A stretch of DNA of 64,000 nt from Flavobacterium piscinae (GTDB taxonomy: Bacteria; Bacteroidota; Bacteroidia; Flavobacteriales; Flavobacteriaceae). Where the stretch lies: assembly GCF_004122145.1 (NCBI RefSeq), contig NZ_SBKQ01000002.1:124001-188000 (forward strand), written 5' to 3'. Within the stretch, counting starts at the first letter, position 1. The number at the start of each line of letters is the position of its first letter. Position numbers and translations under genes: made by a program. The notes below the pieces were generated by a model that was not told where the DNA came from, ran no database searches, and saw nothing but the letters and a program-made list of their open reading frames with translations. Of the stretch, positions 1 to 64,000 are shown piece after piece.

Positions 1-654
1 GATTTTGCAACCGGACCAATCGGATTACCCAGAATAACTGTAAATATTTCTCTTGCACAATTACTTCAAGCCTTAAGTGTTCAAGATGGTGAGTTTAATG
101 GTGGAGATCAATTTGAAGTTCGCTTCAAATATTTAACAACAGATGGAAGAACTTTTAGTTGGGAAAACTCAAGTGCGAACATAGTAGGAGGAGCATATTA
201 TCGATCTCCTTTCCGATATAATGTTAATGTAACCTGTCCATTTGAATCTAGTTTAGCTGGTACGCATAGTTATGTAACAACCAATATGTCAATTCCAGGT
301 TCAAGTCCTTGTGGAGGAACAGTAAGTGGAACTGTTACATGGTTTGATACAGATGAAGACGGTAATCCATTACCTGAGGGAACCTACAGAATAACCGACT
401 ATTCCTTTGGTCTTTTCGAATCATCTTGCTGGTTTGATGATCCTGCCTATGACGATGGTGCAGCTGTAAAATGGTTTTGTAAAAATCTTTTAACACTAGG
501 CTCTGATCAATATGGAGAAACTTGGACTTATGAAATTGTAAGTGTAAATGGAGCTCAAATGACTATTAATTTTGCTAGTACCTACAACGAAACCGGAACA
601 ACTGTTTTAACGCGTGAAGGAAACGAACCCTGGCCGGCAATTTTCCAAGATTAA
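1..654 (+). CDS. C-terminal part of a secreted or surface protein of unknown function (partial)
   Basis: The reading frame is open from base 1, so the start lies outside the window; about 217 residues are visible. An ATG at 286 lies inside the frame and is not a likely start. The sequence is rich in Thr, Ser, Tyr and aromatic residues with several cysteines, a composition typical of surface lipoproteins of Bacteroidota, and it ends in PWPAIFQD. I see no sorting domain or enzyme motif. Its place in a SusC/SusD-type locus is only a guess, because the upstream genes are not visible. A good terminator follows at 676-704. Confidence 0.75.
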   Translation, partial: DFATGPIGLPRITVNISLAQLLQALSVQDGEFNGGDQFEVRFKYLTTDGRTFSWENSSANIVGGAYYRSPFRYNVNVTCPFESSLAGTHSYVTTNMSIPGSSPCGGTVSGTVTWFDTDEDGNPLPEGTYRITDYSFGLFESSCWFDDPAYDDGAAVKWFCKNLLTLGSDQYGETWTYEIVSVNGAQMTINFASTYNETGTTVLTREGNEPWPAIFQD

Positions 655-675
655 AAAACTATTGTTTTTATTTAT

Positions 676-704
676 AAACCACTCCTTTAAAGAGTGGTTT
701 TTTT
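676..704 (+). terminator. Rho-independent terminator after the first gene
   Basis: A perfect 9-bp stem (AAACCACTC at 676-684, GAGTGGTTT at 692-700) with a 7-nt loop runs into a T tract. It lies 22 nt after the stop of the partial CDS and just before the rlmB promoter. Confidence 0.85.
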
Positions 705-705
705 A

Positions 706-713
706 TACCTTTA
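706..713 (+). promoter_or_regulatory. -7 promoter element of rlmB, leaderless arrangement
   Basis: TACCTTTA fits the Bacteroidota -7 consensus TAnnTTTG with one change. It ends exactly 4 nt before the ATG at 718, so transcription would begin at or next to the start codon. No clear -33 element is visible because the terminator hairpin occupies that place. Confidence 0.5.
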
Positions 714-717
714 CCTC

Positions 718-1452
718 ATGGAAAAAGACAATCAAATTTTTGGAATTAGAGCGATCATCGAAGCCATTCAAGCAGGGAAAGAAATCGATAAAGTGTTCTT
801 GCAAAAAGACATTCAAGGCGACTTGATGCGTGAATTAATGAAAGTGATGAAATCACACAAAGTGAATTTTACTTATGTTCCTCTTGAAAAATTAAACCGT
901 CTTACATCCAAAAATCATCAAGGTGCCGTGGCAACAATTGCACCGGTAAACTTTTATGATTTAGAAAATTTAATTTCCAATGTATTGGAAAGTGGAAAGA
1001 CTCCCCTTTTTTTAATTTTAGACCAATTGTCAGATGCCCGTAATTTTGGTGCCATCATCCGAACAGCAGAATGCACCGGCGTTGACGGAATCATTATTGG
1101 TAAACAAGGTGCTGCTCCCGTGAACGGAGACACCGTAAAGACAAGTGCCGGTGCCGTTTTCAATGTACCGATTTGTAAAGTGGAACACATTAAAGATGCC
1201 ATTTTTTACCTGCAAGGTTCCGGAATCAAAACGATTGCCGCTACCGAAAAAACGGATGATTCAATTTATGATTTAGCATTAAATGAACCTTTGGCAATCA
1301 TTTTGGGAAGTGAAGACCGCGGCATCAATCCCTCTGTTTTGAAAATTGTAGATGAAAAAGCGAAACTACCTATGTTTGGAACCATTGCTTCGTTGAATGT
1401 TTCTGTGGCTTGTGGAGCTTTTTTGTATGAAGTGGTAAGACAAAGAAGATAA
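718..1452 (+). CDS. rlmB: 23S rRNA (guanosine-2'-O)-methyltransferase, RlmB/TrmH family
   Basis: 244 residues. This SPOUT-class enzyme transfers methyl from S-adenosylmethionine to a ribose 2'-OH of rRNA (G2251 in E. coli). The N-terminal SpoU substrate-binding domain spans about residues 5-80. The three SpoU motifs are clear: DARNFGAIIRTA at 106-117, LGSEDRGI near 195 and SLNVSVACG near 224. I chose the ATG at 718 rather than 694, because 694 falls inside the terminator stem and would add a tail unlike the family. The stop is only 5 nt from the convergent rhomboid gene, with no separate terminator visible. Assignment as RlmB rather than another TrmH paralogue rests on overall likeness. Confidence 0.93.
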   Translation: MEKDNQIFGIRAIIEAIQAGKEIDKVFLQKDIQGDLMRELMKVMKSHKVNFTYVPLEKLNRLTSKNHQGAVATIAPVNFYDLENLISNVLESGKTPLFLILDQLSDARNFGAIIRTAECTGVDGIIIGKQGAAPVNGDTVKTSAGAVFNVPICKVEHIKDAIFYLQGSGIKTIAATEKTDDSIYDLALNEPLAIILGSEDRGINPSVLKIVDEKAKLPMFGTIASLNVSVACGAFLYEVVRQRR

Positions 1453-1457
1453 TTTAT

Positions 1458-2213
1458 TTACTCCTTTTCATTCTCAGGTTTAAATTCATAAAACACATTT
1501 TCATCAATCTTGAAAAAAGAATAATCTACCTCTAATTCTTCAGGTTTTGGTGTGTTGACGAAATTTCCTTGCTCATCAAAGTGTTTCATGAACGGATCAT
1601 TTTCGGGATTGAAATCAGGTTTTTCCCATTCATATCGAATTGGCTTTTTGTATTTTTCGGCTTTATATAAAAGTGAAAATAAAAATCCGGTGATGAATCC
1701 GGCCAAATGACCTTCCCATGAAATTCCGTTTTCAACTTCCGGAAAAATGTACCAGACCATTCCTCCATAAAGCATCACAATTACTAATGACAAAGCAACT
1801 AGTCGATAATACTGGGTTTGAATTCCTTTGAAAAAGATGAAACTGACCAAAACATAAATCAGTCCACTCGCACCTATATGATAACTCTCTCTTCCTATCA
1901 TCCACGTCCCAATTCCGGAAAATAAAATCCCAAATACTAAAACTTGGAGTGAAACTTCACGGTAGAAATACCTCAAAACGGCTATTAAAAACAACAGTGG
2001 AATCGAATTATTATACAAATGTTTGATGTCTCCATGCAAAAAAGGACTCAAAATTATACCTTTCAATCCGTTTACTGTTCTGGGCAAAATTCCATAACTG
2101 CTTAAATCAATTTTAAACCTGACTTCTACCCAAAAAACAATCCACAAAGCCAATACAAAAAACAAGGGCCATGCGATGACGGAAGTTGAAAAAATAAAGG
2201 AGTTTTGTTTCAT
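1458..2213 (-). CDS. Rhomboid-family intramembrane serine protease
   Basis: 251 residues from the ATG at 2213; an upstream TTG at 2243 is less likely. Rhomboids cleave transmembrane segments of partner proteins inside the membrane. About six hydrophobic helices are present. The catalytic serine is in HIGASG (Ser116) and the catalytic histidine in WEGHLAG (His169). The usual oxyanion His/Asn lie in HLYNNS (65-70). A hydrophilic acidic C-terminal tail of about 60 residues (rich in Glu, Pro, Phe) follows the last helix. A TATTTTCG motif at 2246-2253 on this strand may be its -7 element. The substrate is unknown. Confidence 0.9.
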   Translation of the reverse strand: MKQNSFIFSTSVIAWPLFFVLALWIVFWVEVRFKIDLSSYGILPRTVNGLKGIILSPFLHGDIKHLYNNSIPLLFLIAVLRYFYREVSLQVLVFGILFSGIGTWMIGRESYHIGASGLIYVLVSFIFFKGIQTQYYRLVALSLVIVMLYGGMVWYIFPEVENGISWEGHLAGFITGFLFSLLYKAEKYKKPIRYEWEKPDFNPENDPFMKHFDEQGNFVNTPKPEELEVDYSFFKIDENVFYEFKPENEKE

Positions 2214-2275
2214 AGTTATACTTATTATCAAAAACACATCCAAAACGAAAATAGTGCTTTTTTGTCAGAAATGAG

Positions 2276-2283
2276 TATTTTTA
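2276..2283 (+). promoter_or_regulatory. -7 promoter element of rarA, leaderless arrangement
   Basis: TATTTTTA matches TAnnTTTG with a final A and ends exactly 4 nt before the rarA ATG at 2288. A TTTTTTG tract lies upstream but too close (about 11 nt) to be a normal -33 element. Confidence 0.5.
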
Positions 2284-2287
2284 CACC

Positions 2288-3565
2288 ATGGAAGCACCAC
2301 TTGCCGAACGCATCCGGCCACAGAATTTATCGGAATACATTAGTCAATTGCACTTGGTTGGCGAACAAGGTTCGTTGACGCATCAAATTGCGAAAGGAAT
2401 CATTCCGAGTTTAATTTTGTGGGGACCACCTGGCACCGGAAAAACGACCTTGGCACAAATTATGGCTCAGGAAAGTAAACGTCCATTTTTTACGTTAAGT
2501 GCCATTAATTCGGGGGTAAAAGACATTCGCGAAGTGATAGACAAAGCCAAAACAAGCGGAGGGTTATTCACTGCCAAAAACCCAATTTTGTTTATTGATG
2601 AGATTCATCGCTTTAGCAAATCTCAACAAGATTCTTTATTAGCCGCTGTTGAAAAAGGATGGATTACGTTGATTGGTGCCACCACAGAAAATCCGAGTTT
2701 TGAAGTGATTCCGGCATTATTGTCAAGATGTCAGGTATATGTGCTAAATGCTTTCTCAAAAGACGATTTAGAACAATTGTTACACCGAGCGATTGAACAA
2801 GACGAGATTTTAAAAACAAAAAACATCACCTTAACGGAAACCGAAGCCCTACTCCGGCTTTCCGGTGGTGACGGAAGAAAATTGCTGAATATTTTCGAAT
2901 TAATCGTGAATGCAACGGAAGAAGATGCCATTGAAATCACGAATGAAAAAGTGATGCAATTGGTTCAAAAGAACACCGTTTTATATGACAAAACAGGTGA
3001 ACAACATTATGATATTGTTTCTGCCTTTATCAAATCTATCCGCGGAAGCGATCCAAATGGAGCGGTGTATTGGTTAGCTCGCATGATTGAAGGTGGAGAA
3101 GATGTAAAATTCATTGCCCGAAGAATGCTCATTTTAGCTAGTGAAGACATTGGTAATGCAAATCCAACTGCGTTGATCATGGCAAACAATACCTTTCAGG
3201 CAGTAACCACCATCGGCTATCCCGAAAGTAGAATTTTATTAAGTCAATGTGCGATTTATTTGGCGACATCTGCCAAAAGTAACGCGAGTTATTTAGCCAT
3301 TGGAAAAGCCCAACAAATCGTCAAACAGACCGGCGATTTACCTGTTCCATTACACTTGCGAAATGCTCCAACCAAATTGATGAAAGAATTAGGTTATGGT
3401 GATGAATATAAAAATGCTCACGATTTTGAAAATAATTTTGTGGAACAGGAATTTTTACCAAACGAAATTCAGAATACTTCATTTTATGAGCCTGGTAATA
3501 ATGCTCGTGAAAAAGAGTTACGGAATTTTTTAAAAAATAGGTGGAAGGATAAATATGGATATTAA
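2288..3565 (+). CDS. rarA: Replication-associated recombination protein RarA (MgsA), AAA+ ATPase
   Basis: 425 residues, the usual family length. RarA/MgsA/WRNIP1 proteins are clamp-loader-like AAA+ ATPases acting at stalled replication forks. Walker A is GPPGTGKT (46-53) and Walker B is FIDEIHRF (102-109); sensor-like TTENPSFE and an arginine-finger region (LLSRCQVY) follow. The C-terminal half has the helical tetramerisation region with [18 protein letters not shown] and [10 protein letters not shown], both typical of RarA. The ATG at 2288 sits 4 nt after a -7 element. The stop codon overlaps that of the convergent gene by two bases. Confidence 0.96.
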
Positions 3566-4299
3566 AACTTAATTTCTATTTTTTCTGAAACCACTTTTTC
3601 ATTTTCTTGGTATTCAAAAAACCAATTCCCATCTTTTAATGAAACAACACCATTTTGATTGCCTTTTTGAGCTAAGAACATTGTTGGACTATCTGTTTTG
3701 AATAATTTAAACACTACTTTTGGAGTGGAATCCACCAATTGAAATCCGTTTGAAGTTGGCTGAGCAAATAATAATTTTGAATAATCAGATGTTTCAAAAA
3801 CCGGTTCAGGAACAGTTGAAATAGGTTTTTCAGCAGTTGAAAAAGATATTGGAGTTTGATCTACAACTTTGGCACCATTGTATTTATAATTTAAATCAAA
3901 CAAAAAAGTAAATGCATTTTGTAATGCCTCTTGATAAGCCTTTTTATATTCTTTTTCTTTTGTTTTACCGTCTGGACTTTGATAAATAATTTTACCAAAA
4001 CAATCTTTAAAAACAACATTTAATTTTGTCCAAAACAAATGTTTCCCTTTTACTAAATCAACATTAAGCACTGCACAACGGTTATCACCAACTTCTTTGG
4101 GAATATCTGAATTTTCATAAAACGCAAAAAATCCCATTTTTTCCAAATTAAACTTTGTTATGGTGTTTAACCTGTATTGGTTTTCCGTATCAAAATCGGC
4201 AAATCTTGTGGGAACCATTACATATTGATAATCATTTAAGTTTTGAGCAACTAGTTGAAAAGCACCCAATATTAAAAATATAAAAACAAATTTTTTCAT
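3562..4299 (-). CDS. Secreted hypothetical protein
   Basis: 245 residues from the ATG at 4299; the codon at 4305 is a TTG. A signal peptide is clear (MKKF, a hydrophobic core, then cleavage after VAQ near residue 18). The mature part has YVMVPTRFADFDTENQYRLNT early on, then a lysine-rich middle and a C-terminal beta-rich region, where a phrase like LFAQPTSNGFQLVDSTPKVV suggests a structural domain. I do not recognise a characterised family; it looks like a protein conserved only within Flavobacteriaceae. It lies 17 nt from the HAD phosphatase gene upstream, so the two may be co-transcribed. Confidence 0.8.
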   Translation of the reverse strand: MKKFVFIFLILGAFQLVAQNLNDYQYVMVPTRFADFDTENQYRLNTITKFNLEKMGFFAFYENSDIPKEVGDNRCAVLNVDLVKGKHLFWTKLNVVFKDCFGKIIYQSPDGKTKEKEYKKAYQEALQNAFTFLFDLNYKYNGAKVVDQTPISFSTAEKPISTVPEPVFETSDYSKLLFAQPTSNGFQLVDSTPKVVFKLFKTDSPTMFLAQKGNQNGVVSLKDGNWFFEYQENEKVVSEKIEIKF

Positions 4300-4316
4300 C
4301 TTCAAAATAAATAAAG

Positions 4317-5009
4317 TTAAAGATAATTCTTTAAGTGTAATAAATTATTTACTTGCGGAAAATTATTTTCAACCGGAATATTAAATTCGTTAAAGAAAAT
4401 AGCGTCCATTCCGACATTTAATGCACCTTCAATGTCAGCTTCCCAACTATCACCGATCATCACTGATTTTTCCTTATTTGTTTTGGCTAGTTGTAAAGCG
4501 TGATTAAAAATAATCGGATTTGGTTTTTTAACACCCGCACTTTCAGAATTAGTGATTGTTTTGAAATACTTTAAGAGGTTAGAATTTCTCATTTTACCAT
4601 CTTGTACAGACTGAAAACCATTTGTGATGATATGTAAATTATAATTAGGATATAAATAGTCTAATATTTCTGTAGCACCATCATACAAATGATTAAATTT
4701 TGGTAAATATTGAATATATTCCTGAGAAAGTAAATGAATAAGATCATCCTTCACAGATTTATTCATTAAATCAAAAACCTCTCTTAAACGTTGGTAACGA
4801 AGTTCTTCTTGAGAAATTTTTTCTTCACGATACAATTTCCAAAACTTCAAATTTGTAGGAATATAATACTCCAAGAAATGTTCTAAGTCCAATTCTAACT
4901 CATGCTTTTTAAAAATCGTTTCAAATGCTAACGCAGAATTTTTTTCAAAATCCCATAAGGTGTGATCTAAATCGAAAAAAATGTCGGATTTATGTTGAAA
5001 GGGTTTCAT
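4317..5009 (-). CDS. HAD-family 5'-nucleotidase-like phosphatase, YjjG type
   Basis: 230 residues. HAD phosphatase with motif I FFDLDHTLWDF (nucleophile Asp13, general acid Asp15), a helical cap, motif II TNGF, the motif III lysine in KKPNP, and motif IV GDSWEAD. The LWDF pattern after motif I and the length point to the YjjG branch, which in E. coli removes phosphate from non-canonical pyrimidine nucleotides (house-cleaning). Substrate range cannot be read from sequence. It ends 17 nt before the secreted hypothetical on the same strand. Confidence 0.88.
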   Translation of the reverse strand: MKPFQHKSDIFFDLDHTLWDFEKNSALAFETIFKKHELELDLEHFLEYYIPTNLKFWKLYREEKISQEELRYQRLREVFDLMNKSVKDDLIHLLSQEYIQYLPKFNHLYDGATEILDYLYPNYNLHIITNGFQSVQDGKMRNSNLLKYFKTITNSESAGVKKPNPIIFNHALQLAKTNKEKSVMIGDSWEADIEGALNVGMDAIFFNEFNIPVENNFPQVNNLLHLKNYL

Positions 5010-5035
5010 CTTGTGGTAATTGTGAAAGGTTTATC

Positions 5036-5110
5036 AATACTATTATTCAACTTCGTAGGAGATTGCTTCGCCAGTTCGCTAAAGCTCGTGTCCTATTTCG
5101 ACTTCGTCAT
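5036..5110. repeat. Intergenic repeat fragment, GAGATTGCTTCGCCAG type
   Basis: This spacer contains words such as GGAGATTGCTTCGCCAG, GCTAAAGCTCGTG and CGGAATGAC, with higher GC than its surroundings. I recall similar text as an interspersed intergenic repeat in Flavobacterium genomes; no second copy was noticed in this window. No gene is supported here. Confidence 0.4.
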
Positions 5111-5145
5111 CTTTCGGAATGACAAAAAAACGAAAAAACTAAGTT

Positions 5146-5718
5146 TTATTTTCCGCCTTTCACAATCACGGCATTTTCAATGTGATAAATCCAATCGTTC
5201 ACATCATTATCATTGTAACGAAATGTTCCCTCTAAAGTAACATATTGATCTGTTTTTAGTTTTGGAGTAGCTCCTTTAAACTTGATTCCCATGATGGTTT
5301 CCGGACCGGCTTGACCACAGAAAAAACAAGAAGCAAAAACATTTTTACTCAACGCATAAGACACATTATCAATCGGAATAATAAAACCACTCATCACGAT
5401 TTTCTTTTTATTTTTTGATTTTAATTCAGAGTTGATGATTGGAAACATTACTCCGTCTGGATAATCTTTGTCCGGTTTTTTGATGTATTTAATTATCCCT
5501 AACAACTTCCAAGATAAAGTATCGGGTTTTACTTGCGTGAATAAATCGTCTTCAACAAAATCAACTTTTGTGTCAATGGAAGAAATAAATCCTGCTTTTT
5601 GAATCGGAATTTCTTCAGTAGAGGTAGTATTAGTAAAAGGATAGTTAACTTCTAATGAAGAATCCAGCACAATAATAACTCCGAATAATAGGATAAAAAC
5701 TATATATATTTTACGCAT
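5146..5718 (-). CDS. DUF3299-like membrane-anchored or periplasmic protein
   Basis: 190 residues. An N-terminal hydrophobic segment (residues 4-20) acts as signal or anchor. The core matches the DUF3299 pattern: WKLLGIIKY, then VMSGFIIPIDN (108-118), then a CFFC pair (Cys131, Cys134) followed by GQAGPETIMGI, ending with a beta strand region. The Cys-x-x-Cys pair could bind metal or do redox work. It overlaps the FtsX-like permease gene by 8 nt, so it is the last gene of the three-gene ABC operon. Proteins of this type accompany LolCDE-like ABC systems linked to zinc in some Gammaproteobacteria (from memory); function here is inferred. Confidence 0.78.
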   Translation of the reverse strand: MRKIYIVFILLFGVIIVLDSSLEVNYPFTNTTSTEEIPIQKAGFISSIDTKVDFVEDDLFTQVKPDTLSWKLLGIIKYIKKPDKDYPDGVMFPIINSELKSKNKKKIVMSGFIIPIDNVSYALSKNVFASCFFCGQAGPETIMGIKFKGATPKLKTDQYVTLEGTFRYNDNDVNDWIYHIENAVIVKGGK

Positions 5719-7087
5719 TAGCTAATGTTTTTGAGATATTTAATCGATAAGCCTTCACTGCAGGAATTACTGCAGCTAAAACGCCCACAAAGATAGTAAC
5801 CAAAAATAAAATTCCTTCTTTTTCCCAAATTATTGTCATTGGATTGAAAGCCATTTTAAATTGTTTATCGGTTGTACTTGAAATCATTACTAAAGCTAAT
5901 CTCCCAAAAAGTGTACCAAAGAAAAAGCCTACTACACAAAGCAATAAACTTTCAAACAAAACCAACCCTAACATTTGAATTCGCGATGCACCGGATACCC
6001 GCAACAAGGCAAATTCATATTTTCGTTCTTTTAATCGATTGTACAGGGCAATGAAAATACTAATGCCTGAAATCAACATAATTCCGTAGGCTAAATACTG
6101 TAAAGCTTGTAATCCAATACCAAACAATGAAAACAATCTGTTGATTTCAATAGCGGGTAAAGCTGCTTGCATTTTTGTATTTTGAGCTATCATTCTTGGC
6201 CAAGAAATGATACCCATTTTGTTTTTAAATTTCACTAAAACTGCTGTAATTTCTTTGGCTTCGTCGTGTTCGTGATCGTGTTCATCACCTTCTTCATGCA
6301 CGTGGCCTTCTTCGCCGTGAGCGGGATTTTCTGAAACTTCATGGTCGTGGTCATGATTACAGTTTTCATCGTGCACATGCTCATGGTCATGTTCGTCTCC
6401 TTCAACATGAATGTGACCTTCTTCGCCGTGGGGTGGATTTTCGTCTTCCGAATGAGCTTCTCCCCCATGATCGTGACCGGAATGCATTTCCCAAACGCTT
6501 TCTACCGTGCACAAAATTAAATTGTCAATTACTTTTCCGGTTGGCGAGGCAATTCCAACAACCACATATGCATATTCCTCATGGACATGGCCTTCTTCGG
6601 CATCACCGTGTGTTCCAAAAAATTTATCTCCAAGTTTGATGTTTAGTTTTTTGGCAATTTCACTTCCGATTACCACTTCAAAATTCTTTTCAAACACTTT
6701 GCCTTCGGAAATGGTTGCTGTATATTTTTTGATATAATCAGGCGTTGTCCCTACAATTTTAAATCCGCGGTAATTATCACCAAAAGCTAACGGAATAGCT
6801 GTATCAACAAACGGATGTTTCATCCAAACTTCGGCTTCTTTGTAATCAATATTTCCGGTTGGAGCATCAACCTGATAGACGGAAGAGAGTATCAATTGTA
6901 ACGGACTTCCTTGTGCACCCAAAACCAAATCAACTCCATCAATATTACTTGAAAATTGTTTTTCAAATTGTTCTTGCAATAAAATCAATAATGAAATTAT
7001 CGCCACCGAAGCGGTTAACAAAACCAAACTCAACACGGTATTCAAAGGCTTAAACCAAAGGTTTTTCCAAGCTAATTTTGCTATCAT
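5711..7087 (-). CDS. FtsX/LolC-like ABC transporter permease with histidine-rich loop
   Basis: 458 residues. MacB/FtsX architecture: one helix near residues 18-37, a large periplasmic domain, then three helices near the C-terminus, ending KTLANA. The periplasmic domain holds an insertion (about residues 202-275) with 20 histidines plus many Asp and Glu, and another small His site near 160-169 (THGDAEEGHVH). Two internal units share HGEEGH-H-EGDEHDHEH, so the loop grew by duplication. Such loops bind zinc or nickel. The gene abuts its ATPase and overlaps the DUF3299 gene, so I infer a metal transport or sensing ABC system rather than lipoprotein sorting. Confidence 0.87.
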   Translation of the reverse strand: MIAKLAWKNLWFKPLNTVLSLVLLTASVAIISLLILLQEQFEKQFSSNIDGVDLVLGAQGSPLQLILSSVYQVDAPTGNIDYKEAEVWMKHPFVDTAIPLAFGDNYRGFKIVGTTPDYIKKYTATISEGKVFEKNFEVVIGSEIAKKLNIKLGDKFFGTHGDAEEGHVHEEYAYVVVGIASPTGKVIDNLILCTVESVWEMHSGHDHGGEAHSEDENPPHGEEGHIHVEGDEHDHEHVHDENCNHDHDHEVSENPAHGEEGHVHEEGDEHDHEHDEAKEITAVLVKFKNKMGIISWPRMIAQNTKMQAALPAIEINRLFSLFGIGLQALQYLAYGIMLISGISIFIALYNRLKERKYEFALLRVSGASRIQMLGLVLFESLLLCVVGFFFGTLFGRLALVMISSTTDKQFKMAFNPMTIIWEKEGILFLVTIFVGVLAAVIPAVKAYRLNISKTLANA

Positions 7088-7717
7088 TTAGTTTAAGTTT
7101 AATTGGTTAGAAAATTTATCTTTTAATCGTTGGTCGTGTGTCACAATTATCAACGATGCTTTGTATTCTTTGGATAAATGAGCTAATAAATCAGCTACTT
7201 TTGCTGCATTTTCATCATCTAAACTTGAAGTAGGTTCATCGGCTAGAAGTAATTTAGGTTGGTTGATTAATGCTCTGGCAATGGAAACTCTTTGTTGTTG
7301 CCCAACACTTAAATTGGAAGGTAATTTATACATCTGATCTTCTAAATCCAATTCCTTTAATAATGTTTTTGCTTTCTCAGTTGCCTTTTTTCCTGTAGCT
7401 AACCAGGATGCCAAAACTACATTTTCAAGCACATTTAATGAAGCCACAAAATGTGATTGTTGCAAAACTAAACCAATATTTTTTCCGCGAAAGCGATCTA
7501 ATTCTTTTTCAGATAAAGAAGAAATGTTAGTGTCTTGAATAGAAATAGTTCCCGATTTTGGTCGTAATAATCCACCCAAAAGGTGTAATAGGGTGGTTTT
7601 CCCTTTTCCTGAATTTCCGGTGATTAATAATGCTTGTGATTCATTATTTTTAATATTAGGAAAAGAAAAATGAGTAGTTTCGTTAAATGAGAAAGTTAAA
7701 TTTTCTGTATAAATCAT
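7088..7717 (-). CDS. LolD-like ABC transporter ATP-binding protein
   Basis: 209 residues, short like LolD and MacB ATPases. Walker A is GNSGKGKTT, the Q-loop is in VLQQSHF, the signature is LSVGQQQRVSIARAL, Walker B is LLLADEPTSSLD, and the switch His is in IIVTHDQRL. It pairs with the FtsX-like permease, whose start immediately follows this stop. It is the first gene of the three-gene operon; a TATCTTTC motif on this strand (7736-7743) lies 18 nt before the ATG. Confidence 0.93.
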   Translation of the reverse strand: MIYTENLTFSFNETTHFSFPNIKNNESQALLITGNSGKGKTTLLHLLGGLLRPKSGTISIQDTNISSLSEKELDRFRGKNIGLVLQQSHFVASLNVLENVVLASWLATGKKATEKAKTLLKELDLEDQMYKLPSNLSVGQQQRVSIARALINQPKLLLADEPTSSLDDENAAKVADLLAHLSKEYKASLIIVTHDQRLKDKFSNQLNLN

Positions 7718-7735
7718 TCCTTTTTAATTAGATTC

Positions 7736-7743
7736 GAAAGATA
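7736..7743 (-). promoter_or_regulatory. -7-like element of the ABC/DUF3299 operon
   Basis: On the minus strand this reads TATCTTTC, close to TAnnTTTG, 18 nt before the ATPase start. It would drive the ATPase, permease and DUF3299 genes. Confidence 0.4.
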
Positions 7744-7788
7744 CTGATAATTTAAAAAACGAGTTGTTAATCAATTCTAAAAAATAGC

Positions 7789-8349
7789 CTAAGATTTTCG
7801 CATTCTTTTGGGTCCGTACCAAAGCCAAAATCCGGTGATGGAGAAAAGCATCAAAGCCAAACTCATCACGATAGTGTAAATCAATTTAAAAACGCCCGAT
7901 TCAAGTCCTAAATAATAATCAACAATTGAACCATCGTGAATTTTTTCAATGACATCGGAACGTCTCAAATCAATCTGTAACAAACTACCGGTAGCACCAT
8001 CAAGTTGCACCTCATAAAAATTAGATTTAAAAGTAAACTTCACCATTCCTTTATCAGGTCGAACATCTATTCTGTCAATTTCTGATGGATTGGATTCTTT
8101 TAAATACTCAGTTATAAACCGATTTGCATTATTTTGTAAACTATCTAAAGGAAGAAAATCACTCAATTCTGCTGAAGTTCCTTTTTTTGATTCGGGTAAA
8201 ATCATTCCGCCGCTGTGCTTTTTTATTCCCAGAAAAAATCCTGAAACAGCAACAATGAAGAAAAACATGAACAAAAAAGCTCCGGTGGTACGATGTACTT
8301 TTCTGAAAATTCTAAGTGTTTTAGCTTGATTTTTTCTGGACTGAGGCAC
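7789..8349 (-). CDS. PepSY-associated transmembrane protein
   Basis: 186 residues with a GTG start (codon at 8347-8349); no in-frame ATG lies nearby. A basic N-terminus holds KVHRTTGAFLFMFFFIVAVS, the typical first helix of PepSY_TM proteins with its histidine. The middle is a PepSY-like periplasmic domain and the C-terminus a second helix ending FWLWYGPKRMRK. Proteins of this type often partner with iron or heme uptake or reductases. It starts 15 nt after the radC stop on the same strand, and the ABC operon lies 71 nt downstream, so it may be co-transcribed with radC. The precise role is unknown. Confidence 0.82.
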   Translation of the reverse strand: MPQSRKNQAKTLRIFRKVHRTTGAFLFMFFFIVAVSGFFLGIKKHSGGMILPESKKGTSAELSDFLPLDSLQNNANRFITEYLKESNPSEIDRIDVRPDKGMVKFTFKSNFYEVQLDGATGSLLQIDLRRSDVIEKIHDGSIVDYYLGLESGVFKLIYTIVMSLALMLFSITGFWLWYGPKRMRKS

Positions 8350-8364
8350 TTTTACTTTCTTAAA

Positions 8365-9060
8365 TTATAATATTCCTTGATCGGCAAAACTGTAATATCC
8401 ATTTTCAGTAATAATCACATGATCCAAAAGATGCATATCCAATTGTTTTGCTGCTAATTTTACTTTTTGTGTTAATTCAATATCCGAATCGCTGGCTAAT
8501 AATTTCCCGGACGGATGATTATGCGACAACACGATTGACAGGGCATTGTGTTCCAAAGCCATTTTTAAAACTAATCGAACATCCACCACTGTTCCGGTAA
8601 TTCCACCTTTGCTCAATTGTGCTTTATGGATGATTTTGTTTGCATTATTCAAATACAAAACCCAAAATTCTTCATGTGGTAATTCGCCAATAATGGGTTG
8701 CATGACATCAAAAATTACTCTACTTGAATTTATTTTTACTAATTCTTGCACCTCTTCCAATCTTCGTCTTCTGCCTAGTTCAGTAGCTGCGATGATAGAA
8801 ATTGCTTTTGCTTTACCAATTCCTTTAAATTCTGTGAGTTGCTTAAGTGATAATTTTCCTAAAATATTTAAATTGTTTTGCACTTGAGCCAAAATGCGTT
8901 TGCTTAAATCAACCGCACTTTCATTTCTGTTGCCGGAACCAATGATAATGGCTAAAAGTTCAGCATCACTGAGTGCTGATTTTCCTTTAAGCATTAACTT
9001 CTCTCTGGGCTTATCGTCTTCTGCCCAATATTTTATTGAAAAAGGGTTGTTTTGTTCCAT
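8365..9060 (-). CDS. radC: RadC/YicR family JAB-domain protein
   Basis: 231 residues. An N-terminal helix-hairpin-helix region (about 65-95, with FKGIGKAKA) precedes the JAB/MPN domain, which carries the metal site His180-x-His182 and SxxD at 190-193 (in SHNHPSG and SDSD). The upstream glutamate is in the ELPHEEFWVL stretch. The old name radC refers to DNA repair, but the biochemical function of the family is not settled. The full length and motifs suggest an intact gene. Confidence 0.92.
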   Translation of the reverse strand: MEQNNPFSIKYWAEDDKPREKLMLKGKSALSDAELLAIIIGSGNRNESAVDLSKRILAQVQNNLNILGKLSLKQLTEFKGIGKAKAISIIAATELGRRRRLEEVQELVKINSSRVIFDVMQPIIGELPHEEFWVLYLNNANKIIHKAQLSKGGITGTVVDVRLVLKMALEHNALSIVLSHNHPSGKLLASDSDIELTQKVKLAAKQLDMHLLDHVIITENGYYSFADQGIL

Positions 9061-9157
9061 TCTGTATGGCTTTTAAAAATTATTAGTGCAAATAAAGTTT
9101 TTTTTGTAACATAATTACTAATTTTAAGACTTATTTTAAAAACTAAAAATTTTAACA

Positions 9158-9892
9158 ATGAAAAAATTAGGAATCGCATTCGGAATTATGCTCTTTGTTT
9201 TTGGTGGTTTTACAACTCATGCACAAACAGCTGATGAAATAATTAACACTTATATTACAAATATTGGTGGTGCCGATAAATTTAGAAGTTTGACCGGAAC
9301 AAAAATGGAAATGAATGTAAACTACCAAGGAATGGAAATTCCGGTGGAACTTGTTCAATTGAAAGGTGGAAAAATGTATTTGAAAATTAATTTTCAAGGA
9401 CAAGAAATTACTCAAATGGCATTTGACGGCACCACGGCATGGTCAACCAATTTTATGACAATGAAAGCAGAAAAAATGGAGTCTGAAATGGTGGAAAACA
9501 TCAAACAAGAAGCCGGAGATTATCCTGATCCATTAATTGATTACAAATCAAAAGGGTACACAGCAGAATACCTAGGGAAAGAAACCAAAGAAGGAACTGA
9601 GTGTTACAAAATAAAACTTACCAAAAAACCACAAATGGTTGATGGGCAAAAAGTGGACAACATCGTTTTCTACTATTTTGATACTGAAAATAATGTTCCG
9701 ATTTTAACCGAAGCTGAAATTAAATCAGGTCCGATGAAAGGACAAATGTCAACTACAACCATGAGCGATTACCAAGAAGTAGAAGGAATGTACTTTCCTT
9801 TTTCAATGAACCAAGGTGGTCAACCCATGAAAATTAAAAAAGTAACCTTGAATCCAACGGTTGACCCAAGTGCTTTTACATTCAAAGAATAA
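9158..9892 (+). CDS. Secreted LolA-like (outer-membrane lipoprotein sorting fold) protein
   Basis: 244 residues. Signal peptide of about 22 residues ending in THAQ. The mature protein starts TADEIINTYITNIGG, a common opening of Flavobacterial LolA-fold proteins, followed by alternating beta strands with many Met, Lys and Gln residues, and DGTTAWSTN in the middle. This fold (half-barrel) binds acyl chains in LolA and LppX. The true ligand is unknown. It is a single-gene transcript ending at the terminator 9911-9948. Confidence 0.8.
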   Translation: MKKLGIAFGIMLFVFGGFTTHAQTADEIINTYITNIGGADKFRSLTGTKMEMNVNYQGMEIPVELVQLKGGKMYLKINFQGQEITQMAFDGTTAWSTNFMTMKAEKMESEMVENIKQEAGDYPDPLIDYKSKGYTAEYLGKETKEGTECYKIKLTKKPQMVDGQKVDNIVFYYFDTENNVPILTEAEIKSGPMKGQMSTTTMSDYQEVEGMYFPFSMNQGGQPMKIKKVTLNPTVDPSAFTFKE

Positions 9893-9910
9893 TTCAATCA
9901 CAATCATACA

Positions 9911-9948
9911 AAATCCCCTTATTAATTTTAGTACGGGGATTTTTTTTA
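9911..9948 (+). terminator. Rho-independent terminator
   Basis: AAATCCCC (9911-9918) pairs with GGGGATTT (9935-9942) and runs into a T tract. Confidence 0.85.
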
Positions 9949-9961
9949 ACCAAGCGAACAT

Positions 9962-12900
9962 ATGAAAAACATTCTCAAATTATTTTTAACAGTTGGTTTG
10001 ATTTCGTACTTACCATCACAAGCTCAGGAAGAAATTATTCTGAAAGGAAAAGAATTGTTTGGTGATTTATCCGCCAGACAAATTGGACCGGCTATCATGA
10101 GTGGTAGAATTTCGGATATTGCCAATCATCCCACCAACAACAAAATTATTTACATCGGAGCTGCCGGTGGTGGCGTTTGGAAAAGTTCCGATGGAGGAGC
10201 TTCTTTCTCTCCTATTTTTGACAAACACATACAATCCATCGGTTGCGTAACCGTTGACCCGAATAATCCGGACAATACAATTTGGGTGGGAACCGGAGAA
10301 CCTTGGACCAGAAATAGTGTTTCCATTGGCGATGGAATTTACAAATCTACTGATGGTGGTTTGAATTGGAACAATATGGGTTTACCCAAATCCGATCGTA
10401 TCACCTCCATTATTGTTGACCCCAGAAATAGCGATGTGGTATGGGCAGGCGTTTTAGGAGCTCTTTGGGGTGATAGCGAAGATCGCGGAATTTATAAAAC
10501 TACCGATGGTGGAAAAACCTGGAACAAAACATTTTATGTTGACCAAACCACCGGTTGTGCCGATTTGGTTATTGACCCATCAAATCCTGACATTATGTAT
10601 GCCAGTTTTTGGGAATTCAGAAGAACGGCTTGGTCATTCAATTCGGGAGGCAACAATTCTGCCTTATACAAAACAATTGATGGCGGAAAAACGTGGAATA
10701 AAATTCACAATGGCTTTCCAAAAGGTCAGTTAGGGAGAATTGCGATAGGTGTTGCTCCTTCCAATTCGCAAATTTTATATGCAGTTTTAGAGACGGAACA
10801 AGACAAAGACAAAGGTTTATATCGTTCGGATGATTCCGGTGCGACATGGAAACATTTGAACAGTGATTTTGAATTGGTTGTTCGTCCTTTTTATTTTTCA
10901 AGAATTACGATTGATCCACGAAATCCTGATATTCTATATAAAGGTGGATTAAGAGGTTCGATTAGTCGTGATGGTGGAAAAACATTCAAACCGCTAGGTA
11001 ATATGCACGCTGACATTCATGATATTACGGTTGATTTGCATGACAGCAACCGAATATATGTAGCAACAGATGGTGGTTTGTACAGAAGTTGGGATTCTGG
11101 AAACACCTTAGATATTGTTAAGAATTTGCCACTTTCACAATATTATCATTTGAGTTTGGACAATGAAGAACCGTATAATATTTATGGTGGATTACAAGAT
11201 AACGGTTCATGGTATGGTCCAAGCAAGAGCGATGGAGGAATCGAAGCTCGCGATTGGCATAGCGTTGGTTACGGTGACGGTTTCCGTGTTTTGAAACATC
11301 CCACCAAAAAAATTATCTACAGTGAAATGCAAGGGGCCGAAAATATTTGGCGATATAATTTAGAGACTAAAGAACTCAAAACGATTCAACCACTTGCTGT
11401 AAAAGGCGACCCGAAATTACGTTTTAATTGGAATACACCAATTGTAACCGGAATTCATAATCCGGACAGAATTTATGCCGGTAGTCAATTTGTGCATGTT
11501 TCGGATGATATGGGACAAACTTGGCGGAAAATTTCAGGCGATTTGACAACCAATGATCCAACTAAAACCAATACTGAAAAATCAGGCGGTTTATCTGTGG
11601 ATAATTCGGGTGCTGAAAACCATTGTACCATTTTTACCATTGCTGAATCACCATTAAACAAAGAAATTATTTGGGCCGGAACCGATGACGGAAATGTTCA
11701 AATTACAAAAGATGGTGGAAAAACATGGTCAAATGTTACGGCCAACTTAAAAGGTTTACCCAAAAACACGTGGTGTTATCATATTGAAGCCAGCGTTTTT
11801 AATGAAGGAACTGCTTATGCTGTTTTTGATGGTCATTCTAAAAATGATTATGCAACTTATGTATATAAAACTTCTGATTTTGGAAAAACGTGGACATCCA
11901 TCGCAACTGCCGATATTGATGGTTTTGCCAGAAACATACAAGAAGATTACAAAAATCCGAACCTCTTGTTTTTAGGTACAGAAAAAGGACTTTACATTAC
12001 TGTTGATGGCGGAAAAAATTGGTCGAAATTTGAAAATAATATGCCGGCTGTGGCTATTCATTACCTTGATTTACATTCCAAAACGAATGATTTGGTGATG
12101 GCTACACACGGAAGAGGAATTATTATTTTGGATGATGTGAGTCCGCTTCGTCAAATTACTCCAGAAATTTTGAAAAAAGATGTTCATTTCTTCGAGATGA
12201 AACCGTTCGCCATTGAAGAGCAATCCAGTTTTGGAGGAACAGCTTCTGAATTAGAGTTTGTTGGTCCAAACCCAAATACAGCAGCTCAAATTGTTTATTA
12301 TTTGAAAAAGCGTCATACGTTTGGTAAGATGGAAATGGAAATTCAAGATTTAAACGGTCATAAAATTGCTTCATTAATTCCTGGAAAACAAAAAGGTATT
12401 AACATTGTTACTTGGAATTTCAACACCAAAAATCCTAAAATAGCAACAGCCAAAACATTAAGTTATGGAGGATTTACTTCACCAAGAGTTCCCGAAGGCA
12501 CTTACAAAGTTGTTTTAACAAAAGGAAATGATACGTATACACAAGAATTTAAAGTGGTTAACGATCCTAAAAGTGTTATTTCAGCTGCGGAGAGAAAAAA
12601 ACAAGCCGAAACTACAAAAATGCTTTTTGATAAAAATGAAGAGTTAGCTTATATGGTTTATGAGTTGGATGAAATGATTGCTTTGAATAAAAAAATCATG
12701 GAAAAAGATGCCAAATCAGCAAAATCAAACGGTAAAATTGATTCAGAATTTAATTCTTTAAAAAACACAATGGTTGTAACTACAGGCGACATGTATGTAG
12801 GTGCCGCTGAACCGCAATTACGTGAAAAATTAAGTGCTATTTACGCAACAGTTGCTTCACAATTTGATGCTCCATCACCTTCACAAATTGCCAATATTGA

Positions 12901-13042
12901 GAATATCATGGATCAATTCAATACCGCAAAAAGCGGATTTTCAGATTTAAAATCAAAATATAAAAACAAATTAGTAGGTCAAGCAACCAAACTTCAAATT
13001 CCATTTGCTTTAAAATCATTTGAAGAATATTTAAAAGAATAA
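9962..13042 (+). CDS. Large secreted BNR/VPS10-type beta-propeller protein
   Basis: 1026 residues. Signal peptide of about 21 residues ending in SQAQ. Residues about 35-720 contain many BNR/sortilin-like repeats of the form YKSTDGGLNWNN, YKTTDGGKTWNK, YRSDDSGATWKH, with Asp-box motifs, consistent with one or two beta-propellers. The region 740-900 has Ig-like strands and the C-terminal 120 residues are helical (KKQAETTKMLFDKN onward). Annotated homologues are usually called glycosyl hydrolase or VPS10 domain protein, but no catalytic residues can be assigned with confidence. No T9SS sorting domain is visible at the end. A hairpin terminator follows. Confidence 0.88.
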   Translation: MKNILKLFLTVGLISYLPSQAQEEIILKGKELFGDLSARQIGPAIMSGRISDIANHPTNNKIIYIGAAGGGVWKSSDGGASFSPIFDKHIQSIGCVTVDPNNPDNTIWVGTGEPWTRNSVSIGDGIYKSTDGGLNWNNMGLPKSDRITSIIVDPRNSDVVWAGVLGALWGDSEDRGIYKTTDGGKTWNKTFYVDQTTGCADLVIDPSNPDIMYASFWEFRRTAWSFNSGGNNSALYKTIDGGKTWNKIHNGFPKGQLGRIAIGVAPSNSQILYAVLETEQDKDKGLYRSDDSGATWKHLNSDFELVVRPFYFSRITIDPRNPDILYKGGLRGSISRDGGKTFKPLGNMHADIHDITVDLHDSNRIYVATDGGLYRSWDSGNTLDIVKNLPLSQYYHLSLDNEEPYNIYGGLQDNGSWYGPSKSDGGIEARDWHSVGYGDGFRVLKHPTKKIIYSEMQGAENIWRYNLETKELKTIQPLAVKGDPKLRFNWNTPIVTGIHNPDRIYAGSQFVHVSDDMGQTWRKISGDLTTNDPTKTNTEKSGGLSVDNSGAENHCTIFTIAESPLNKEIIWAGTDDGNVQITKDGGKTWSNVTANLKGLPKNTWCYHIEASVFNEGTAYAVFDGHSKNDYATYVYKTSDFGKTWTSIATADIDGFARNIQEDYKNPNLLFLGTEKGLYITVDGGKNWSKFENNMPAVAIHYLDLHSKTNDLVMATHGRGIIILDDVSPLRQITPEILKKDVHFFEMKPFAIEEQSSFGGTASELEFVGPNPNTAAQIVYYLKKRHTFGKMEMEIQDLNGHKIASLIPGKQKGINIVTWNFNTKNPKIATAKTLSYGGFTSPRVPEGTYKVVLTKGNDTYTQEFKVVNDPKSVISAAERKKQAETTKMLFDKNEELAYMVYELDEMIALNKKIMEKDAKSAKSNGKIDSEFNSLKNTMVVTTGDMYVGAAEPQLREKLSAIYATVASQFDAPSPSQIANIENIMDQFNTAKSGFSDLKSKYKNKLVGQATKLQIPFALKSFEEYLKE

Positions 13043-13061
13043 TTTTATAAATTCATTTTTC

Positions 13062-13097
13062 AAAAAATGCTTCTTTGCAAAAAGAGGCATTTTTTTT
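13062..13097 (+). terminator. Rho-independent terminator
   Basis: AAAAAATGC and GCATTTTTT arms enclose a smaller CTTT/AAAG stem; a T run follows. It ends the BNR-protein transcript. Confidence 0.8.
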
Positions 13098-13143
13098 GTA
13101 CTAAATTGTAAGTGTATTTCGTTATCAATAAAATTTAATTTGT

Positions 13144-13722
13144 ATGAAATTCAATCTGTCCATTTTCCTTTTTCTTCTATTACCAATAAATCAGCAGACA
13201 TTTTCTTTAAAATTATCCAATGCGGCTTTAGAATTGACAAAAGACAAAGTGACTTATGATCCTTCTTATGTTGGTATTAAATACCCAAACGGTGATGTGC
13301 CCAAAGACAAAGGTGTTTGTACGGATGTGATTATTCGAGCCTATCGGAAATTAGGAATCGATTTGCAAAAGGAAGTACACGAAGATTTAAAGGCCAATTT
13401 CTCCAAATACCCAAACTTAAAAAAATGGGGGCTAAAAAAACCGGACACGAATATCGATCACCGCCGAGTTCCTAACTTGGAAGTATTTTTTGAACGGAAA
13501 GGTGAAAAATTAGTAGTAACTCAAAACCCTTCCGATTACAAAACAGGCGACTTAGTTACTTGGATGATTAACGATAAACTTCCGCACATTGGAATTGTTA
13601 CACACAAAAAATCATCCGATGGCAAACGCAATTTAATTGTACACAATGTGGGTGGTGGACAAGTTTTGGAGGATTGTTTGTTTAGTTGGAGGATTGTGGG
13701 GCATTTTCGTTATGGAGGATAA
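13144..13722 (+). CDS. DUF1287 (YiiX-like, NlpC/P60-type fold) secreted protein
   Basis: 192 residues. Signal peptide of about 21 residues. The mature protein contains GVCTDVIIRAYRKLGIDL with a likely catalytic Cys59, and LPHIGIVTHK with a likely catalytic His. HNVGGG near the end is also typical of DUF1287. The family resembles papain-fold NlpC/P60 enzymes that cut peptidoglycan or amide bonds, so a cell-wall role is reasonable, particularly next to mpl, but no substrate is known. The stop is followed by an octamer tandem repeat. Confidence 0.88.
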   Translation: MKFNLSIFLFLLLPINQQTFSLKLSNAALELTKDKVTYDPSYVGIKYPNGDVPKDKGVCTDVIIRAYRKLGIDLQKEVHEDLKANFSKYPNLKKWGLKKPDTNIDHRRVPNLEVFFERKGEKLVVTQNPSDYKTGDLVTWMINDKLPHIGIVTHKKSSDGKRNLIVHNVGGGQVLEDCLFSWRIVGHFRYGG

Positions 13723-13776
13723 TGTGGAAATGTGCCAATTAGTCAATATGTCAATTAATACTGTTAATTAACCATC

Positions 13777-13829
13777 ATTGACTAATTGACTAATTGTCTA
13801 ATTGACTAATTGTCTAATTGACTAATTGC
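13777..13829. repeat. Octamer tandem repeat TAATTG(A/T)C
   Basis: Roughly six copies of an 8-bp unit alternating between TAATTGAC and TAATTGTC, with a looser related stretch upstream at 13738-13776. It overlaps the last codons and the stop of mpl (13814-13829), so mpl ends in codons written by the repeat. Confidence 0.75.
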
Positions 13830-15169
13830 TTCACCTCCTCAAAATCCAACCCGCCATAATTTCCGGAACTCATCAACAATAAAGCAGAATTATCCAAATC
13901 AGTTGAAAATAAAAAGTCTTTAAATTCGGTTGGATTGGTATAAATAATTAAATCATTTCGTTTGAACGATTGTGCGATTTGAACGTAGGTTACTTCTTCC
14001 AATTGTTTGATTTTAACCGCATCAGGTGAATAAAAAACTACAGCAACATCGGCGGCATCCAAAGCTCCTTCGTATTCTTTTAGAAATTCAGCATTTAAAC
14101 TGCTGTAGGTATGTAACTCTAAACACGCTACTAATTTTCTATCCGGATATTGATTTTTAACCGCTTTGGTTGTGGCTGAAACTTTACTAGGCGAATGAGC
14201 GAAATCTTTATACGCAACTTTTCCTTTTCCCTCAGCGATTTTTTCTAAGCGTTTTGATGCTCCTTTAAAACTGGGAATGGCTTCGTAAAAATCAGCTTCA
14301 TCTACCCCCATATTTTGGCAAATCCATTTGGCTCCGGCAAGGTTGTTCAAATTATGAGCACCAAATACTTCAATCGGCATTGGTCCTTCCGGAGTTTCTA
14401 AATAAGTTGTTCCATTTTCAACGGAATAATTTGGCGTTTGATACGGTAATCTTCGGATGGTGTTGGTGGTTTCTTCGGCTACTCTTTTTACCGTTTCATC
14501 TTCTTCATTGTACACCAAAATACCACCTTTAGTAATTTGATTGACAAAAATTTCAAATTGTTCTACATAATTTTCAAAGGTTGGAAACACATTAATATGA
14601 TCCCAAGCAATTCCGGAAAGTAATGCAATATTGGGTTGATACAAATGAAATTTTGGTCTTCTATCAATCGGAGAAGACAAATACTCATCCCCTTCCAAAA
14701 CGATAAAATCATTTTTTTCAGTGAGATGCACCATTGTATCAAAACCTTCCAATTGTGCACCTACCATGTAATCCACTTCAATATTATGATAATGCATGAC
14801 GTGCAAAATCATCGAAGTAATGGTCGTCTTTCCGTGTGAACCACCAATTACTACGCGGGTTTTATTTTTAGACTGTTCGTATAAAAATTCAGGATAAGAA
14901 TAAATTTTCAAACCCAATTCTTTTGCTTTCAACAATTCAGGATTATCAGCTTTAGCATGCATTCCGAGGATAATCGCCTCAATATCTGCTGTGATTTTTT
15001 CAGGAAACCAACCCATTTCGTTCGGCAATAGTCCGAATTTTGCTAAACGTGATTTGGAAGGTTCAAAAATAGCATCGTCACTACCGGTAACGTGATATCC
15101 TTTGTGATGTAAAGCAAGTGCTAAATTGTGCATGGCGGCTCCGCCGATGGCGATAAAGTGGGTTCTCAT
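13814..15169 (-). CDS. mpl: Murein tripeptide ligase Mpl (UDP-MurNAc:tripeptide ligase)
   Basis: 451 residues. Mur ligase of the Mpl class, which joins recycled L-Ala-gamma-D-Glu-meso-DAP tripeptide to UDP-MurNAc. The N-terminal Rossmann part has FIAIGGAAMHN; the ATP loop is GGSHGKTT (109-116); NIALLSGIAWDHINVF and FGAHNLNNLAGA follow as typical Mur motifs, with the C-terminal ligand-binding domain containing KDFAHSPSKV. MurC is similar, but the length and the AAMHNLA start fit Mpl better. It pairs in function with anmK (56834), also in cell-wall recycling. The C-terminal QLVN and stop lie within the octamer repeat. Confidence 0.9.
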   Translation of the reverse strand: MRTHFIAIGGAAMHNLALALHHKGYHVTGSDDAIFEPSKSRLAKFGLLPNEMGWFPEKITADIEAIILGMHAKADNPELLKAKELGLKIYSYPEFLYEQSKNKTRVVIGGSHGKTTITSMILHVMHYHNIEVDYMVGAQLEGFDTMVHLTEKNDFIVLEGDEYLSSPIDRRPKFHLYQPNIALLSGIAWDHINVFPTFENYVEQFEIFVNQITKGGILVYNEEDETVKRVAEETTNTIRRLPYQTPNYSVENGTTYLETPEGPMPIEVFGAHNLNNLAGAKWICQNMGVDEADFYEAIPSFKGASKRLEKIAEGKGKVAYKDFAHSPSKVSATTKAVKNQYPDRKLVACLELHTYSSLNAEFLKEYEGALDAADVAVVFYSPDAVKIKQLEEVTYVQIAQSFKRNDLIIYTNPTEFKDFLFSTDLDNSALLLMSSGNYGGLDFEEVKQLVN

Positions 15170-15181
15170 TTTTTGTTGTCT

Positions 15182-15229
15182 GTTGTCGGTTGTCTGTTAT
15201 CTGTTAACGGATAACCGACAACAGATAAC
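15182..15229. repeat. Overlapping inverted repeats of the GTTGTCGGTT family
   Basis: Two perfect 10-bp inverted repeats share sequence: 15182-15191 with 15213-15222 (GTTGTCGGTT/AACCGACAAC) and 15196-15205 with 15220-15229 (GTTATCTGTT/AACAGATAAC). The right arms overlap by 3 bases, so the two hairpins compete. Twenty-two bases from 15182 match 25991-26012 at 20 positions. Confidence 0.75.
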
Positions 15230-15235
15230 GGTTCA

Positions 15236-15922
15236 CTATTTTTCAAATTTCTTTTTTAACTCTATTGCTTTTTGGGGTTGTTTTAATTTGTTTAGGTACA
15301 AATCGTATAATTTTTGAAAAGTTGTTTTAGAATTTCCAATTTCATGTGCTTTTTTAAAATTCGCTTCCGCTTTTGCATATCGTTTAAAGTATTCATCAAT
15401 ATGTCCTTTGGCTAAAAAGCCATCCACTTTTGACAAATTCATCAACTCATCGGCATACTTTTGAGCTTTCGTTTCGCTACCGCCTACAATTCCGGGTAAT
15501 TCGATATATAGCATTACGAGTGCCCACCGGGATTCGATATGTTTTGCATCGAGTTTTACTGCGGCTAAAAAAGATTGTTCAATTTCATCTATCATTCCTA
15601 AAGCTTTGAATTTGTTAGATTCTTTGGCTTTCATTCCCAATGCTCCACCATATTTATAATGAAAATTTGCATTTTTTGGAAATTGAAATTTTATCTTTTT
15701 GTAATACAAAATGGCTTCGTCCCAATTTTTTTCTTTTCCCGCTATATCGCCTAAATACTCTAACGTTTTGGTATGGTTTGGATTTGATTTCAAGTAATTT
15801 TCAAACAAAATTTTTGCATCCTCAAATTTTTGCTTTTGAAACAATTGCTCAGCTTTTTCAAAATCTGAATTGGACATCAATTGAAAGGATAAGAATAAAA
15901 AAATAAGTTTAAATGCCGTCAT
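15236..15922 (-). CDS. TPR-repeat protein, probably exported
   Basis: 228 residues. A short hydrophobic N-terminus (FKLIFLFLSFQLM) looks like a signal peptide or anchor. Tetratricopeptide units are visible from about residue 20 (AEQLFQKQKFEDAKILFENYL, then a second unit with AILYYKKIKFQFPKNA), and more near 180-215. Such proteins make protein-protein contacts. The partner is unknown. The gene has its own TATTTTTG -7 element and lies upstream of mpl on the same strand, separated by the GTTGTCGGTT-family hairpin region. Confidence 0.82.
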   Translation of the reverse strand: MTAFKLIFLFLSFQLMSNSDFEKAEQLFQKQKFEDAKILFENYLKSNPNHTKTLEYLGDIAGKEKNWDEAILYYKKIKFQFPKNANFHYKYGGALGMKAKESNKFKALGMIDEIEQSFLAAVKLDAKHIESRWALVMLYIELPGIVGGSETKAQKYADELMNLSKVDGFLAKGHIDEYFKRYAKAEANFKKAHEIGNSKTTFQKLYDLYLNKLKQPQKAIELKKKFEK

Positions 15923-15938
15923 TAATTTAATTTGATAT

Positions 15939-15946
15939 CAAAAATA
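15939..15946 (-). promoter_or_regulatory. -7 element of the TPR gene
   Basis: Reads TATTTTTG on the minus strand, a full match to TAnnTTTG, 16 nt before the start at 15922. Confidence 0.5.
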
Positions 15947-16062
15947 AGGAAATGTTTTTGCGTTTCCATTTAGTTGTACAAATTTTAAGTATTTTAGTAA
16001 TTATTTTTTTGTCAAATCCAACCTTTGAAGCCTTTTTTTACTCTATTTAAGAAAATCACTTT

Positions 16063-19000
16063 ATGCGTAAATCAATAACTCTTTACTTCCTTTTCATTTT
16101 ATCCTTTTCATTTGGTCAACATTTTGACGAACAATGGAAAGAAGTTTACAAACATGAATTAGAAGGAAAAATCCAATCTGCTCAAAAAGAAGTTCAGGAA
16201 ATTTATAAGAAAGCCAAAAAGAAAAAAGATGAAGTTCAAATCGTTAAATGCATTTTCTATTTGTCAAAATTTGAGCAAGTTTTTGATGAAAAAGCTCAAT
16301 CGACGATTATTTCAAATTTAAGAAATGAAATTAAGGATGCTAAACCGGTTTCAAAAGCACTACTAAACTATATTTATGCTACTATTTTACAAGATTATTA
16401 TGAACGCTATTCCTATACTATTGATGAAAGAACGGCATTAGCCAATCAAAAAAGTACTGATTTTTTATCATGGACATCGATTGATTTTACTTCTGAAATT
16501 GATGAAAAAATGAATGCTTGTTTGCAAGATGAAAAACTTCTACGTGCTACACCGCTCGAATCTGTCAAAGAAATTTTTGAAATCTCACCCAGCACCGATG
16601 CTAAAAATTATAATTTATATGACTTTTTAGTTGAAAAAAGTATTGAATATTATAAACCAAAAATTAAAAGCTGGGATATTAGAAATATAAAAAACGAATC
16701 TGATTTATTTGAAAACCTTTACGCTCCATCAACCACTTTTATTGAATATAAATTATCAACATTAGTTAATGAAAATCTAAAAAGGTTACTTGGTATTTTA
16801 CAAGAAAATGAACGTTACTACTTGTCTAATAACAAAGAAAAAGCGGATTTTGCATATTTTGAACGATTAAAATACGTTCACTCTATATATGGTGATAATT
16901 CTATTTATGTTAGTAAAATTAAACTTTTGGAAACCAAAACTACAAACTCCTTTTTAAAACAATCGTTAAGAGTTGAACGCATAAAAAACTACTTTAATCA
17001 AACCTCTAAATACACTAGTACCAATAAATATAAAGAAGCACTTGTATTAATTGATACGGTATTAAATACAAAAATAAATCTTAATGCTTTAGCAGAAGCT
17101 GAGTCGATTCAAAATCAAATACTAAGGAAATCCCTATCAATAAATTTACAAAAGATTACATATCCTAACCAAAATAATCGTGCGTTAGTTGATTTTAAAA
17201 ATGTAGATTCGATTAAAATCAGTTACTATCGCTTTCCTGTGAAATTTAATTATTTAATTGATAATTCTCTTTATTATGACCGTGAAAGTAACCAAAGAAA
17301 AAACAGAGATTCCATAATTTTTGATTTTAAACTAAAAAACAAACCTGAAAAAAGCTATACGCTGAAATTACCTTCCAAAGGCGATTTTTTAAATTATTCA
17401 ACAGAAATTCTATTAGAAAGAATGGATGTTGGTAATTACTTAATCTTTATGGAAACATTAAATGATACAATTGAAAATAAAATTGCATTTGCTTATGAAA
17501 ACCTACAAGTAACAAACTTTTCAATTGTTGAAGATTTTGATGAAAAGAGTAATTCAATTTATATTTTGAATCGAAAAACCGGACAACCAATAAAAAATGT
17601 AAGTATAAAAAATGAGGATGAAACTATTTACACTAATAAAGAGGGCAAAGCTCAATTTAAACTAAAAACGCATATTAAAAATAAAGTTTATAATAATGAT
17701 ATTTTAATCATTAAAGAAAATGATACATTACTAAAAAAATACAATAGGAAATTTATTTATGATAAAGTTGATGAAGAGTACGAAAACTTTGATGCCAAAG
17801 TCATGGTTTATTTTGACCGTGCCATTTATCGTCCCGGACAAAAAATGTATTATAAAGGGGTTTTGATTCAAAATAAAGACAATGTAAAAAGTGTTGTCCC
17901 TTATGTAAGTGTTCGGGTTGAAATTAGTGATGTCAATGAAAACATTTTAAAAGAATTTGATGTTCAAACTAATGAATTCGGCTCTTTTTCCGGCGAATTT
18001 GATATTCCAAAAAATGTATTAACCGGCGATTTTTTTATCACTATAGATGAACCTGATGACTATGAAATTGATACAAAATACTACAAGAAAAAAGAAGGTG
18101 AACACAAATTTTGGGATTATGTAGATTTTTATGATGAACGTTTCAACTTTAAAGTTGAAGAATATAAAAGACCAACTTTTGAGGTAAAATTTGATGAAAT
18201 CAAAGAGAATTATACGATTGGCGATACAGTGAAAGTTAGAGGAAATGCAAAGGCATTAGCAGGTAACAATTTGACTAATGCTAAAGTTGCTTACACGGTT
18301 TCAAAAAATACAACTTCAAAAGAAAGTTATTATTCAAGTGACGATGATTTTATAATTGCAGAAACGACTACCGATGAAAATGGAAATTTTAGCATTCACT
18401 TTCCTGCTGTAGAGGAAGATGTTTCTAATGACAGCATACTACTGATTAGATACACTATAAAAGCAGATGTTACTGACATTCAAGGAGAAACGAGAAGTGC
18501 TTCTAAATCTCTCCGAGTTGGAAAAGAAATGTTAGAATTAAAAATGATTTTAAAAGACAAACTATTTAAAGAAGATGAAAATAAATTAATCATTCAAAGT
18601 ACCACTCTTAATAATCATCCTTTTGAGACTAAAGGAGAAATTAAACTATATGAAATACAAAAAAAGAGCTTTTTAAAAAATCGCCTTTTTGGATTTCCTG
18701 AGATTCAAATGCTCAATAGAAGTGAATTTGAAGAGCTTTATCCATACGAACCTTTTGACCAATCGGATACTGAAACAAAAGAAGTTCTGGTTAAGTCAAT
18801 TTCTTTTGATACCAAAAAAAGTAAAGATGTTTCCTTGGATTTTTTAAAGTCATTTAAAACCGGATATTATAAAGTAATTGCAGAAGCGTTTGATAAAAAA
18901 AATAATCTTATTAAATCCGAAACTTATTTTATCCTTGACTCAAAAGAAAAACCTTACTCACATGACGAATTGTTTACTTTCAAAGATATTTCTAAATCAA

Positions 19001-22000
19001 ATGATAATTTTTTTGAAATAGAAATTAAATCTGTGATTCCTGATTTATGGATAACTACTCGATATTATGATGATGATAATAACATAAAAAATGAGCAAGT
19101 AGCACAATTAAAAAACGGGAAAACAAGTTTTAAATTTAGTAAAAAAGCGGATTACAAATCCGATGTACATTTTCATTTTTCCACCATTTGGGAGAATACT
19201 TCAGATGAAAAGATACATACTATTAAAAAAGAAACCATTAAAAAAAGCTTAAATTTTGAAATCATTAGTTTACGCAATAAAATTGAACCCGGTAGTCTTG
19301 AAAATTGGTCTTTTAAAATTATTGATCAAAAATTAGAATCTGAGGTTTTAGCTAGTATGTATGATAGCTCTTTAGATCAGTTTGCAAAACAAAATTGGTC
19401 TTCCGTTTATTTTAGTGAATATGCAAATCAACCCTATTATCCGAAATTTCAATTTACAAATAACAGTTATAAAACATTTGAAAATTTTAAACGAGATTTT
19501 ATATTTCAATCTCAATATAATAAAAACCCTCAAATCAATTGGTTTGGTTTTAACTTCAATGAGCCAAAAAATAGTCATGTTTTAAAAACCTACCTTACTA
19601 AAATTAAACCAATTACAGAAACACCTAAAAATGCGAAGTATGTATCAGGAATTGTCTTAGATGATTTTGGGTTACCGCTTCCGGGAGCTTCGATTGTAAT
19701 TAAAGGCACAAACCGAGGAACTACAAGTGATTTCGACGGGAATTTTAGTATTGAAGCAGTTAAAGGTGAAATTTTAGCAGTTTATTATGTAGGAATGAAA
19801 TCAGAGTTCGTTCATATTGAAAAAAATAAAAGTTATGAAATTATCTTGGAAACAGATGCAATGTTGGATGAAGTAGTTGTTGTTGGATATGGTTCAACAA
19901 AAAAAGAATTGTTAACCAGCAGTGTTTTATATGTCGAAGCATCAATTGAAACAATTTCAGATGAAAACGAAGAGATTTTAAAAACTCTACTAGGTCAAGC
20001 AAGTGGAGTTACTGTTTCTCCCGGTAATGGAAAACCAGGCGGCTCTTCCTTTATTAGAATAAGAGGAGTTGGTTCCTTAAACACTAGTAATGCACCGCTC
20101 TATGTGATTGACGGAGTGGTTGTTGAAAATTATGACCATGAATTGTATGTCTCTGATATTGCCAATATTAGTATTTTAAAAGATGCTGCGACCTCTGCAT
20201 TATACGGTTCTAGAGCTGCTAGTGGTGTTGTAATCATCACGACTAAAAACACCTTAAAAGAATTAGCTCAAGTAAAAACCCGCACAAATTTTAACGAAAC
20301 AGCCTTCTTTTATCCACATCTCAAAACAGATAGCGAAGGAAAATTTAGTTTTAATTTTACAAATCCGGAGTCATTAACAAGTTGGAAATTGCGTTTGTAT
20401 GGTCATAATAAAAAAGCAGAATCCGGCTATTTTGAATCGACTATAATTTCCCAGAAAGATGTGATGGTTCAAACGAATATGCCACGATTTGTGCGTGAAA
20501 AAGATACCATTTCTATTTCTGCTAAAGTGGTAAACATGACCAACGAAACCAAATCCGGAATTGCTATGCTAATGCTATTTGATGCAACAAATATGAAAGC
20601 AATCGACAGCATCGCATTAAACACCAATAACACACGAAATTTCGATTGTAAACCAAAAGAAAGTGTTCCTATAACTTGGAAAGTTACTATTCCTGAAGGT
20701 TTGCAAGGTATTCAATATAAAATTGTAGCAAAATCGGGAAATTTTTCAGATGGTGAAGAAAATATTCTTCCTGTTTTGAGTAACAAAATTCTCGTTACCG
20801 AAAGTATTCCAATTTGGGTGAAAGGAAATTCGAAGAAAGAATATGTTTTTGAAAACTTAAAAAACAATACTTCAAAAACTTTAAAAAATCATCAATTTAC
20901 GTTGGAATATACTTCCAATCCAAATTGGTTGGCATTGCAATCACTTCCTTATTTGATAGAATTTCAGCATGAATGTGCCGAGCAGACTTTTTCACGGTAT
21001 TATGGAAATTTCATTGCCACAGAAATCATCAACAGTAATCAGAAAATTGCTAGTTTATTTGAATCATGGAAAAATAATCCAACATCTATTTCAAAATTGA
21101 ATCAAAATGAAGAACTCAAATCCATTGTTTTAAATGAAACACCTTGGCTTTTGGATGCTGAAAGTGAAGAATTGAAAAACAAACGATTGGCTTTGCTCAT
21201 GGATTTGAATACGATGAAAGAATCGCAAGAAAGTACATTCAAAAAGTTAGAAGAAAAACAATTATCTAGTGGGGCTTTTCCTTGGTTTGATGGTGGTGAT
21301 GAAAATATGTTTATCACCCAACACATTATTGCCGGACTAGGCCATTTAGAAAAATTATTCCCCGAAAGTAGTTCTAAATTTAAAAAAATCACAACCAAAG
21401 CCATTCCAAATCTTGATGAAAATTTCATCAAAAACAGCACTTTAAAAAACGAACGCATTAATTATTATGCTTATTCCAATTTACATTATTTGTATGCAAG
21501 AAGTTTTTATTTGGAAAAAATGCCTACTTCAAAGAAAATTGACTCAATTATTAAAGTTCAAAAAATTGAATTTAAAGCAAATTGGTTACAGTATTCTTTA
21601 TACAAAAAAGCACTTTTGGCTATAACGATGCATCGTTTTGGAGACAAAAAATTTGCTGAAAAAATCATTACTAATTTAAAAGAAACGGTTACAAGAAACA
21701 ATGATTTTGGCATGTATTGGATTGAAAATAAAAACGGATATTATTGGTATCAATCGGCAATAGAAACACAAGCTTTGCTAATTGAAGCTTTTGTTGAAAT
21801 TGAAAAAGATAAAAAACACATTGATGAAATGAAAGTTTGGTTACTCAAACAAAAGCAATTACAAAATTGGCCAACTACCAAAGCCACAACAGAAGCGGTT
21901 TATGCATTATTATTACAAGGAAGCGATTGGACAAATAGTAAAGACAACACCAAATTTAAAATTGGTAATGAAAAAGTGTTGACCAAAAAATTATCTGAAA

Positions 22001-22587
22001 ATGAAAAAGAAGCCGAAACCGGTTATATCAAAATGAATTGGAATGCAAAGGAAATTACTAAAGAAATGGGTTCTATTTTGGTTGAAAACAAATCGTCGGT
22101 GGCTGGATTTGGTGGTTTGTATTGGCAATATTTTGAGAACTTGGAAAACATCAAATCAGACAGTACCGCTGTGTTATCCATTACAAAAAATGTATACAAA
22201 AAAGTGAAATCCTCCGCTGGAGATAAACTAGTTGAATTGAGTAAAGAAACATTAAAACCAGGTGATTTAATTACGATTAAATTAATTTTAAAAACTGAAA
22301 ATGATCTGGAATTTGTTCACTTAAAAGATTTGAGAGCTTCGAGTTTTGAACCTGTTGATGTGATTTCTAAACATGAGTGGAAAGGTGGTTTAAGTTTTTA
22401 CAGAAGTACAAAAGATGTTGCTACACACTTTTTCTTTGACACGATTAAGAAAGGAACTTATGTTTTAGAATATGATGTTCGTGTCAATCATTCCGGTAGT
22501 TTTGTTGGCGGAATTTCAACCTTGCAAAGTATGTATGCTCCTGAATTTTCTGCTCATTCCTTCAGTACAAAAGTAAAAATAGAGTAA
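16063..22587 (+). CDS. Alpha-2-macroglobulin with inserted carboxypeptidase-regulatory and SusC-type plug domains
   Basis: 2174 residues. Signal peptide of about 18 residues, a helical N-terminal region, then MG-type domains from about residue 578 (VYFDRAIYRPGQ marks MG2). At 1192-1270 comes a carboxypeptidase-D regulatory domain (SGIVLDDFGLPLPGASI, GTTSDFDGNFS), followed by DEVVVVGYG and a plug domain up to about 1395 (IRIRGVGSLNTSNAPLYVIDG, ending VVIITTKN). From about 1405 the A2M core resumes (NFNETAFFYPHL, MPRFVREKD). The thioester motif CxEQ is CAEQ at 1638-1641. A2M proteins trap proteases. The insert lies where the bait region is expected and has no beta barrel. Transcription ends at a shared terminator. 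Confidence 0.9.
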   Translation: MRKSITLYFLFILSFSFGQHFDEQWKEVYKHELEGKIQSAQKEVQEIYKKAKKKKDEVQIVKCIFYLSKFEQVFDEKAQSTIISNLRNEIKDAKPVSKALLNYIYATILQDYYERYSYTIDERTALANQKSTDFLSWTSIDFTSEIDEKMNACLQDEKLLRATPLESVKEIFEISPSTDAKNYNLYDFLVEKSIEYYKPKIKSWDIRNIKNESDLFENLYAPSTTFIEYKLSTLVNENLKRLLGILQENERYYLSNNKEKADFAYFERLKYVHSIYGDNSIYVSKIKLLETKTTNSFLKQSLRVERIKNYFNQTSKYTSTNKYKEALVLIDTVLNTKINLNALAEAESIQNQILRKSLSINLQKITYPNQNNRALVDFKNVDSIKISYYRFPVKFNYLIDNSLYYDRESNQRKNRDSIIFDFKLKNKPEKSYTLKLPSKGDFLNYSTEILLERMDVGNYLIFMETLNDTIENKIAFAYENLQVTNFSIVEDFDEKSNSIYILNRKTGQPIKNVSIKNEDETIYTNKEGKAQFKLKTHIKNKVYNNDILIIKENDTLLKKYNRKFIYDKVDEEYENFDAKVMVYFDRAIYRPGQKMYYKGVLIQNKDNVKSVVPYVSVRVEISDVNENILKEFDVQTNEFGSFSGEFDIPKNVLTGDFFITIDEPDDYEIDTKYYKKKEGEHKFWDYVDFYDERFNFKVEEYKRPTFEVKFDEIKENYTIGDTVKVRGNAKALAGNNLTNAKVAYTVSKNTTSKESYYSSDDDFIIAETTTDENGNFSIHFPAVEEDVSNDSILLIRYTIKADVTDIQGETRSASKSLRVGKEMLELKMILKDKLFKEDENKLIIQSTTLNNHPFETKGEIKLYEIQKKSFLKNRLFGFPEIQMLNRSEFEELYPYEPFDQSDTETKEVLVKSISFDTKKSKDVSLDFLKSFKTGYYKVIAEAFDKKNNLIKSETYFILDSKEKPYSHDELFTFKDISKSNDNFFEIEIKSVIPDLWITTRYYDDDNNIKNEQVAQLKNGKTSFKFSKKADYKSDVHFHFSTIWENTSDEKIHTIKKETIKKSLNFEIISLRNKIEPGSLENWSFKIIDQKLESEVLASMYDSSLDQFAKQNWSSVYFSEYANQPYYPKFQFTNNSYKTFENFKRDFIFQSQYNKNPQINWFGFNFNEPKNSHVLKTYLTKIKPITETPKNAKYVSGIVLDDFGLPLPGASIVIKGTNRGTTSDFDGNFSIEAVKGEILAVYYVGMKSEFVHIEKNKSYEIILETDAMLDEVVVVGYGSTKKELLTSSVLYVEASIETISDENEEILKTLLGQASGVTVSPGNGKPGGSSFIRIRGVGSLNTSNAPLYVIDGVVVENYDHELYVSDIANISILKDAATSALYGSRAASGVVIITTKNTLKELAQVKTRTNFNETAFFYPHLKTDSEGKFSFNFTNPESLTSWKLRLYGHNKKAESGYFESTIISQKDVMVQTNMPRFVREKDTISISAKVVNMTNETKSGIAMLMLFDATNMKAIDSIALNTNNTRNFDCKPKESVPITWKVTIPEGLQGIQYKIVAKSGNFSDGEENILPVLSNKILVTESIPIWVKGNSKKEYVFENLKNNTSKTLKNHQFTLEYTSNPNWLALQSLPYLIEFQHECAEQTFSRYYGNFIATEIINSNQKIASLFESWKNNPTSISKLNQNEELKSIVLNETPWLLDAESEELKNKRLALLMDLNTMKESQESTFKKLEEKQLSSGAFPWFDGGDENMFITQHIIAGLGHLEKLFPESSSKFKKITTKAIPNLDENFIKNSTLKNERINYYAYSNLHYLYARSFYLEKMPTSKKIDSIIKVQKIEFKANWLQYSLYKKALLAITMHRFGDKKFAEKIITNLKETVTRNNDFGMYWIENKNGYYWYQSAIETQALLIEAFVEIEKDKKHIDEMKVWLLKQKQLQNWPTTKATTEAVYALLLQGSDWTNSKDNTKFKIGNEKVLTKKLSENEKEAETGYIKMNWNAKEITKEMGSILVENKSSVAGFGGLYWQYFENLENIKSDSTAVLSITKNVYKKVKSSAGDKLVELSKETLKPGDLITIKLILKTENDLEFVHLKDLRASSFEPVDVISKHEWKGGLSFYRSTKDVATHFFFDTIKKGTYVLEYDVRVNHSGSFVGGISTLQSMYAPEFSAHSFSTKVKIE

Positions 22588-22605
22588 TCTCGAAATTCAA
22601 TAATA

Positions 22606-22640
22606 AAAAAATCTGCTCCATTTCTGAAGCAGATTTTTTA
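22606..22640. terminator. Bidirectional terminator between convergent genes
   Basis: AAAAAATCTGCT (22606-22617) pairs with AGCAGATTTTTT (22628-22639), a perfect 12-bp stem that has a T tract on each strand. It separates the A2M gene and the S46 peptidase gene. Confidence 0.85.
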
Positions 22641-22659
22641 ATTGAATTAATAATAAACC

Positions 22660-24819
22660 TTATTTAACGATAGTTAACTCGTCAATAATGTGTTTTGCTC
22701 CGGCATATTTTTCGATAATGAATAATACAAATCGGATATCTACATTAATTGTTCTTTGTAAATTTTTGTCAAAAATAACATCTCCTGCCATCGCTTCAAT
22801 GTTTCCGTCAAACGCTAATCCGATTAATTCTCCTTTTCCATTCAATACCGGAGAACCAGAATTTCCACCGGTAATATCATTATCTGAAAGGAAATTGACC
22901 GGCATATAACCCGCTTTGTCGGCATATTGACCAAAATCTTTTTTGTTGTACAAATCAATTAAAGGCTGTGATAAATCAAATTCAGGATCACCTGCTTTGT
23001 GTTTTTTCACCATACCTTCTAAAGTTGTATAGTTATTAATTTTGGCATCATTTCTTTTGTCTACCGGTAACGCTCTCACTTTTCCATAGGTTAAACGCAA
23101 TGTAGAGTTAGCATCCGGATATAAAATCGGGCTTAATTTTGATTCCCTCAAACCAGCCACTAATTTTCTGAAACCGGCTTGGTATTTTTCCTCAGCAGCT
23201 TTCAACTCATCAGACTTTTTATTGTAATGATCTAGCAAATCGGAAGACAATTTGTACAATGGATCATTTTTAATCAATTCTTCATTTGGTAATTCTAAAA
23301 AAGCTAACAATCGTTCTTTAGATGAGAAGATACTTAAATCGATTGCATTTGCTGCATAACTTTCAAAATTGGTGTTATCCTTTACCAAGGCTTCTACACT
23401 AGGAGCCAACATATATCCTTTAGCTTTGGCAGCATATAAACCTAATTGCCCAGCCAAGACATCTTTTTCAGCAGGAATGTACAAACTTTCAAAAGTACCT
23501 TCAATCATTTCTACTAAACGAGCTTTCATTTGAGTTCTCTCATTGGCCTGTGCTTTGGCATAATTAGTTAATTGATTACCCATTCGAGCAGGCATAACTC
23601 CAAAAGCAGAACCACGTAACATAGTCATTAAATAATTATCGTGTTTTGCTTTTTCGTTAGTTAGTGCATAATAGGCATTAATGTCTTTGATTACATTTCC
23701 ATATTGTTCTTTATTGGCTTTTTTATTGGCCCAAGCATCAAATTTTTTCTCTACTTTTCGTTTTGAATCAGCTGTTTTAAATTTAGATAATGCATCAATC
23801 ATTCCTTGTCTATTCTTCCAATAATTTGCAATTTGTGCATATTTTGATGCATATTGTAAACGGACAGCATCATCTTTATCCATGTGCGTTTTCATTTTGT
23901 CCATTGACATTTTTGAACCTTCCACCCAAGCCGGATAAGCAAATTTTACGTTTTGCTCGATCCCTTCTGCCGGCATCCAACGGTTAGTGCGTCCCGGATA
24001 ACCTAATATCATGGCAAAATCATTTTCCTGAACTCCTTTTAAACTGATTGGCAAATGGTGTTTCGGTTTTAAAGGCACATTGTTTTCTGAGTATTCAGCC
24101 GGATTACCGTTAGCATCAGCATACACTCTGAATAATGAAAAATCTCCGGTATGACGAGGCCATTCCCAATTGTCTGTATCACCACCAAATTTTCCGATAC
24201 TTTCAGTTGGTGTTCCTACCAAACGAACATCTTTATAATCTTCATAAACAAAATAGTAATATTCATTTCCTTGAAAAAACGAACGTACAGAAACCGTATA
24301 CTTTCCACCGCCATCGTTTTCTTTTTGAATTTTTGAGATTTCTTTATTGATAATCGCTTCACGTTCAGCCTCAGTCATTTTATCATTTACCAAACTTAAA
24401 ATTCTTTTCGATACATCATCCATACGAACGAAGAAACGAACATATAAACTCTTTGGTTTTAATTCGGCTTTGCGGTTTTGAGCCCAAAATCCGTCACGTA
24501 AATAATTACTTTCCGGTGAAGATAACTCAGCAATCGCATCATAACCACAGTGATGATTGGTTAACACCAAACCGTCTTTGGAAATCATTTCAGCTGTACA
24601 ACCGCCATTGAACTGAACAATTGCATCTTTTAAACTGGAATTGTTGATGCTGTAAATTTCTTCAGCCGTTAATTGCAATCCCATTTTTTGCATATCACGA
24701 TGGTTTAGACGTTGAATATGCATTAAAAACCACATTCCTTCGTTAGCAAAAACTGTTGCCGGAGCAAAGGCAATTAATGCTACAAAACTTAAAATAATTT
24801 TTTTCATTTTTTGATTCAT
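22660..24819 (-). CDS. S46-family dipeptidyl-peptidase, DPP7-like
   Basis: 719 residues from the ATG at 24819, which follows a TATATTCG -7 element; an ORF start at 24858 lies upstream of that element. The signal peptide has MKKIILSFVALIAFA. Catalytic residues: His in LTNHHCG (His90), Asp in WEWPRHTGDFS and Ser in GGNSGSP. S46 enzymes remove dipeptides from N-termini of periplasmic peptides. The residue 18 after the catalytic Ser is Gly (in LAFDGN), the position that is Arg in DPP11 and Gly in DPP7, so a preference for hydrophobic rather than acidic P1 is inferred. It lies downstream of obg but has its own promoter. Confidence 0.93.
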   Translation of the reverse strand: MNQKMKKIILSFVALIAFAPATVFANEGMWFLMHIQRLNHRDMQKMGLQLTAEEIYSINNSSLKDAIVQFNGGCTAEMISKDGLVLTNHHCGYDAIAELSSPESNYLRDGFWAQNRKAELKPKSLYVRFFVRMDDVSKRILSLVNDKMTEAEREAIINKEISKIQKENDGGGKYTVSVRSFFQGNEYYYFVYEDYKDVRLVGTPTESIGKFGGDTDNWEWPRHTGDFSLFRVYADANGNPAEYSENNVPLKPKHHLPISLKGVQENDFAMILGYPGRTNRWMPAEGIEQNVKFAYPAWVEGSKMSMDKMKTHMDKDDAVRLQYASKYAQIANYWKNRQGMIDALSKFKTADSKRKVEKKFDAWANKKANKEQYGNVIKDINAYYALTNEKAKHDNYLMTMLRGSAFGVMPARMGNQLTNYAKAQANERTQMKARLVEMIEGTFESLYIPAEKDVLAGQLGLYAAKAKGYMLAPSVEALVKDNTNFESYAANAIDLSIFSSKERLLAFLELPNEELIKNDPLYKLSSDLLDHYNKKSDELKAAEEKYQAGFRKLVAGLRESKLSPILYPDANSTLRLTYGKVRALPVDKRNDAKINNYTTLEGMVKKHKAGDPEFDLSQPLIDLYNKKDFGQYADKAGYMPVNFLSDNDITGGNSGSPVLNGKGELIGLAFDGNIEAMAGDVIFDKNLQRTINVDIRFVLFIIEKYAGAKHIIDELTIVK

Positions 24820-24831
24820 TTTTACTGTTTG

Positions 24832-24839
24832 CGAATATA
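24832..24839 (-). promoter_or_regulatory. -7 element of the S46 peptidase gene
   Basis: Reads TATATTCG on the minus strand, 12 nt before the start at 24819, matching the TAnnTTCG variant of the Bacteroidota consensus. It decides against the longer ORF start at 24858. Confidence 0.5.
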
Positions 24840-24926
24840 CTTTTTTTTGTGTTTTCACCCTTGTTTTTTGACTTAAAAACTACAACGTTATCGTATTTTT
24901 TAACTTAATTTTTAGAATTCCATAAA

Positions 24927-24953
24927 AAAAGCACCCTATTAAGGATGCTTTTG
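24927..24953 (-). terminator. Terminator after obg
   Basis: On the minus strand AAAAGCATCC pairs (one mismatch) with GGGTGCTTTT, followed by a T tract. It lies 20 nt past the obg stop. Confidence 0.7.
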
Positions 24954-24972
24954 TAAGAAATATTTAATTTTA

Positions 24973-25977
24973 TTATTCTTCATTTAACATTTTCCAAAGC
25001 ATATCTTTCAATTCTTGTAAACCTTGTTGAGCAACCGAAGATATAAAATGATACTTCACTCCTTTGAACTCTTTTTTCATTTGTTTTTCGAGTTCAGCTT
25101 TTAGCTCATCATCTAACATATCACATTTAGAAACCACTAAAATTCGGTCTTTATCTAACATTTCCGGATTGTATCGTCGAAGCTCATCCAACAAAATTTC
25201 GTATTCTTTTTTAATATCCGCTGCATCTGCTGGAACTAAAAACAATAAAATAGAATTCCGTTCAATGTGACGCAAAAAGTAATGCCCTAATCCTTTTCCT
25301 TCGGCAGCTCCTTCAATAATTCCGGGAATATCTGCCATTACAAACGATTGAAAATCGCGGTAAGCTACAATTCCTAAGTTTGGTTTTAAAGTGGTAAACG
25401 GATAATCAGCAATTTTGGGTTTTGCGGAAGTCATGACTGAAAGTAAAGTTGATTTTCCTGCGTTTGGAAAACCGACTAATCCAACATCGGCCAATACCTT
25501 TAATTCTATAATAATATCGACTTCTTTCACCGGCATACCGGGTTGAGCATAGCGAGGCGTTTGATTAGTTGCTGAACGAAAATGCCAGTTGCCTAAACCG
25601 CCTTTTCCACCTTCGGCTACAATTTTTACCTCATCATGCTCAGTGATTTCAAACAAAATTTCTCCGGTTTCCTGATCACGAACAACGGTACCCAGTGGCA
25701 CTTCAACAAATTTATCCTCACCATCGTGACCCGTACTTCTTGAACTTCCGCCATCGCCACCATGTCCGGCACGAATGTGTTTCACAAATTTAAGGTGGAA
25801 AAGCGTCCATAAATTTTTATTCCCTTTCAAATATACATGACCGCCACGACCACCGTCACCACCATCTGGACCACCTTTTTCAATGAATTTTTCCCGGTGA
25901 AGATGTGAAGAACCCTTCCCTCCTTTTCCGGATGAAACATATATTTTTACGTAGTCTACAAAATTTCCTTCTGTCAT
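24973..25977 (-). CDS. obg: GTPase Obg (CgtA)
   Basis: 334 residues, the short form without the C-terminal OCT domain. The glycine-rich Obg fold (residues 1-158, many GGDGG/GGRGG turns) precedes the G domain: G1 [10 protein letters not shown]3 DIPGII, G4-like SKCD and a G5-like SSVAQQ. Obg binds the 50S ribosomal subunit and is usually essential for ribosome maturation and growth control. It is followed by a terminator and lies downstream of the CNNM gene, separated by a GTTGTCGGTT-family repeat. Confidence 0.96.
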
Positions 25978-25990
25978 AGTTTTGTTTTCT

Positions 25991-26012
25991 GTTGTCGGTT
26001 GACAGTTATCTG
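25991..26012. repeat. GTTGTCGGTT-family word repeat
   Basis: This 22-bp word is 20/22 identical to 15182-15203. Related words (CAACTGATAACT, complementary to AGTTATC) follow up to 26060, so the spacer between obg and the CNNM gene is built of this family. Confidence 0.6.
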
Positions 26013-26064
26013 GAAATAAGTTTAATCAATTACTTACTGATTACTGCCAACTGATAACTATTTT

Positions 26065-27339
26065 TTATTCTTTTAAATTTTTGATTAGAATTTTATCAAT
26101 CTTCACTCCATCCATATCAATCACTTCAAATTCCAATTTGTTCCAAATTAATTTTTGTCCTTGTTTGGGAATATCGCCTAATTCTGTTATCATGAAACCA
26201 CTCACAGTAGTCACTTCATAATCATTAATGTGCTCATCCATGTCAAAATAAGTAAGAAAATCATGTAATGAATAATGACCGTCAACCAACCAAGAACCAT
26301 CTTCTCTAACTACCAATTGAAATTCTTCTTCATAAAAATCAGACGCATTTCCAACTAAAGCTTCCAAAATATCATTTAACGTAATTATTCCTTGAAAAAC
26401 GCCATGCTCATCAACTACTAAAGCATAATGAACTCTGGATTTTTTAAACATTTCCAGAGCTTTGTATGCTGAAGTATGTTCAATAAAATAAACCGGTTCT
26501 TTGATCATTGATTTTAAATCGAAACTGCCTTTTTCAAAATTCAAAAACAATTCTTTTAACGAAACGATTCCAATGATTTCATCTAAATTTTCATGACAAA
26601 CCGGGTAAAAAGAATGTAAATCATTCAATACTTTATTTTTCAACTCTTCAGGCGAATCATCCAATGATAAATAATCAACCGATTTTCGATGGGTCATGAG
26701 CGAATTTACTTTTCTGTCGCCTATGTGGAAAACTCGTTCCACAATATCTTGTTCAATTTCCTGAACTTCACCCACTTCGGTCCCTTCTTTGATAATGGCT
26801 TTGATTTCTTCTTCCGTTACTTTTCCATCAGCTGTGGGTTTGATGCGAAATACATCCAAAATAAATTCCGTTGAAATAGTTAAAAGCCAAATGAACGGAG
26901 CGGTTATCTTTGAAACAATTTTCATCGGGACAGCGACTGCTTTTGCAATTGCTTCCGGATAATTTAAACCAATTCGTTTAGGAACTAATTCTCCCAAAAC
27001 AAGTGAAAAGAAAGTTAAAATTACGACCACAATTCCCACTGCAATTGAATCGGCATATGGTTTTAGCATTTCAAATCCGGCTACAAAATTTTGAACATCA
27101 GTGGTAATTTTATCCCCGGAATAAATACCGGTTAAAATACCAATCAGTGTTATTCCGATTTGAACAGTCGATAAAAACTTATTGGGTGAATTGGCTAGAT
27201 CCAATGCAACTTTAGCGGCAGGATTCCCTTTTTTGGCAGCGGTTTCCAAACGATTTTTTCGTGCAGAGATTAACGCAATTTCCGACATCGAAAAAACACC
27301 ATTTAATAGAATTAAAAATAAAATAATTATAATTTCCAT
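26065..27339 (-). CDS. CNNM/CorC-type hemolysin-family membrane protein (DUF21, CBS pair)
   Basis: 424 residues. An N-terminal DUF21/CNNM domain with about four membrane helices (LILLNGVFSMSEIALISARK is the classical opening), then a tandem CBS pair (about 195-335, with RVHYALVVDEHG) and a C-terminal CorC_HlyC domain (about 340-424). Proteins of this family export magnesium or handle other divalent cations. It is followed by the obg gene on the same strand and preceded by two hairpins, one of which could be a terminator of adk. Confidence 0.92.
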   Translation of the reverse strand: MEIIIILFLILLNGVFSMSEIALISARKNRLETAAKKGNPAAKVALDLANSPNKFLSTVQIGITLIGILTGIYSGDKITTDVQNFVAGFEMLKPYADSIAVGIVVVILTFFSLVLGELVPKRIGLNYPEAIAKAVAVPMKIVSKITAPFIWLLTISTEFILDVFRIKPTADGKVTEEEIKAIIKEGTEVGEVQEIEQDIVERVFHIGDRKVNSLMTHRKSVDYLSLDDSPEELKNKVLNDLHSFYPVCHENLDEIIGIVSLKELFLNFEKGSFDLKSMIKEPVYFIEHTSAYKALEMFKKSRVHYALVVDEHGVFQGIITLNDILEALVGNASDFYEEEFQLVVREDGSWLVDGHYSLHDFLTYFDMDEHINDYEVTTVSGFMITELGDIPKQGQKLIWNKLEFEVIDMDGVKIDKILIKNLKE

Positions 27340-27354
27340 TTGTCTATTTTAGCA

Positions 27355-27395
27355 AAAAAAGAGCAACATTTCCGTAAAACCGGGTGTAGCTCCTT
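27355..27395 (-). terminator. Hairpin with T tract just before the CNNM gene
   Basis: On the minus strand GAGCTACA and TGTTGCTC (one mismatch) enclose a CCGG/CCGT loop stem and run into a T7 tract ending 15 nt before the CNNM start. It is a terminator of upstream transcripts or a leader attenuator. Confidence 0.5.
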
Positions 27396-27413
27396 TTAAT
27401 TTTGCAAATATCT

Positions 27414-27442
27414 AAAAAAAACGGCACTTTTTAGTGCTTTTT
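27414..27442 (-). terminator. Terminator after adk
   Basis: GCACT (27424-27428) and AGTGC (27433-27437) form a short stem with T tracts on both sides; on the minus strand it lies 15 nt past the adk stop. Confidence 0.6.
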
Positions 27443-27456
27443 CAGATAAATAAGAT

Positions 27457-28032
27457 TTATTTCAAGTTATCGAACACCAAATTCAAACGTTCGGTTACCT
27501 CAGCAATTGTTCCAATTCCATTTACAGCATGAAATTTATCTTGCTTTTTGTAATATTCCATTAATGGAGCTGTTTTTTCGTTGTATTCTTGGTAACGATT
27601 TCTGATTTTTTCCTCGTCTTGATCGTCTGGTCTTCCGGAGGTTTTTCCTCTTTCTAATAAACGTTGCACTAAAATTTCATCATCAGCTTCCAAGGCAACT
27701 GTAGCAGTTATTTCTTGATTTTTTGTAGCTAAAAAAGCATCCAATGCTTCTGCTTGAGCAATAGTTCTCGGAAACCCATCAAATAAAAAACCGGCAGAAT
27801 CTGGATTTTTATCTACTTCGCTTTGTAACATTTGAATGGTCACTTCATCCGGCACTAAATCGCCTTTATCCATAAATGTTTTGGCTAATTTACCTAAATC
27901 AGTATCATTTTTAATATTGAAACGAAAGATATCTCCGGTAGATAAATGCGTTAAATTGTATTTCTCTTTTAAAAATTCAGCTTGTGTGCCTTTTCCTGCA
28001 CCCGGTTTTCCGAAAAGAACGATGTTAATCAT
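27457..28032 (-). CDS. adk: Adenylate kinase
   Basis: 191 residues, the short-lid class. P-loop GKPGAGKGTQ (7-16), NMP-binding region with HLSTGDIFR, DGFPRT (nucleotide binding) and RPDDQDEEKIRNRY in the lid region without zinc cysteines. It converts AMP and ATP to two ADP. It sits between hpt and the CNNM gene on one strand, separated from hpt by 92 nt. Confidence 0.97.
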   Translation of the reverse strand: MINIVLFGKPGAGKGTQAEFLKEKYNLTHLSTGDIFRFNIKNDTDLGKLAKTFMDKGDLVPDEVTIQMLQSEVDKNPDSAGFLFDGFPRTIAQAEALDAFLATKNQEITATVALEADDEILVQRLLERGKTSGRPDDQDEEKIRNRYQEYNEKTAPLMEYYKKQDKFHAVNGIGTIAEVTERLNLVFDNLK

Positions 28033-28124
28033 AAAAATTTATTTGCTTGTTGATTGCTAATTGTTGATTTTTGAATTTGTTGTACTTCAAAATTCAATAT
28101 TCGTTAATCTTAATTCGTTAATAA

Positions 28125-28655
28125 TTACTCTGCAAGTTGATAAACGTCCGGTAAATTTCGACCTAAACCGTCGTAATCCAGTCCGTATCCCACTATGAAT
28201 TTGTTTGGAATTCGAATACCTACATAATCAATCTTGATTTCTTTTTTATAGGCATCAGGTTTCAAAAACAAAGTGGCGATTTTGAGATGCTTTACCTTTT
28301 TTTCTTTAAAAATGGCTTTTAGTTCTTCGATTGTATTACCGGTATCGATGATATCTTCCACAATAACAACTGTTTTTCCTTCCAAACTTTCATTTAAACC
28401 AATCAATTGTTTGACGTGATTTGTGCTTTGAGTCCCTTCATAAGAGGACATTTTCACAAAATTAACTTCACACATACCTCGGTATTTTTTCATCAAATCA
28501 GATAATACCATAAAAGCTCCGTTCAAAACGCCAACAAAAACCGGTACTTCATCAAAAAAATCATCATCCATTTGCTTTGCCAAATTGGAGATGGCAAAGT
28601 CAATTTCTTCTGATGAAATAAAAGGTTCAAATGTTTTATCGTGAAGATGTATCAT
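28125..28655 (-). CDS. hpt: Hypoxanthine phosphoribosyltransferase
   Basis: 176 residues from the ATG at 28655, which lies 21 nt after a TAAATTTG -7 element; a longer ORF starting at 28793 would run over the divergent promoter and gene. The PRPP-binding motif is VVIVEDIIDTGNTI, and the loop with FVKMSSYEG and the active-site PDVYQL region are typical. It salvages hypoxanthine and guanine to IMP and GMP. It lies next to adk and faces the purK and purE genes. Confidence 0.95.
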   Translation of the reverse strand: MIHLHDKTFEPFISSEEIDFAISNLAKQMDDDFFDEVPVFVGVLNGAFMVLSDLMKKYRGMCEVNFVKMSSYEGTQSTNHVKQLIGLNESLEGKTVVIVEDIIDTGNTIEELKAIFKEKKVKHLKIATLFLKPDAYKKEIKIDYVGIRIPNKFIVGYGLDYDGLGRNLPDVYQLAE

Positions 28656-28676
28656 GTTGTGTTTTTTAGTAAGCTG

Positions 28677-28684
28677 CAAATTTA
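28677..28684 (-). promoter_or_regulatory. -7 element of hpt
   Basis: Reads TAAATTTG on the minus strand, a perfect TAnnTTTG match, 21 nt before the hpt start. Confidence 0.5.
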
Positions 28685-28736
28685 AGGAAGTCCTGAGTAT
28701 TAAGAAGTAAGAAAAGTAACTTTTTTGCAAAATTGA

Positions 28737-28744
28737 TATATTTA
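28737..28744 (+). promoter_or_regulatory. -7 element of the HEAT-like gene, leaderless arrangement
   Basis: TATATTTA, ending exactly 4 nt before the ATG at 28749. Confidence 0.5.
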
Positions 28745-28748
28745 CCAA

Positions 28749-29294
28749 ATGAAATCGAAATTGTATCAAAAAATTGAAGCCGGAACAGCTCATGTAAAAA
28801 GTAGAGTTACGATTAGTAATCTAGCGATGAAGAGCGATGAAAATTTACAGGAGCTCATTGAAATAGCTTTTGACATTCACCATGAATTGCATGTAAAAGC
28901 TTTTTGGAGTTTGGATTTGGTGGGTGAAAAAAAATTGAAATTACTTGTTCCTTATTTGGACGCATTTTGTGAAGTTTTACCTAAAATAAAAAATGACTCT
29001 TCTTTACGTCCTGCCACCAGAATAGCGATGTTTTTAGCGAAAAGCAATCATCGAAAAAATGGTATAAAATTATCGCAAGAACAAGAACATATCTTGATTG
29101 AAGCCTTAATTGACCGATTGATTCAAGATGAAAAGGTGGCAGCCAAAGCCTATGCTATGAAAGCCTTATTCGTTTTTGGAAAAAAATATAACTGGATTTA
29201 CGAAGAATTAAAACCTATTTTAAGTCAGGATTATTCAAATCATTCTGCCGGGTATAAAGCGGCGGCTAAGAATATTTTGAAACGACTGAAATAA
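28749..29294 (+). CDS. HEAT-like alpha-helical protein of unknown function
   Basis: 181 residues, no signal peptide. The sequence is all helical with repeated helix pairs (LAMKSDENLQELIEIAFDI, then AYAMKALFVFGKKYNW), similar to HEAT or adaptin-type repeats. In other flavobacteria a protein of this shape is sometimes annotated adenylosuccinate lyase, but I see no lyase motif. It starts 4 nt after a -7 element, and is followed 48 nt later by purK, so it may share context with purine metabolism; no function is proposed. Confidence 0.7.
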   Translation: MKSKLYQKIEAGTAHVKSRVTISNLAMKSDENLQELIEIAFDIHHELHVKAFWSLDLVGEKKLKLLVPYLDAFCEVLPKIKNDSSLRPATRIAMFLAKSNHRKNGIKLSQEQEHILIEALIDRLIQDEKVAAKAYAMKALFVFGKKYNWIYEELKPILSQDYSNHSAGYKAAAKNILKRLK

Positions 29295-29318
29295 CTTTTC
29301 AATCAATAAATTGTTACT

Positions 29319-29326
29319 TATCTTTG
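29319..29326 (+). promoter_or_regulatory. -7 element of purK
   Basis: TATCTTTG followed by C is a perfect TAnnTTTGC, 16 nt before the purK ATG at 29343. Confidence 0.6.
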
Positions 29327-29342
29327 CCCAAACAACAACACA

Positions 29343-30494
29343 ATGAACTATTTTTCATCCGATTTTAAATTAGGCATTTTGGGAGGAGGTCAATTAGGCA
29401 AAATGCTTTTGGCTGAAACGCGAAAATTTGATATTCAAACCTTTGCGTTGGACCCAAGCAAAGATGCTCCTTGCCAGTTTGGAACTCATTATTTTGAAGT
29501 TGGAAATTTACTTGATTTTTACACGGTTTATCAATTTGGCAAAAAAGTAGATGTTTTAACCATTGAAATTGAAAATGTCAATTTAGAAGCTTTAGATCAA
29601 TTGGAAGCAGAAGGAAAAAAAGTATTTCCCTCGCCAAAGACTTTACGAAATATCCAAAGCAAAATCACGCAGAAAAAAATATATCTGGAAAATCATATTC
29701 CGACAGCAAATGCCTTGCTTTTTGAATCGAAAGGAGATTTAGAAGCACAAAAAGAAAAATTGACATTTCCTTGTGTTTGGAAACAAGATAGATTTGGGTA
29801 TGATGGGTATGGAGTAAAAATTCTGAAATCCGAAAAAGACCTAACTGATTTACCTGAAACACCATGCCTAATTGAAGAAATGATTCCGTTTAAAAATGAA
29901 TTGGCAGTTATTGTCGTTCGCTCCGTTTCCGGGGAAGTGAAAACCTATCCGGTGGTGGAAATGGAATTTCATCCCGAAGCCAATCAAGTGGAATATGTGA
30001 TTTGTCCGGCTCGAATTGACGAAAAAGTGGCTATAAAAGCCCAAGAAATTGCTTTGAAAGTTTCAGAAGTTTTCAATCATGTGGGATTGTTAGCCGTGGA
30101 AATGTTTCAAACCATTGATGATGAAATATTAGTCAACGAAGTCGCTCCACGACCGCACAACTCAGGACATTACAGCATTGAAGCCAGCTATACGTCGCAA
30201 TTTGAAAATCATTTGCGTGCCATTTTAGATTTACCTTTGGGAAATACCGCTAGCAAAGTTGCCGGAATTATGGTAAATTTGGTGGGTGAAGAAGGATTTT
30301 CCGGACCCGTTGTTTATCAAAACATTGAAAAAATCATGGCAATTGATGGAGTAACACCTCATATTTACGGCAAACGAGAAACCCGACCTTTTCGAAAAAT
30401 GGGACATGTCACGATTGTGAACGAAGATATGACGGAAGCCAGAAAAGTGGCGGAAGAAGTGAAGAATAGTATTAGAGTGGTTAGTCGCAGTTAA
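29343..30494 (+). CDS. purK: 5-(carboxyamino)imidazole ribonucleotide synthase PurK
   Basis: 383 residues. ATP-grasp enzyme: N-terminal LGILGGGQLGKML, middle FPCVWKQDRFGYDGYG (ATP/carboxylate contacts), and NEVAPRPHNSGHYSIEA, all characteristic of PurK. It converts AIR, ATP and bicarbonate to N5-CAIR, the substrate of purE 60 nt downstream. The last codons and stop lie in a 13-bp tandem repeat (AGTCGCAGTTAAC, then AGTCGCAGTTGGC). Confidence 0.97.
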   Translation: MNYFSSDFKLGILGGGQLGKMLLAETRKFDIQTFALDPSKDAPCQFGTHYFEVGNLLDFYTVYQFGKKVDVLTIEIENVNLEALDQLEAEGKKVFPSPKTLRNIQSKITQKKIYLENHIPTANALLFESKGDLEAQKEKLTFPCVWKQDRFGYDGYGVKILKSEKDLTDLPETPCLIEEMIPFKNELAVIVVRSVSGEVKTYPVVEMEFHPEANQVEYVICPARIDEKVAIKAQEIALKVSEVFNHVGLLAVEMFQTIDDEILVNEVAPRPHNSGHYSIEASYTSQFENHLRAILDLPLGNTASKVAGIMVNLVGEEGFSGPVVYQNIEKIMAIDGVTPHIYGKRETRPFRKMGHVTIVNEDMTEARKVAEEVKNSIRVVSRS

Positions 30495-30554
30495 CAGTCG
30501 CAGTTGGCAGTTAAACCGAATTAACTTGAAACCTTAAACCTGAAACAAAAACCA
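30483..30554. repeat. Word-repeat spacer between purK and purE
   Basis: A 13-bp unit occurs twice in tandem (30483-30495 and 30496-30508, 11/13 identical); the first copy contains the purK stop. The stretch AACTTGAAAC to TGAAACAAAAA that follows resembles the spacer at 42833-42860 and ends just before the purE ATG. Confidence 0.55.
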
Positions 30555-31040
30555 ATGAGCAAAGTAGCCATCATCATGGGAAGTATATCCGACATGCCGG
30601 TCATGCAGGAAGCCATCGACATTTTAAAAGGATTTGACATCGAAACCGAAGTCGATATTGTTTCGGCACACCGAACACCTGAAAAATTGTTTGATTTCAG
30701 TAAAAAAGCTCACACGCGAGGCATTTCGGTAATTATAGCCGGAGCCGGTGGTGCGGCACACTTACCGGGAATGGTGGCTTCGATGTCACCGTTGCCTGTG
30801 ATTGGCGTTCCGGTAAAATCAAGCAATTCGATTGATGGTTGGGATTCCGTTTTGTCAATTTTACAAATGCCTGGCGGCGTTCCTGTAGCAACAGTCGCGT
30901 TGAACGGAGCCAAAAATGCCGGAATTTTAGCCGCACAAATTATTGGAAGTCATGATAAATGTGTGTTAGATAAAATTATTTTTTATAAAGAAAGTTTGAA
31001 AGAAGCGGTTTTAAACGCTTCGGAAGGATTGAAAAAATAA
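30555..31040 (+). CDS. purE: N5-carboxyaminoimidazole ribonucleotide mutase PurE
   Basis: 161 residues. Class I PurE with the GSISDMPVM substrate loop, SAHRTPEKLF and LPGMVASMSPLPVIGVP. It isomerises N5-CAIR to CAIR. It forms a pair with purK, 60 nt upstream, and is followed by a long hairpin. Confidence 0.97.
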   Translation: MSKVAIIMGSISDMPVMQEAIDILKGFDIETEVDIVSAHRTPEKLFDFSKKAHTRGISVIIAGAGGAAHLPGMVASMSPLPVIGVPVKSSNSIDGWDSVLSILQMPGGVPVATVALNGAKNAGILAAQIIGSHDKCVLDKIIFYKESLKEAVLNASEGLKK

Positions 31041-31044
31041 AAAT

Positions 31045-31125
31045 AACATTAAGAAAATAAGGGTTTTCCATTAAGAGTAGTAAGCCTTAATGAAAACCCT
31101 TAAACTTTCTTAATTCCTTAATGTT
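31045..31125 (+). repeat. Long imperfect hairpin between purE and the M3 peptidase gene
   Basis: Nested arms: AACATTAAG (31045-31053) pairs with CTTAATGTT (31117-31125), and TAAGGGTTTTCCATTAAG (31058-31075) pairs with 31086-31102 with one bulge. It begins 5 nt after the purE stop and ends 10 nt before the peptidase start. There is no simple T tract, so it may be a processing or regulatory structure rather than a terminator. Confidence 0.6.
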
Positions 31126-31135
31126 AAAAAAAGAA

Positions 31136-33160
31136 ATGAAAACACTTACTCAAAATTTCGAAACCAAACATAACACCGCCCCTTTTTCGCAAATACAATT
31201 AGCCGATTACAAAACGGCTTTTGAAGCTACGATTGCACAAGCAAGAGCGGAAATCGATGCTATTGTAAACAATACCGATGTTCCTTCTTTTGAAAATACG
31301 ATTGAAGCATTAGATTTTTCAGGAGAATCTTTAGACCGATTGTCGTCGATTTTCTTTAATTTGAATTCGGCTGAAACGTGTGATGAAATGCAAAAAATCG
31401 CTCAGGAAGTTTCGCCGATGTTGACCGAATTCAGCAATGATATTGCCTTGAATGAAGACTTATTCAAACGAATAAAAGCCGTTTATGATCAAAAAGATAA
31501 ACTGATTTTAACCACAGAACAAGCGACTTTATTAGATAAAAAATTCAAAGGTTTTTCACGAAATGGAGCTTTGCTTTCGGAAGAAGATAAATTAAAATTA
31601 CGTGAAATTGATACCGAATTAGCCAAGTTAAAATTAACCTATGGCGAAAATGTATTGGCCGAAACCAACAACTATCAATTACATATTACCAACGAAGCCG
31701 ATTTAAAAGGTTTGCCCGATGGTTCCAAAGAAATGGCGGCCAGTTTAGCCAAATCAAATGGATTAAACGGCTGGGTTTTTACGTTAGATTTTCCAAGTTA
31801 TTTACCGTTTGTGACGTATGTGGATAACCGTGAATTGCGAAAGGAAATCGCCATTGCGGCCGGAAAAAAGGCCTTTCAAAACAATGAATTTGATAATAAA
31901 GAAAATGTCAAACGCATTGTAGAATTGCGTCATAAACGAGCCAATTTATTGGGTTATGAATCGCATTCACATTTTGTGTTGGAAGAACGAATGGCTCAAC
32001 ATCCTGATAAAGTGAAAGCGTTTTTGAATGATTTGTTGGAAAAAGCCAAACCGGCTGCTCTAAAAGAATTTGCCGAATTAACTGCTTTTGCAAAAGAACT
32101 TGACGGAATTGAACAATTGGAAAAATGGGATGGAGCCTATTATTCTGAAAAATTGAAACAAAAATTATTCAGTTTGGATGATGAATTGTTGAAACCGTAT
32201 TTCCAATTGGAAAAAGTATTGAATGGTGCTTTTACCATAGCCGAGAAATTATTCGGTATCAAGTTCAAAGAAGTTTTTGACATTGACAAATACCACAATG
32301 ATGTGCAAACTTTTGAAGTGTTAGATTTTCAAGATGAATTAGTGGCTGTTTTTTATGCTGATTTTTTCCCGAGAAAAGGAAAACGAAACGGAGCTTGGAT
32401 GACTTCATTTAAACCTCAACACATTAAAAATGGCGTGAACGAACGACCACATGTTTCCATCGTTTGTAATTTTACGCCACCAACGGAAACGAAGCCTTCA
32501 CTCCTCACCTTTAATGAAGTGACGACTTTGTTTCACGAATTTGGTCACGCGTTGCATGGTATGTTGGCGAACACGACGTATCCGAGTTTATCCGGAACTT
32601 CGGTTTATTGGGATTTTGTGGAATTGCCGAGTCAAGTGATGGAAAATTGGTGTTATGAACCCGAAGCCTTGGCCTTGTTTGCCAAACATTACCAAAGTGG
32701 CGATGTGATTCCGCAACATTTTGTAGAAAAAATAAAAGAAAGTGCGAGTTTCTTAGAAGGAATGGCGACTTTGCGTCAGTTGAGTTTTGGACTTTTAGAC
32801 ATGGCATATCACGGAAAATCACAAACGATTGACGATGTAAAAGCATTTGAAAAAGCAGCATTTGAAGGCACTTCTTTGTATCCGGATGTGGAAGAAAATT
32901 GTATGAGTACGTCGTTTTCACATATTTTTCAAGGTGGTTATTCGTCGGGTTATTACAGTTATAAATGGGCGGAGGTTTTGGATGCCGATGCGTTTGCCTA
33001 CTTTCAGGAAAAAGGCATTTTTAATCATGAAGTAGCCACCAAATTCAAAGACAACGTTCTTTCAAAAGGCGGAACGGAATTGCCGATGGAATTGTATAAA
33101 AAGTTTAGAGGTCAGGAACCGAAGGTTGAGGCTTTGTTGAAGAGAGCTGGGTTGGTTTAG
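31136..33160 (+). CDS. M3-family metallopeptidase (oligopeptidase / dipeptidyl carboxypeptidase type)
   Basis: 674 residues, close to the length of Dcp and OpdA. I place the start at the ATG at 31136, because the ATG at 31121 lies in the stem of the upstream hairpin. Zinc motif LFHEFGHALHG (HExxH, with a downstream Glu in the GTSVYWDFVELPSQ region). No signal peptide, so it is probably cytoplasmic and degrades peptides. Dcp and oligopeptidase A cannot be told apart confidently here. Confidence 0.93.
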   Translation: MKTLTQNFETKHNTAPFSQIQLADYKTAFEATIAQARAEIDAIVNNTDVPSFENTIEALDFSGESLDRLSSIFFNLNSAETCDEMQKIAQEVSPMLTEFSNDIALNEDLFKRIKAVYDQKDKLILTTEQATLLDKKFKGFSRNGALLSEEDKLKLREIDTELAKLKLTYGENVLAETNNYQLHITNEADLKGLPDGSKEMAASLAKSNGLNGWVFTLDFPSYLPFVTYVDNRELRKEIAIAAGKKAFQNNEFDNKENVKRIVELRHKRANLLGYESHSHFVLEERMAQHPDKVKAFLNDLLEKAKPAALKEFAELTAFAKELDGIEQLEKWDGAYYSEKLKQKLFSLDDELLKPYFQLEKVLNGAFTIAEKLFGIKFKEVFDIDKYHNDVQTFEVLDFQDELVAVFYADFFPRKGKRNGAWMTSFKPQHIKNGVNERPHVSIVCNFTPPTETKPSLLTFNEVTTLFHEFGHALHGMLANTTYPSLSGTSVYWDFVELPSQVMENWCYEPEALALFAKHYQSGDVIPQHFVEKIKESASFLEGMATLRQLSFGLLDMAYHGKSQTIDDVKAFEKAAFEGTSLYPDVEENCMSTSFSHIFQGGYSSGYYSYKWAEVLDADAFAYFQEKGIFNHEVATKFKDNVLSKGGTELPMELYKKFRGQEPKVEALLKRAGLV

Positions 33161-33201
33161 TTCATTCCTCTAACAAAGATAAAACTTAAGAAGTTGACTT
33201 A

Positions 33202-33720
33202 TTAAAAGGCATATCCAAAAGACACACCAGCAGAAGGCATAATATCTGGACTTTTATTAGTTACTGAAGAACCTAAATATACATCTGGTGAATCAACCGT
33301 TCTGTATCCAAGAGAAACAACAAATTCAAGAGTAAAGTTTGAATCGAATATCCATTGACTTCCTCCTGTCACTCCATAAATTCTAGTTTTATATTCATTA
33401 TCATTTTTATCTGTTGTATTTATAAAATTCACTGAAGGCCCTAAATGCCAACCCGTTAACTTAGGTTTTGATGAAGAAAAATAATATCTTCCTTCAAATG
33501 AATAAGCTAAACCAGTAGTAAACTCGTTATTTTCCGCTGGAGTGGATATGAATGTAAAACCGTATCCTGCTTGTGCAGCTAAAGAAAAATGCTGAGACAA
33601 AGACCTTTCATACTGTATCCCTGCATTACCAAAGACAACACTAGCTTTTACGATATTCTCTTGAGCATTTAAACTTGTAAATCCCAATAACAAAACAAAT
33701 GATAAAATAATTTTATACAT
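33202..33720 (-). CDS. Small outer-membrane beta-barrel protein
   Basis: 172 residues. Signal peptide (MYKIILSFVLLLGFTSLNAQ). The rest alternates hydrophobic and polar residues in about eight strands ending in SFGYAF, the terminal aromatic of OMPs. It resembles OmpA-like or DUF3575-type barrels. No plug or periplasmic domain is visible. Confidence 0.78.
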   Translation of the reverse strand: MYKIILSFVLLLGFTSLNAQENIVKASVVFGNAGIQYERSLSQHFSLAAQAGYGFTFISTPAENNEFTTGLAYSFEGRYYFSSSKPKLTGWHLGPSVNFINTTDKNDNEYKTRIYGVTGGSQWIFDSNFTLEFVVSLGYRTVDSPDVYLGSSVTNKSPDIMPSAGVSFGYAF

Positions 33721-34052
33721 AATAAAAATTTTTTTACAAAAAAAGAAAAATAAATACTATTAACAAAATAATTCTTCACAATTTAATTATTTTTCAAGCC
33801 AATATATTCTAAAATTATTAAAGTTCATTAAAAATTAAAATCGAACTTTTCTATTTTGTATTCACTTTTAAATCTGTTGTTTATCATATTTAATAACAAC
33901 TAATTATCCTGATTTTTTTGATGAATAAAATTTAATTTAATATTCATTAAACTTGAGTTTTAGCACTTCCCCGCGTTAAGGATTGCAGTGGAAAGCCCAC
34001 AGAGAGGAGGAACGACGAACGAGGACTTGTAACGGAAAGCCTGACCCGTAGC
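33721..34052. other. Intergenic region without genes (33721-34139): AT-rich part
   Basis: The first 235 bases are extremely AT rich and hold no gene, RNA or clear promoter. From 33961 a GC-rich repeat begins (separate entry), and the GbsR promoter and operator fill the rest to 34139. Confidence 0.5.
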
Positions 34053-34071
34053 TTGCGAAGGGGAACGCCCA
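33961..34071. repeat. GC-rich intergenic element
   Basis: About 111 bp, much richer in G and C than its surroundings, with GGAAAGCC occurring twice (GTGGAAAGCCCAC and ACGGAAAGCCTGAC) and inverted TTCCCC/GGGGAA at its ends. It contains no coding sequence. I recall similar text as a dispersed element in flavobacteria; only one copy was seen here. Confidence 0.5.
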
Positions 34072-34090
34072 AATTAAAATTTTTAAACAA

Positions 34091-34112
34091 ACTTTCATTT
34101 TTTTTTGAAACT
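34091..34112. promoter_or_regulatory. Palindromic operator candidate before the GbsR gene
   Basis: ACTTTCA (34091-34097), 8-nt spacer, TGAAACT (34106-34112): a 7-bp inverted repeat with one mismatch. It covers the TTTG -33 element (34104-34107), so binding would block transcription. A perfect copy occurs at 34659-34680. Confidence 0.55.
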
Positions 34113-34135
34113 TTAAAAACTTTTACATATCTTTG
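34104..34135 (+). promoter_or_regulatory. Promoter of the GbsR gene, leaderless arrangement
   Basis: TTTG (34104-34107), 20-nt spacer, TATCTTTG (34128-34135): a full match to the Bacteroidota -33/-7 promoter. The -7 octamer ends exactly 4 nt before the ATG at 34140. Confidence 0.7.
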
Positions 34136-34139
34136 TGGC

Positions 34140-34643
34140 ATGGAATTCAAAGAAGCAAAAAATAAATTCGTTCAAACCTGGGGAGCTTTAGGTTCGCAAT
34201 GGGGAATTAACAAAACCATGGCTCAGATTCATGCGTTGTTGATGGTTTCGCACGAACCGATTTCGATGGAAGACATTATGGACGAATTGCAAATTTCACG
34301 TGGAAATGCATCGATGAATTTACGTGCGTTGATGGACTGGGGAATTGTATACAAAGAATACAAAGCCGGCGAACGCAAAGAGTTTTTTACTGCCGAAAAA
34401 GATTTAGACGAGTTGGCCGTGAAAATTTCGAGAGAACGCAGCAAACGTGAAATTAAGCCGGCGTTGAAAGTCTTGAAAGAAGTTTCAGCCATCGAATCAG
34501 ACGGAACAGCAGCCGAAAAACATTTTGTAGATCAAACAACTAAATTGTATGATTTTGTATTGAAAGCCGACAATGTTTTGGATAAAATTACCGAATACAA
34601 AGACAATTGGTTGGCCAAATTGGTGGTGAAAATTATGAGGTAA
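34140..34643 (+). CDS. GbsR/MarR-family transcriptional regulator
   Basis: 167 residues; start at 34140, because the longer ORF from 34053 runs through the repeat and the promoter. A winged helix-turn-helix: PISMEDIMDELQISRGNASMNLRAL (about 38-62) is the recognition region, and WGIVYKEYKAGERKEFFTA the wing. The C-terminal helices are for dimerisation. GbsR regulators usually repress osmolyte or membrane-transport genes. Two copies of a 22-bp palindrome, one over its own -33 element and one before the next gene, suggest that it controls itself and the downstream membrane genes. Confidence 0.88.
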   Translation: MEFKEAKNKFVQTWGALGSQWGINKTMAQIHALLMVSHEPISMEDIMDELQISRGNASMNLRALMDWGIVYKEYKAGERKEFFTAEKDLDELAVKISRERSKREIKPALKVLKEVSAIESDGTAAEKHFVDQTTKLYDFVLKADNVLDKITEYKDNWLAKLVVKIMR

Positions 34644-34658
34644 ATTTTTTTAACAACA

Positions 34659-34680
34659 ACTTTCATTTTTTTCTGAAAGT
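34659..34680. promoter_or_regulatory. Second palindromic operator candidate, before the small membrane gene
   Basis: ACTTTCA (34659-34665), 8 nt, TGAAAGT (34674-34680), a perfect 7-bp inverted repeat with the same spacing as 34091-34112. It lies 17 nt before the ATG at 34698. Confidence 0.55.
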
Positions 34681-34697
34681 TTAAAATAATAGATAAG

Positions 34698-35039
34698 ATG
34701 AAATATTTGAAAATTTTGAATACGGTGGCGATTGGAATACCGATAGTTTTAGCTTTTTTGGGAATTTTTGACGAAGGAATGTTGATGTATGCTTTAGTCT
34801 CTACAATGGTTACCGGATTTATTCAAGTGATTGTTGGGATATTATTTTGGATTAAAGAATGGAAAAATTATTTGATCATCAGTTATTTAGTTGGTGTGAT
34901 ACTATTTTTTATGGGAATTTCACTCACTAAATATGATAGTTTTTGGATAATGCCACCAATTTTTTGTGTATTTATCTATCACTACTTGTTTACTCTCAAA
35001 AAAATTAAATTATGTCTATTACTATCTCAAACTGGCTAA
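34698..35039 (+). CDS. Small membrane protein, unknown function
   Basis: 113 residues with about three to four hydrophobic helices and few charged residues. No family is recognised. It follows the GbsR gene and a matching palindrome, so it may be a target. Its C-terminus overlaps the next gene by 28 nt, which implies translational coupling. Confidence 0.7.
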   Translation: MKYLKILNTVAIGIPIVLAFLGIFDEGMLMYALVSTMVTGFIQVIVGILFWIKEWKNYLIISYLVGVILFFMGISLTKYDSFWIMPPIFCVFIYHYLFTLKKIKLCLLLSQTG

Positions 35040-35449
35040 TTATACTAAGTGGAATCGGTCAAATTTTCACCGCTCTAATTTATCCTTACATCCGTCATCA
35101 GGTTTTTGATTGGTATAATGATGTGAAACAACTCAAACCATTGAATCAAGAAATTGCAAAAACGTATGGACGATATATTCAAGGCTTAAACTTTTCTTTT
35201 GGATTGATAGCCATTTTATATACTGATGAATTGAAAGAACAATCTGCTTTAGCAGTTGCCTTAACCGGATTAATTGCAGCCTATTGGGTGGGAAAAGTAG
35301 CGACTCAAATTGCATATTATCCGATGTATGACATTCCGAAACGTAAATTATTCAAATTCGGAAGTTATGGAATGAATACATTGTTTGTGCTATTTGCGAT
35401 TGTGAATTCTGCTTTGTTTGTTCATAATTTGAGTGGATACTACTTCTGA
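35012..35449 (+). CDS. Membrane protein, unknown function
   Basis: 145 residues with about four hydrophobic helices. Polar loops contain PYIRHQVFDWYNDVKQLKPL and YPMYDIPKRKLFKFGSYGMN. No family recognised. It overlaps the preceding gene by 28 nt and so belongs to the same GbsR-linked transcript. Confidence 0.7.
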   Translation: MSITISNWLIILSGIGQIFTALIYPYIRHQVFDWYNDVKQLKPLNQEIAKTYGRYIQGLNFSFGLIAILYTDELKEQSALAVALTGLIAAYWVGKVATQIAYYPMYDIPKRKLFKFGSYGMNTLFVLFAIVNSALFVHNLSGYYF

Positions 35450-35455
35450 ATACTT

Positions 35456-36226
35456 TTAGGTGAAAACCAATAGTAACCACCAACATATCGGCACACTTTC
35501 CACCCAAAAAGACGTGTAATATTTATCTCTTTTTAGAGTAGTAAATCCGATAAAAAGTGCTGTTATGACAGCGATAATAAGTGTTGAAACTTCAATCTTT
35601 TCTTTGAAAAACTCCAATAAAACAAAAGGCAACAATAGAATAATCCCGAACCATTTCGTTTTAAAAATTCCGAAACGTTGCGGAAGGGTTTTCATGGAGT
35701 CATCATCGGTTTCACTGTCTAAAATTTCAAAAGGAATCATCAACGCAATGACAATTAGAAACCGTTGAAACAAAACAATTTTTTCTTTATCTGAAAAAAA
35801 ATCTTGCTGAATAATCAGTGCATAAACCGTAATGGCTGTTACACAAAAGCTGACTAAAAACAACTTCCAAAAACCAAATTTTCGCAAAAACGGATATAAC
35901 GCAACCATCAAACCTATTTTGATGAAATAAATTTGTGTGGAACTATTCATCTGCAGAAAATAGAAAATCACAGCAATAATGGATAGAAAAGTCAGTCCAA
36001 TTATATAGCGATTTTTGTTGAAATCTAAATTCCCTTTTTGAAACGATTCAAAATATTTTAAAAAATTATAACCCACGATTGTTCCGAAAAAAATGGCCCT
36101 TTCAAGATTCTTATCTGTTGAAAGTTGAAGCGAAATTTCAGTAACCTCAACCAGTGCATAAATTGCTAAAGCGACGTGTAACGAAGATTGGATGTAAAAA
36201 TCGATTATATTTTTAAGAAGCTTCAA
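35456..36226 (-). CDS. UbiA-like membrane protein (degenerate prenyltransferase)
   Basis: 256 residues, about eight to nine membrane helices. The start codon is TTG (36226); no ATG is available in frame before a stop. The second Asp-rich motif of UbiA enzymes is recognisable (LDSETDDDSMKTLPQRFG, about 169-186), but the first motif, NxxxDxxxD, is NFLKYFES here, without aspartates. Prenyltransferase activity is therefore doubtful. It is isolated on the minus strand, and shares a nearby terminator with the CotH gene. Confidence 0.68.
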   Translation of the reverse strand: MKLLKNIIDFYIQSSLHVALAIYALVEVTEISLQLSTDKNLERAIFFGTIVGYNFLKYFESFQKGNLDFNKNRYIIGLTFLSIIAVIFYFLQMNSSTQIYFIKIGLMVALYPFLRKFGFWKLFLVSFCVTAITVYALIIQQDFFSDKEKIVLFQRFLIVIALMIPFEILDSETDDDSMKTLPQRFGIFKTKWFGIILLLPFVLLEFFKEKIEVSTLIIAVITALFIGFTTLKRDKYYTSFWVESVPICWWLLLVFT

Positions 36227-36281
36227 AATTGAAATTGTATTTTTTATGCAAGTAACAGCTTTTTGCTGAAAATGCCATAAA

Positions 36282-36313
36282 AAAAAGGAGTTTGAATGAA
36301 CAAACTCCTTTTT
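36282..36313 (-). terminator. Terminator after the UbiA/CotH junction
   Basis: AAAAAGGAGTTTG pairs perfectly with CAAACTCCTTTTT (13 bp, 6-nt loop). It lies between the UbiA-like gene and the end of the CotH gene; on the minus strand it could terminate the latter's upstream neighbour's transcript. Confidence 0.75.
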
Positions 36314-36335
36314 AATTTTTGATATTTAAATCAAC

Positions 36336-39300
36336 TTAACGTTTCACAATTTTCTTGGTTTCTGATTTTCCTTCAGAATTCAATTGTAACAAATAAATGC
36401 CACTTTGTAAATCGCCAATGTTGATTTGTTGATTTTCTAAGTTCCCAGATTTGATTATTTTTCCATCAATACTAAAGAAATTATAGGTTACTTCATTATA
36501 AGAATGATTTATATTTATTATTTCTGAAGCTGGATTTGGATAAACCTTGAAGCTTAAACTTGTGTTTTCCGGAATACTCAATGTCATCTCAACACCTTTT
36601 GCACTGAAGTTATTAAACGTAACACGATCACCATTATCAACCGTTAAATTATCACCATAAAAACGAAGTCTAACTTTAAAATCAGCATTGTTATTTGCTG
36701 CTACTATAGCTGAAAAATCAGTTTCAAACAAATGATAATCTGCTGTTAACGGCAAGGTTGGATTAGCTAAACCGGCATTTGTAAAAGTTGAACCATCCGT
36801 AGAATAGTCAATCACAATTCCCTCTGCCGCATTTTCATTTTTAGAAGCAAATCCAAAGACAATATCTTTAAAACCCACCGTTGAAAAACTAAATACTAAT
36901 GTGTTTTCTAAGCCTTCATTTTGAAAAGGTTGTTTAATTTGTAAACCTCTCATATTAGCAGATGCAAAAGGTAAATCGTTATTCGCTTCCGGAATGTAAT
37001 TGATATCCGTTGGACTGTTTCTTCTTTCCATCGACGCTTTTCTCCAGTTTGGATGTGAATTATCAAATGGATAACCTACCAAACACGATTCATAGTTCAA
37101 AACACCCTCTGTTCCTACTTCAAAAGTGGAATTTACTGAAGTAAGTGGAGTATCATTAGCTAAACTACTATCCATCATCCAAAAATAAATGGGCTCTTGT
37201 GTTGCCGGTTCTTGAGAAGGAATAAAATTTGCCGTCACTGAAAAATCTCCCGTTGGTGTGTAGGTAATTTGTGCTTCAGTACTATCCACATCGCCACTCC
37301 AATGACTAAACGTGTAACCTTCCAAAGGAATCGCTGTTAACGTTACCGGAATATTGTGGAAATAAATCCCTGTCCATGGATATGGATTTACTGAAACACC
37401 TGGAGTCTCTGAGGTAATATTTATAGTATTAATTTTCACATAACCATTTGTATCATCATTTACATCTAATGTTGCATTAATATCATTTGAAATTCCAAAC
37501 TTGGCACGAATGTGTTCTCTTTGAAAGGTCGGTCTGTCTAAAGCGAATGTTTCCACTACATTTTGACTTTCTAACCACCAAGCAAAACTGTAAGGAGCTG
37601 CCCAACGATTGTATTGTTGTGCAATTTCCGGTTCAATAACTGCAGCAAATTGATTGGATAAATCAATTACTCTTTCAGGCAAAAAGAACGTATTCATCAT
37701 ATCGGCAAAACGATTGATAAAACTTAATTCAAACGCTTCATTCTCTAATAATCGTCGCAAAATTAGAGTCGACCATTCCGGGTTTGGCCATTCAGTTCCA
37801 CCAGTGGCTGTAGCAAATTCTAACGTATTGTGATCATTAATATCCAACATCAAACCAAAGCCGGCATCGGTATCTTTAATAGCAGTTCTCCATCTACCGT
37901 CGTTCCCGTAAGGAGCATCAGGCTCATAATCAGCTGTTTTCTTTCTCCAAAACAATGTATTCCAACCAGGCCAATCTGTGTTTTGAACAAAAATATTCGT
38001 AATAAAATAATCCCTGAAATTTTCTACATCCATTTGGGTGTTGATGTAGTCATAATTTGAATTATCTGCTAAAGAATTATTTTCTAAAAAGGAAAACATA
38101 TCCAAAAAGTGTTCGTCACTTCCTTCGTCAACTTCATATGCATCACCAAGAATTTCAATATCCTCTTCTACAATTCCATATTTTCTTTCAAAATAATGTC
38201 TGTCTAATCGCTCACGAATATTTAGCATTCCCCAATATTCACCATTTAAAAAGATTACCGAAGGTTGATAAGCTTGGTTATCTAAACCTGTTTTTTCTAC
38301 TAATTCATGTGTAAATGCATCTTTATAATAGGTGTTGAAAAAATCATTTCCGGAATTTCTCAAAACTAATCTTTTGTAACTGTTATAATTCTCATTTGGA
38401 AAAATAGGATAATTAAATGTACTTGCTCCCAGTTCTGAGCGAGCGTATAATCTTAGGGATTTATGTTGAAAAGCTCTTGTTCCCCCTCCATTAATTCTAA
38501 TACCAACTTGTTGGTTTAAAACCTGATTTCCATTCACAAAATAGTTAAAGTGTCCAATTTGTTCTGTTGTCTCTCCGGAACGATCATAATTTGCCTCGGC
38601 ATTAAACAATGCAGGAGTGTCAGGATTAGCTAAACGCCAATTATCAAAATCTTGTCCCGCAACATAAATTCCATCATTATAGTCAAAAAATTTATTCTCA
38701 TCAAGACTGATTGATATAACCGGAATTGAAAAACGATCAGTTCCTTCTGGAGAAACAAAATAACTTTGCGTAACAATATTACTTGTTAAAGCTCCTGTTT
38801 TATAAGCTCTTGCACGCACAACCGTTCCTTTAAAAATATTAAAATCAGGGATGTAATAGGAAGGATCTTCATCATACGTTGATGAAATGGTTGAAATATC
38901 ATTTGGCTCACTGGTTCTATCCACAATAGTCAATGGTGCAGCATACTGCATTGATTGGAAACTTTTTGTTAAAAAATTCTCCGATGGTAATTGACCCGCT
39001 TCAAATGGATATTCGTTTTTATATTGATACGTTGTACCTCCTAAATTATCGAGGTTTGGATCAGAACCGTCAGTTGTGTATATAATTGTTACAGAAGGAT
39101 CCGGGTGACTTATCGTTAAATTAAAACTTTCTGTATAAAAACCTCCGTTTACGGAAAAAGTTGGTGGTTCCAATACATCGGAGTAGCCTATAGAAGTGTT
39201 GTTAGATGCTCCCGGTGTTGGTTCCGGAAAAAAAACAAACACAGGCGAACCATCTGTTTGTCTTCCGTAGGTAAAGTTTTGAGGTACTATGACAGCCGGA

Positions 39301-39683
39301 TAACTGTCTTCAATTTCACCGTTGGGTTTGGTGAGTGTAATCACTTCACCACCTGAACTTATTTTAAAATTGGTATGAAGAGGAAAATTGATGTCAGTTC
39401 TGTTTTTTGAAGAACACCAAACCAATAAATGTTCTCCCGGTTCAATCCAATAAGCAGGAAAAACCCACTGATACGGATTCGAAGATAAATCGGTTAAACC
39501 ATAGCCCTCTAAATTGATGGCTTCGGATCCTGTATTATACAATTCCACCCAATCTTCATAACTATCGTCCTCATCGGTAATTACCGTTGTGTTAGATGTA
39601 ATTATTTCGTTAATCACAACATTTTGAGCACTTAACTGAAATAGAGTTAAAAACAAAAATGCTATAAGAGTAATTTTTTTCAT
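36336..39683 (-). CDS. Secreted CotH kinase-like protein with lamin-tail, chitobiase-C and T9SS sorting domains
   Basis: 1115 residues. Signal peptide (MKKITLIAFLFLTLFQLSAQ). Residues about 22-120 form a lamin-tail (LTD) domain (NEIITSNTTVI, EPGEHLLVW). A chitobiase/beta-hexosaminidase C-terminal-like domain follows (ITISHPDPSVTIIYTTDGSDP area). The CotH domain spans about 320-700: GGGTRAFQHKSLRLYAR and DTDAGFG carry the residues of the atypical kinase fold. Near 780-830 an InlB/PKD-like repeat occurs. The C-terminal about 75 residues (FKVYPNPASEIININ, ending ETKKIVKR) are a T9SS type A sorting signal, so it is sent to the surface or medium. It has its own -7 element. Confidence 0.92.
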   Translation of the reverse strand: MKKITLIAFLFLTLFQLSAQNVVINEIITSNTTVITDEDDSYEDWVELYNTGSEAINLEGYGLTDLSSNPYQWVFPAYWIEPGEHLLVWCSSKNRTDINFPLHTNFKISSGGEVITLTKPNGEIEDSYPAVIVPQNFTYGRQTDGSPVFVFFPEPTPGASNNTSIGYSDVLEPPTFSVNGGFYTESFNLTISHPDPSVTIIYTTDGSDPNLDNLGGTTYQYKNEYPFEAGQLPSENFLTKSFQSMQYAAPLTIVDRTSEPNDISTISSTYDEDPSYYIPDFNIFKGTVVRARAYKTGALTSNIVTQSYFVSPEGTDRFSIPVISISLDENKFFDYNDGIYVAGQDFDNWRLANPDTPALFNAEANYDRSGETTEQIGHFNYFVNGNQVLNQQVGIRINGGGTRAFQHKSLRLYARSELGASTFNYPIFPNENYNSYKRLVLRNSGNDFFNTYYKDAFTHELVEKTGLDNQAYQPSVIFLNGEYWGMLNIRERLDRHYFERKYGIVEEDIEILGDAYEVDEGSDEHFLDMFSFLENNSLADNSNYDYINTQMDVENFRDYFITNIFVQNTDWPGWNTLFWRKKTADYEPDAPYGNDGRWRTAIKDTDAGFGLMLDINDHNTLEFATATGGTEWPNPEWSTLILRRLLENEAFELSFINRFADMMNTFFLPERVIDLSNQFAAVIEPEIAQQYNRWAAPYSFAWWLESQNVVETFALDRPTFQREHIRAKFGISNDINATLDVNDDTNGYVKINTINITSETPGVSVNPYPWTGIYFHNIPVTLTAIPLEGYTFSHWSGDVDSTEAQITYTPTGDFSVTANFIPSQEPATQEPIYFWMMDSSLANDTPLTSVNSTFEVGTEGVLNYESCLVGYPFDNSHPNWRKASMERRNSPTDINYIPEANNDLPFASANMRGLQIKQPFQNEGLENTLVFSFSTVGFKDIVFGFASKNENAAEGIVIDYSTDGSTFTNAGLANPTLPLTADYHLFETDFSAIVAANNNADFKVRLRFYGDNLTVDNGDRVTFNNFSAKGVEMTLSIPENTSLSFKVYPNPASEIININHSYNEVTYNFFSIDGKIIKSGNLENQQINIGDLQSGIYLLQLNSEGKSETKKIVKR

Positions 39684-39707
39684 AATTTGAGATCATTAAA
39701 TTTTGAA

Positions 39708-39715
39708 CGAAATTA
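39708..39715 (-). promoter_or_regulatory. -7 element of the CotH gene
   Basis: Reads TAATTTCG on the minus strand, 24 nt before the start at 39683. Confidence 0.5.
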
Positions 39716-39904
39716 GATAACAATTTAACACAATAGTAACATTCTCGTTATATTACATTTAATTGTCGTTAAACGACAGAAAATTATTTTTTTGTTGATT
39801 CAAAAAACATAAAAACATAAAAATTTGTTGATAAACTATACTTTTGGTTGAAAAATTCTAAAAATATTAGCCGTTGTTTAACTAATAATTACAAGACTAA
39901 TAAT

Positions 39905-39912
39905 TACTTTTG
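39905..39912 (+). promoter_or_regulatory. -7 element of gcvP
   Basis: TACTTTTG, a perfect TAnnTTTG match, 39 nt before the gcvP start. No glycine riboswitch was recognised in the spacer. Confidence 0.45.
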
Positions 39913-39951
39913 TGTGCTAAAAATCAACACCCATTTACCTCAAAATAATAA

Positions 39952-42795
39952 ATGAAAACAGATGCATTTGCTTTAAGACATTTAGGTCCACGTGAGAGCG
40001 ACTTAAATCACATGTTTAAAACCATTGGAGTTGAAAGTTTTGAACAACTAATCTACGAAACCATACCGGATGATATCCGATTAAAAAAAGACCTCAACTT
40101 AGAGCCAGCCATGACCGAATATGAATATTCCAATCATATTCAGGAATTAGGAAAAAAAAATAAAGTTTTTAAATCATACATCGGTTTAGGATATCACCCT
40201 ACTATTATTCCGGCTGTAATTCAACGTAATATTTTCGAAAATCCGGGATGGTATACTGCCTATACTCCTTATCAAGCCGAGATTGCTCAAGGACGTTTAG
40301 AAGCTATTTTAAATTTTCAAACTACCGTTATTGAACTTTCAGGAATGGAAATTGCTAATGCTTCGCTCTTAGACGAAGGTACAGCAGCAGCAGAAGCGAT
40401 GGCTCTTTTGTTCGATGTTCGTTCGCGTGACCAAAAGAAAAATAATACAAATAAATTCTTTGTATCTGAAGAAATTTTACCACAAACGCTGTCGGTTCTA
40501 CAAACACGTTCTACCCCCATTGGGGTGGAATTGGTTATAGGTAACCATGAAAAATTCAATTTTTCCACAGAATTTTTCGGAGCCATTTTACAATATCCAG
40601 GAAAATATGGTCAAGTGCATGACTATTCAGGGTTTATTTCTAAAGCTAAAGCACAAGATATAAAAGTAGCTGTGGCAGCCGATATTTTATCTCTAGTAAA
40701 ACTGACTTCCCCCGGTGAAATGGGTGCCGATGTGGTAGTGGGTACTTCCCAACGATTTGGAATCCCGATGGGCTATGGTGGACCACACGCTGCCTTTTTT
40801 GCTACCAAAGAAGAATACAAACGTTCCATGCCCGGTCGAATTATCGGAGTAACTATCGATACTAACGGAAACCGTGCGTTGCGAATGGCATTACAAACAC
40901 GTGAACAACATATCAAACGTGAAAAAGCAACTTCTAACATTTGCACGGCTCAGGTTTTATTAGCCGTTATGGCCGGAATGTATGCTGTCTATCACGGTCC
41001 GAAAGGCTTAAAATATATAGCTGATAAAGTGCATGCTTCAGCAGTTACGTTGGCTGACGCACTTAATAAATTGGGGGTTTATCAAACCAATACTTCATTT
41101 TTTGATACCATTGCTGTTAAGGCAAATGCCACCAAAGTAAAGGCAATAGCCGAAAAACAAGAGGTAAATTTCTTTTATGTGGATGGAGAAACTATTTCTA
41201 TCTCATTAAATGAAACCACTTCTGTTAAAGACATCAACCAAATCATCTCGATTTTTGCTGAAGCTGTTGGGAAAGAATATGTAGCAATTAGTCAGTTAGT
41301 AAATGAATCAATGGTTCCGGAAAATTTGGAAAGAAAATCAACTTTCTTGCAACACGAGGTGTTCAACAACCATCATTCTGAATCGCAGTTAATGCGGTAT
41401 ATCAAAAAATTAGAACGCAAAGATTTATCTTTAAATCATTCTATGATTTCATTAGGTTCATGCACCATGAAATTAAACGCTGCAGCCGAAATGCTACCTT
41501 TATCAATGGCAAATTGGAACAGTATTCATCCTTTTGCTCCCATCGAACAAGCCGAAGGTTATCAAATCATGCTAAAAAAATTAGAGCAACAATTAAATGT
41601 GGTAACCGGTTTTCAAGGGACCACTTTGCAACCCAATTCGGGAGCTCAAGGCGAATATGCAGGGTTAATGACCATTCGAGCTTATCATATGTCTAGAGGT
41701 GACCATCACAGAAATGTATGCCTGATTCCGGCTTCGGCTCATGGAACCAATCCTGCTTCTGCGGCAATGGCAGGAATGGAAATTATCGTAACCAAAACCA
41801 TGGAAAACGGAAATATTGATGTGGAAGACTTACGAGAAAAAGCCATTCAACACGCAAGTAATTTGTCCTGCTTAATGGTCACTTATCCTTCTACACATGG
41901 TGTGTTTGAAAGTGCTATTCGAGAAATTACGAAAATTATTCACGATAATGGTGGTTTAGTATATATGGATGGAGCCAATATGAATGCCCAAGTAGGATTA
42001 ACCAATCCGGCAACCATAGGAGCAGATGTTTGTCACCTCAACCTACACAAAACCTTTGCAATTCCTCACGGAGGTGGCGGACCTGGCGTTGGCCCTATTT
42101 GTGTGAACGATAAATTAGTACCCTTTTTGCCCACCAATCCTATCATACCCACCGGAGGAAGCCAAGCTATTTCTGCTATTTCTGCTGCTCCATACGGATC
42201 AGCGTTAGTTTGTTTAATTTCTTATGGTTACATCACAATGTTGGGTGCTGAAGGGTTGAAAAATGCAACTCAGTATGCCATTTTGAATGCCAATTATATG
42301 AAAACACGTTTGGAAAACCATTACCCAATTTTGTACGCTGGTGAAATGGGAAGAGCGGCACACGAAATGATTTTAGATTGCAGAGCGTTTGAAGAAAAAG
42401 GCATCAAAGTAACTGATATTGCAAAACGTTTGATGGATTATGGTTTCCATGCTCCTACAGTTTCTTTTCCGGTTGCCGGAACTTTAATGGTAGAACCTAC
42501 CGAATCGGAAGATTTAGCAGAACTAGATCGTTTTTGCGACGCAATGATTTCCATTAGAAAAGAAATTGAAGCAACTACAAAAGAAGATACCAATAATATA
42601 TTGCGAAATGCTCCACATACTTTAGCCATGCTAACTACCGATTCTTGGACGTTCCCTTACACAAGAGAACAAGCTGCTTTTCCGTTGGATTATATTGCAG
42701 AAAACAAATTTTGGCCAACCGTGCGTCGTGTAGATGAGGCTTATGGTGATAGAAATTTAGTGTGTAGTTGTGCTCCGATTGAAGCATATATGTAA
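39952..42795 (+). CDS. gcvP: Glycine dehydrogenase (decarboxylating), GcvP, P-protein
   Basis: 947 residues: the full-length single-chain P-protein of the glycine cleavage system. It uses pyridoxal phosphate to decarboxylate glycine and passes the aminomethyl group to the H-protein. The PLP lysine lies in HLNLHKTFAIPHGGGGPG, and SLGSCTMKLNAA, QPNSGAQGEYAGL and PASAHGTNPASAAM are typical. The gcvT and gcvH genes are not in the window. Its own promoter lies 39 nt upstream. A 13-bp inverted repeat begins 7 nt after its stop. Confidence 0.98.
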   Translation: MKTDAFALRHLGPRESDLNHMFKTIGVESFEQLIYETIPDDIRLKKDLNLEPAMTEYEYSNHIQELGKKNKVFKSYIGLGYHPTIIPAVIQRNIFENPGWYTAYTPYQAEIAQGRLEAILNFQTTVIELSGMEIANASLLDEGTAAAEAMALLFDVRSRDQKKNNTNKFFVSEEILPQTLSVLQTRSTPIGVELVIGNHEKFNFSTEFFGAILQYPGKYGQVHDYSGFISKAKAQDIKVAVAADILSLVKLTSPGEMGADVVVGTSQRFGIPMGYGGPHAAFFATKEEYKRSMPGRIIGVTIDTNGNRALRMALQTREQHIKREKATSNICTAQVLLAVMAGMYAVYHGPKGLKYIADKVHASAVTLADALNKLGVYQTNTSFFDTIAVKANATKVKAIAEKQEVNFFYVDGETISISLNETTSVKDINQIISIFAEAVGKEYVAISQLVNESMVPENLERKSTFLQHEVFNNHHSESQLMRYIKKLERKDLSLNHSMISLGSCTMKLNAAAEMLPLSMANWNSIHPFAPIEQAEGYQIMLKKLEQQLNVVTGFQGTTLQPNSGAQGEYAGLMTIRAYHMSRGDHHRNVCLIPASAHGTNPASAAMAGMEIIVTKTMENGNIDVEDLREKAIQHASNLSCLMVTYPSTHGVFESAIREITKIIHDNGGLVYMDGANMNAQVGLTNPATIGADVCHLNLHKTFAIPHGGGGPGVGPICVNDKLVPFLPTNPIIPTGGSQAISAISAAPYGSALVCLISYGYITMLGAEGLKNATQYAILNANYMKTRLENHYPILYAGEMGRAAHEMILDCRAFEEKGIKVTDIAKRLMDYGFHAPTVSFPVAGTLMVEPTESEDLAELDRFCDAMISIRKEIEATTKEDTNNILRNAPHTLAMLTTDSWTFPYTREQAAFPLDYIAENKFWPTVRRVDEAYGDRNLVCSCAPIEAYM

Positions 42796-42802
42796 TAAAT
42801 AG

Positions 42803-42856
42803 GTTTCAAGTTTCAGGTTTCAGGTTTATTCAACTTGAAACTTTGAAACTTGAAAC
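42803..42856. repeat. Perfect 13-bp inverted repeat before the globin gene
   Basis: GTTTCAAGTTTCA (42803-42815) and TGAAACTTGAAAC (42844-42856) are exact complements. The hairpin ends 4 nt before the ATG of the next gene and is made of TTTCAAG/TTTCAGG words. A related word set ends before purE (30525-30550). Confidence 0.75.
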
Positions 42857-42860
42857 AAAA

Positions 42861-43244
42861 ATGATTATGCCCGATATTCAAACCCAAAATGATCTTTATC
42901 TTATTGTAGATGAATTCTACAAAAAACTTTTATCAGACGAGCGAATCAGTTATATTTTTACAGATGTGGTGAAAATTAAAATTGAGGAGCACTTACCTAT
43001 TTTGGTTACGTTTTGGTCACAAGGTATTTTAGGAACCGGTGGCTATACCAAAAACCTCACCCAAATTCATTTAGACATTAACGAAAAAGAATATTTGTCA
43101 CCCGAACTGTTCACCATTTGGCTTAGCCATTTTAATAATAGTGTCGACGAAAATTTTAAAGGCCAAAAAGCAGAACAAATTAAAACCCAAGCACTAAGCA
43201 TTGCCACCGTTATGCAAATAAAGATATCGCAGAAAAAGAGCTAA
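42861..43244 (+). CDS. Group III truncated hemoglobin
   Basis: 127 residues; start at ATG 42861 (or 42867), because the longer ORF would begin with TTG inside the hairpin. The pattern FYKKLLSDERISYIF, HLPILVTFWSQ (with the likely distal His), GYTKNLTQIHLDI (the proximal His candidate) and QALSIATVMQIKI is characteristic of group III globins. These bind heme and react with oxygen, nitric oxide or peroxide. The gene lies between gcvP and a FabH-like gene, an unrelated context. Confidence 0.9.
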   Translation: MIMPDIQTQNDLYLIVDEFYKKLLSDERISYIFTDVVKIKIEEHLPILVTFWSQGILGTGGYTKNLTQIHLDINEKEYLSPELFTIWLSHFNNSVDENFKGQKAEQIKTQALSIATVMQIKISQKKS

Positions 43245-43342
43245 AAATTATGAGTAGTATAATTTTTAATCGGTAAATCGATATAATTCATAATAATCAC
43301 CATAAGAATAGTTTTATTTGACCCATTTACGTTTATTATTGA

Positions 43343-43350
43343 TAATTTCG
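43343..43350 (+). promoter_or_regulatory. -7 element of the FabH-like gene
   Basis: TAATTTCG, 21 nt before the ATG at 43372, which supports the shorter start. Confidence 0.45.
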
Positions 43351-43371
43351 CTTACTATACCACAATTTAAT

Positions 43372-44430
43372 ATGAATATCAAAATAACCGGATCGGGGAG
43401 TTATATTCCAACACAAACAATAACTAATTTAGATTTTGCACAGCACCACTTTCTCAATAGCGATGGTTCAACATTTGCTCAATCAAATGAAGTGGTTGCC
43501 GAAAAATTTCTTGAAATTACCGGAATTCGGGAACGAAAATACGTTTCTGACGATCTAACCACTTCTGACATTGCCTTTATTGCCGCTCAAAAAGCGATTG
43601 AAGAGGCCAAGATTGATGCGGAAACACTGGACTACATTATCCTAGCCCACAACTTTGGCGATGTAAAAAAAGGAGCCATACAATCGGATATTTTGCCAAG
43701 CTTGGCTTCACGTGTCAAACACAGTTTAAAAATAAAAAACCCCAAATGCGTGGCTTATGATGTGCTTTTTGGCTGCCCTGGCTGGATCGAAGGAATCATT
43801 CAAGCACAAGCATTCATCAAAGCAGGAATGGCCAAAAAATGCCTTGTGATTGGTGCCGAAACACTTTCCCGTGTGGTTGACAGACACGATCGCGACAGTA
43901 TGATTTACTCCGATGGTGCCGGTGCAACTGTGGTTGAAGCTACTGATGAAGAAGGTGGAATTTTGGCACATGCCACTGCTACATTCACTTATGATGAAGC
44001 CTACTACCTCTTTTTTGGTGATTCATTCAACAAAACACATGACCCAAACGTTCGATACATCAAAATGCATGGTCGAAAAATATATGAGTTTGCCTTAAGT
44101 CAAGTCCCCAAAGCTATGAAAGAATGCCTTGATGAAAGTGGCGTTTCGATTCAAGACGTAAAAAAAATTCTTATTCATCAAGCCAACGAAAAAATGGATG
44201 AGGCCATTATCGATCGTTTTTATAAACTTTATCAATTGCCAACTCCTGAAAACATTATGCCAATGAGCATACATTATTTAGGCAATTCCAGTGTGGCCAC
44301 TATTCCAACCTTATACGATCTCATCCTTAAAAATCAAATAGAAAACCAAAAACTGAACAAAGGCGACATAGTCATTTTTGCCTCGGTGGGTTCCGGGATG
44401 AACATTAATGCAATTGTATATAAAATGTAA
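43372..44430 (+). CDS. 3-oxoacyl-ACP synthase III-family protein (FabH-like)
   Basis: 352 residues, start at 43372 rather than the ORF start 43318. The KAS III triad is present: Cys135 in LFGCPGW, His269 in LIHQAN, Asn305 in LGNSS. Other typical motifs are ITGIRERKY and YSDGAGA. The normal FabH role is to condense acetyl-CoA with malonyl-ACP; as a paralogue it could serve a special lipid or secondary product. It is followed immediately by a 141-bp repeat and then by a methyltransferase and a glycosyltransferase gene. Confidence 0.9.
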   Translation: MNIKITGSGSYIPTQTITNLDFAQHHFLNSDGSTFAQSNEVVAEKFLEITGIRERKYVSDDLTTSDIAFIAAQKAIEEAKIDAETLDYIILAHNFGDVKKGAIQSDILPSLASRVKHSLKIKNPKCVAYDVLFGCPGWIEGIIQAQAFIKAGMAKKCLVIGAETLSRVVDRHDRDSMIYSDGAGATVVEATDEEGGILAHATATFTYDEAYYLFFGDSFNKTHDPNVRYIKMHGRKIYEFALSQVPKAMKECLDESGVSIQDVKKILIHQANEKMDEAIIDRFYKLYQLPTPENIMPMSIHYLGNSSVATIPTLYDLILKNQIENQKLNKGDIVIFASVGSGMNINAIVYKM

Positions 44431-44439
44431 TTTTTAAGT

Positions 44440-44580
44440 AGCTGATCCTGCTTTCCGTTACAAGCTTGTTGGCAAAAACTGTTTTTTCTAAGCAGCTTCA
44501 AGAGCTTCTGCAAGTCGCTTTGCTTCTGCAAGAAAAAATCAGTTTTTGCTGTACAAGGCTTTCCACTTCAATCAGGGCTA
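44440..44580 (+). repeat. 141-bp structured intergenic element, copy 1
   Basis: It starts 9 nt after the FabH-like stop. Ends: AGCTGATCCTGCTTTCCG and CCACTTCAATCAGGGCTA. Paired arms 44472-44488 (GCAAAAACTGTTTTTTC) and 44532-44549 (GAAAAAATCAGTTTTTGC) form a stem with one bulge. The loop holds AGCTTCTGCAAGTCGCTTTG. Copy 2 (61755-61895) has the same length, ends and core loop but other arm sequences. It is not a CRISPR or a gene. Confidence 0.85.
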
Positions 44581-44606
44581 TAACGTGCCAACATCAAATA
44601 ATTTAG

Positions 44607-44614
44607 TACATTTG
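44607..44614 (+). promoter_or_regulatory. -7 element of the methyltransferase gene
   Basis: TACATTTG, a perfect match to TAnnTTTG, 18 nt before the ATG at 44633 and 27 nt after the repeat's end. Confidence 0.5.
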
Positions 44615-44632
44615 TGTCACGAAAACCAAATC

Positions 44633-45154
44633 ATGTACGAAAAAACATTTCCTAATAAACGATTCAAAATCACACTTGAATTTTTAGAAAAACACCTTTC
44701 TAAATCGGAAACCATTTTAGATTTAGGGGTAGAAAATCCGTTTTCAAAAATCATGATTGAAAAGGGTTTTTCAGTTAAAAACACGAAAGGTGAAGATTTA
44801 GACATCGATCAATCAACCTTACAAAACGAAAGTTATTCTGTAGTTACTGCTTTTGAAATTTTCGAACATTTGCTCAATCCGTTTACAGTTTTACAAAGTG
44901 TAAAATCGGATAAAATTTTTATTTCTATTCCGTTACGCCTGTGGTTTTCTTCAGCTTACAGAAGTAAAACCGATATGTGGGACCGCCATTACCATGAATT
45001 TGAAGATTGGCAATTGGATTGGCTGTTAGAAAAAAACGGTTTTACTATTGTAGATTTTGTAAAGTTTACACATCCAACAAAAAAATTAGGTTTTAGACCA
45101 TTGTTACGGTATTTTACCAATCGGTATTATTTGGTTTATGCGGTGAGAAAGTGA
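44633..45154 (+). CDS. Class I SAM-dependent methyltransferase-like protein
   Basis: 173 residues from the ATG at 44633, which follows a -7 element; the ORF start at 44546 lies inside the repeat. The fold resembles class I methyltransferases: motif I ETILDLGVENPFSKIM (a degenerate glycine loop), FEIFEHLLNP (motif with acidic residues) and IFISIPLRLWF. The substrate is unknown. Its stop lies in a tandem repeat (GTGATTAGTGAATAGT, AATTAGTGAATAGT). A GT2 gene follows 30 nt later. Confidence 0.85.
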   Translation: MYEKTFPNKRFKITLEFLEKHLSKSETILDLGVENPFSKIMIEKGFSVKNTKGEDLDIDQSTLQNESYSVVTAFEIFEHLLNPFTVLQSVKSDKIFISIPLRLWFSSAYRSKTDMWDRHYHEFEDWQLDWLLEKNGFTIVDFVKFTHPTKKLGFRPLLRYFTNRYYLVYAVRK

Positions 45155-45180
45155 TTAGTGAATAGTAATTAGTGAATAGT
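45151..45180. repeat. Tandem repeat over the methyltransferase stop
   Basis: TGATTAGTGAATAGT (45152-45166) and AATTAGTGAATAGT (45167-45180) repeat in tandem; the stop codon TGA at 45152 lies in the first copy. It ends 3 nt before the GT2 ATG. Confidence 0.65.
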
Positions 45181-45183
45181 CAA

Positions 45184-46032
45184 ATGCGATATTACATCAT
45201 CATCCCTACCTTTAATGAAGAAAAATTCATTTCACTCACTTTACAGTCGTTAGTGGAACAAACCGTTTTACCTTCTAAAGTGGTGGTGGTGAATGATGGT
45301 TCAACGGATAATACAGCTGAAATTGTTCAATTGTTTGTAGAAAAACATGCTTTCATTACCTTAATTAACAAGACTTCCGAAGCCGTTCATCTTCCCGGCA
45401 GTAAAGTGATTCAGGCTTTCAACAAAGGTCTAGAAACCATTGATGACAAGTATGATTTTATTGTAAAAGCTGATGCTGATTTAATTTTTCCACCCCATTA
45501 TTTTGAAACCATAAGCAACTATTTTCAATCAGACAATCGAATTGGAATGGCCGGTGGTTTTTGTTATATCGAGAAAAACGACGAATGGATTCTCGAAAAC
45601 TTAACTGACAAAGACCATATTCGCGGGGCAATAAAAGCCTATCGAAAAGAAACTTTCAAGCAAATTGGCGGGTTAAAACCCGAAATGGGTTGGGACACGG
45701 TAGACGAATTACTTTGTAAATTTTTCAATTGGAAAGTTGTTACAGATAACTCATTACACGTCAAACATCTCAAACCTACCGGAGCAAATTACAATCAAGC
45801 TGCACGATTCAAACAAGGAGAAGCCTTTTACCGTTTGGGTTATGGTTTTTGGATAACCGCAATTGCTTCGTTAAAACTAGCTTTACTAAAGAAAAAGCCT
45901 TTCTTGTTTTTCGATTATATTCAAGGTTTTTGGAAAGCAAAATCTGTAAAAAAACCATTATTGATCACTGCAGAACAAGCAAAATTCATCAGGAATTATC
46001 GATGGAAAAAAATAAAGGAAAAAATTTTTTAA
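45184..46032 (+). CDS. Family 2 glycosyltransferase
   Basis: 282 residues; the ATG at 45184 is preferred to the GTG at 45172, which is in the repeat. GT-A fold: IIPTFNEEKFI at the N-terminus, VVNDGSTDNTAEI (nucleotide binding) and the DxD motif in KADADLIFPPHYF. It transfers a sugar from a nucleotide donor, acceptor unknown. It follows the methyltransferase gene closely, and an imperfect inverted repeat (TTCTGTTTT ... AAAACAGAA, 46052-46071) follows it. Confidence 0.93.
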   Translation: MRYYIIIPTFNEEKFISLTLQSLVEQTVLPSKVVVVNDGSTDNTAEIVQLFVEKHAFITLINKTSEAVHLPGSKVIQAFNKGLETIDDKYDFIVKADADLIFPPHYFETISNYFQSDNRIGMAGGFCYIEKNDEWILENLTDKDHIRGAIKAYRKETFKQIGGLKPEMGWDTVDELLCKFFNWKVVTDNSLHVKHLKPTGANYNQAARFKQGEAFYRLGYGFWITAIASLKLALLKKKPFLFFDYIQGFWKAKSVKKPLLITAEQAKFIRNYRWKKIKEKIF

Positions 46033-46102
46033 GCAATCATTTCATTAATAATTCTGTTTTTATAAAACAGAAAATCTAAAACTTAAAACCGAAACTTTTT
46101 CC

Positions 46103-46110
46103 TATTTTTG
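46103..46110 (+). promoter_or_regulatory. -7 element of mlaE, leaderless arrangement
   Basis: TATTTTTG, ending exactly 4 nt before the ATG at 46115. Confidence 0.55.
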
Positions 46111-46114
46111 CTTT

Positions 46115-46858
46115 ATGCTAAAAATGCTTACACATATCGGAAAGTATTTCCTGATGCTCAAAGAAGTCTTCAACAAACCCCTTAAATGGAGTGCGATGAA
46201 GAACTTAATTTTTAAAGAAATCGATGATTTAATCATTGGCTCTTTGGGAATTGTGGCATTCATTTCCTTTTTCGTAGGAGGTGTGGTTTCTATTCAAACC
46301 GCTTTAAACCTTACTAATCCATTAATCCCAAAATACCTTATTGGTTTTGCTACCAGACAATCTGTTATTTTAGAATTCGCCCCTACTTTTATTTCCATTA
46401 TCATGGCAGGAAAAATGGGTTCGTTTATCACTTCAAGTATAGGAACTATGCGGGTTACAGAACAAATTGATGCGTTAGAAGTCATGGGTGTAAACTCGTT
46501 GAACTACTTAGTTTTTCCAAAGATTATCGCTTTACTTTTATACCCGTTTGTCATCGGAATCAGTATGTTTTTGGGTGTTTTAGGTGGTTGGATGGCAGGA
46601 GTTTACGGTGGTTTTACTTCCAGTGATGAATTTATCATGGGATTACAAACTGAGTTTATCCCTTTTCATATAACCTATGCCTTTATAAAAACAATGGTTT
46701 TTGCAATAATTTTAGCAACTATTCCCTCCTATCACGGCTATTACATGAAAGGTGGAGCATTGGAAGTGGGTAAAGCAAGTACCGTTTCTTTTGTATGGTC
46801 ATCGGTAGCAATTATTTTGTCCAATTACATTTTAACTCAATTATTGTTAAGCAAATGA
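46115..46858 (+). CDS. mlaE: MlaE-family ABC transporter permease
   Basis: 247 residues, five to six helices, with the MlaE/YrbE signature: GVVSIQTALNL, EFAPTFISIIMAGKMGSFI and EVMGVNSLNYLVFPK. Mla systems move phospholipids between the membranes. It overlaps the next gene by the bases ATGA (46855-46858), indicating translational coupling. The MCE protein (MlaD) is not in the window. Confidence 0.92.
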   Translation: MLKMLTHIGKYFLMLKEVFNKPLKWSAMKNLIFKEIDDLIIGSLGIVAFISFFVGGVVSIQTALNLTNPLIPKYLIGFATRQSVILEFAPTFISIIMAGKMGSFITSSIGTMRVTEQIDALEVMGVNSLNYLVFPKIIALLLYPFVIGISMFLGVLGGWMAGVYGGFTSSDEFIMGLQTEFIPFHITYAFIKTMVFAIILATIPSYHGYYMKGGALEVGKASTVSFVWSSVAIILSNYILTQLLLSK

Positions 46859-47619
46859 TAGAAATTAAAAACATAGAAAAATCATTTGGCGAAACAAAAG
46901 TTTTAAAAGGGATTTCCTCCGTTTTTGAGACAGGAAAAACCAATTTAATTATTGGTCAAAGTGGTTCCGGAAAAACGGTTTTATTAAAGTCACTTTTAGG
47001 AATTCACACACCAGAAGTAGGAACTATTTCATTTGATGGAAGAATATATTCTGAATTAAATGCTGACGAAAAGAGAGCTTTACGAACAGAAATCGGAATG
47101 GTTTTTCAAGGAAGTGCTTTATTTGACAGTATGACTGTGGAGGAAAATGTTGGTTTCCCGTTGAAAATGTTTACTAATCAAACCCCAAAAGAAATTCAAG
47201 ATCGAGTTGATTTTGTTTTGAAAAGAGTGAATTTAATAGATGCTCATAAAAAGAAACCTTCTGAAATTTCAGGAGGAATGCAAAAAAGAGTTGCCATAGC
47301 CAGAGCTATTGTAAACAAACCAAAATACCTTTTTTGTGACGAACCTAACTCAGGATTAGACCCAAAAACCGCTATTGTAATTGACAACCTTATTCATGAA
47401 ATAACAGTTGAATATAACATTACTACAGTCATCAATACCCATGACATGAACTCTGTGATGGAAATTGGAGAAAAAATCATCTTCCTCAAAGAAGGAATTT
47501 TAGCTTGGGAAGGCACGAAAAAAGACATCTTTAAAACGGACAACGAGGCCATTGTTGACTTTGTTTACTCGTCTAATTTGTTCAAAAAAATTAGAAAAGC
47601 ACAGAATAAGGGTGAATAA
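46855..47619 (+). CDS. mlaF: MlaF-like ABC transporter ATP-binding protein
   Basis: 254 residues from the ATG at 46855 (a longer ORF from 46795 is a shadow). Walker A IGQSGSGKT, signature EISGGMQKRVAIARAI, Walker B YLFCDEPNSGLDP, switch His in NTHDM. The GGMQKRVA and the position next to mlaE support the phospholipid-transport assignment. The stop is 2 nt from that of the convergent T9SS gene. Confidence 0.94.
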   Translation: MIEIKNIEKSFGETKVLKGISSVFETGKTNLIIGQSGSGKTVLLKSLLGIHTPEVGTISFDGRIYSELNADEKRALRTEIGMVFQGSALFDSMTVEENVGFPLKMFTNQTPKEIQDRVDFVLKRVNLIDAHKKKPSEISGGMQKRVAIARAIVNKPKYLFCDEPNSGLDPKTAIVIDNLIHEITVEYNITTVINTHDMNSVMEIGEKIIFLKEGILAWEGTKKDIFKTDNEAIVDFVYSSNLFKKIRKAQNKGE

Positions 47620-47621
47620 AT

Positions 47622-50600
47622 CTATTCAGTAGTCATTAAGTAAACCCAACCTGTTCTTCCTTCTCCGTTATCAAATTCAACATAATAATAGTACGTTGCA
47701 CTTGGCAAAAGGTTCCCTTTTTTATCTTGTCCACGCCACTGATTAACATAACCATCCATTTCAAATACGATCATACCATATCGATTATATATTTTTACTT
47801 TAAGGTTTTCGCCTAAATCCGATAAATCAAAGGTATCATTAAGTCCGTCACCATTAGGAGAAAGTCCTTTTGGAATGGCACAAATTGTTTTAGTAATATC
47901 AATAAATTCTTCTGCAGAGCAACCAAATTCATTGGTAATTGTTAAGGCATAAATTCCTTTTGCAAGTCCGGTTATATCAATCGGATTTTGAGAACTTGTA
48001 AAACCATCTGGTCCAATCCATGAAAAAACCAAATTAGGATTATTAAGTATTTGACTTGAATTGGTAGCCGTGACCATCATTCTGTCATTAATACAAAGAT
48101 TTTCCAAACTAAATTCAGGCACTTCACTAACAAGTACCTCAACGGATGAGGGAGTTGACGGACAACCATTTTTTTCAATTGAAACCGTATATGTTCCATT
48201 ATTTGCTGAAGAAATGGAATTGATGATAGGATTTTGTTCGTTTGATGAAAATCCGTTTGGTCCCTCCCAATTATAAACCGCATTCAGAATTGTTGTGGCA
48301 AAAAGCTGAACTGAATCACTTTCGCAAATTAGTGAATCGACAGAAGCAATTGGATTATCTGGTATTTCTAGTATAGTTATAGTTACAGATGACTCATCAA
48401 AAGAATCACAATTTCCTTCCACCCTATAGCTAAATTGATATTCTCCGTGACTCAAATTTGAGGTATCCCAATTGCTTTCATTTAGAGTTCCGCTTGTTGT
48501 AATCTCCGTCCAAACTCCTGTGGTAGAAAAAGTTCCAGTTAAAAATGTAAACAAATCTAAAGTGGATTGTGGTCCACAAAAAGTTACTGAAGATCCTTCT
48601 CCTGCTTCGGGTAATAGATCAGTTGAATTAATTTCAAACTCTAATTCTAAGTTTATACAACTACTTGGATTATTCGGATTGGTGATTAGAACGTGGTAAA
48701 TTCCATTATGAATATCAGGTGAAAAATTTGGAATTTCAAGTACGTTTGATGTACTAATAATTGGCAAAACATTATCATTGAACCACCATTCATAAGTTAA
48801 AAATGAGAAATTTGGAATTGATAATATAACCGTTTCGCCAGTGCAAATGGATGAAGTTGTAATTTCAAAAACAATCGATTCTGAAATTTCAAATTCACTG
48901 TTTCTTAAATTTCCACAACTATCTTCAATTTGAAAAATATAAATCCCGGTTTCTAATGAAAAGAAAGTAGATGAGTTACCATTTTCAATCAAAAAGGGCT
49001 CGCCATCTTTTTCGATAATTCTATACAACAAGGGTGGAACACCTGAGGCATCTACAATGACATCTCTCAAATTGTTACCACAAGAGAAGCTGTAAATATT
49101 GTTTATTCTTGGTAAACCGGTAAATTCGAACTCGTATAGAAACTCATTACAATATTGAGCTGTGCTTCCACTACTCACAACCTGATAGCGTTTCATAATT
49201 CTAAATTCGCCAAAAAAGGAAAAATTAAGATTAATTGTGTTGTTTGTCAAACCAATTGAATTAGTTGCCGAAAGTTGAGTGCCATCAACGTAAATAACTC
49301 CTGTAACAGGATGTCCCCAGTTTCCTGATTCAGGATAAAATTTTTGTAACCAAAATGATGGGGCTGCAAAATTATTGCTTGTGTGATACAATCCTATATC
49401 AAAGGATCCACAATTTTCAATTAACTCAACATTTGTGGTGAAAAAATATCCTTCAATTGTTACATTAGTAGTTGATTGAGCTCCACACTCGTCAATCCAT
49501 TCAAAAACATAATTACCCGCTGGTAATCCTGTGAGAATTAAATCACCATTTGTATTAATATTGGAACTCACATCATACGGAAGAGGAAAAGTAAAACCCT
49601 GCGGAGCAGTAATTAAATCAACCGATTGAAACGCATTTAATCCATTCAAATTTAATGACCCAAAACCAACTTCGCAACCTTCAATAACAAAAATAATAGG
49701 AGTTTGTGCATTTGGGTTAGCAACAATAATTTGAATTTCAAATTCATTTTCGCACTCATCCAACGCTACGAGTATATACGTCCCAGGTGACAAAAATCCT
49801 GTTATTGGAAAACCATCTTCACCAATTGGCAAGATATAAGGGATTGTATTTGCTGTATAGGTATCAGGTGCACTTATTATCGTAGCACTAACTGCTCCGT
49901 CGATAGAATAATTTTCCCCTTGACATGCCTCATCAATCTTATTGGCAATTGGTGGTTCAGGCTCAGGGATTTCTACTTGAATTGTAAGTTGAAAATCATT
50001 TCCGCAAATATCTAAACCAGTTATAACATAATTGCCTTCTACTAAAAAACCGGTTACGGGAAAGCTATTGCCTCCTAATGGTAAAACATATGGGATAGCA
50101 TTTGCTATAAAAGTGGCAGGAGCACTAATAATTGTTGCACTTTGAGCATTCGCTATATAATATGATATCTCTTCGCAATTTTTTTCAAGCTCCACAGCGG
50201 CCGGGAAAGGACTATAGTGCGTTAATGAACCATTTCCGGATAATTCATTTCCACAGCCATCCGAAATAATGTATGAAAAACTGTAGGTTTCGCCCTCAAA
50301 AATTTGATAGCCTTGAACAATAAAGAATTCTTCTCCCAGTGAATTAGTTGTTTGATTAATAATAATCTGATTGGCATTTGGAGGATTTAAAGTGAATTGA
50401 ATTGTAAGCGGATATACAATCATTCCATTTCCCGGTAGAACAGACAGTGATACTATTGAAGTTGTACAGTTTAACAACTCAGCTTCGGCACTTACCTCTA
50501 CCGTTAAGTTTACTTCTGATGATGTTAACACAAAAGTTTGTACATAGGCATCGCCGCAATTATCAAAAACTCTAACTACATAAATGCCCGCAGTTAATCC

Positions 50601-51101
50601 GGTAAACACATTACTTGTTTGCAAAGGAGCTGTTACGGGCCCGGAAATAATTTCATACGATTGTGCTGTTCCGGTGAGTACATTAACGTTCATAATTCCA
50701 TCAGACCCACATAATTCATTTTGACCGATTATTTGATAGGTTAACTCAATTGTTAAATCCAGAATTACCGCATTTTGCTCTTGCGAATTACTTAAATCTC
50801 CAACAATTTGAGTTGCCACTACCACATAAGTTCCAGAAGTCAATCCATTTAAAGATGTTGTATTTATAACAGCTACCGGTGAAATTAAATCAGGCAATTT
50901 ATAAACAGAATAAGTAACGGCTGCTCCATCAGTAATTCCCGAAACTGAGAAATTTAGTGTTCCATTTGCAGTACAGGTTTCATTTGTTGCTACTACTTGA
51001 AGAGTAAAATCATTGAGTTGAGCAAATGAAAAATTTATTATCGAAAGATAAATAAAAAGTGACAACAAAAAATTACATTTATTTGAAATTTTTCTATTCA
51101 T
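47622..51101 (-). CDS. Large surface protein with internal repeats and a T9SS type B (gliding/CHU_C) C-terminal domain
   Basis: 1159 residues with a signal peptide (cleavage near SFAQ). Multiple Ig/PKD-like units run through it. Two units around residues 315-460 are near copies with the pattern SATIISAP-T---A-IPY-LP-G---FP-TGFL---Y. Later units carry SICTGETVILSIPNF and SLICESDSVQLFA. The final about 90 residues (LSPNGDGLNDTFDL, IYNRYGMIVFE, YYYYVEF) are the CHU_C/gliding-type sorting domain that sends proteins out through T9SS. It is probably a cell-surface adhesin or structural protein; no ligand is evident. Confidence 0.9.
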   Translation of the reverse strand: MNRKISNKCNFLLSLFIYLSIINFSFAQLNDFTLQVVATNETCTANGTLNFSVSGITDGAAVTYSVYKLPDLISPVAVINTTSLNGLTSGTYVVVATQIVGDLSNSQEQNAVILDLTIELTYQIIGQNELCGSDGIMNVNVLTGTAQSYEIISGPVTAPLQTSNVFTGLTAGIYVVRVFDNCGDAYVQTFVLTSSEVNLTVEVSAEAELLNCTTSIVSLSVLPGNGMIVYPLTIQFTLNPPNANQIIINQTTNSLGEEFFIVQGYQIFEGETYSFSYIISDGCGNELSGNGSLTHYSPFPAAVELEKNCEEISYYIANAQSATIISAPATFIANAIPYVLPLGGNSFPVTGFLVEGNYVITGLDICGNDFQLTIQVEIPEPEPPIANKIDEACQGENYSIDGAVSATIISAPDTYTANTIPYILPIGEDGFPITGFLSPGTYILVALDECENEFEIQIIVANPNAQTPIIFVIEGCEVGFGSLNLNGLNAFQSVDLITAPQGFTFPLPYDVSSNINTNGDLILTGLPAGNYVFEWIDECGAQSTTNVTIEGYFFTTNVELIENCGSFDIGLYHTSNNFAAPSFWLQKFYPESGNWGHPVTGVIYVDGTQLSATNSIGLTNNTINLNFSFFGEFRIMKRYQVVSSGSTAQYCNEFLYEFEFTGLPRINNIYSFSCGNNLRDVIVDASGVPPLLYRIIEKDGEPFLIENGNSSTFFSLETGIYIFQIEDSCGNLRNSEFEISESIVFEITTSSICTGETVILSIPNFSFLTYEWWFNDNVLPIISTSNVLEIPNFSPDIHNGIYHVLITNPNNPSSCINLELEFEINSTDLLPEAGEGSSVTFCGPQSTLDLFTFLTGTFSTTGVWTEITTSGTLNESNWDTSNLSHGEYQFSYRVEGNCDSFDESSVTITILEIPDNPIASVDSLICESDSVQLFATTILNAVYNWEGPNGFSSNEQNPIINSISSANNGTYTVSIEKNGCPSTPSSVEVLVSEVPEFSLENLCINDRMMVTATNSSQILNNPNLVFSWIGPDGFTSSQNPIDITGLAKGIYALTITNEFGCSAEEFIDITKTICAIPKGLSPNGDGLNDTFDLSDLGENLKVKIYNRYGMIVFEMDGYVNQWRGQDKKGNLLPSATYYYYVEFDNGEGRTGWVYLMTTE

Positions 51102-51165
51102 CTTAATATATTTTAATATTTAATATGCTTATTTTGAATTAATTAATAAAAAATACTAAATTGAA

Positions 51166-52560
51166 TTAATTTAATTTTTGTATCGTTAATTTTTCATTTT
51201 GAAGCTTGAGCCTTAACCATTTCTGAATTTTTTGTTCTTGGGATAAAATTTGATTTTGATTTAAATTGTTATTCCATTTTATATATATAATTGGAACTGT
51301 GTCTATTTTTGTAAAATTCGTTTTAAGTAATCTAGAATAAGCAACTTCAGCAACTTCATTATAATTTATTTTAATTTCATTTGCTATTTGATCGAATGGT
51401 ATTTTACTTTTTTCAGACAAGTAAAGCTGTTTTTGTAAATCGATTATTTCTTTTTCTTGTTTTACTAATAGCTCTTCCTTTTTGTTCAAAATCTGTTGCG
51501 TAGTATAATAGGTTGACTCTAATTTTTCCAACATATTTTGTGTTTCCAAATTTTCAACACTTTGCGTTATTTCAAATTTAACACCCGAATAACCTTGTTT
51601 TTTTAATTTTTCACTCCATTCTTCGACATCCTGATTTGTAACGGATTTACCTACTGTAGCAAAAGAAACCGTTTTGTTTTGAAAATTTACTTTTTGATTA
51701 AGAATCACTACGTCTTTGTCAAGGCTAAAGGTTGTAATAATGGTGTTCACCTTTTGCTCAAAATCTGTCTTTTTGTATAAACCATAAAACATATAGATAC
51801 TTGGAGTTAAAATAAGGAATGCAACCAAATATAGTATACGTGAAATTCGTTTACTTTTAGAAGAGTTCAAATACTCCTGCATTGGAAATTTTAATGATTT
51901 AACGATTATAAAGGTCGCTAAGGCAATAAAAATTGTATTAATGGTAAACAAAAACATTGCTCCTCCAAAAAATTCCCATTTTCTTGTTGCTAATCCAAAA
52001 CCTGCGGTACAAAGCGGTGGCATTAAGGCAGTTGCAATCGCTACTCCTGCAATGGTATTAACTTGTTTATTTTTTCTGCTTAAGGCAACAATCAATGCAA
52101 AACCACCTGCAAAAGCAATAATTACATCTCTTACATCAGGGTAAGTTCTAGCGATAAGCTCTGGTGTTTCTTTTTGAAAAATCGGAATACTAAAAAATAA
52201 AAAAGACGTAAACAAAGCCAAGACAACCATTATCCCAAAATTCTTGATTGCTTTCCGCATTAAATCCACGTCGTTAATTCCTAGCGACAGGCCTATACCC
52301 ACAATTGGTCCCATTAATGGTGAAATTAACATCGCACCAATTACAACTGCAGTTGAACTCGTGTTGAGTCCGGCAGAAGCGATAAGAATTGAAAAAATTA
52401 AAACCCAAGCTCCTTGTCCTTTTATTGAAATTCCGGCTTTTACCTCTTCAATAGTAGTATCATGATTGGTATCTTCACGAATGTCTAAAGTCGATTTTAA
52501 TAAAAGTTTTATAGATAACCATAAGCTTTTAACTGGAGTATTGGGCGAAGTATTTTCCAT
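51166..52560 (-). CDS. DUF389 membrane protein
   Basis: 464 residues. The central part carries the DUF389 motifs: ASAGLNTSSTAVVIGAMLISPLMGPI, GAMFLFTINTIFI and ATALMPPLCTAGFG, in about six helices, followed by a hydrophilic C-terminal region with a coiled-coil-like stretch (LVKQEKEIIDLQKQL). Function is unknown. It begins 5 nt after the manC stop, so the two genes are one transcription unit. Confidence 0.92.
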   Translation of the reverse strand: MENTSPNTPVKSLWLSIKLLLKSTLDIREDTNHDTTIEEVKAGISIKGQGAWVLIFSILIASAGLNTSSTAVVIGAMLISPLMGPIVGIGLSLGINDVDLMRKAIKNFGIMVVLALFTSFLFFSIPIFQKETPELIARTYPDVRDVIIAFAGGFALIVALSRKNKQVNTIAGVAIATALMPPLCTAGFGLATRKWEFFGGAMFLFTINTIFIALATFIIVKSLKFPMQEYLNSSKSKRISRILYLVAFLILTPSIYMFYGLYKKTDFEQKVNTIITTFSLDKDVVILNQKVNFQNKTVSFATVGKSVTNQDVEEWSEKLKKQGYSGVKFEITQSVENLETQNMLEKLESTYYTTQQILNKKEELLVKQEKEIIDLQKQLYLSEKSKIPFDQIANEIKINYNEVAEVAYSRLLKTNFTKIDTVPIIYIKWNNNLNQNQILSQEQKIQKWLRLKLQNEKLTIQKLN

Positions 52561-52565
52561 ATAAT

Positions 52566-53633
52566 TTAGAGTTTTTCAGTAGGTAGTGAACCTACAACTT
52601 TTTTAATATCTTGCTCCTTCCCTTTAGGATAGATTAGTAAAACATCACCATGCTCTACCACAATGAAATCATTTAAACCATCGATAATAACTAATTTTTT
52701 ATTCTTTGTTCGAATGATATTATTGGATGCGTTTTCTAAAACAACAGTAGCATTAACAACAGCATTATTTTGTACGTCTTTATCTAATTTTTCATGTAAC
52801 GAACCCCATGTGCCTAAATCATTCCAATCGAAAGTAGCGGGTAAAACATACACATTATTTGCTTTCTCTAAAATAGCATAATCAATCGAGATATTTTCAG
52901 CTGCGGCATAATTTTCATTAATAAAATCTTTTTCTGTAAGAGTATTATATTTTTCAAATCCATCTAAAAACAATTGATTCATTTGCGGCTGAAAAACTGA
53001 AAAAGCTTCTGTTATCGATTTAACCGACCAAATAAAAATTCCGCCATTCCAAAGAAAATTGCCACTTTCTAAAAATGACTTAGCTGTTTCATAATCGGGT
53101 TTTTCTCGAAATTGATTTACTTTTTTTATCGAATTTGAATCGTTTTTATCAAATTCGATATAACCAAAACCGGTATTGGGAAAAGTAGGCTGAATGCCCA
53201 ATGTCATTAAAGCATCATTTTTAAGACAATAATCAAAACAATGCTGCAAATTGTCGATAAAAGCGTTTTCATCTTCAATCCAATGATCACTTGGAGCGAC
53301 CACCATCACAGCATCTGGATTCATTTTTTGAATTTTTAATGAAGCATACAAAATGCAAGGAGCTGTATTTCGCATCGCCGGTTCTAACAACACTTGTTCT
53401 TGCTTAACCATTGGCAATTGCTCAAGTACCAATTCATTGTACCGCTCATTAGTTAAAATCAAAATGTTTTGTGTCGGAATTAATTTTGACAAACGGCTAA
53501 ACGTTTTTTGAATCAACGTTTCCCCCGAACCCAACATATCGTGAAATTGCTTTGGAAATTCAGTTGTAGAAACTGGCCAAAAACGCGAACCTACTCCGCC
53601 GGCCATGATTATTGCATAATAATTTTTATTCAT
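52566..53633 (-). CDS. manC: Mannose-1-phosphate guanylyltransferase
   Basis: 355 residues. The nucleotidyl-transferase motif is AGGVGSRFWPVSTTEFPKQF. AMRNTAPCILYA, ADHW-like APSDHWIED and FREKPD follow, all typical of ManC/GMP enzymes. It makes GDP-mannose for polysaccharides. The C-terminal isomerase half of bifunctional enzymes is absent, as in the monofunctional class. Its -7 element is TACATTTG 14 nt upstream. Confidence 0.93.
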   Translation of the reverse strand: MNKNYYAIIMAGGVGSRFWPVSTTEFPKQFHDMLGSGETLIQKTFSRLSKLIPTQNILILTNERYNELVLEQLPMVKQEQVLLEPAMRNTAPCILYASLKIQKMNPDAVMVVAPSDHWIEDENAFIDNLQHCFDYCLKNDALMTLGIQPTFPNTGFGYIEFDKNDSNSIKKVNQFREKPDYETAKSFLESGNFLWNGGIFIWSVKSITEAFSVFQPQMNQLFLDGFEKYNTLTEKDFINENYAAAENISIDYAILEKANNVYVLPATFDWNDLGTWGSLHEKLDKDVQNNAVVNATVVLENASNNIIRTKNKKLVIIDGLNDFIVVEHGDVLLIYPKGKEQDIKKVVGSLPTEKL

Positions 53634-53647
53634 TTTATTTTTTTCTG

Positions 53648-53655
53648 CAAATGTA
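53648..53655 (-). promoter_or_regulatory. -7 element of manC
   Basis: Reads TACATTTG on the minus strand, 14 nt before the manC start. Confidence 0.5.
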
Positions 53656-53744
53656 TTTGTGAAAATGTAGCTTTTTCAATTACATTCTATTAAATGTATG
53701 TTTCATTCGATGAAATATTTAAATGTAAAGATAAAGAGTTATTT

Positions 53745-54200
53745 CTATTTGGATATTGACTTTAAAAAAAAAGAACTCAATTTAAGTATTATATTGAAAA
53801 CAAATAGCAATTGTAAGCCTGCAAAAATGAATAATGAAAATATGGTTCTTAAATTATAATCTACAGAATCAAAAAGTGGAAAATCTTCTACCGAATTGAC
53901 CATATGTAAATAGTAAAAAAATAATTCTATGAAAATCAACGAACCATAAACATGAATTAATGAAAGAATAGAAATTAATAGAACTTTGAAAAAATCAAAT
54001 ACAAAGTAAAACAATCCTGCTGTTAGAAAAATTAGACACAATAAAATAAAACCATCACGAAATGTAATCACATAATAAGTGTCGTGAATATTTATATCCA
54101 TCATTTCATTTTTATTGATGGTTAAAGACAATACCAAAAATAAAATTGAAGCTAGAAGCAACAAAAAATAAGATTTGTTTTTAAGCAATTTTAAAATCAT
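53745..54200 (-). CDS. Small four-helix membrane protein with an HDTYYV motif
   Basis: 151 residues from ATG 54200 (the ORF start at 54203 is TTG). Four hydrophobic helices. Between the first and second lies MMDINIHDTYYVITF, resembling the LDIxLHDTYYVVAH loop of cytochrome oxidase subunit I. The following HFH heme ligands of COX1 are absent (TFRDGF instead), so it cannot be an oxidase subunit. Family and function unknown. Confidence 0.7.
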   Translation of the reverse strand: MILKLLKNKSYFLLLLASILFLVLSLTINKNEMMDINIHDTYYVITFRDGFILLCLIFLTAGLFYFVFDFFKVLLISILSLIHVYGSLIFIELFFYYLHMVNSVEDFPLFDSVDYNLRTIFSLFIFAGLQLLFVFNIILKLSSFFLKSISK

Positions 54201-54224
54201 CAATCGTTATTCTTAACCCGTTAA

Positions 54225-54827
54225 TCAACCCGGAATAATCTCCACCTCAGCATTCGCATTAAACAAATATAACTTTCCTGTTTTTACTTCCAAGCATTCA
54301 TAGCGTTTGACCCGCAGCCCTTTTTTTTGAAAAACTCTTCCGTTTTTAATTCTGAAAAAGCTTCCGGAAGGCACTTCATGAATAAAATGTATATCGGGTT
54401 TTCGTTCGTCAAATTGCTTTAATGCAAAAGCCAATCGAGCATCGGTATCGCTACTGGCCGTTGGATTTCGAAAATGATTGGCCACTAAAGGCAAAACCGA
54501 ATTCGGAAAAATTTCCGGCCGAATAAACGGTATCATCAAACGTTGAAAGGTGATTTTCCATTCGTTGCCATGCGGTTTTATCATTCTCCCATATTTTTCA
54601 AAAGCAGCCAAATGAGCAATTTCATGCACCAGAGTAATTAAAAAACGGTATTTATTCAAATTGGCATTCACCGTAATTTGATGTTTCCCGGAGGGATGTC
54701 TTCTATAATCGCCATGCCGAGTGACTCGCTCATTCACAATTTTTAAATGAACAGAGTGGATTTTGATTAACTCAAAAACCGATTCAACGGCGTGTTCGGG
54801 GAGATATTTTAACAGGACTTCGCTCAT
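54225..54827 (-). CDS. SprT-like zinc metalloprotease-fold protein
   Basis: 200 residues. The zinc motif is TLVHEIAHLAAFEKYG (HExxH with a following His-like residue region GRMIKPHGNEW), in the same order as in SprT/Spartan proteins. The upstream half resembles the SprT N-terminal helical part. Function is uncertain: proteins with this fold cut DNA-protein crosslinks in eukaryotes. The gene lies 21 nt from the small membrane gene and 15 nt from the SDR gene. Confidence 0.85.
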   Translation of the reverse strand: MSEVLLKYLPEHAVESVFELIKIHSVHLKIVNERVTRHGDYRRHPSGKHQITVNANLNKYRFLITLVHEIAHLAAFEKYGRMIKPHGNEWKITFQRLMIPFIRPEIFPNSVLPLVANHFRNPTASSDTDARLAFALKQFDERKPDIHFIHEVPSGSFFRIKNGRVFQKKGLRVKRYECLEVKTGKLYLFNANAEVEIIPG

Positions 54828-54842
54828 TCAAATGATAAAGAT

Positions 54843-55520
54843 TTAAGGCGTAGATGAACTTACTTGCAGCACTTTCCCATTATAATATTTATTTCCGTTT
54901 AACGAAAAATCATAAATGTAATCGGCCATATCTTTCGCAGAAAGTGGGGCTTGATAACCCGGGAAAGCTTCTTGTAACATCTCGGTTTGAACAGCACCTA
55001 AAGCTAAAACATTAAATGAAATACCATGTTCTTTGTATTCTTCTGCCAACAATTCAGACAACGTAATTACAGCTCCTTTACTGGAGGAATAAGCAGCTAA
55101 TCCGGGAAATTTCATACTCCCTTGAACGCCACCCATTGAACTTATGGTCACCACATGACTTCCTTTTTGTAAAAAAGGCAAACAAATGCGAGTCAAATTA
55201 GCCACACCATATACATTGACTTTGTAAACCGATTCAAAATCAGCTTGTAATAATTGCGAAAAAGGTTTGAGCAACAAACTTCCCGCGTTGTGAATTAAAA
55301 CATCAACATTTTTCCATGTTTGAGTAATAAATTCTGTGATCACATTCAATCCGGATTCTTCCGATAAATCAACAGAAAGGCAAGTTATGTTGGCATGTTC
55401 AATTAATTCTTTGGGCGTTTTTCGGGAAATGGCCAAAACCTGATGACCGGCATTGGCAAATTGTAAAGCCAATTCAAATCCAATGCCACGTGATGTTCCG
55501 GTAATAATGATGTTTTTCAT
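54843..55520 (-). CDS. Short-chain dehydrogenase/reductase (SDR)
   Basis: 225 residues from ATG 55520, which lies 17 nt after a TATTTTTA -7 element; the longer ORF from 55571 would run over the terminator. TGTSRGIG (nucleotide loop), NAG in LIHNAGS, catalytic Ser in SSMGG and YxxxK in YSSSKGAV. Substrate unknown. The gene ends 15 nt before SprT, so the two may be co-transcribed. Confidence 0.92.
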   Translation of the reverse strand: MKNIIITGTSRGIGFELALQFANAGHQVLAISRKTPKELIEHANITCLSVDLSEESGLNVITEFITQTWKNVDVLIHNAGSLLLKPFSQLLQADFESVYKVNVYGVANLTRICLPFLQKGSHVVTISSMGGVQGSMKFPGLAAYSSSKGAVITLSELLAEEYKEHGISFNVLALGAVQTEMLQEAFPGYQAPLSAKDMADYIYDFSLNGNKYYNGKVLQVSSSTP

Positions 55521-55537
55521 ACAATTTTTATATGTGC

Positions 55538-55545
55538 TAAAAATA
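55538..55545 (-). promoter_or_regulatory. -7 element of the SDR gene
   Basis: Reads TATTTTTA on the minus strand, 17 nt before the start at 55520, just after the upstream terminator. Confidence 0.5.
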
Positions 55546-55577
55546 CAAAAACCCTTTAAGATAGTACTCAAAGGGTA
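55545..55577 (-). terminator. Terminator after the acyl-CoA dehydrogenase gene
   Basis: On the minus strand ACCCTTT and AAAGGGT (7 bp) enclose a loop, followed by a T-rich tract; about 29 nt past the stop. Confidence 0.65.
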
Positions 55578-55605
55578 TTAAAATATGTTGATTTGTGAAT
55601 AACTT

Positions 55606-56742
55606 CTAAACCAAACCTCTCGAAATCACAATACGTTGAATTTCAGAAGTTCCTTCATAAATCTGTGTGATTTTAGAATCACGCATCATTCTTTCCACGT
55701 GATATTCGGCTACATAACCATTTCCACCATGAATTTGAACGGCTTCATTTGCCACTTCAAGAGCAATTTCAGAAGCATACAATTTGGCCATTGCACCGGA
55801 ATGTGCAATATCTTTTCCTTCATCTTTTTCACAGGCTGCTTTCATTACCAATAATTTGGCAGCTGTAATTTTTACATACATATCCGCCAATTTAAAAGCG
55901 ATAGCTTGGTGTTTGAAAATTTCTTTGCCGAATGCTTTTCGCTCTTGTGAATATTTTAAAGCTAATTCATACGCTCCTGTTGCAATGCCTAGAGCTTGTG
56001 AAGCAATTCCAATCCGCCCACCATTTAACACATTCATCGCAAAAGAAAACCCAAAACCATCCGCTCCAATTCTGTTTTCTTTGGGTACTTTAACATCCGT
56101 AAACATTAAGGAATGTGTGTCACTACCACGAATTCCCATTTTCTTTTCTTTAGGACCAATTTCAAATCCGGCCCACCCTTTTTCAACAATAAAAGCATTA
56201 ATTCCTTTATGTCCTTTTTCAATATCAGTTTGAGCAATTACTAAATAAGTGGAAGCAGTTCCTCCATTGGTTATCCAGTTTTTGGTTCCGTTTAGCAAAT
56301 AATAATCGCCCTTGTCAATGGCAGTAGTTTTTTGCGAAGTGGCATCACTTCCCGCTTCAGGTTCAGACAAACAAAATGCACCAATCACTTCCCCTTTCGC
56401 TAATGGAACTAAATATTTCATTTTTTGTTCTTCCGAACAATATTTTTCCATTCCAGCACAAACCAACGAATTGTTCACCGACATGATTACCGCTGCCGAA
56501 GCATCAACCTTAGCAATTTCAGTCATCGCCAAAACATACGAAACACTATCCAGTCCGGCACCACCGTATTTTGGATCAACCATCATTCCCATGAATCCTA
56601 ATTCGCCCATCATTTTCACCTGTTCGGTAGGAAATTTAGAATGTTCGTCGCGTTCAATAACGCCGGGTAATAATTCTTGTTGAGCAAAATCTCTGGCTGC
56701 TTGTTGAATCATCAAATGTTCTTCGGTAAGATTGAAATCCAT
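55606..56742 (-). CDS. Acyl-CoA dehydrogenase
   Basis: 378 residues from ATG 56742; the ORF start at 56802 lies too close to the divergent promoter. N-terminal domain with QQAARDFAQQELLPG, FCLSEPEAGSD (flavin-binding region), GTKNWITNGG, and the C-terminal helical domain with QIYEGTSEIQRIVISRGL, where Glu is the usual catalytic base site. It oxidises acyl-CoA (short-chain type likely) with FAD. Its TATTTTTG -7 element lies 39 nt upstream. Confidence 0.95.
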   Translation of the reverse strand: MDFNLTEEHLMIQQAARDFAQQELLPGVIERDEHSKFPTEQVKMMGELGFMGMMVDPKYGGAGLDSVSYVLAMTEIAKVDASAAVIMSVNNSLVCAGMEKYCSEEQKMKYLVPLAKGEVIGAFCLSEPEAGSDATSQKTTAIDKGDYYLLNGTKNWITNGGTASTYLVIAQTDIEKGHKGINAFIVEKGWAGFEIGPKEKKMGIRGSDTHSLMFTDVKVPKENRIGADGFGFSFAMNVLNGGRIGIASQALGIATGAYELALKYSQERKAFGKEIFKHQAIAFKLADMYVKITAAKLLVMKAACEKDEGKDIAHSGAMAKLYASEIALEVANEAVQIHGGNGYVAEYHVERMMRDSKITQIYEGTSEIQRIVISRGLV

Positions 56743-56781
56743 ATCTGTAATATTGAAGGTTTGTTTTCTTAAATTTGAGGG

Positions 56782-56789
56782 CAAAAATA
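56782..56789 (-). promoter_or_regulatory. -7 element of the acyl-CoA dehydrogenase gene
   Basis: Reads TATTTTTG on the minus strand, a perfect TAnnTTTG match, 39 nt before the start at 56742. It is divergent to the anmK promoter. Confidence 0.5.
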
Positions 56790-56821
56790 GTACAATTACC
56801 ACTAATTCTCAAACGTTTTCG

Positions 56822-56829
56822 TATTTTTA
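56822..56829 (+). promoter_or_regulatory. -7 element of anmK, leaderless arrangement
   Basis: TATTTTTA, ending exactly 4 nt before the ATG at 56834. Confidence 0.5.
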
Positions 56830-56833
56830 AGCC

Positions 56834-57907
56834 ATGTTTAAAGAATCCTATCAAGTTATTGGTGTCATGAGCGGTACTTCGCTCGACGGAATTGATGTCG
56901 CTCACCTTTATTTTTCGGTTAAAAACGGCGTTTGGGACTACCAAATTGGAAATTGTGAAACCATTCCATATCCTTCTGAATGGTTAAACAAATTGAAGCA
57001 TGCCTTACATTATTCGAATGAAGAATTGCTAAATCTCAATAATGATTACACCCAATATTTAGGTAAAATTATCCGCAATTTCATTAAAGTAAATGGAATT
57101 GAAACCCTCGATGCAGTATGTAGCCATGGTCACACGATTTTACATCAGCCACAAAACGGATTTACTTTACAAATTGGGAATTTACCTAAAATCGCCGAAA
57201 TAATAGGTGAAACTGTTGTTTGTGATTTTCGAGTGCAAGATGTGGAATTGGGCGGTCAAGGTGCTCCGCTCGTTCCAATTGGAGACAGAATGTTATTTTC
57301 TAAATATGATTATTGTTTGAATTTAGGTGGATTCTCAAACATTTCCTTTGAGGAAAACGGAAAGCGAATAGCCTTTGATATTTCTCCGGTGAATACTGTT
57401 TTAAATTATTATGCCAATCAATTAGGTCTTGATTTTGATGATAGAGGCGAAATAGCTCGTTCGGGAAAAATAAATCAAACTTTACTCGTTGAATTAAATT
57501 CCATTGATTTTTATCAAAAAAAACACCCGAAATCATTGGGAATTGAATTTGTAAATTCAACAATTTTTCCATTAATCAATTGTTTTACCATAGCAATAGA
57601 GGATAAATTACACACATTTGTAGAACATATTTCAATCCAAATTGCCATGGCTTTATCAAAAAAAGAAGGAAAAATGTTGGTTAGCGGTGGTGGTGCTTAT
57701 CATGTTTTTCTGTTAGAACGAATGAAATACTATTTACCAAAAATGGAAATCATTGTTCCTGATTCCAAAACTTTGGAATTTAAAGAGGCACTTATTTTTG
57801 GACTGTTAGGTGTTTTGCGATTGCGAAATGAAATCAATGTTTTAAGCAGTGTTACCGGAGCAAAACAAGACCATTGTTCGGGTTTTGTTAATAAACCTAA
57901 ATTGTAA
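56834..57907 (+). CDS. anmK: Anhydro-N-acetylmuramic acid kinase
   Basis: 357 residues. ASKHA-fold kinase: GVMSGTSLDGIDV (phosphate loop), CSHGHTILHQP, LGGQGAPLVP and LVSGGGAYHVFL. It cleaves and phosphorylates anhMurNAc in peptidoglycan recycling, the same pathway that mpl (13814) serves. Start follows a -7 element by 4 nt. Confidence 0.96.
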   Translation: MFKESYQVIGVMSGTSLDGIDVAHLYFSVKNGVWDYQIGNCETIPYPSEWLNKLKHALHYSNEELLNLNNDYTQYLGKIIRNFIKVNGIETLDAVCSHGHTILHQPQNGFTLQIGNLPKIAEIIGETVVCDFRVQDVELGGQGAPLVPIGDRMLFSKYDYCLNLGGFSNISFEENGKRIAFDISPVNTVLNYYANQLGLDFDDRGEIARSGKINQTLLVELNSIDFYQKKHPKSLGIEFVNSTIFPLINCFTIAIEDKLHTFVEHISIQIAMALSKKEGKMLVSGGGAYHVFLLERMKYYLPKMEIIVPDSKTLEFKEALIFGLLGVLRLRNEINVLSSVTGAKQDHCSGFVNKPKL

Positions 57908-57961
57908 ATAAAACTCTTGAAAACTTTAATGAAAAAATAAAATAAATCGAATTTGTTCAAT

Positions 57962-57969
57962 TAAATTTG
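57962..57969 (+). promoter_or_regulatory. -7 element of the Glu dehydrogenase gene
   Basis: TAAATTTG, followed by C, 18 nt before the ATG at 57988; it overlaps the TTG codon of the longer ORF and supports the shorter start. Confidence 0.55.
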
Positions 57970-57987
57970 CATCACAAACAAACCAAA

Positions 57988-59214
57988 ATGAAAGAATTAC
58001 TCAAAAAATTTGAGAACAAAGAACCTGAAATAATTTTTAATTGGAAAGACCCTGAAACTGATGCAGAAGGTTGGACAGTGATTAACTCACTTCGTGGAGG
58101 AGCAGCAGGAGGAGGAACCAGAATGCGAAAAGGACTTGATATGAATGAAGTACTTTCGCTTGCCAAAACCATGGAAGTGAAATTTTCTGTTTCGGGCCCC
58201 GCTATAGGCGGTGCAAAATCAGGCATCAATTTTGACCCAACCGACCCAAGAAAAAAAGAAGTATTACAACGTTGGTATAAAGCCGTATCCCCTTTATTAA
58301 AAAGTTATTACGGAACCGGTGGCGATTTAAATGTGGATGAAATTCATGAAGTAATTCCCATAACAGAAGAATGTGGGGTTTGGCATCCGCAAGAAGGCGT
58401 TTTCAATGGCCATTTTAAACCCACCGAAGCCGATAAAATTAATAGAATTGGTCAACTCCGTCAAGGCGTGATTAAAGTAATTGAAAATCCTAAGTTTTCG
58501 CCGGATGTAAACCGAAAATATACCGTTGCCGATATGATTACCGGTTTTGGTGTTGCCGAAGCAGTTCGTCACTATTATGACATTTATGGTGGAAGTGTGA
58601 TTGGCAAAAAAGCCGTCGTACAAGGTTTTGGAAATGTTGGTTCAGCTGCTGCCTTTTATTTAGCAGGTATGGGTGCAAAAATAGTCGGAATTATCGATAG
58701 AGAAGGCGGAATTATCAATGAAGATGGTTTTACTTTTGAAGAAATTAAACGTTTATTTTTGAATAAAGACGGGAATAAATTGGTTGCTCCAAACATGATT
58801 CCGTTTGAAAAAATAAATCAACAAATTTGGAATATTCAAGCAGAAATTTTTGCTCCATGTGCAGCCTCACGATTGGTCCAAAAAAGTCAGATAGATCAAA
58901 TGATTGCTTCGGGATTGGAAGTAATTTCAAGCGGTGCCAATGTACCGTTTGCTGACAAAGAAATTTTCTTTGGCCCAATTATGGAAGAAACCGACTCTAA
59001 AGTAAGTTTAATTCCAGACTTTATAGCCAATTGTGGAATGGCTCGTGTTTTTGCCTATTTCATGGAAAAGAAAGTCCAAATGACGGATGAGGCGATTTTC
59101 TTTGATACTTCTGAAACCATTAAAAAAGCAATTGAAAAAACACATGCTTTAAATTCATCCAAATTAAATATTAGTGCAACTGCATTTGAAATAGCCCTAA
59201 AACAATTAACTTAA
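57988..59214 (+). CDS. Glu/Leu/Phe/Val dehydrogenase
   Basis: 408 residues. N-terminal catalytic domain with GGGTRMRKGLDMNEV, GPAIGGAKSGI (catalytic Lys) and GTGGDLNVDE; C-terminal Rossmann domain with QGFGNVGSAAA (NAD(P) loop). It interconverts an amino acid and its 2-oxo acid. Glutamate or leucine preference cannot be decided. A further NhaD gene begins 10 nt downstream, so they may form an operon. Confidence 0.92.
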   Translation: MKELLKKFENKEPEIIFNWKDPETDAEGWTVINSLRGGAAGGGTRMRKGLDMNEVLSLAKTMEVKFSVSGPAIGGAKSGINFDPTDPRKKEVLQRWYKAVSPLLKSYYGTGGDLNVDEIHEVIPITEECGVWHPQEGVFNGHFKPTEADKINRIGQLRQGVIKVIENPKFSPDVNRKYTVADMITGFGVAEAVRHYYDIYGGSVIGKKAVVQGFGNVGSAAAFYLAGMGAKIVGIIDREGGIINEDGFTFEEIKRLFLNKDGNKLVAPNMIPFEKINQQIWNIQAEIFAPCAASRLVQKSQIDQMIASGLEVISSGANVPFADKEIFFGPIMEETDSKVSLIPDFIANCGMARVFAYFMEKKVQMTDEAIFFDTSETIKKAIEKTHALNSSKLNISATAFEIALKQLT

Positions 59215-59224
59215 ATCTAGAAAA

Positions 59225-60601
59225 ATGGCAATATTAATAATACTTTTATTTGTTATCGGTTACATGTCGATAACGTTAGAACACCCTTTAAAATTGGACA
59301 AAACAGTTCCTGCTCTTTTAATGGCTGCTGTAATGTGGGCTTTTTTGTCTTTTGCTTTTAATAACGGATGGTTGTCTGTAATTGATGCTCACGGACATGT
59401 ATTCAATATGAATGTGGGTGATGCAGAAGCTAATCATGAAGGTTTTCTGGAAAATTTAATGCATCATTTTGGAAAAACTGCTGAGATTTTGGTTTTTTTG
59501 ATTGGGGCAATGACTATTGTTGAAATCATTGATCTACACAGAGGGTTTGATGTAATCAAAAACAGAATTAAAACAACCAACAAAGTTCGTTTACTGTGGA
59601 CAATGGGTATAGTCGCTTTTATTCTTTCCGCAATTATTGACAACTTAACAGCTACAATTGTTTTAATTACTTTACTGCGTAAACTTATTCCTAAAAGAGA
59701 ATATAGAATTTGGTACGCCTCCCTCATTGTTATTGCTGCCAATGCCGGTGGAGCTTGGTCTCCCATTGGCGACGTAACAACAACTATGCTTTGGATTGCA
59801 AATAAAGTAACGGCTATAGGTTTAGCTGAATATGTAATTGCACCATCAATTTTGTGTTTTATAGTTCCTTTTTTAATCGCTTCTCGATTAAAACCTTTTC
59901 AAGGTACAACTGAACGCAAAGCTTTTGGTATTAATGAAGAATCAGAACGACTTTTAAGCAGCAAAAAAATGCTTTACATTGGTTTAGGTGCTATTGTTTT
60001 TGTTCCGGTTTTTAAAATGATAACCGGTCTTCCACCTTATGTAGGCATGATGTTTAGTTTGGGTTTTGTGTGGTTAGCATCTGAATATGTAACGCCGTTT
60101 GATAATTTTAACAAAAACGATAAACATTTATATTCCGGTCACAAAGCATTAACAAAAATAGAATTTTCAAGTATTTTATTCTTCTTGGGAATTTTAATGG
60201 GTGTAGCGGCTTTAGAAAGTATGGTTTTTGGACAAATTAATGGAACTGATACAGGAACTTTGCGTTATGCAGCTGAATCTTTATCAAATGCTGTTCCTAA
60301 TATGGATATAGTTGTTATTCTTCTTGGTATTTTATCTTCGATTATTGACAACGTACCGTTAGTTGCTGCTTCTATGGGAATGTATACCTATGAAGTGGAT
60401 CATCCAATATGGCATTTTATTGCCTATTCGGCTGGTACGGGTGGTAGTATGTTAATTATCGGTTCAGCAGCCGGTGTAGCTGCCATGGGTATGGAAAAAA
60501 TTGATTTCATTTGGTACCTCAAACGAATCACTTGGCTAGCCTTTGCAGGATTCATAGCAGGAGCTTTAACATTCATGTTTATTGAACATTTCATAAGATA
60601 A
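59225..60601 (+). CDS. nhaD: Sodium/proton antiporter NhaD
   Basis: 458 residues, about 11-12 helices. Motifs typical of the NhaD branch of the ion-transporter superfamily: IGAMTIVEIIDLHRGFD, SAIIDNLTATIVLI (the loop with acidic residue and Asn), ANAGGAWSPIGDVTT and IIDNVPLVAASMGMY. It exchanges Na+ for H+. It follows the amino-acid dehydrogenase gene by 10 nt. Confidence 0.95.
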   Translation: MAILIILLFVIGYMSITLEHPLKLDKTVPALLMAAVMWAFLSFAFNNGWLSVIDAHGHVFNMNVGDAEANHEGFLENLMHHFGKTAEILVFLIGAMTIVEIIDLHRGFDVIKNRIKTTNKVRLLWTMGIVAFILSAIIDNLTATIVLITLLRKLIPKREYRIWYASLIVIAANAGGAWSPIGDVTTTMLWIANKVTAIGLAEYVIAPSILCFIVPFLIASRLKPFQGTTERKAFGINEESERLLSSKKMLYIGLGAIVFVPVFKMITGLPPYVGMMFSLGFVWLASEYVTPFDNFNKNDKHLYSGHKALTKIEFSSILFFLGILMGVAALESMVFGQINGTDTGTLRYAAESLSNAVPNMDIVVILLGILSSIIDNVPLVAASMGMYTYEVDHPIWHFIAYSAGTGGSMLIIGSAAGVAAMGMEKIDFIWYLKRITWLAFAGFIAGALTFMFIEHFIR

Positions 60602-60658
60602 ACAATTTAAAATAGTATTTTAGCGTTATCGTTTAATCAATCAAAAATAATTTAAAAT

Positions 60659-61354
60659 ATGCAACCAACAGATAGTTTAGCAACAGCACAAAATGCTTTA
60701 TTAGAGGATCAACCCATCGAAAAAACACTATCCATTTGGGATTTAATCACCAGTGGTGGAATTGGAGGGCAACTCATCATGATTACATTGGGTTTGTTGC
60801 TTTTTTTCGCTTTGTATCTTTATTTTGAAAGATTAATGGCCATTAATGCCGCTTCTAAAATTGATGTGAATTTTATGAATAACATCAAAATGAATATCCT
60901 CAACGGAAAATTAGATGCCGCCAAAATGCTATGTGCTCAAACCAATTCGCCGGTTGCTCGTTTGACAGAAAAAGGAATTTCTCGGATCGGAAAACCATTA
61001 GAAGATATCAATACAGCCATAGAAAATGCCGGTAAACTGGAAATTTATAAACTAGAGAAAAACGTGAGTATGCTCGCCACCATCTCCGGTGCTGGCCCAA
61101 TGATTGGTTTCTTAGGAACCGTAATTGGTATGATTCTTGCCTTCCATAAAATGGCTAGCGGTGGTGGACAAATTGAAGTAGGTGCTTTGGCAGAAGGAAT
61201 TTACACTGCCATGACAACTACAGTTGCCGGATTAATAGTTGGAATTGTCGCTTTCATGGGCTACAACCATTTAGTGGTTAAAACCGACAAAGTAGTGCAC
61301 CAAATGGAAGCCAATGCAACTGATTTCCTTGACCTTTTAAACGAACCTTCTTAA
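60659..61354 (+). CDS. exbB: ExbB/TolQ-family proton channel protein
   Basis: 231 residues with a soluble N-terminus of about 30 residues and three helices. The MotA/TolQ/ExbB domain shows GPMIGFLGTVIGMILAF and AMTTTVAGLIVGIVAF, the channel helices. With ExbD and TonB it uses proton flow to energise outer-membrane receptors. exbD begins 1 nt after its stop. Confidence 0.93.
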   Translation: MQPTDSLATAQNALLEDQPIEKTLSIWDLITSGGIGGQLIMITLGLLLFFALYLYFERLMAINAASKIDVNFMNNIKMNILNGKLDAAKMLCAQTNSPVARLTEKGISRIGKPLEDINTAIENAGKLEIYKLEKNVSMLATISGAGPMIGFLGTVIGMILAFHKMASGGGQIEVGALAEGIYTAMTTTVAGLIVGIVAFMGYNHLVVKTDKVVHQMEANATDFLDLLNEPS

Positions 61355-61355
61355 T

Positions 61356-61748
61356 ATGAATATCAGAGGTAGAAATAAAGTATCACCGGAATTCAACATG
61401 TCGTCTATGACAGACATAGTGTTTTTGTTGCTGATTTTTTTTATGTTAACTTCCACTATGGTCACCACCAATGCATTGGATCTAGTGTTACCAAAAGCAA
61501 AAGGTAAAACAGACAGCAATAAAAATATTTCGGTCAGTATCAATAAAGATTTAGAGTTTTTTATTGACAAAGACAAAGTGCAAGAAGCCGATTTGGAAGC
61601 TCGATTATTAGCTCTGTTTTCCAACCAAGAAGATAAAGCATTAATTCTTAGAGCCGAAGAAGGTGTGCCAATTGAAAAAGCAGTCAATGTGTTAGACATC
61701 GCCAACCGCAACCAAATAAAAGTAGTATTGGCCGTTCGACCAAAATAA
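61356..61748 (+). CDS. exbD: ExbD/TolR-family protein
   Basis: 130 residues: a single N-terminal helix with the essential aspartate in SSMTDIVFLLLIFF, and a periplasmic domain. Directly coupled to exbB (TAATATG). A 141-bp structured repeat begins 6 nt after its stop. Confidence 0.93.
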   Translation: MNIRGRNKVSPEFNMSSMTDIVFLLLIFFMLTSTMVTTNALDLVLPKAKGKTDSNKNISVSINKDLEFFIDKDKVQEADLEARLLALFSNQEDKALILRAEEGVPIEKAVNVLDIANRNQIKVVLAVRPK

Positions 61749-61754
61749 TTAGAA

Positions 61755-61895
61755 GCTAATCCTGCTGTCCGTTCTTAGTTTTTTTGAATAAACCCTTTTT
61801 TTGTAAGCCGTTTCAATAGCTTCTAAAGTCGCTTTGAAACAGCAACAAAAAATAGTGTTTCTTTCAAAAAAAGCTATCCACTACCATCAGGGCTA
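61755..61895 (+). repeat. 141-bp structured intergenic element, copy 2
   Basis: Same length and ends as copy 1 (AGCTAATCCTGCTGTCCG ... CCACTACCATCAGGGCTA). Arms 61780-61803 and 61846-61872 pair but differ in sequence from copy 1. Loop core AAAGTCGCTTTG is shared with copy 1 (AAGTCGCTTTG). It lies in the exbD-tonB spacer, 6 nt after exbD and 12 nt before tonB. Confidence 0.85.
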
Positions 61896-61907
61896 AAAAG
61901 AGAGACC

Positions 61908-62744
61908 ATGAAATATTTAGAAACCGAACACGAAAAAAAATCATTTGCCATTACTACAGCAATTATGGCAGTGTTGCTTTTATTATGCATTTTTCTAGGG
62001 TTAACATACATGGATCCACCACCGGAAAACGGAATCGCTATTAACTTTGGAAACACTGACGCGGGTTCTGGAAACACCAACACCACAGAACCTGTAAAAT
62101 CAGAACCAAGAGAGGTTAATGAACAACCGGTTGAAGAATCCACATCAGAACCGACTACACCAAGTAAAGCCTCAGAAAATGTCATAACTGCGGATAACGA
62201 AGCGGCCATTGCTTTAAAAAAACAAAAAGAAATAGCCGATGCAAAAGCGAAAGCAGAAGCCATAGCAAAAGCAGCCGAAGAGAAAAAAAAGAAAGAAGAA
62301 GCCGATAAAAAAGCAAAATTAGATGCTTTAATTGGTGGTGTTAAAAAATCAGAAGGAAAAACCACAGGAGGAGATGGAACATCCACCACACCGGGTAATC
62401 AAGGAAAAATTGACGGCAGCATCTATTCCAACAGCTATTATGGCAGTGGAAAAGGTGTTGGCACCGGAAATGGATCTTGGGGATTAAACGGAAGACGGCT
62501 TTCCAGCCCGGGAGCGGTTAAAGCGGACTGTAATGATGAAGGAACAATTGTAGTAGAAGTAAAAGTAAACAAAAACGGAGGGGTAACCAACGCAAAATAC
62601 AGTCCGAGTGGCTCAAATACTACGAGTACTTGCCTTAAAGAAGCTGCCATTAAATCAGCCTACAAATACAAATGGAATAACGATGAAAATGCTCCGGATA
62701 CTCAAATTGGATTTATCGTTTTTAATTTTAGTAATGGAGAGTAA
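61908..62744 (+). CDS. tonB: Energy transducer TonB-like protein
   Basis: 278 residues. One N-terminal helix (AVLLLLCIFLGLTYM), a Pro/Ser/Glu-rich then Ala/Lys-rich coiled-coil-like spacer, a Gly/Ser-rich segment, and a C-terminal TonB_C-type domain with EVKVNKNGGVTNAKY and two cysteines. It joins ExbB and ExbD to receptors such as SusC and FecA. The N-terminal helix lacks a clear SxxxH motif as far as I can see. A terminator follows. Confidence 0.85.
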   Translation: MKYLETEHEKKSFAITTAIMAVLLLLCIFLGLTYMDPPPENGIAINFGNTDAGSGNTNTTEPVKSEPREVNEQPVEESTSEPTTPSKASENVITADNEAAIALKKQKEIADAKAKAEAIAKAAEEKKKKEEADKKAKLDALIGGVKKSEGKTTGGDGTSTTPGNQGKIDGSIYSNSYYGSGKGVGTGNGSWGLNGRRLSSPGAVKADCNDEGTIVVEVKVNKNGGVTNAKYSPSGSNTTSTCLKEAAIKSAYKYKWNNDENAPDTQIGFIVFNFSNGE

Positions 62745-62765
62745 AAAATTTAATTTACTACCTTT

Positions 62766-62793
62766 AAACCTCACATTTGTGGGGTTTGTTTTT
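62766..62793 (+). terminator. Terminator after tonB
   Basis: AAACCTCAC (62766-62774) and GTGGGGTTT (62779-62787) pair with one G-U wobble and a T tract follows. The folC ATG at 62801 is only 8 nt later. Confidence 0.75.
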
Positions 62794-62800
62794 TAAACCA

Positions 62801-64000
62801 ATGAATTATCAAGAAACTGTCAATTGGCTTTTCAATCAGCTTCCAATGTACCAAAACCAAGGAGCATCGGCCTATAAACCGAACCTTGACAACACGATTT
62901 TATTAGCCAATTATTTAGACAATCCGGAAAAAAAACTCAAAACCATTCATGTTGCTGGAACTAATGGAAAAGGTTCAACTTCTTCCCTACTCGCTTCCGT
63001 TTTACAAGAAGCAGGTTATAAAGTAGGATTATATACATCCCCACATTTAATAGATTACAGAGAACGTATTAAAATAAACGGAAAAGAAATTTCAGAGATC
63101 TTTGTTATCGATTTTGTTTCAAAACACAAATCGTTCTTTGAATATCACCAATTGAGTTTCTTCGAGATGACTGTTGGATTAGCATTTGACTATTTTGTAA
63201 AAGAAAAAGTCGATATTGCAATTATTGAAGTAGGCATGGGGGGCCGATTGGATTCCACTAACATTATCACACCCTTAATTTCAGTAATCACAAACATTGG
63301 TTTAGACCATACTCAATTTCTGGGAAATACATTGGGAGCCATTGCCTTTGAAAAGGCTGGTATTATTAAATCCAAAATCCCAGTAGTGATAGGTGAATAT
63401 ACAGCCGAAACTAAAACTGTATTCAAAAAGAAAGCAACAGAAACAAATTCACAAATTTATTTTGCCTCTGAATTAGTAGAAGATCTTTATCCCACAGCAT
63501 TATTGGGAGATTATCAAATTCAGAATAGAAAAACCGTGATGCAAAGCATTCGCATTTTACAACAGCAAAACGAATTGATCATTTCTGAAGAAAATATAAA
63601 AAATGGATTTTTAAACGTCGTTCAAAATACCGGTTTAGCAGGGAGATGGCAACAATTGGGCGAACACCCTAAAATAATTTGCGATACCGCTCATAACAAA
63701 CACGGACTATCAATTGTGCTTAAACAATTGGAAAAGGAAATATTTGAACAACTTCACATCGTCTTAGGTGTTGTAAACGATAAAGATTTAACTGAAATTT
63801 TACCTTTATTTCCTAAAAATGCGTTGTATTATTTCTGCAGTCCAAAAAATTTACGGGGCTTACATCCAGAAATTCTAAAACAAAAAGCGGATGAATTTGG
63901 ACTTAACGGAAAAGTATACAATTCTGTTTCAGAAGCTTATACGATGGCAAAGGAAAAATCAACTGCAAATGACTTAATTTACGTGGGTGGAAGCACTTTT
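62801..64000 (+). CDS. folC: Folylpolyglutamate/dihydrofolate synthase FolC (partial at right edge)
   Basis: About 400 residues visible and open at the right edge; the stop would lie just beyond. The reading frame begins at ATG 62801: MNYQETVNWLFNQLPMYQ. Motifs: HVAGTNGKGST (ATP loop), EVGMGGRLDSTN (metal and folate site), GLAGRWQQ and CDTAHNKHG. It adds L-Glu to dihydropteroate and folates. It follows the tonB operon's terminator closely. Confidence 0.93.
   Translation, partial: MNYQETVNWLFNQLPMYQNQGASAYKPNLDNTILLANYLDNPEKKLKTIHVAGTNGKGSTSSLLASVLQEAGYKVGLYTSPHLIDYRERIKINGKEISEIFVIDFVSKHKSFFEYHQLSFFEMTVGLAFDYFVKEKVDIAIIEVGMGGRLDSTNIITPLISVITNIGLDHTQFLGNTLGAIAFEKAGIIKSKIPVVIGEYTAETKTVFKKKATETNSQIYFASELVEDLYPTALLGDYQIQNRKTVMQSIRILQQQNELIISEENIKNGFLNVVQNTGLAGRWQQLGEHPKIICDTAHNKHGLSIVLKQLEKEIFEQLHIVLGVVNDKDLTEILPLFPKNALYYFCSPKNLRGLHPEILKQKADEFGLNGKVYNSVSEAYTMAKEKSTANDLIYVGGSTF

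Follow-up and report, generated by a model that had tools for sequence, protein, structure and literature searches.

The window analysed here, a stretch of 64,000 nucleotides from one contig of Flavobacterium piscinae, carries two copies of a structured element, each lying between genes. A preliminary description, made from the letters alone, took the element for an RNA or a mobile, REP-like sequence under structural constraint. The question this locus raises is which of these it is, and what keeps it where it is.

The two copies and their family

The covariance model of RF01705 (Flavo-1, Rfam), whose gathering score is 42, matched both copies on the minus strand and over the full model, positions 1 to 76. 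Copy 1 scored 54.5 bits (match 44440-44583, E 4.6e-9 over the whole window) and copy 2 scored 59.2 bits (match 61754-61898, E 2.4e-10 over the whole window); with these E-values, the pair is beyond chance. The scores above the gathering value, a consensus structure supported by related copies and a distribution in Bacteroidetes place the element in RF01705. The mention of similar text of no known function elsewhere in flavobacteria fits: the element is Flavo-1. Since the match is on the minus strand, the strand that fits the model runs antisense to the genes around each copy. The features are these:

33958..34050, plus strand: divergent third relative, subtype GCGTTAAGGAT..CCTGACCC (RF01705 35 bits, E 6e-4, below the cut-off; locus L021)
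43318..44430, plus strand: gene before copy 1, ketoacyl-ACP synthase III-like (PF08545, PF08541; start codon uncertain)
44440..44580, minus strand: copy 1, long-form Flavo-1 (54.5 bits; 141 bp; 16 other measured copies at the orthologous site)
44503..44520, minus strand: apical core hairpin of copy 1 (GCGAC..GAAGCT on the minus strand), columns invariant or nearly so in 28 long-form sequences
44633..45154, plus strand: gene after copy 1, methyltransferase-like (PF13489, 26.1 bits, slightly below the cut-off of 27)
60659..61354: MotA/ExbB-like gene preceding the ExbD/TolR gene (PF01618)
61356..61748, plus strand: gene before copy 2, ExbD/TolR (PF02472)
61754..61895, minus strand: copy 2, long-form Flavo-1 (59.2 bits; 142 bp; site empty or differently filled in relatives)
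61818..61834, minus strand: apical core hairpin of copy 2, columns invariant or nearly so in 28 long-form sequences
61908..62744, plus strand: ORF after copy 2, 278 aa, without a Pfam match, TonB/TolA-like by position only

The preliminary description gave the copies exactly equal lengths of 141 bp. Both copies exist, but copy 1 measures 141 bp and copy 2 142 bp; the start of copy 2 had been placed at 61755 by dropping its first A, and the same end words give 61754. The copies are identical in 105 of 143 aligned columns and share, as had been noticed, their end words and a loop core, AGTCGCTTTG, which starts at 44513 and 61827. Ends and apical core are kept while the stems vary, again as described. 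The TAA of a plus-strand gene precedes both copies, by 9 nt (copy 1) and 5 nt (copy 2) rather than by 6 to 9 nt, and a further ORF on that strand follows each. What the early account missed, with copies, ends and core all real, is that the minus strand is the conserved, structured one.

Flavo-1 was named in 2010; the table row seen from that paper reads y, n, n, Bacteroidetes, RF01705, as values without column heads (Weinberg et al. 2010, PMC2864571). The portion available of a 2022 review counts it among the most abundant sRNA families and gives no function there (PMC9029176). Its Rfam type is "Gene; sRNA". A search of one paper collection for Flavo-1 and RF01705 found no functional account.

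Copies with the same ends had been expected in related genomes, and they are there. Flavo-1 was found in 26 of 40 relatives, including 23 of 25 genomes of the same genus (own genome included), and the copies counted per same-genus genome ranged from 0 to at least 88; G002, G018, G020 and G024 are at the low end, each with a count of 0-4. The own genome holds at least 29 further RF01705 matches (E up to 1e-3), at least 17 of them over the cut-off; 29 is a lower bound, because 150 of 1017 candidates were scored and the two window copies were outside that list. In a sample across the phylum, 44 of 296 genomes had a match, and matches thinned out with distance; all 18 same-genus genomes among the rows listed, from which 232 matchless rows were left out, had one. 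None of 14 control genomes carried Flavo-1, and phage and plasmid collections gave no match to one short-form query. A pattern scan for the long-form core in genomes of named species returned at least 114 stretches, and 73 of the 80 listed were labelled Flavobacterium, from F. psychrophilum to F. frigoris. Two long-form copies lie in metagenome-assembled contigs labelled Lentimicrobium and Saprospiraceae (L313 and L316). A flank of L313 matches F. soyangense (L336), so mis-binning may account for at least this contig.

A second repeat, close to GAAGCGAATGGCTCGGGC, borders short copies of the own genome beyond a CTGAAAA-like word. It occupies the left flank in L001, L002, L005, L008, L018 and L020 and the right flank in L004 and L006.

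Flavo-1 sequence is constrained to a hairpin fold

Copies of Flavo-1 come in two lengths. Measured from arm to arm in 96 copies, 58 fall at 66-75 nt and 33 at 130-136 nt, so that two classes cover 91 of the 96, with 5 elsewhere (54, 56, 58, 82 and 89 nt). These copies come from 1.26 Mb of fetched sequence that is a biased sample, mostly chosen for Flavo-1 content or for orthology to such places. Both window copies are long. The Rfam consensus, at 76 positions, is the short form, and the alignment of copy 1 to it sets 83 bases against 15 model positions. The long form carries a conserved apical hairpin of its own, in which GCGAC and GAAGCT (Flavo-1 strand) vary little or not at all, and falls outside what the RF01705 model describes. 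No gene or other cargo lay between the arms anywhere in the same biased 1.26 Mb.

The structural constraint that had been suspected is borne out in three sets of copies. In 63 short copies, whose two arms were aligned separately with no structure supplied, ranking all 1260 left-right column pairs by corrected mutual information put nested base pairs of the predicted hairpin in the first 8 places. The long set comprised 28 copies (copy 2, 10 others of the own genome, and 17 from the copy-1 site with copy 1 included); for it RNAalifold gave 35 pairs, 25 of them with double changes, and none of 500 shuffles reached as high. Paired cells made up 95.4% of the total, against a mean of 78.0% in the 500 shuffles and 34.7-55.8% when slid. 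The 13 orthologs of the copy-1 site alone gave 47 pairs, of which 21 show double changes; pairing held in 93.0% of cells, against 83.9% shuffled and 39.9-52.9% slid. The structures tested come from the same alignments, which favours them; the shuffles and slides serve as controls. The covariation in the stem is thus above background in short copies, long copies and copy-1 orthologs, and the sequence of the element is constrained to the hairpin fold.

At the base of the helix lie two stacked 3x3 internal loops with GNA on all four strands (GNA/GNA), parted by two covarying base pairs, mainly G-C and then T-A, with A-T, C-G and T-G as variants. Loops of the GNA/GNA kind are expected to form sheared G-A pairs. 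Wobble-type pairs tell the strands apart. Among the outer-helix pairs of 176 copies, together with up to nine upper-stem pairs in 69 short ones, GT occurs 37 times and AC 10 times, although these 47 cells are not independent because the copies are related. By form, the counts are 20 against 4 in the 69 short copies and 17 against 6 in 107 long ones; wobble counts on RNAalifold structures lean the same way (GT 26, AC 13 in A2) but form no part of the argument. The excess of GT over AC supports the Flavo-1 strand, and not its complement, as the one that probably folds.

The hairpin consists of the two stacked GNA/GNA loops at its base, topped in the short form by a short variable stem and in the long form by a longer stem with the apical hairpin. 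Such a GNA/GNA platform could be the binding site of a putative, probably dimeric protein, which may act on the single-stranded or extruded Flavo-1 strand of the DNA.

The third subtype, seen in the window at 33958-34050 and also in L019, L022 and L025-L027, has ends like GCGTKARGGAT..CCYGACCC..MACGCCC and the same GNA-type halves, and stays below the Rfam cut-off.

Sites, direction and exchange of forms

Copy 1 adjoins the ketoacyl-ACP synthase III-like gene and the methyltransferase-like gene. From 249 genus genomes searched at this site, we examined 36 distinct ones, picked by best match and adjacency of the flanks and so not a random set. In 18 the site is filled, with one of the elements degenerate (L130), and in 18 it is unfilled; all filled sites share one direction. 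A tree of parts of the flanking genes contains a clade of 14 (support 100/98) with 13 filled rows and one unfilled. The fill pattern requires 5 changes on the tree, at least 4 of them by well-supported branches; the long branches of L128, L114 and L120 are probably a product of ungapped alignment. The element in the 14-row clade is best read as old and inherited.

Of the 17 unfilled copy-1 gaps folded (all 18 except L129), 9 hold an unrelated hairpin with z < -2, and the mean z is -2.8, so any hairpin may do at this site. Some gaps without Flavo-1 contain hairpins of words such as GTTTCAAGTTTAAAG (L108, L113, L116, L117, L126-L128); others contain direct repeats of TTGGAAG (L119-L121, L123, L124).

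At the copy-2 site, bounded by the ExbD gene and the ORF that follows, the picture differs. Both flanks could be read in 25 of 30 loci, of which 22 are empty, the flanks lying only 3-37 nt apart, and 3 are occupied. One holds the own long form, another (L142) a long form of a different subtype and the third (L146) a short form, with a single direction throughout; three different elements cannot be one inherited copy unless it was replaced. The two window sites may represent two states of the family, a young and variable one at copy 2 and an old, inherited one at copy 1.

We then joined the sites of 249 copies in fetched loci wherever similar proteins (at least 50% identity) lay on both sides, leaving copies of the same locus unpaired. 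Copies with orthologous neighbours in different loci pointed the same way at 36 sites and opposite ways at 1; with the window and the loci fetched by orthology removed, the figures are 34 and 0. The sole opposite case is L140/L146, in which both copies are short and have similar proteins to either side. At nine shared sites the genes, judged by eye from the starts of the proteins, look of many kinds, which argues against one regulon.

Some sites exchange one form for the other. The count gave 8 mixed sites, of which L185/L214 is a length error, leaving 7. In one example, L191 and L202 are short where L285, L298, L310 and L332 are long, and the sequence to the right agrees at about 88.7% from the point where the element ends. 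Similar proteins flank both sides in 9 of 11 long/short pairs tested, and one side is without them in L243/L326 and L324/L336. The long copies stem mostly from a scan for the long form only, so the proportions of short to long mean nothing. Since the arms also differ in subfamily letters, replacement appears to fit better than simple deletion of the top. This conservation of sites and exchange of forms goes beyond what the preliminary description foresaw, and in the literature searched we found neither the shared sites, nor the one direction per site, nor compensatory maintenance at one site, nor the exchange.

Taken as a whole, the window element, a long form of Flavo-1, may well be a DNA-borne, REP-like hairpin that was rarely inserted and then inherited and kept as an intergenic cis-element for a putative protein; we put this at close to an even chance. 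New copies would be inserted rarely. Selection would afterwards keep the hairpin in place as a boundary or a 3'-end hairpin, and its interior could be exchanged. If this is true, a large bacterial genus carries tens of putative protein-binding hairpins per genome. With a fold this clear, two length classes, shared sites and exchange in place, the question lends itself to direct tests.

Transcription, mobility and comparison with known systems

The position of Flavo-1 next to stop codons suggests another role, that of an mRNA 3'-end hairpin which would terminate or protect the message from the gene with the preceding stop codon. Genes that end at the AGCT end of the element often have their stop no more than 20 nt away (19 of 31 short copies, 42 of 81 long ones); for genes ending at the opposite end, the figures are 1 of 28 and 2 of 20 (orthologs only partly removed in all four counts). 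The unrelated hairpins that fill 9 of the 17 copy-1 gaps folded fit such a role as well. The mRNA, however, would carry the complementary strand, in which GT becomes AC and the GNA loops become TNC. In the flank profiles no T-tract follows directly after the hairpin on either strand, so this feature of intrinsic terminators is absent, and short forms are found equally often upstream of genes. We consider this mRNA 3'-end role unlikely.

A small RNA gene family or cis-acting RNA, made from the Flavo-1 strand and acting by binding to a protein or target, is what the Rfam type implies, and a fold with G-U pairs on one strand would suit it. TAnnTTTG is the flavobacterial promoter word. Across 167 copies, it occurs on the Flavo-1 strand 12 times in the 100 nt that precede the element, flat with distance, and no promoter belonging to the element was seen there. 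The word leads away from the element 46 and 34 times on its two sides. In the 3' flank of the same 167 copies, 31 such words lead into the element on the complementary strand, which may thus be transcribed. The profile of 176 copies has the AGCT end followed by N-C-W-R-AAAA and the other end preceded by YYY-T, and this A-rich 3' flank resembles TAnnTTTG, so it is perhaps the source of those 31 words.

Counted once per site, the short form is antisense to both neighbours at 21 of 83 sites, sense at 22, divergent at 20 and convergent at 14; short copies thus lie in all directions to genes. The long form, at 68 sites, is antisense to both at 29, sense at 6, divergent at 10 and convergent at 11. 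The mostly antisense position of the long form speaks against an RNA made from the Flavo-1 strand, as do the lack of promoter words upstream and the tens of copies in many genomes, and yet a direction bias is not predicted by a purely DNA role by itself. In a study of F. psychrophilum, several 5' transcribed regions coincide with Flavo-1 matches (PMC9723704). The same text states that the matches seemed indistinctly sense or antisense to transcribed regions, with many in none, and that this offered no functional clue (PMC9723704). No test run in this analysis supported the RNA half of the first interpretation. We hold the RNA explanation to be quite unlikely and the RNA label doubtful; should Flavo-1 be a hairpin maintained as DNA and not an RNA gene, its listing as an sRNA misleads.

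On a bolder reading, Flavo-1 sites would be chromosomal docking points, fixed in Flavobacterium, where a putative enzyme, reading the folded Flavo-1 strand through the double GNA/GNA platform, would swap short and long hairpin cassettes in one direction and with no cargo genes. We think this very unlikely.

Another explanation makes Flavo-1 a set of REP elements moved by a RAYT (TnpA-REP) HUH transposase. Like REP and REPIN sequences, it is a family of intergenic hairpins that recurs many times in a genome and is read on one strand, and RAYT-like genes are common in the genus. The idea of a RAYT origin came from a mention of "atypical secondary structures" beside subclass 2.6 RAYT genes (PMC6006769). 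No title on Flavo-1 turned up in the RAYT, REP and REPIN literature of the collection searched. The classical foot, GT[AG]G at the 5' base of the hairpin, is absent from the 176-copy profile, which has YYY-T before the helix and N-C after it. Among 21 same-genus genomes with at least 10 counted copies, 7 have no homolog of the own RAYT, and 4 of these have no Y1_Tnp match at all. The neighbourhoods of Y1 and RAYT genes are not enriched either, with Flavo-1 at 0 of 13, 2 of 20 and 2 of 52 loci (228 kb); the half-motif test used on the 52 loci found 2 in a 400 kb control and is strict enough to miss copies. One copy of the third subtype, L059, lies near a RAYT-like gene. Flavo-1 is also larger than REP/REPIN sequences and has the GNA/GNA loops. 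The REP/RAYT membership that the preliminary description had hinted at thus fails in its classical sense, and movement by a RAYT is highly improbable.

In three complete genomes, 78 of 150 listed copies (of 226) follow a replichore rule (26/51, 24/43 and 28/56), so no replication-strand bias was seen; the terminus was taken half-way from dnaA, as GC skew was too weak to confirm it. A strand bias had appeared in the first 11 listed copies of one genome (G010), at 10 of 11, and was dropped after the 78/150 result. In G060, 40 of 56 listed copies are on the assembly's plus strand whichever replichore they lie in, possibly by chance.

Two other kinds of mobile DNA invite comparison. The hairpin ends of IS200/IS605 and other substrates of single-strand DNA transposition are, like Flavo-1, imperfect hairpins read on one strand, but Flavo-1 showed no linked enzyme, no replichore bias and, in the biased 1.26 Mb, no copy with cargo. 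MITEs are small, non-coding, dispersed miniature inverted-repeat elements, present or absent per site. Flavo-1 is likewise small, non-coding, dispersed and present or absent at a given site, but its terminal helix is only 3 bp. Compared with its own Rfam family, the window copies share the arms, the structure and the Bacteroidetes distribution; they differ in being long, with the extra conserved apical hairpin, where the RF01705 consensus is short and listed as an sRNA, and their context fits a DNA element better. Because copies are retained at their sites, movement can be no more than a rare event.

The least probable explanation, that these are old copies of a non-autonomous transposon with no present function and conserved only through recency, would suit the range of 0 to at least 88 counted copies per same-genus genome and the presence/absence differences at three sites examined, and could hold for the copy-2 site; compensatory changes within the orthologs of the copy-1 site contradict it there, and 36 shared sites in one direction speak against it.

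Empty sites that could show a target-site duplication or an insertion junction were too diverged to read, and many of the pairs with an empty site among fetched loci were uninformative. At the L035 site, the relatives L165 and L176 read TTTAGCTTC where others are filled, with TAGC as a possible target duplication, but a clean insertion would not leave flanks like these. In 19 of 176 copies the terminal AGC/GCT triplet gives way to GCC/GGC, ACC/GGT, AGT/ACT or AAC/GTT, a count that is partly circular because the script required the partner triplet. Three genomes at the L035 site (L168, L173 and L179) have in common about 46 nt of extra sequence, itself hairpin-like, within the left arm. In the gap of L163-L181 at this site, a repeat, CTCGCAAAGACGCAGAGACGCAAAG, recurs with its inverted copy both beside Flavo-1 and instead of it.
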